Below, piece by piece: positions 1 to 10,195 of a stretch of DNA of 10,195 nucleotides. Below the pieces are notes generated by a model that was given only the letters and a program-made list of their open reading frames with translations, was not told where the DNA came from and searched no databases. Position 1 is the first letter of the stretch. Every line of letters begins with the position of its first letter. The position numbers and the translations under genes are program-made. Source of the DNA: an uncultured Bacteroidales bacterium (GTDB lineage: Bacteria > Bacteroidota > Bacteroidia > Bacteroidales > Muribaculaceae); the NCBI GenBank assembly GCA_947175585.1, contig CAMWNL010000023.1, positions 1 to 10,195 of the forward strand, read 5' to 3'.

Positions 1-51
1 ATATTCTGCAATTAACAGATTGCAAGCTCACACGTTTTTTCAATCAGGCGA

Positions 52-82
52 TTGGTTCTCTTCAATATTATTGCTAACTTTG
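52..82 (+). promoter_or_regulatory. Bacteroidetes-type promoter for the outer-membrane protein/tsaD/cinA block
   Basis: A TTG at 52-54 is followed by 20 bp and then TAACTTTG at 75-82. This matches the Bacteroides -33 (TTTG/TTG) and -7 (TAnnTTTG) consensus. The expected transcription start is about 7 bp downstream, near position 89, leaving a 40-50 nt leader before the first gene. The rest of 1-128 is AT-rich with nothing else recognisable. Confidence 0.75.
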
Positions 83-128
83 TGCTTACAAGTTACATTA
101 CTTATTCTAATAATATATTTTAGATAAA

Positions 129-686
129 ATGTTAGACAAAATGCCTGTTATCAAACAATTCACCGTGCGTTTATTGGCAATTGCGGCAATAGTAGCAGCC
201 CTGTCATTGCCAACCGAAGCCCAGATAATCAAAGGTGAAAAATCACTCGGCACTAAAATCGGATATGTTACAAAAAATGAATCAGCGTCAGCGGGCCTGG
301 TATTCCAATATGCCTTTACACAGCACTTACGTATCGCTCCGGAGATAGGATATGTGTTCCGCAACAATAACCTCGACGCTTTTACATTTGACATAAATGC
401 TCATTTCCCATTTGATTTTACAGGAGAGAAAGTTGCATTTTATCCTCTGGGCGGTCTTAACTATTCGTCATGGTGCCGCCGTTACAACAATCCTGAAACC
501 GATTGGGAAATTATGGCCAAAAGCGACGAAGTGTCGACCCGAACATCACGCTTCGGTCTTAACCTCGGAGCAGGCTTTGACCTGCGTTGCAGCGATACAC
601 TCAAAGTGACGCTCGAAGCCAAATACACACTTATTAAGTCTTACTCCACTGCAGCGATATGCGTTGGGATAAGCTATGTATTTTAA
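129..686 (+). CDS. Small outer-membrane beta-barrel protein
   Basis: This 185-residue protein begins with a signal peptide: a positively charged n-region, a hydrophobic core of about residues 14-26 and a likely cleavage after TEA (residue 31, just before Q32). The mature part alternates hydrophobic and polar residues in short strands separated by glycine/asparagine turns (for example RIAPEIGYVFRNNN and RFGLNLGAGFDLR). It ends in the aromatic strand ISYVF, as expected of a barrel recognised by the BAM complex. It resembles the broad OmpA/OprF N-terminal-like 8-strand porin family seen in Bacteroidales, but no specific function can be assigned. An in-frame ATG at 141 would shorten the n-region and is equally plausible; the leader lacks a Shine-Dalgarno sequence either way. 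It lies 18 bp upstream of tsaD and follows a good promoter. Confidence 0.8.
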   Translation: MLDKMPVIKQFTVRLLAIAAIVAALSLPTEAQIIKGEKSLGTKIGYVTKNESASAGLVFQYAFTQHLRIAPEIGYVFRNNNLDAFTFDINAHFPFDFTGEKVAFYPLGGLNYSSWCRRYNNPETDWEIMAKSDEVSTRTSRFGLNLGAGFDLRCSDTLKVTLEAKYTLIKSYSTAAICVGISYVF

Positions 687-704
687 CTAATCTGACCTAT
701 TATT

Positions 705-1724
705 ATGTCCCGAACTATCATTCTCGGCATTGAGTCGTCGTGTGACGACACGTCTGCAGCCGTCATTGCCGACGGCCTGTTGCTAAGTAATGTCATTGCT
801 TCGCAAAGCGTTCATGAAGAATATGGAGGCGTAGTGCCAGAATTGGCGTCGCGCGCCCATCAGCAGAATATCGTGCCTGTTGTCGACACGGCCATCAAGC
901 GCGCCGGCATCGACAAATCTGACCTTTCAGCCATAGCTTTCACGCGAGGCCCGGGTCTATTAGGATCACTCCTCGTCGGAACGAGCTTTGCCAAAGGCAT
1001 GTCGCTCGGCCTGCGTATTCCGATCGTAGATGTCAATCATCTCCACGGCCATGTGCTTTCGCATTTCGTGCGTCAGCAACCTGACGATGAAGTGCCTGAG
1101 TTCCCATTCCTCTGTCTGCTGATTTCAGGAGGAAACTCACAGATAATTTTAGTCAGAGACTTCAACGACATGGAAGTGCTCGGCCAGACAATCGACGACG
1201 CCGCCGGCGAAGCATTTGATAAGTGTGCAAAAGTGATGGGGCTCCCCTACCCCGGCGGACCTCATATCGACCGACTCGCCGCAGAGGGTGACGCCACGCG
1301 TTTCAAATTTGCCAAACCTCATATTCAGGGCTTAGACTACTCGTTCAGCGGTCTGAAGACGTCATTTCTTTATACACTGAGAGATGCAACCAAAGCCGAT
1401 CCTGACTTCGTTAAGAATAACATGGCTGATCTTGCAGCTTCGCTGCAGGCGACTATCATTGATATACTTATCGACAAACTTGCCAAAGCAGTGAAACAGA
1501 CCGGCGTAAAAACCGTGGCGATAGGCGGAGGTGTATCGGCCAACTCCGGTGTACGCAACGCTGTCGCCGAATTCTGCAAACGCCGCGGACTTAAAGCGTT
1601 TATCCCTCAAAGAGCTTTCACCACAGACAACGCCGCGATGGTCGCGATAGCCGGATACTTCAAATATCAGGCCGGACAATTCTGTCATTACAACGAGACT
1701 CCTTATGCTCGCGTGACCGTTTAA
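705..1724 (+). CDS. tsaD: tRNA N6-adenosine threonylcarbamoyltransferase TsaD
   Basis: TsaD transfers the threonylcarbamoyl group from threonylcarbamoyl-AMP to A37 of ANN-decoding tRNAs, working in the cytoplasm with TsaB and TsaE to make t6A. The protein is 339 residues, close to the usual ~337. It shows the family's N-terminal ASKHA nucleotide-fold motif (GIESSCDDTSAA, 8-19) and the metal-binding HxxxH as HLHGH (H112, H116). It also has SGGNSQ (141-146), the GEAFDK segment (168-173), GGGVSAN (274-280) and the third metal ligand D308 in TTDNA. All key residues are present and the gene appears intact. It sits 18 bp after the barrel protein and 16 bp before cinA. The ATG at 705 places the ESSCDDT motif at the normal distance from the N-terminus. 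Confidence 0.98.
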   Translation: MSRTIILGIESSCDDTSAAVIADGLLLSNVIASQSVHEEYGGVVPELASRAHQQNIVPVVDTAIKRAGIDKSDLSAIAFTRGPGLLGSLLVGTSFAKGMSLGLRIPIVDVNHLHGHVLSHFVRQQPDDEVPEFPFLCLLISGGNSQIILVRDFNDMEVLGQTIDDAAGEAFDKCAKVMGLPYPGGPHIDRLAAEGDATRFKFAKPHIQGLDYSFSGLKTSFLYTLRDATKADPDFVKNNMADLAASLQATIIDILIDKLAKAVKQTGVKTVAIGGGVSANSGVRNAVAEFCKRRGLKAFIPQRAFTTDNAAMVAIAGYFKYQAGQFCHYNETPYARVTV

Positions 1725-1740
1725 AGATGAGATTTTAGCA

Positions 1741-2982
1741 ATGCAACTTTCAATTATTGTGATCGGTGATGAAATACTGATAGGTCAGGTCACCGACACT
1801 AATTCAGGTTTTATTTCCCGTACACTCGGTCAACGCGGATGGGAAACCCGACGAGTGATCACTGTCAGCGACAACGCTGCTGAGATCCGGGCCGCAATCG
1901 AACTATGTATGTCTGACAGCCGGTTGGTGATAACGACCGGGGGACTCGGTCCGACGAAAGACGATATCACAAAACCGTTATTATGCGAAATATTCGGAGG
2001 GCCGATGGTCTTTGACGAAGATGTAACAGAAAATATACGCGAAGTCTTCGCTCTACGCGGACTAAAGCTAAATCCGCTCACAGAGGCTCAGGCTATGGTG
2101 CCAAAATCATGCAGGGTAATTCAGAATCGTCTCGGCACCGCTCCAATCATGTGGTTTGAGCGCAGTGACGGCCGTGTATTGATTGCTATGCCGGGAGTAC
2201 CGTTCGAGACAGAAGGGATGCTGACTCGTTCAGTGGTTCATGAAATTGATGACCATTTCAATCCGAAATCATATATCGGTCATGAAAACCTGATGATAAG
2301 CGGTATCACCGAGTCGGCACTCGCACAGAGACTCGACGATTTTGAAAAAAATCTCCCCCCGAACCTTCATCTGGCATATCTGCCGACACCCGGTTTGATC
2401 CGTCTGAGACTTGATGCTGTCGGAAGAGAAGGTGACGGAACCGCCGAAACTCTAAAATTATATTATGACAGATTGTGTGAAGAAACCGCTCCTTATATAA
2501 TTTATAAAGGGGACGCGACCGCAGCTGAAATCGCGATTGACGCAGTTCGCCGGCGCAGTTACCATTTAGCGAGTGCCGAAAGTTGTACAGGCGGTAATAT
2601 CGCCCATTCAATCACTGCTGTATCAGGCTGTTCGGACGTCTATTTAGGCACCGTAGTAAGCTATGCTAACGAGATCAAGAGCGGAGTATTAGGTGTTGAT
2701 GCTAAGTTAATCGAACGCCATGGGGCAGTAAGCCGCGAAGTGGTCACCGCCATGGCAGAAGGAGTGGCCAAACTGATGGGCGTCGAGTGTGCGGTCGCGA
2801 CCTCCGGAATAGCCGGACCGGGGGGAGGCTCTGACGAAAAACCGGTAGGCACTGTGTGGACAGCCGTAACTACACCCACCGGCACAGAGGCTTTTGTGAA
2901 CCGTTATCCCGGCAACCGCAGCCGCGTAATTGACCGCGCCACCACCGAAGCTCTGCTTGCCCTTGCCAAAGCATTACGGTGA
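1741..2982 (+). CDS. cinA: CinA-family protein (MoCF-like domain plus NMN deamidase domain)
   Basis: This is a full-length two-domain CinA of 413 residues. The N-terminal COG1058/MoCF-like domain carries GDEILIGQ (9-16), TTGGLGPTKDD (65-75) and MPGVP (150-154). In characterised relatives this domain acts as an ADP-ribose pyrophosphatase. The C-terminal PncC-like domain carries AESCTGG (279-285), VSYANEIKSG (306-315; Y308 and K313) and SGIAGPGGG (355-363). PncC enzymes deamidate nicotinamide mononucleotide to nicotinate mononucleotide in pyridine nucleotide recycling, using a conserved Ser/Tyr/Lys set that is present here. The older name, competence/damage-inducible protein A, comes from Gram-positive bacteria; nothing here indicates competence. 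It lies 16 bp after tsaD and is convergent with the serpin gene downstream. Confidence 0.95.
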   Translation: MQLSIIVIGDEILIGQVTDTNSGFISRTLGQRGWETRRVITVSDNAAEIRAAIELCMSDSRLVITTGGLGPTKDDITKPLLCEIFGGPMVFDEDVTENIREVFALRGLKLNPLTEAQAMVPKSCRVIQNRLGTAPIMWFERSDGRVLIAMPGVPFETEGMLTRSVVHEIDDHFNPKSYIGHENLMISGITESALAQRLDDFEKNLPPNLHLAYLPTPGLIRLRLDAVGREGDGTAETLKLYYDRLCEETAPYIIYKGDATAAEIAIDAVRRRSYHLASAESCTGGNIAHSITAVSGCSDVYLGTVVSYANEIKSGVLGVDAKLIERHGAVSREVVTAMAEGVAKLMGVECAVATSGIAGPGGGSDEKPVGTVWTAVTTPTGTEAFVNRYPGNRSRVIDRATTEALLALAKALR

Positions 2983-3039
2983 TTTTTAAGGCCCGAGAAC
3001 CATAGACCAGAGGGTGAAGTGCTTGGGGGTAATAAAATA

Positions 3040-3108
3040 CAGGGGCGCACGTTGGGTGCGTCCCTGCTTGATATATAATACGTTATGGCGGACGCACCAG
3101 GGTGCGTC
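3040..3108. repeat. Intergenic GGTGCGTC palindromic repeat between convergent genes
   Basis: Two hairpins lie between cinA and the serpin gene. The first pairs CAGGGGCGCAC (3040-3050) with GTGCGTCCCTG (3056-3066), 11 bp with one G-T wobble around a GTTGG loop. The second pairs GACGCACC (3091-3098) with GGTGCGTC (3101-3108), perfect over 8 bp in DNA with a 2-base centre. GGTGCGTC occurs in direct orientation at 3055-3062 and 3101-3108, and GGTGCGTCC (3055-3063) also pairs with GGACGCACC (3090-3098). The layout is like REP/BIME-type intergenic repeats. It may also act as a bidirectional terminator, but no clear U-tract follows on either strand. Confidence 0.7.
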
Positions 3109-3117
3109 ACCACATTA

Positions 3118-4353
3118 TTATTTTGCGAAGCGGCCGGCCATGATGATTGAACCGGTCTTATTGTTGCGAATGAAATAGATAAACGGACGGTCAAAATTCA
3201 AGGTGACTTCGCCGGCAATCGCTAACCCAGGCGAGCTGCTTCCAGGAGCAAGAGTAACCGCTGCAGCGACTGTGCCATCTTCGTCGGTAGAGACTTTAGC
3301 AGTATGACCTAAGCTCAGAGAAATATTATCTTCGGCGCCATCAATGCCTTTCAAATGACCACTCCGCATATCAATACCAAGGCCGCTCAAGACATCATTA
3401 CACTGCGCATGAATTTCCGATTCAAATTTTGGAAAAGACAGATTGACAATATAGTTGGCGCGCTCACTGATACAACGAGCTAAATCTTCAGCATTAAAGG
3501 TCGATGAAAAGTCATCAATATCCAAACCTTCGGCCGGAAGGACGGCTATCATCGAGCAATTTCCTTTATAGCCTAAAGTCACGGCTTGAAAGCGGTCACA
3601 GGCCATGTAGGGCATGACTCGCTTGTCGCACATATAGTCAACACTCCTGTCTACCCCTGAACCGTGAAACTCGCCTGTGACTGTATTGGTCTTTGAAAAT
3701 TTTGTTTTCCACTCACCTTTGAAATACATTGCATTGGCTAAAAGCACTCTGGTACCTACAAGTTCAAGTGGGCCAACCACGTGGTCAATGACATTTTTGG
3801 TTGAGCGAGCCGCCCAGCTATTGATGGTTTTAGCGGCAGCTTCAGTGTTTGAGAAATTAAGCGTTGAGATATCACTGAAGAAATAGTCGGTAAGAGCTGA
3901 GCGGCATGCAGCGGTCGGAGCGAGGCCGGTATCACACCAAAGCGCATTGGCAAGCGAGAGTTCGCACTTATTTGAAGGATCGGGCAGAAACATCATCAGC
4001 TTGCGGCACAATGAATTGAGTTCATCTACATTATTGCAGTCAAGGGCAGACAGCACGCCTGAGGTAAAATCGTCATTATAGACATTTGCACACATGCCTA
4101 ACGCAATAGCCATACTGACGGGTGACACAGCGAAGTTTGGATTATCGTGTAGAATTTTTGGGTCGGACGATACGGCATTGAACAGTCGCAGTCCAAAATC
4201 ATTGAGATTAGTATTTACGGTTTGTTCAGAACGGGTCAGATTGATTTCGGGAGTTGTAGGCTGCTGACGGTCGGGCTCATCACTGCTACATGAAGAAACG
4301 GCAAAGCAGAAACCAAGCGTCAAAAAAAGAATGGGAAGAGATTTAGCTTTCAT
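3118..4353 (-). CDS. Serpin lipoprotein (serine/cysteine protease inhibitor)
   Basis: The protein has 411 residues. A lipoprotein signal peptide ends at the lipobox VSSC with C22; the following SSDE resembles the acidic surface-export signals of Bacteroidetes lipoproteins, so cell-surface display is likely but inferred. The body is a full-length serpin: FAVSPVSMAIALGM (74-87), LLANAMYFKGEW (204-215), FPKFE (307-311) and the C-terminal FDRPFIYFI (387-395) followed by IIMAGR. The reactive-loop hinge DEDGTVAAAVT (357-367) has the small residues needed for loop insertion, so it is predicted to be inhibitory. Serpins trap proteases by covalent suicide inhibition after cleavage at P1. P1 falls between S374 and I379, because the loop is about five residues longer than in alpha-1-antitrypsin. 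It lies 40 bp downstream of a C10 protease gene and has its own candidate promoter. Target (the neighbouring protease, or host/competitor proteases) is unknown. Confidence 0.95.
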   Translation of the reverse strand: MKAKSLPILFLTLGFCFAVSSCSSDEPDRQQPTTPEINLTRSEQTVNTNLNDFGLRLFNAVSSDPKILHDNPNFAVSPVSMAIALGMCANVYNDDFTSGVLSALDCNNVDELNSLCRKLMMFLPDPSNKCELSLANALWCDTGLAPTAACRSALTDYFFSDISTLNFSNTEAAAKTINSWAARSTKNVIDHVVGPLELVGTRVLLANAMYFKGEWKTKFSKTNTVTGEFHGSGVDRSVDYMCDKRVMPYMACDRFQAVTLGYKGNCSMIAVLPAEGLDIDDFSSTFNAEDLARCISERANYIVNLSFPKFESEIHAQCNDVLSGLGIDMRSGHLKGIDGAEDNISLSLGHTAKVSTDEDGTVAAAVTLAPGSSSPGLAIAGEVTLNFDRPFIYFIRNNKTGSIIMAGRFAK

Positions 4354-4381
4354 GATTATAATATATTTATTAGTTGATATG

Positions 4382-4412
4382 CAAAATTAAAAATTAAATT
4401 TTATAGTACCAA
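4382..4412 (-). promoter_or_regulatory. Candidate promoter of the serpin gene
   Basis: On the minus strand, TTG (4410-4412) is followed by exactly 20 bp and then TAATTTTG (4382-4389), matching the Bacteroides TTG/TAnnTTTG architecture. The -33 lies inside the last codons of the C10 protease gene. The predicted start, around 4375, leaves a leader of roughly 22 nt before the serpin ATG at 4353. The AT-rich background raises the chance of a coincidental match. Confidence 0.55.
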
Positions 4413-5704
4413 TATAGAATCGTACTTTTATCATATACATTTGAGCTATAGTTAAATTCATACGAAAAATCATACTCAGTGGCATTACGAGGCTGGACTG
4501 CGTCAAGATTAAACCAACCATTACATGAACCGCCCCAGCCCCAATTATAATGGATTAGGTTTGTCTTCTCATGTATTATGTATTCAGTATTATATACATT
4601 AGAGTCAGAATCATCAAGATAATGACGAATTATAGTATATTCGATATTTTTTGTGCCATCAGCAATAAATGTATGCCCTAACTTGATATTTCCTAAACGT
4701 CTATAATCTACGATTGCCAATCCACCATAATAATCAATATCAGAGAATAAGGAACTCAATACGCCTTGCCTATCGTATGGCTTTATCCCTGTATATTTAT
4801 TTATTATATCTTCTATATACATTCCTGTAACAACTGAACTTTTCCCATCATCAGCATATTCACAATTTGCCAAATGTCCAATTTCTCTTATAATACGGCC
4901 AATAGTATTATGAATAGATTGTGTTGCAGAACATTCAGTACACCAATAGGCTTCCGATGAGTGTTTGTGTTTTTTTATTTCCTTCCAGTTCAATGTTTCA
5001 GCATCGATGTCTTTCTCCGGAAATGTATAAGTGATATAATCGGGTTTTTCCATTGTTGCTAAAGCTTGAGCAATTGCGACTGGGACGCAACCGGCAACTC
5101 CATTAGGAGCATATATGTTTTCTGGCCACCTTTGAGCCCACGCAACCTCTACAAGAGGCTCGTGAACACGATTAACCTTAATGGTATCATAATATTCTAA
5201 CACCTTGAATATGGGTAAAAGTGGCAGGTCTGGATCTGGGATTAAGGGTAAGCCATTCGTACCTGACGCTGATTGCGTTGAAACATAGTTTTTAATAAGA
5301 TTGAGCGTTTCTTGATAGGCCTCATTGTCTTGATTTTCATAATCTGAATATGAGCCGGAGTCGATTATAGCCATAATCGGCTCAACACCTTTGGGAGCTG
5401 CAACAAGGACAAAACCGCCGTCGTCTTCTATATCTAATGCGTAGAGCAATGTATCAGCATCGCCACTACGAGTCTGTGCACCTACAATTATATGCGCACA
5501 GTCTACGCTTTTTAGCGCGACACCACTTCTTGAGCCTACGTCCTCAGTGGCCAAGACTTTTCCTGCTATCTCGATTGCATCTTCGACTGACCTGTATTTT
5601 GATAAGCGAGGAGACTCATTGAGAATATCCTTTGGCTGTTCAACTGACTCCGAACAGCTTGCAAATGCCATTGCTAAAGCAAGCAGAAATAAAATCTTTT
5701 TCAT
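4394..5704 (-). CDS. Secreted C10 (streptopain-like) cysteine protease lipoprotein
   Basis: The ATG at 5704 gives 436 residues beginning MKKILF, with a lipoprotein signal peptide and lipobox FASC (C17). An upstream in-frame ATG at 5788 would add 28 residues before the signal peptide and lies upstream of the predicted transcript start, so it was rejected. A propeptide follows; residues 97-119 (GGFVLVAAPKGVEP and on) match the inhibitory pro-domain seen in SpeB and Bacteroides C10 proteases. The catalytic domain has WAQ (189-191, oxyanion-side Gln), NGVAGCVPVAIAQ with nucleophile C206, GHTFIADG with catalytic H344, and HYNWGWGG (385-392). All active-site elements are present, so an active papain-fold protease is predicted, anchored in the outer or inner membrane by lipid. 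The family processes extracellular proteins; the substrate here is unknown. A serpin gene follows, and the promoter carries the same two-box element as the regulator gene. The gene is noticeably AT-rich. Confidence 0.93.
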   Translation of the reverse strand: MKKILFLLALAMAFASCSESVEQPKDILNESPRLSKYRSVEDAIEIAGKVLATEDVGSRSGVALKSVDCAHIIVGAQTRSGDADTLLYALDIEDDGGFVLVAAPKGVEPIMAIIDSGSYSDYENQDNEAYQETLNLIKNYVSTQSASGTNGLPLIPDPDLPLLPIFKVLEYYDTIKVNRVHEPLVEVAWAQRWPENIYAPNGVAGCVPVAIAQALATMEKPDYITYTFPEKDIDAETLNWKEIKKHKHSSEAYWCTECSATQSIHNTIGRIIREIGHLANCEYADDGKSSVVTGMYIEDIINKYTGIKPYDRQGVLSSLFSDIDYYGGLAIVDYRRLGNIKLGHTFIADGTKNIEYTIIRHYLDDSDSNVYNTEYIIHEKTNLIHYNWGWGGSCNGWFNLDAVQPRNATEYDFSYEFNYSSNVYDKSTILYWYYKI

Positions 5705-5757
5705 ACTGTAAGAAATTAAAGTTATACTATTTGTTAAGGTTCTATTTAATTCAAAGT

Positions 5758-5788
5758 CAAAATTAAGCATAGACCGAGGCATCGGCAA
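5758..5788 (-). promoter_or_regulatory. Promoter of the C10 protease gene
   Basis: Minus-strand TTG (5786-5788), a 20-bp spacer and TAATTTTG (5758-5765) match the Bacteroides -33/-7 promoter. The predicted start is near 5751, leaving about 46 nt before the ATG at 5704. The conserved box CGTAAGAGCTGA ends 15 bp upstream of the -33 TTG, the usual place for an activator. Confidence 0.75.
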
Positions 5789-5803
5789 GAGATTTACAAG
5801 AAA

Positions 5804-5892
5804 TCAGCTCTTACGTCGTCCTTCATTTTATCGAGATAAACAACTATTATTCAACGGTTTATCAATGCGAGATATTTAAAAAATTCTTACGC
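5804..5892 (-). promoter_or_regulatory. Two-box regulatory element, copy A (protease promoter)
   Basis: Read on the minus strand, this 89-bp element starts with GCGTAAGAATTTT (box 1, CGTAAGA at 5885-5891) and ends with CGTAAGAGCTGA (box 2, 5804-5815; CGTAAGA at 5809-5815). The boxes are 76 bp apart. A third conserved patch, plus-strand TCAACGGTTT at 5851-5860, lies at the same offset (47) from the proximal edge as TCAACCGATT in copy B. It is proposed as a binding region for the HTH regulator encoded just upstream; this is inference from conservation and spacing. Confidence 0.65.
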
Positions 5893-5923
5893 AAGAAAGC
5901 CCTAATGGATAGCACTCTGACTA

Positions 5924-7612
5924 TCAAAGACTTTGCTTCGGTCTGCTATTACGCTTCGAGTCCAATATCTCAAGGAAGTCATCGCGGTCCGGACAGCCGG
6001 AACCTTTTATCTTATTTTTAAGTCTTGACTTAAGCTGATGGAGTGCATTTATATTGTTAAGCTCCAATAACTGGCAAATCGAAGTATTAGAAAATCCAGC
6101 AGCCTTAAACAGGAAATAATCTATCTGTTTGGTTGTCAAAGAATCAATTTGTGATTTTAACCTTTGCACTATATCACCATAATAATAGCTAACAAATTTA
6201 TCAATCTGCTCCAACGAATCTTTAGCCTTGACCCTGTCGAGAGCTGTCTTAAATGTTTTTCTTAAATAACGGTTACCTTCTTCGGAGTCAGGCGACTGGC
6301 TATCAATTGTCAACAAATCATCTACAAAATTTATAAAAGAACTATCAAAGATGCCCTTATCTAAACGCATGGTTTCGTCCCCAATCTCTTTTATCTCACG
6401 TTTTAAACGCCTGATATCAGATATCAGGATTTCTTTTTCGGCATTGTCAATCCTAACTTTTCTTATATGCAACACATAAACCATTATTGCAAATATCACA
6501 GATATTATAGCTATGAAAAACCATAGCCATAGTTTATATCGAGCCAGCTTATAATTCTGCAGATTTTTTGACGCTTCGGACGCTAAATACTCGGATAGCA
6601 CTATTGTATAAGGGTGAGTCAACAAATAACCTGCTCTTTCACTTTCATGCTTATAATACTGGCTCTCTATTTGATAGGCTTTTTTATAATCACCCTTCAA
6701 GGCTATTAGATCAGCTTCTACCAAAATAATAAATGCACTATCTGTATCTAATACAATATGGATTCTCGCACTATCTAAATACTCCTCGGCCTTAAGTCCA
6801 TCGCCTAAATTTATGCAACAAAACGCCATACGCGACCAATCGTTAGCACTTACACTGGGTGCTTCATCTGCCGCTAAATTATACCAGTCTAAAGCTTTTT
6901 GATAATTACCCGTATAAAATTCGGACAAAGCTCTGGTACAATAATACCAGCTTAAACATATCGGCGGCTGTAAGAAAAATTCATCCTGCGCATTTTCATC
7001 AAGAATCTTCACAGCGTCATCAATCCTCCCACTTCTAATAAGATAATGAGGTAATGCCACCTTTTGATATTTGGCATAAAGTGGCCTACCGGCAGCAAAA
7101 AACTCCTCGATCGCAATACTATCACTCTTAGCGGCTGCATCATAAGCCATAACCATGTTATAGACATCTGATATTGACCTGCTGCTCATGGCTTTGTAGA
7201 ACAGATCGCCGCAATTGTCGGCAATTTCATGAGCCTGCATAAGAGAGACAAGTGCGCGGCCATAATCGGAGTTATTATATTGGACTAAGCCTCTATAATA
7301 TAGAGCCTGGGCTTCGACACTATCATTACGTCCCTTAAAAACACGCGTTGCATAATCAATGGGGGCAATATCTTGTGGTTCGAGATATGCTTTATCGGAG
7401 GCCTTGGTTTCCAAGAGATAATAGTATGCTCGCTGCTCGTCTGATATTCCGACTGTGTCAGCAGCATGCAGCAGCGTTAAGGCTGAATCAGGATAAGCAC
7501 AAACTATTTTGTCGGCACTCTCCAGCATAGCATCGATATGGCGATTACACTGACAGGCAACAGGCAGCATGAGCGCAAAAACAATCGTCAATTTGAGCAA
7601 TAAACACTTCAT
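5924..7612 (-). CDS. Membrane-spanning TPR sensor with cytoplasmic HTH (one-component regulator)
   Basis: This 562-residue protein starts with a signal peptide (residues 1-22; PVAC at 17-20 is only a weak lipobox because of Pro at -3). A long TPR-type helical region follows, with repeats visible at about 100-136, 218-253, 260-286 and 294-325. A single transmembrane helix spans about 361-381 (LWLWFFIAIISVIFAIM and on), followed by a basic stop-transfer stretch and a coiled coil (389-415). The C-terminal part contains a LuxR/sigma-4-like helix-turn-helix at about 491-536 (LTTKQIDYFLF, then SNTSICQLLELNN and a recognition-helix-like LHQLKSRLKNKI). This architecture, periplasmic TPR sensor, one TM and cytoplasmic DNA-binding domain, is common in Bacteroidales and usually controls neighbouring genes. 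No receiver or kinase domain is present. The ligand is unknown. It lies 219 bp upstream of the protease gene, and the two share a promoter element. Confidence 0.8.
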   Translation of the reverse strand: MKCLLLKLTIVFALMLPVACQCNRHIDAMLESADKIVCAYPDSALTLLHAADTVGISDEQRAYYYLLETKASDKAYLEPQDIAPIDYATRVFKGRNDSVEAQALYYRGLVQYNNSDYGRALVSLMQAHEIADNCGDLFYKAMSSRSISDVYNMVMAYDAAAKSDSIAIEEFFAAGRPLYAKYQKVALPHYLIRSGRIDDAVKILDENAQDEFFLQPPICLSWYYCTRALSEFYTGNYQKALDWYNLAADEAPSVSANDWSRMAFCCINLGDGLKAEEYLDSARIHIVLDTDSAFIILVEADLIALKGDYKKAYQIESQYYKHESERAGYLLTHPYTIVLSEYLASEASKNLQNYKLARYKLWLWFFIAIISVIFAIMVYVLHIRKVRIDNAEKEILISDIRRLKREIKEIGDETMRLDKGIFDSSFINFVDDLLTIDSQSPDSEEGNRYLRKTFKTALDRVKAKDSLEQIDKFVSYYYGDIVQRLKSQIDSLTTKQIDYFLFKAAGFSNTSICQLLELNNINALHQLKSRLKNKIKGSGCPDRDDFLEILDSKRNSRPKQSL

Positions 7613-7634
7613 ATCGGGCTATAATAATCGGTAG

Positions 7635-7665
7635 CAAATTTAGCATAATATAGCGTGACCCACAA
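7635..7665 (-). promoter_or_regulatory. Promoter of the TPR/HTH regulator gene
   Basis: Minus-strand TTG (7663-7665), exactly 20 bp, then TAAATTTG (7635-7642), matching the Bacteroides -33/-7 consensus. The predicted start is near 7628, giving a short leader of about 15 nt before the ATG at 7612. The conserved box CGTAAGAGCTGA ends 15 bp upstream of the -33, as in the protease promoter. Confidence 0.75.
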
Positions 7666-7680
7666 GGATTTTAATATAAT

Positions 7681-7768
7681 TCAGCTCTTACGCGACCCTT
7701 TTTCGGTTACAAATAATAACTTATATATCAACCGATTGCAAAATCATCTTTCAACAAAATTCTTACGC
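7681..7768 (-). promoter_or_regulatory. Two-box regulatory element, copy B (regulator promoter)
   Basis: On the minus strand, this 88-bp element runs from GCGTAAGAATTTT (box 1, CGTAAGA at 7761-7767) to CGCGTAAGAGCTGA (box 2, CGTAAGA at 7686-7692), with the boxes 75 bp apart. It is collinear with copy A: the terminal 12 bases on each side are identical, the central TCAAC patch sits at the same offset, and the intervening bases have diverged. The position upstream of the regulator's own promoter suggests autoregulation. Confidence 0.65.
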
Positions 7769-7802
7769 GGACTAATAAAGGCAAAAAAAGCTTGACAGAA
7801 TG

Positions 7803-7855
7803 AAAAAATCTCAGCTTCGAAAGTCGGCGTTGGCCAACTCTTAGAAGCTGAGATT
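7803..7855 (-). terminator. Rho-independent terminator after the SGNH/nagA operon
   Basis: A perfect 12-bp stem pairs AATCTCAGCTTC with GAAGCTGAGATT (7807-7818 and 7844-7855). On the minus strand it is followed by a run of six T (7803-7808, partly shared with the stem base). The 25-nt loop contains a second perfect palindrome, GTTGGCCAAC (7829-7838). It lies 19 bp past the stop of the second SGNH hydrolase, so it ends that operon and insulates the regulator's promoter region. Confidence 0.85.
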
Positions 7856-7874
7856 AATTATCAGGTAATTTTGG

Positions 7875-8600
7875 TCAGTCGACTATGACGTTTTCGAGAG
7901 CGTCAATAAGGACATTGGCCATGCGCTGATATCCTAAATCGTTAGGGTGCACAGCGTCATTGGTATAGCCATTTGATTGACGGGCATTGTTAAGTGATTC
8001 ATTGAGCAATGTGCGTTGTCCTCCACAATATTTATAGAAGTCAGCAACAGGTATTGACTCATAATCAGCAATCTGACGAGCCATATCGGCGTATTCACTT
8101 AAATAGATTCCATTTTTAGGGTCATAGCAGTGATCAGGCAGATAGCCGGAGAATCCGAAACCACGGCGCGGAGTGCAAATCACAATCTTTGCCTTAGGAT
8201 TAGCCTTATATATCGCATCAATAAGCTTACGATATTCAGCAGCAAATGTGCCGTTATTCGTATTGTTGATGTAATCATCAATCGTGCCTACCGGAATCGA
8301 CTGTCCCCAGTCATTGATACCGTGCTCGATGGTATAGTAATCGGCAGGTATCACATTTGCTAACGCTGTCTTCAAGGCGCCACCGTTGACAGCCTTATTA
8401 GAGTATTGGGTAAAACCCAATTTCTCCATAACTCTTGACTGGTAGCCCTTGGTGAATCCGCCGTTTGAGGCGTTCACATTTTCGTTATACCATGTGATTG
8501 ATGTGCCGAGAGCGCACCAATGACCTTTCACTTCGCGCACCTGTGAGAATATTGGAAACGCCGACAGAGCGACCGCAGCTATAATCAGTAATTTTTTCAT
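7875..8600 (-). CDS. Secreted SGNH/GDSL-family hydrolase (second copy)
   Basis: The protein has 241 residues with a signal peptide (about 1-19, cleaved near IFS-Q20). All four SGNH blocks are visible: LGTSITW with nucleophile S34 (GTS instead of the usual GDS), NGG (72-74) for the oxyanion Gly, GIND with N96, and DAVH with D215 and H218. The fold is predicted to hydrolyse ester bonds, commonly acetyl esters on glycans or lipids, outside the cytoplasm. The substrate is not recognisable. It is very similar to the upstream SGNH protein over the whole catalytic domain, including a nearly unchanged stretch from ADYYTIEHGINDWG to GTFAA. It lacks that protein's N-terminal module. It lies 12 bp downstream of the 161-residue gene and ends before a strong terminator, so it is the last gene of the nagA-led operon. 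Confidence 0.9.
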   Translation of the reverse strand: MKKLLIIAAVALSAFPIFSQVREVKGHWCALGTSITWYNENVNASNGGFTKGYQSRVMEKLGFTQYSNKAVNGGALKTALANVIPADYYTIEHGINDWGQSIPVGTIDDYINNTNNGTFAAEYRKLIDAIYKANPKAKIVICTPRRGFGFSGYLPDHCYDPKNGIYLSEYADMARQIADYESIPVADFYKYCGGQRTLLNESLNNARQSNGYTNDAVHPNDLGYQRMANVLIDALENVIVD

Positions 8601-8612
8601 TTTGCTTTTTAC

Positions 8613-9098
8613 TTAATTAATCATCAGTTTACACAACTCATTATCTGCCGCAATCACGTAAGCGCCGGGCTCAAGTTCATCAAGCGAAAGCTCAAACCTG
8701 TCTTCATTGTCAACCTTGGCGGTGAGATAAATGACTCCGTTTATACCGATAACGTTGACCTTAGTTCCGGCTTTGAACCCTGAGAGAGTTACCTTTTTAT
8801 TGCTTTCCGCTTTAATTTGCTTATCAGCGGAGATAGCATCGGCTATGCCGGTCTGATCATCAAACGTAATTTTATCAACGGTACTGAATGCCTTAACTTT
8901 CATCGACATTGACGCGCTCTGGATTTTTAATGCGTCTCGCGAATTAAATGAAATTGTAGGTCTGTCGGCAAAATCAAGCTCCATTTTCTCTCCACTCTTA
9001 AAATGGATATGGAGTTTTACTCCCTCATCTGCCGACAAGGATGGCATTGTCACCGCAATTAACGAAAGAATGACTGCTAAACGTTTAATGATTCTCAT
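8613..9098 (-). CDS. Small secreted protein with T9SS-like C-terminal domain
   Basis: The protein has 161 residues with a signal peptide (about 1-23, ending SLSA-D). Residues 26-80 form a beta-rich module ending in FSTVDKITFD. It resembles the short N-terminal module of the upstream SGNH protein, which ends STVDEIVFS. The last ~58 residues (103-160) contain LSGFKAGTKVNVIGINGV and LSLDELEPGAYVIAADNE. These follow the pattern of type A sorting domains of the type IX secretion system (a G..V.v.d.nG.. strand, then L..L..G.Yvi). Whether it is a true sorting signal or a related immunoglobulin-like fold is unclear, since many gut Bacteroidales lack the full system. No catalytic motif is visible. It sits between two SGNH hydrolase genes with gaps of 27 and 12 bp. 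Function unknown. Confidence 0.8.
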   Translation of the reverse strand: MRIIKRLAVILSLIAVTMPSLSADEGVKLHIHFKSGEKMELDFADRPTISFNSRDALKIQSASMSMKVKAFSTVDKITFDDQTGIADAISADKQIKAESNKKVTLSGFKAGTKVNVIGINGVIYLTAKVDNEDRFELSLDELEPGAYVIAADNELCKLMIN

Positions 9099-9125
9099 AT
9101 CTAAAATGATTTTGTGTTATGAAAA

Positions 9126-9932
9126 TCACTCAACGATTATCTTTTCTAAAGCCTTTGCAAGCACATTGGCCATCATCTGGTAACCATCGTCATTAGGATG
9201 CAGTGCATCATCGATTGACAGTTCCTTGAGATTATTCTGAGCACCACACAGGCTAAAGAAATCAGCTACAGGCATAGATTCATATTCGGCAATCTCGCGG
9301 ATCAGTTTTGCATAATCTTCAAGATAGATGCCATTTTTCTCATCATACCAGTGTCCGGGCAGATATCCGCTGAAACCATAACCCTTGCGAGGAGTGCAGA
9401 GCACTACTTTAGCATTGGGGTTCAGTGAGAAGATTTTATCTATAAGTCTTCTGTAATCAGCAGCAAATGTGCCGTTGTTGGTATTATTGATATAATCGTC
9501 AATCGTGCCAACGGGAGTCGAGTGCCCCCAGTCATTGATGCCATGCTCTATTGTGTAATAGTCTGCTTTTACCGGACGGCTGACTGAAGCTGCGATACAA
9601 CCGCCGTTATCACCGACGTTGGAGAGACTCGTAAATTCGAGCTTGTCCATCACGCGATCCTGATAACCACGTGTAAAACGTCCGTTTGACGCCGACACAT
9701 TATTATTATACCAGGTTATAGATGTTCCGATTGAACACCATGAGCCGTTGACTTTCTGCGGACCGACTGTAGAAACCGTACCGCTCGGAGTGTCCATGCT
9801 GAATACGATTTCGTCGACAGTCGACGGTGCCACACTGAGTATCTCCTGTCCCTTCTGCACAATAGTTATGCTTTGGGCGCTGGCAGCGAGAGATAAAACT
9901 ATCGCCGATGCGAAAAGAAATAGTTTTTTCAT
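9126..9932 (-). CDS. Secreted SGNH/GDSL-family hydrolase with N-terminal beta module (first copy)
   Basis: Starting at the ATG at 9932 gives 268 residues with a clean signal peptide (MKKLFLFASAIVLSLAASA, cleaved before Q20). A longer frame using GTG at 9959, overlapping the nagA stop, would put nine polar residues ahead of it and is less likely. Residues 21-50 form a short beta module ending STVDEIVFS, followed by a Ser/Thr/Gly linker. The catalytic domain has IGTSITW (nucleophile S71), NGG (109-111), GIND (N133) and DALH (D242, H245), so it is predicted to be active. It is a close paralogue of the second SGNH protein downstream. It starts 23 bp after the nagA stop, consistent with co-transcription. 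An esterase acting on acylated amino-sugar glycans would suit the nagA neighbour, but this is inference. Confidence 0.9.
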   Translation of the reverse strand: MKKLFLFASAIVLSLAASAQSITIVQKGQEILSVAPSTVDEIVFSMDTPSGTVSTVGPQKVNGSWCSIGTSITWYNNNVSASNGRFTRGYQDRVMDKLEFTSLSNVGDNGGCIAASVSRPVKADYYTIEHGINDWGHSTPVGTIDDYINNTNNGTFAADYRRLIDKIFSLNPNAKVVLCTPRKGYGFSGYLPGHWYDEKNGIYLEDYAKLIREIAEYESMPVADFFSLCGAQNNLKELSIDDALHPNDDGYQMMANVLAKALEKIIVE

Positions 9933-9955
9933 GTCGATTTTTCTTTCAGTCCCTA

Positions 9956-10195
9956 TCACTTTGCAACTTCAACCTCACGACCCATCTGCACGACTCCGGT
10001 AAGATTGATATCATCATCCATGATTATGATATCCGCGTCTTTGCCGCGCTCAAGGCTGCCCTTGCGATCATAAACTCCCATGATTTTAGCCGGAGTCTCT
10101 GAAGCCATGCGAGCCACATCTTCAAGCGGCAAGCCTGCCTCTTTGACCGCAACTTTTATAACGCGGTCCATAGTGGCGATCGAGCCGGCTATAGC
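9956..10195 (-). CDS. nagA: N-acetylglucosamine-6-phosphate deacetylase, C-terminal part (cut by window edge)
   Basis: The last 79 residues are in the window and the frame runs open to the edge, so the 5' part lies outside. The visible part begins AIAGSIATMDRVIK and continues MASETPAKIMGVYDRKGSL and GKDADIIIMDDD, the typical C-terminal end of NagA-type amidohydrolases. The AGS...MD segment is the strand/helix that follows the active-site Asp, and the rest is the small beta-sandwich that NagA shares with related amidohydrolases. NagA removes acetate from GlcNAc-6-phosphate in the cytoplasm, feeding NagB and glycolysis. Identification rests on the C-terminus alone; a different amidohydrolase (for example a dihydroorotase-like enzyme) is much less likely. 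It reads into the SGNH genes. Confidence 0.88.
   Translation of the reverse strand, partial: AIAGSIATMDRVIKVAVKEAGLPLEDVARMASETPAKIMGVYDRKGSLERGKDADIIIMDDDINLTGVVQMGREVEVAK

Follow-up and report, generated by a model that had tools for sequence, protein, structure and literature searches.

Paired boxes in helical phase around an IHF-like site recur at promoters beside putative membrane-anchored TPR/HTH regulators in Bacteroidales

Regulators of the ToxR/CadC type consist of a periplasmic sensor, one transmembrane helix and a cytoplasmic HTH domain acting on nearby genes, and proteins of the Rap/NprR type reside in the cytoplasm and bear their effector domain at the N-terminus. Regulators anchored in the membrane, operators in tandem and loops formed with IHF are already known individually. 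In the part of PMC7366714 cited here, housekeeping promoters of Bacteroidales carry TAnnTTTG at −7 and TTTG near −33; an excerpt of PMC8421141 gives the IHF consensus as WATCARNNNNTTR and names gene regulatory loops for IHF; and the bfp/bfi and btp/bti operons of Bacteroides, according to an excerpt of PMC3462683, contain C10 protease and inhibitor genes with environment-regulated expression. Among the literature matches listed, neither a combination of these elements into a rule that spans a large paralogous family with private words nor described targets of TPR/HTH regulators like the one reported here were found.

The window, i.e., the whole stretch of 10,195 nucleotides that was analysed, is one whole contig of a 2.17-Mb Muribaculaceae assembly of 409 contigs that is 77% complete. 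Transcription on the minus strand runs through module B (7768-7635), the regulator gene, module A (5892-5758), the C10 protease gene and the serpin gene (Table 1), the last two of which probably share an operon. The structure model of the whole regulator had a pLDDT of 83.7. A Pfam scan of this protein at E values up to 0.1 returned TPR families and weak unrelated matches, with no kinase and no receiver domain, and the NCBIfam models gave no match. Based on the sequence and the model, the regulator is predicted to reside in the inner membrane, with the TPR domain in the periplasm and the HTH in the cytoplasm. Elsewhere in the window, two GDSL-type lipase genes were observed at 7875-8600 and 9126-9932 with a gene for a 161-residue protein between them, and a long inverted repeat noticed by eye at 7807-7856, between a lipase gene and module B, is perhaps a terminator.

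Table 1. Coordinates of the features of modules A and B and of the associated genes in the window
Feature	Position	Strand	Remarks
C10 cysteine protease gene with Spi-type propeptide (target gene)	4394..5704	-	PF01640, E 6.6e-20; PF13734, E 9e-08
Serpin gene, 40 bp 3' of the protease gene	3118..4353	-	PF00079, E 1.8e-69; gap from ORF coordinates
Regulator gene: signal/lipobox-like N-terminus, TPR domain, one predicted transmembrane helix (approximately residues 361-383), C-terminal HTH	5924..7612	-	TPR families, hydropathy, structure models of the whole protein and of the C-terminal part
Module A distal box GCGTAAGAATTTT	5880..5892	-	exact 13-mer repeat of 7756-7768
Module A IHF-like site ATTCAACGGTTTA, between the boxes	5849..5861	+	one mismatch to WATCARNNNNTTR
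Module A proximal box CGTAAGAGCTGA	5804..5815	-	exact in both modules
Module A −33 TTG, protease promoter	5786..5788	-	consensus as in the cited part of PMC7366714
Module A −7 element TAATTTTG	5758..5765	-	
Module B distal box GCGTAAGAATTTT	7756..7768	-	exact 13-mer repeat of 5880-5892
Module B IHF-like site TATCAACCGATTG	7726..7738	+	exact consensus
Module B proximal box CGTAAGAGCTGA	7681..7692	-	
Module B −33 TTG, regulator promoter	7663..7665	-	
Module B −7 element TAAATTTG	7635..7642	-	

Two promoter modules with common boxes and identical geometry had been described in the first-pass annotation, and this structure is established: both modules read GCGTAAGAATTTT, a spacer, CGTAAGAGCTGA, 15 bp, TTG, 20 bp and TAnnTTTG, with the 13-mer and the 12-mer exact in both and spaced 76 bp apart in module A and 75 bp in module B. 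The proximal box starts 27 bp upstream of the −33 TTG, and the two boxes are both situated 5' of the −33 element, clear of the promoter core. Compared with the Bacteroidales consensus in the excerpt of PMC7366714, the −7 element is exact in both modules and the −33 element appears as TTG versus TTTG. Alignment of the two modules showed agreement in 86 of 137 columns. Within the inter-box stretch, agreement was limited to 33 of 65 columns (score −5.0 versus a shuffled mean of −12.2, sd 4.3); with the boxes identical, this indicates that the boxes were kept while the rest diverged, as had been claimed. The 7-mer CGTAAGA, said to be confined to four sites, was indeed found in only four copies when both strands of the window were counted, all on the minus strand at those sites; by itself this count is weak evidence, because four copies were reached in 6 of 200 dinucleotide shuffles. 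Two modules of the same orientation flanking one gene, with slight residual similarity between the boxes, might also result from a meaningless promoter duplication in which module B was copied to the protease gene, or the reverse, and is now decaying. We regard such an origin as very improbable, since a decaying copy would not retain all 13 and all 12 bases of the two boxes alongside the low inter-box agreement given above, and since other loci show the geometry with words of their own.

TPR/HTH regulators were detected in 68 of 109 family genomes at the threshold used, and relatives of the regulator were present in 32 of 61 genomes searched, with up to nine per genome and mostly <30% identity. 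Regulator orthologues were found among the genome contigs neither by single protein nor by alignment, none with >30% identity at E up to 1e-60 was found in 397 family genomes besides the window, and no orthologous DNA was found in the other 48 of 49 genus genomes; homologues at 87, 66, 43, and 40% identity were found as protein records only. One relative (G003, locus L071, 7151-8819) has its regulator gene split by stops into two pieces.

A search of related genomes for the boxes, as proposed in the first-pass annotation, recovered the geometry beside regulators and not the literal word. The CGTAAGA pair was found in 67 of 297 family genomes, was not commoner than the reversed control, and many of its matches were one recurring coding-like sequence; therefore, the word carries no family signal and was rejected as a family-wide word. 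Scattering of the boxes through the genome, which would have spoken against a dedicated site, was not seen, as CGTAAGA-N50-80-CGTAAGA occurs in the same 77% complete assembly only at modules A and B. Three other regulators examined in this assembly (L062, L078, and L079) had different words or no repeat. Beside relatives, the same layout was observed with TGTAAC-like boxes, located before the regulator in L064 and L065 and before the following gene in L063 and L069, one or both boxes in the latter two being merely GTAAA or GTAAT; the TGTAAC-type layout occurred 0 times in reversed sequence. TGTAAG boxes showed the same geometry in L113 and L114, and some relatives had the module solely in front of the regulator. 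The pattern GTAA-GTAA-TTG-TAnnTTTG at module distances was found at 51 places in 46 of 397 family genomes versus 12 in the reversed control. Twenty of these places were examined in context, with 7 directly beside a regulator (L118 being a truncated ORF) and 13 not; five more (the window twice, L063, L064, and L065) were all beside a regulator. By eye, boxes were at times seen in copies about 10 bp apart, e.g., TGTAACGCCGTGTGACGC, like side-by-side half-sites (L063, L113, and L118-L120).

A test blind to the word was applied to 81 loci containing 87 regulator genes, comprising 60 further regulator loci taken by score and coverage and 21 earlier ones; at least two rows in the same score range (G024 and G011, each containing an in-frame stop) were excluded. 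Promoters of the form TTG-N19-21-TAnnTTTG outside long ORFs were examined for repeats: a 9-mer located 14-36 bp 5' of the TTG counted as repeated when it recurred at ≥8 of 9 bases 45-109 bp further upstream, and near-copies were removed before counting (downstream promoters from 35 to 31, upstream promoters from 25 to 24). Promoters downstream of regulators carried a repeat in 22 of 31 cases versus 6.0 ± 1.9 in dinucleotide shuffles, the other 9 having none. Combining proximal and distal parts of different loci gave 7.5 ± 2.6, and this low count indicates that the word is local to each locus. Background levels were obtained for promoters upstream of regulators (5/24; shuffle, 4.3) and for other promoters in the same loci (15/91; shuffle, 14.1). 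The pattern had been read as that of a protein-binding site; the recurrence of the geometry beside regulator relatives is in line with this reading, while conservation of the words did not hold, each locus having its own.

The box spacings clustered at 53, 64-65, 74-75, 85, and 95-96 bp, which are one helical turn apart. The period was 10.5-10.7 bp (R 0.56), with 10 and 11 bp scoring nearly as high (0.53 and 0.54, respectively), and the Rayleigh test on the spacings assumes independent matches, which these are not. Windows for the initial in-phase test were fixed after sight of the same loci, with mononucleotide shuffles and with L071 dropped; module A is absent from the in-phase 9-mer matches because its boxes match over 7 bases and differ beyond. 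For the held-out loci, spacings of 64, 74-76, and 85 had been noted before the loci were fetched and the window widths were set later; near-copies were left in this set and in the replicate. Downstream promoters of the held-out loci showed in-phase repeats in 8 of 21 cases versus 0.80 ± 0.83 (at most 3 in 200 mononucleotide shuffles), compared with 0/17 upstream and 2/62 elsewhere (1.64 expected from shuffles). A second replicate comprised 40 new loci, including 8 from other families in this order, with windows slightly changed (55, 87, and 97 added; 73 and 77 dropped). Here, in-phase repeats were found at 10 of 23 downstream promoters versus 1.29 ± 1.04 (at most 4 in 100 mononucleotide shuffles), 13 having none, and out-of-phase repeats numbered 5 versus 2.88. 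Upstream of regulators, 1 of 8 was in phase and 4 of 8 were out of phase (versus 1.35 ± 1.14), and other promoters gave 4/49 versus 2.42. In the 8 loci from other families, 2 of 3 downstream promoters had repeats, at 63 bp (L208) and 76 bp (L212). The recurrence of the geometry, the locus-specific words and the helical phasing are established as sequence patterns.

We infer that the boxes are bound by the adjacent regulator. They might instead be read by some other, unlinked regulator that co-controls the protease and the TPR gene, the neighbouring regulator being a mere fellow target. HTH identity and word similarity were not significantly correlated (r 0.117, p 0.10; 18 loci, hand-picked words), and binding by the neighbour is a proposal from sequence. 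However, the repeats concentrate beside one regulator family and differ in word between loci, a pattern that one shared, unlinked factor would not generate, and CGTAAGA pairs at such spacing occur nowhere else in the assembly of the window; we therefore consider control by an unlinked regulator rather unlikely.

The simplest model offered at first pass was an autoregulatory circuit also driving the protease. The tie of the arrangement to the regulator family supports it in part, but the window was the only locus seen in which the regulator and target promoters have a box in common. In 79 regions, words common to the upstream and downstream sides of the same regulator had a distribution resembling that across loci, and among the 15 longest words listed the window's alone is a box; accordingly, the autoregulatory half looks like a trait of the window locus. 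Other shared words were rejected as boxes, that of L074 reflecting a tandem regulator pair and that of L188 being promoter sequence.

The central TCAAC patch pointed out in the first-pass annotation is real and forms the core of a site that matches the IHF consensus exactly in module B and, but for one mismatch, in module A; in both modules its centre is 40 bp from the proximal word. The motif was first noticed by eye in part of the same set of loci and tested afterwards. With near-copies included, it was found at 17 of 35 downstream promoters versus 1.1 ± 1.1, at 5 of 25 upstream promoters versus 0.5 and, as a mild enrichment, at 7 of 91 other promoters versus 1.8 ± 1.3. Without near-copies (L071, L188, L191, and L161 dropped), it was present at 15 of 31 downstream promoters (7/18 in the held-out part), permuted motifs having a mean of 1.0 with 0 of 500 reaching 15. 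When the spacer of the motif was varied, the count peaked at 4 bases only (15), with spacers of 0-3 and 5-8 giving no more than 4. Density was 2.27 sites per kb in non-coding DNA within 450 bp after regulators, 0.386 in other non-coding DNA and 0.119 in coding DNA. The replicate gave 7/23 downstream, 2/8 upstream and 3/49 elsewhere. In loci from other families the density was 2.73 versus 0.36 per kb (6 and 3 sites), and beside weaker matches of the same family it was just 0.70 versus 0.43 per kb (7 and 22 sites). The IHF consensus is established as enriched after these regulators. DNABII genes (PF00216) were found in 47 of 48 genus genomes searched, the sole exception being the 77% complete assembly of the window.

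Placement of the site was examined in 31 box pairs, with L071, L161, and L150 dropped. An exact site lay between the boxes in 11 pairs (shuffle, 0.30 ± 0.58) and a site within one mismatch in 20 (shuffle, 5.45 ± 2.04). In pairs seven turns apart, the site was 37-40 bp from the proximal word in one orientation (modules A and B, L062, L067, L183, and L194), except in L069 and L212, where it did not have this arrangement. Seven pairs six turns apart (L070, L169, L176, L186, L217, L219, and L220) had the site at 15-21 bp in the opposite orientation, and further six-turn pairs (L068, L078, L143, L208, and others) differed in its placement. Phasing of the IHF-like sites themselves was ambiguous, periods of 10 and 12 bp scoring alike. 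In L068, L071, L078, and L143, inverted TGTAA...TTACA arms were seen by eye between the boxes, some replacing an exact IHF-like site.

Direct repeats are combined with IHF sites in integrase sites as well, and the boxes and IHF-like sites might on this ground be arm-type (att-like) sites of a recombinase, not operators. Such a role is extremely improbable in view of the fixed distance of the modules from the TTG-N20-TAnnTTTG promoter and of the scan of seven window proteins, none of which was a recombinase within the window.

The explanation that we favour with good confidence is that the TPR/HTH regulator whose gene lies between the modules uses the boxes as its paired operator, for a periplasm-sensing, bend-assisted activation of the neighbouring gene. 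Upon a periplasmic signal, the membrane-anchored regulator would bind two identical boxes lying on the same face of the DNA seven turns apart; whole-turn spacing with a bend site between suggests that the two box-bound units touch, and a bend at the IHF-like site would bring the boxes together. The proximal box may then position the complex for recruitment of RNA polymerase. The copy in module A would drive the C10 protease and probably the serpin, and that in module B the regulator itself, the same words at the regulator's own promoter implying autoregulation, here a positive feedback. Location of both boxes upstream of the promoter suggests activation. The same operators and regulator could alternatively form a repression loop, as same-face spacing with a bend site is the layout of such loops too; with both boxes upstream of the −33 element and the promoter core free, repression is possible but unlikely. 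Since repression and activation by this pair differ in sign alone, the confidences attached to them overlap.

The genes after the regulators were searched against Pfam in a set of 33, comprising 30 first genes after the promoter and three after the L064 and L065 regulators, with L150, L161, L164, L188, and L191 left out. Matches included TonB_C (3), serpin (2), DUF3244 (2), and OMP_b-brl (2), and one each of C10 protease, S41 peptidase, TonB-dependent receptor barrel, OMP_b-brl_3, LRR_5, and DUF6383; at least 17 of the 33 had no Pfam match at E 0.01, many of them being short with a signal-like start. The common theme of the targets is secreted or envelope products. The regulators of L067 and L073 have a serpin-like gene as their first downstream gene; together with the serpin of the window, this indicates that protease inhibitors recur as targets. 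The gene after the module in L194 (4990-5202, minus strand) encodes a 70-residue Cys-rich, RiPP-like peptide with an FVKGG (GG) leader; TPR genes are mentioned in RiPP clusters in the cited passage of PMC10352776.

We judge the odds to be even that the arrangement represents an architecture of the whole regulator family in Bacteroidales, in which five to nine turns separate two locus-specific boxes on a common face, a bend site of the IHF type occupies a fixed place between them, and no regulator other than the neighbouring membrane-anchored TPR/HTH protein reads a given pair. Since relatives often keep the geometry with a word of their own, several channels could run in one cell. On the family-wide reading, each cell would possess a number of mutually insulated channels from periplasm to promoter, serving secreted proteases and serpins as well as small secreted proteins and peptides; the words of these channels would diverge with the spatial layout preserved. 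With a rule of fixed layout and variable words, the promoter controlled by each regulator becomes predictable. The arrangement also supplies natural regulator-operator pairs that may be insulated from one another, illustrates divergence of operator words at constant geometry, and hints at IHF-type bending in ordinary gene control in Bacteroidales.

Compared with the known systems, the window regulator resembles ToxR/CadC in its predicted periplasmic sensor domain, single transmembrane helix and cytoplasmic HTH. ToxR and CadC have an N-terminal winged HTH and a C-terminal sensor, unlike the order of TPR, membrane helix and HTH indicated by sequence and model; with this order reversed, the regulator was not assigned to that type. 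Nor was it classed with the HTCS of Bacteroidales, as the Pfam scan showed no histidine kinase or receiver domain. In the fold comparison of the whole model, NprR (4gpk) and Rap (4gyo) ranked among the best matches, covering the TPR part; different from the Rap/NprR type, the window protein has a predicted membrane helix and a C-terminal HTH. As in the bfp/bfi and btp/bti operons described in the excerpt of PMC3462683, the C10 protease gene adjoins a protease-inhibitor gene; here the inhibitor is a serpin, and 'tetratricopeptide' appears 0 times in the text available of that paper. With the IHF-assisted regulatory loops of the excerpted PMC8421141, the locus shares an IHF-consensus site in a regulatory region. 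In contrast to them, two operator copies enclose the candidate bend site here, 5' of a −33/−7 promoter of the Bacteroidales type, and the operator words vary by locus.
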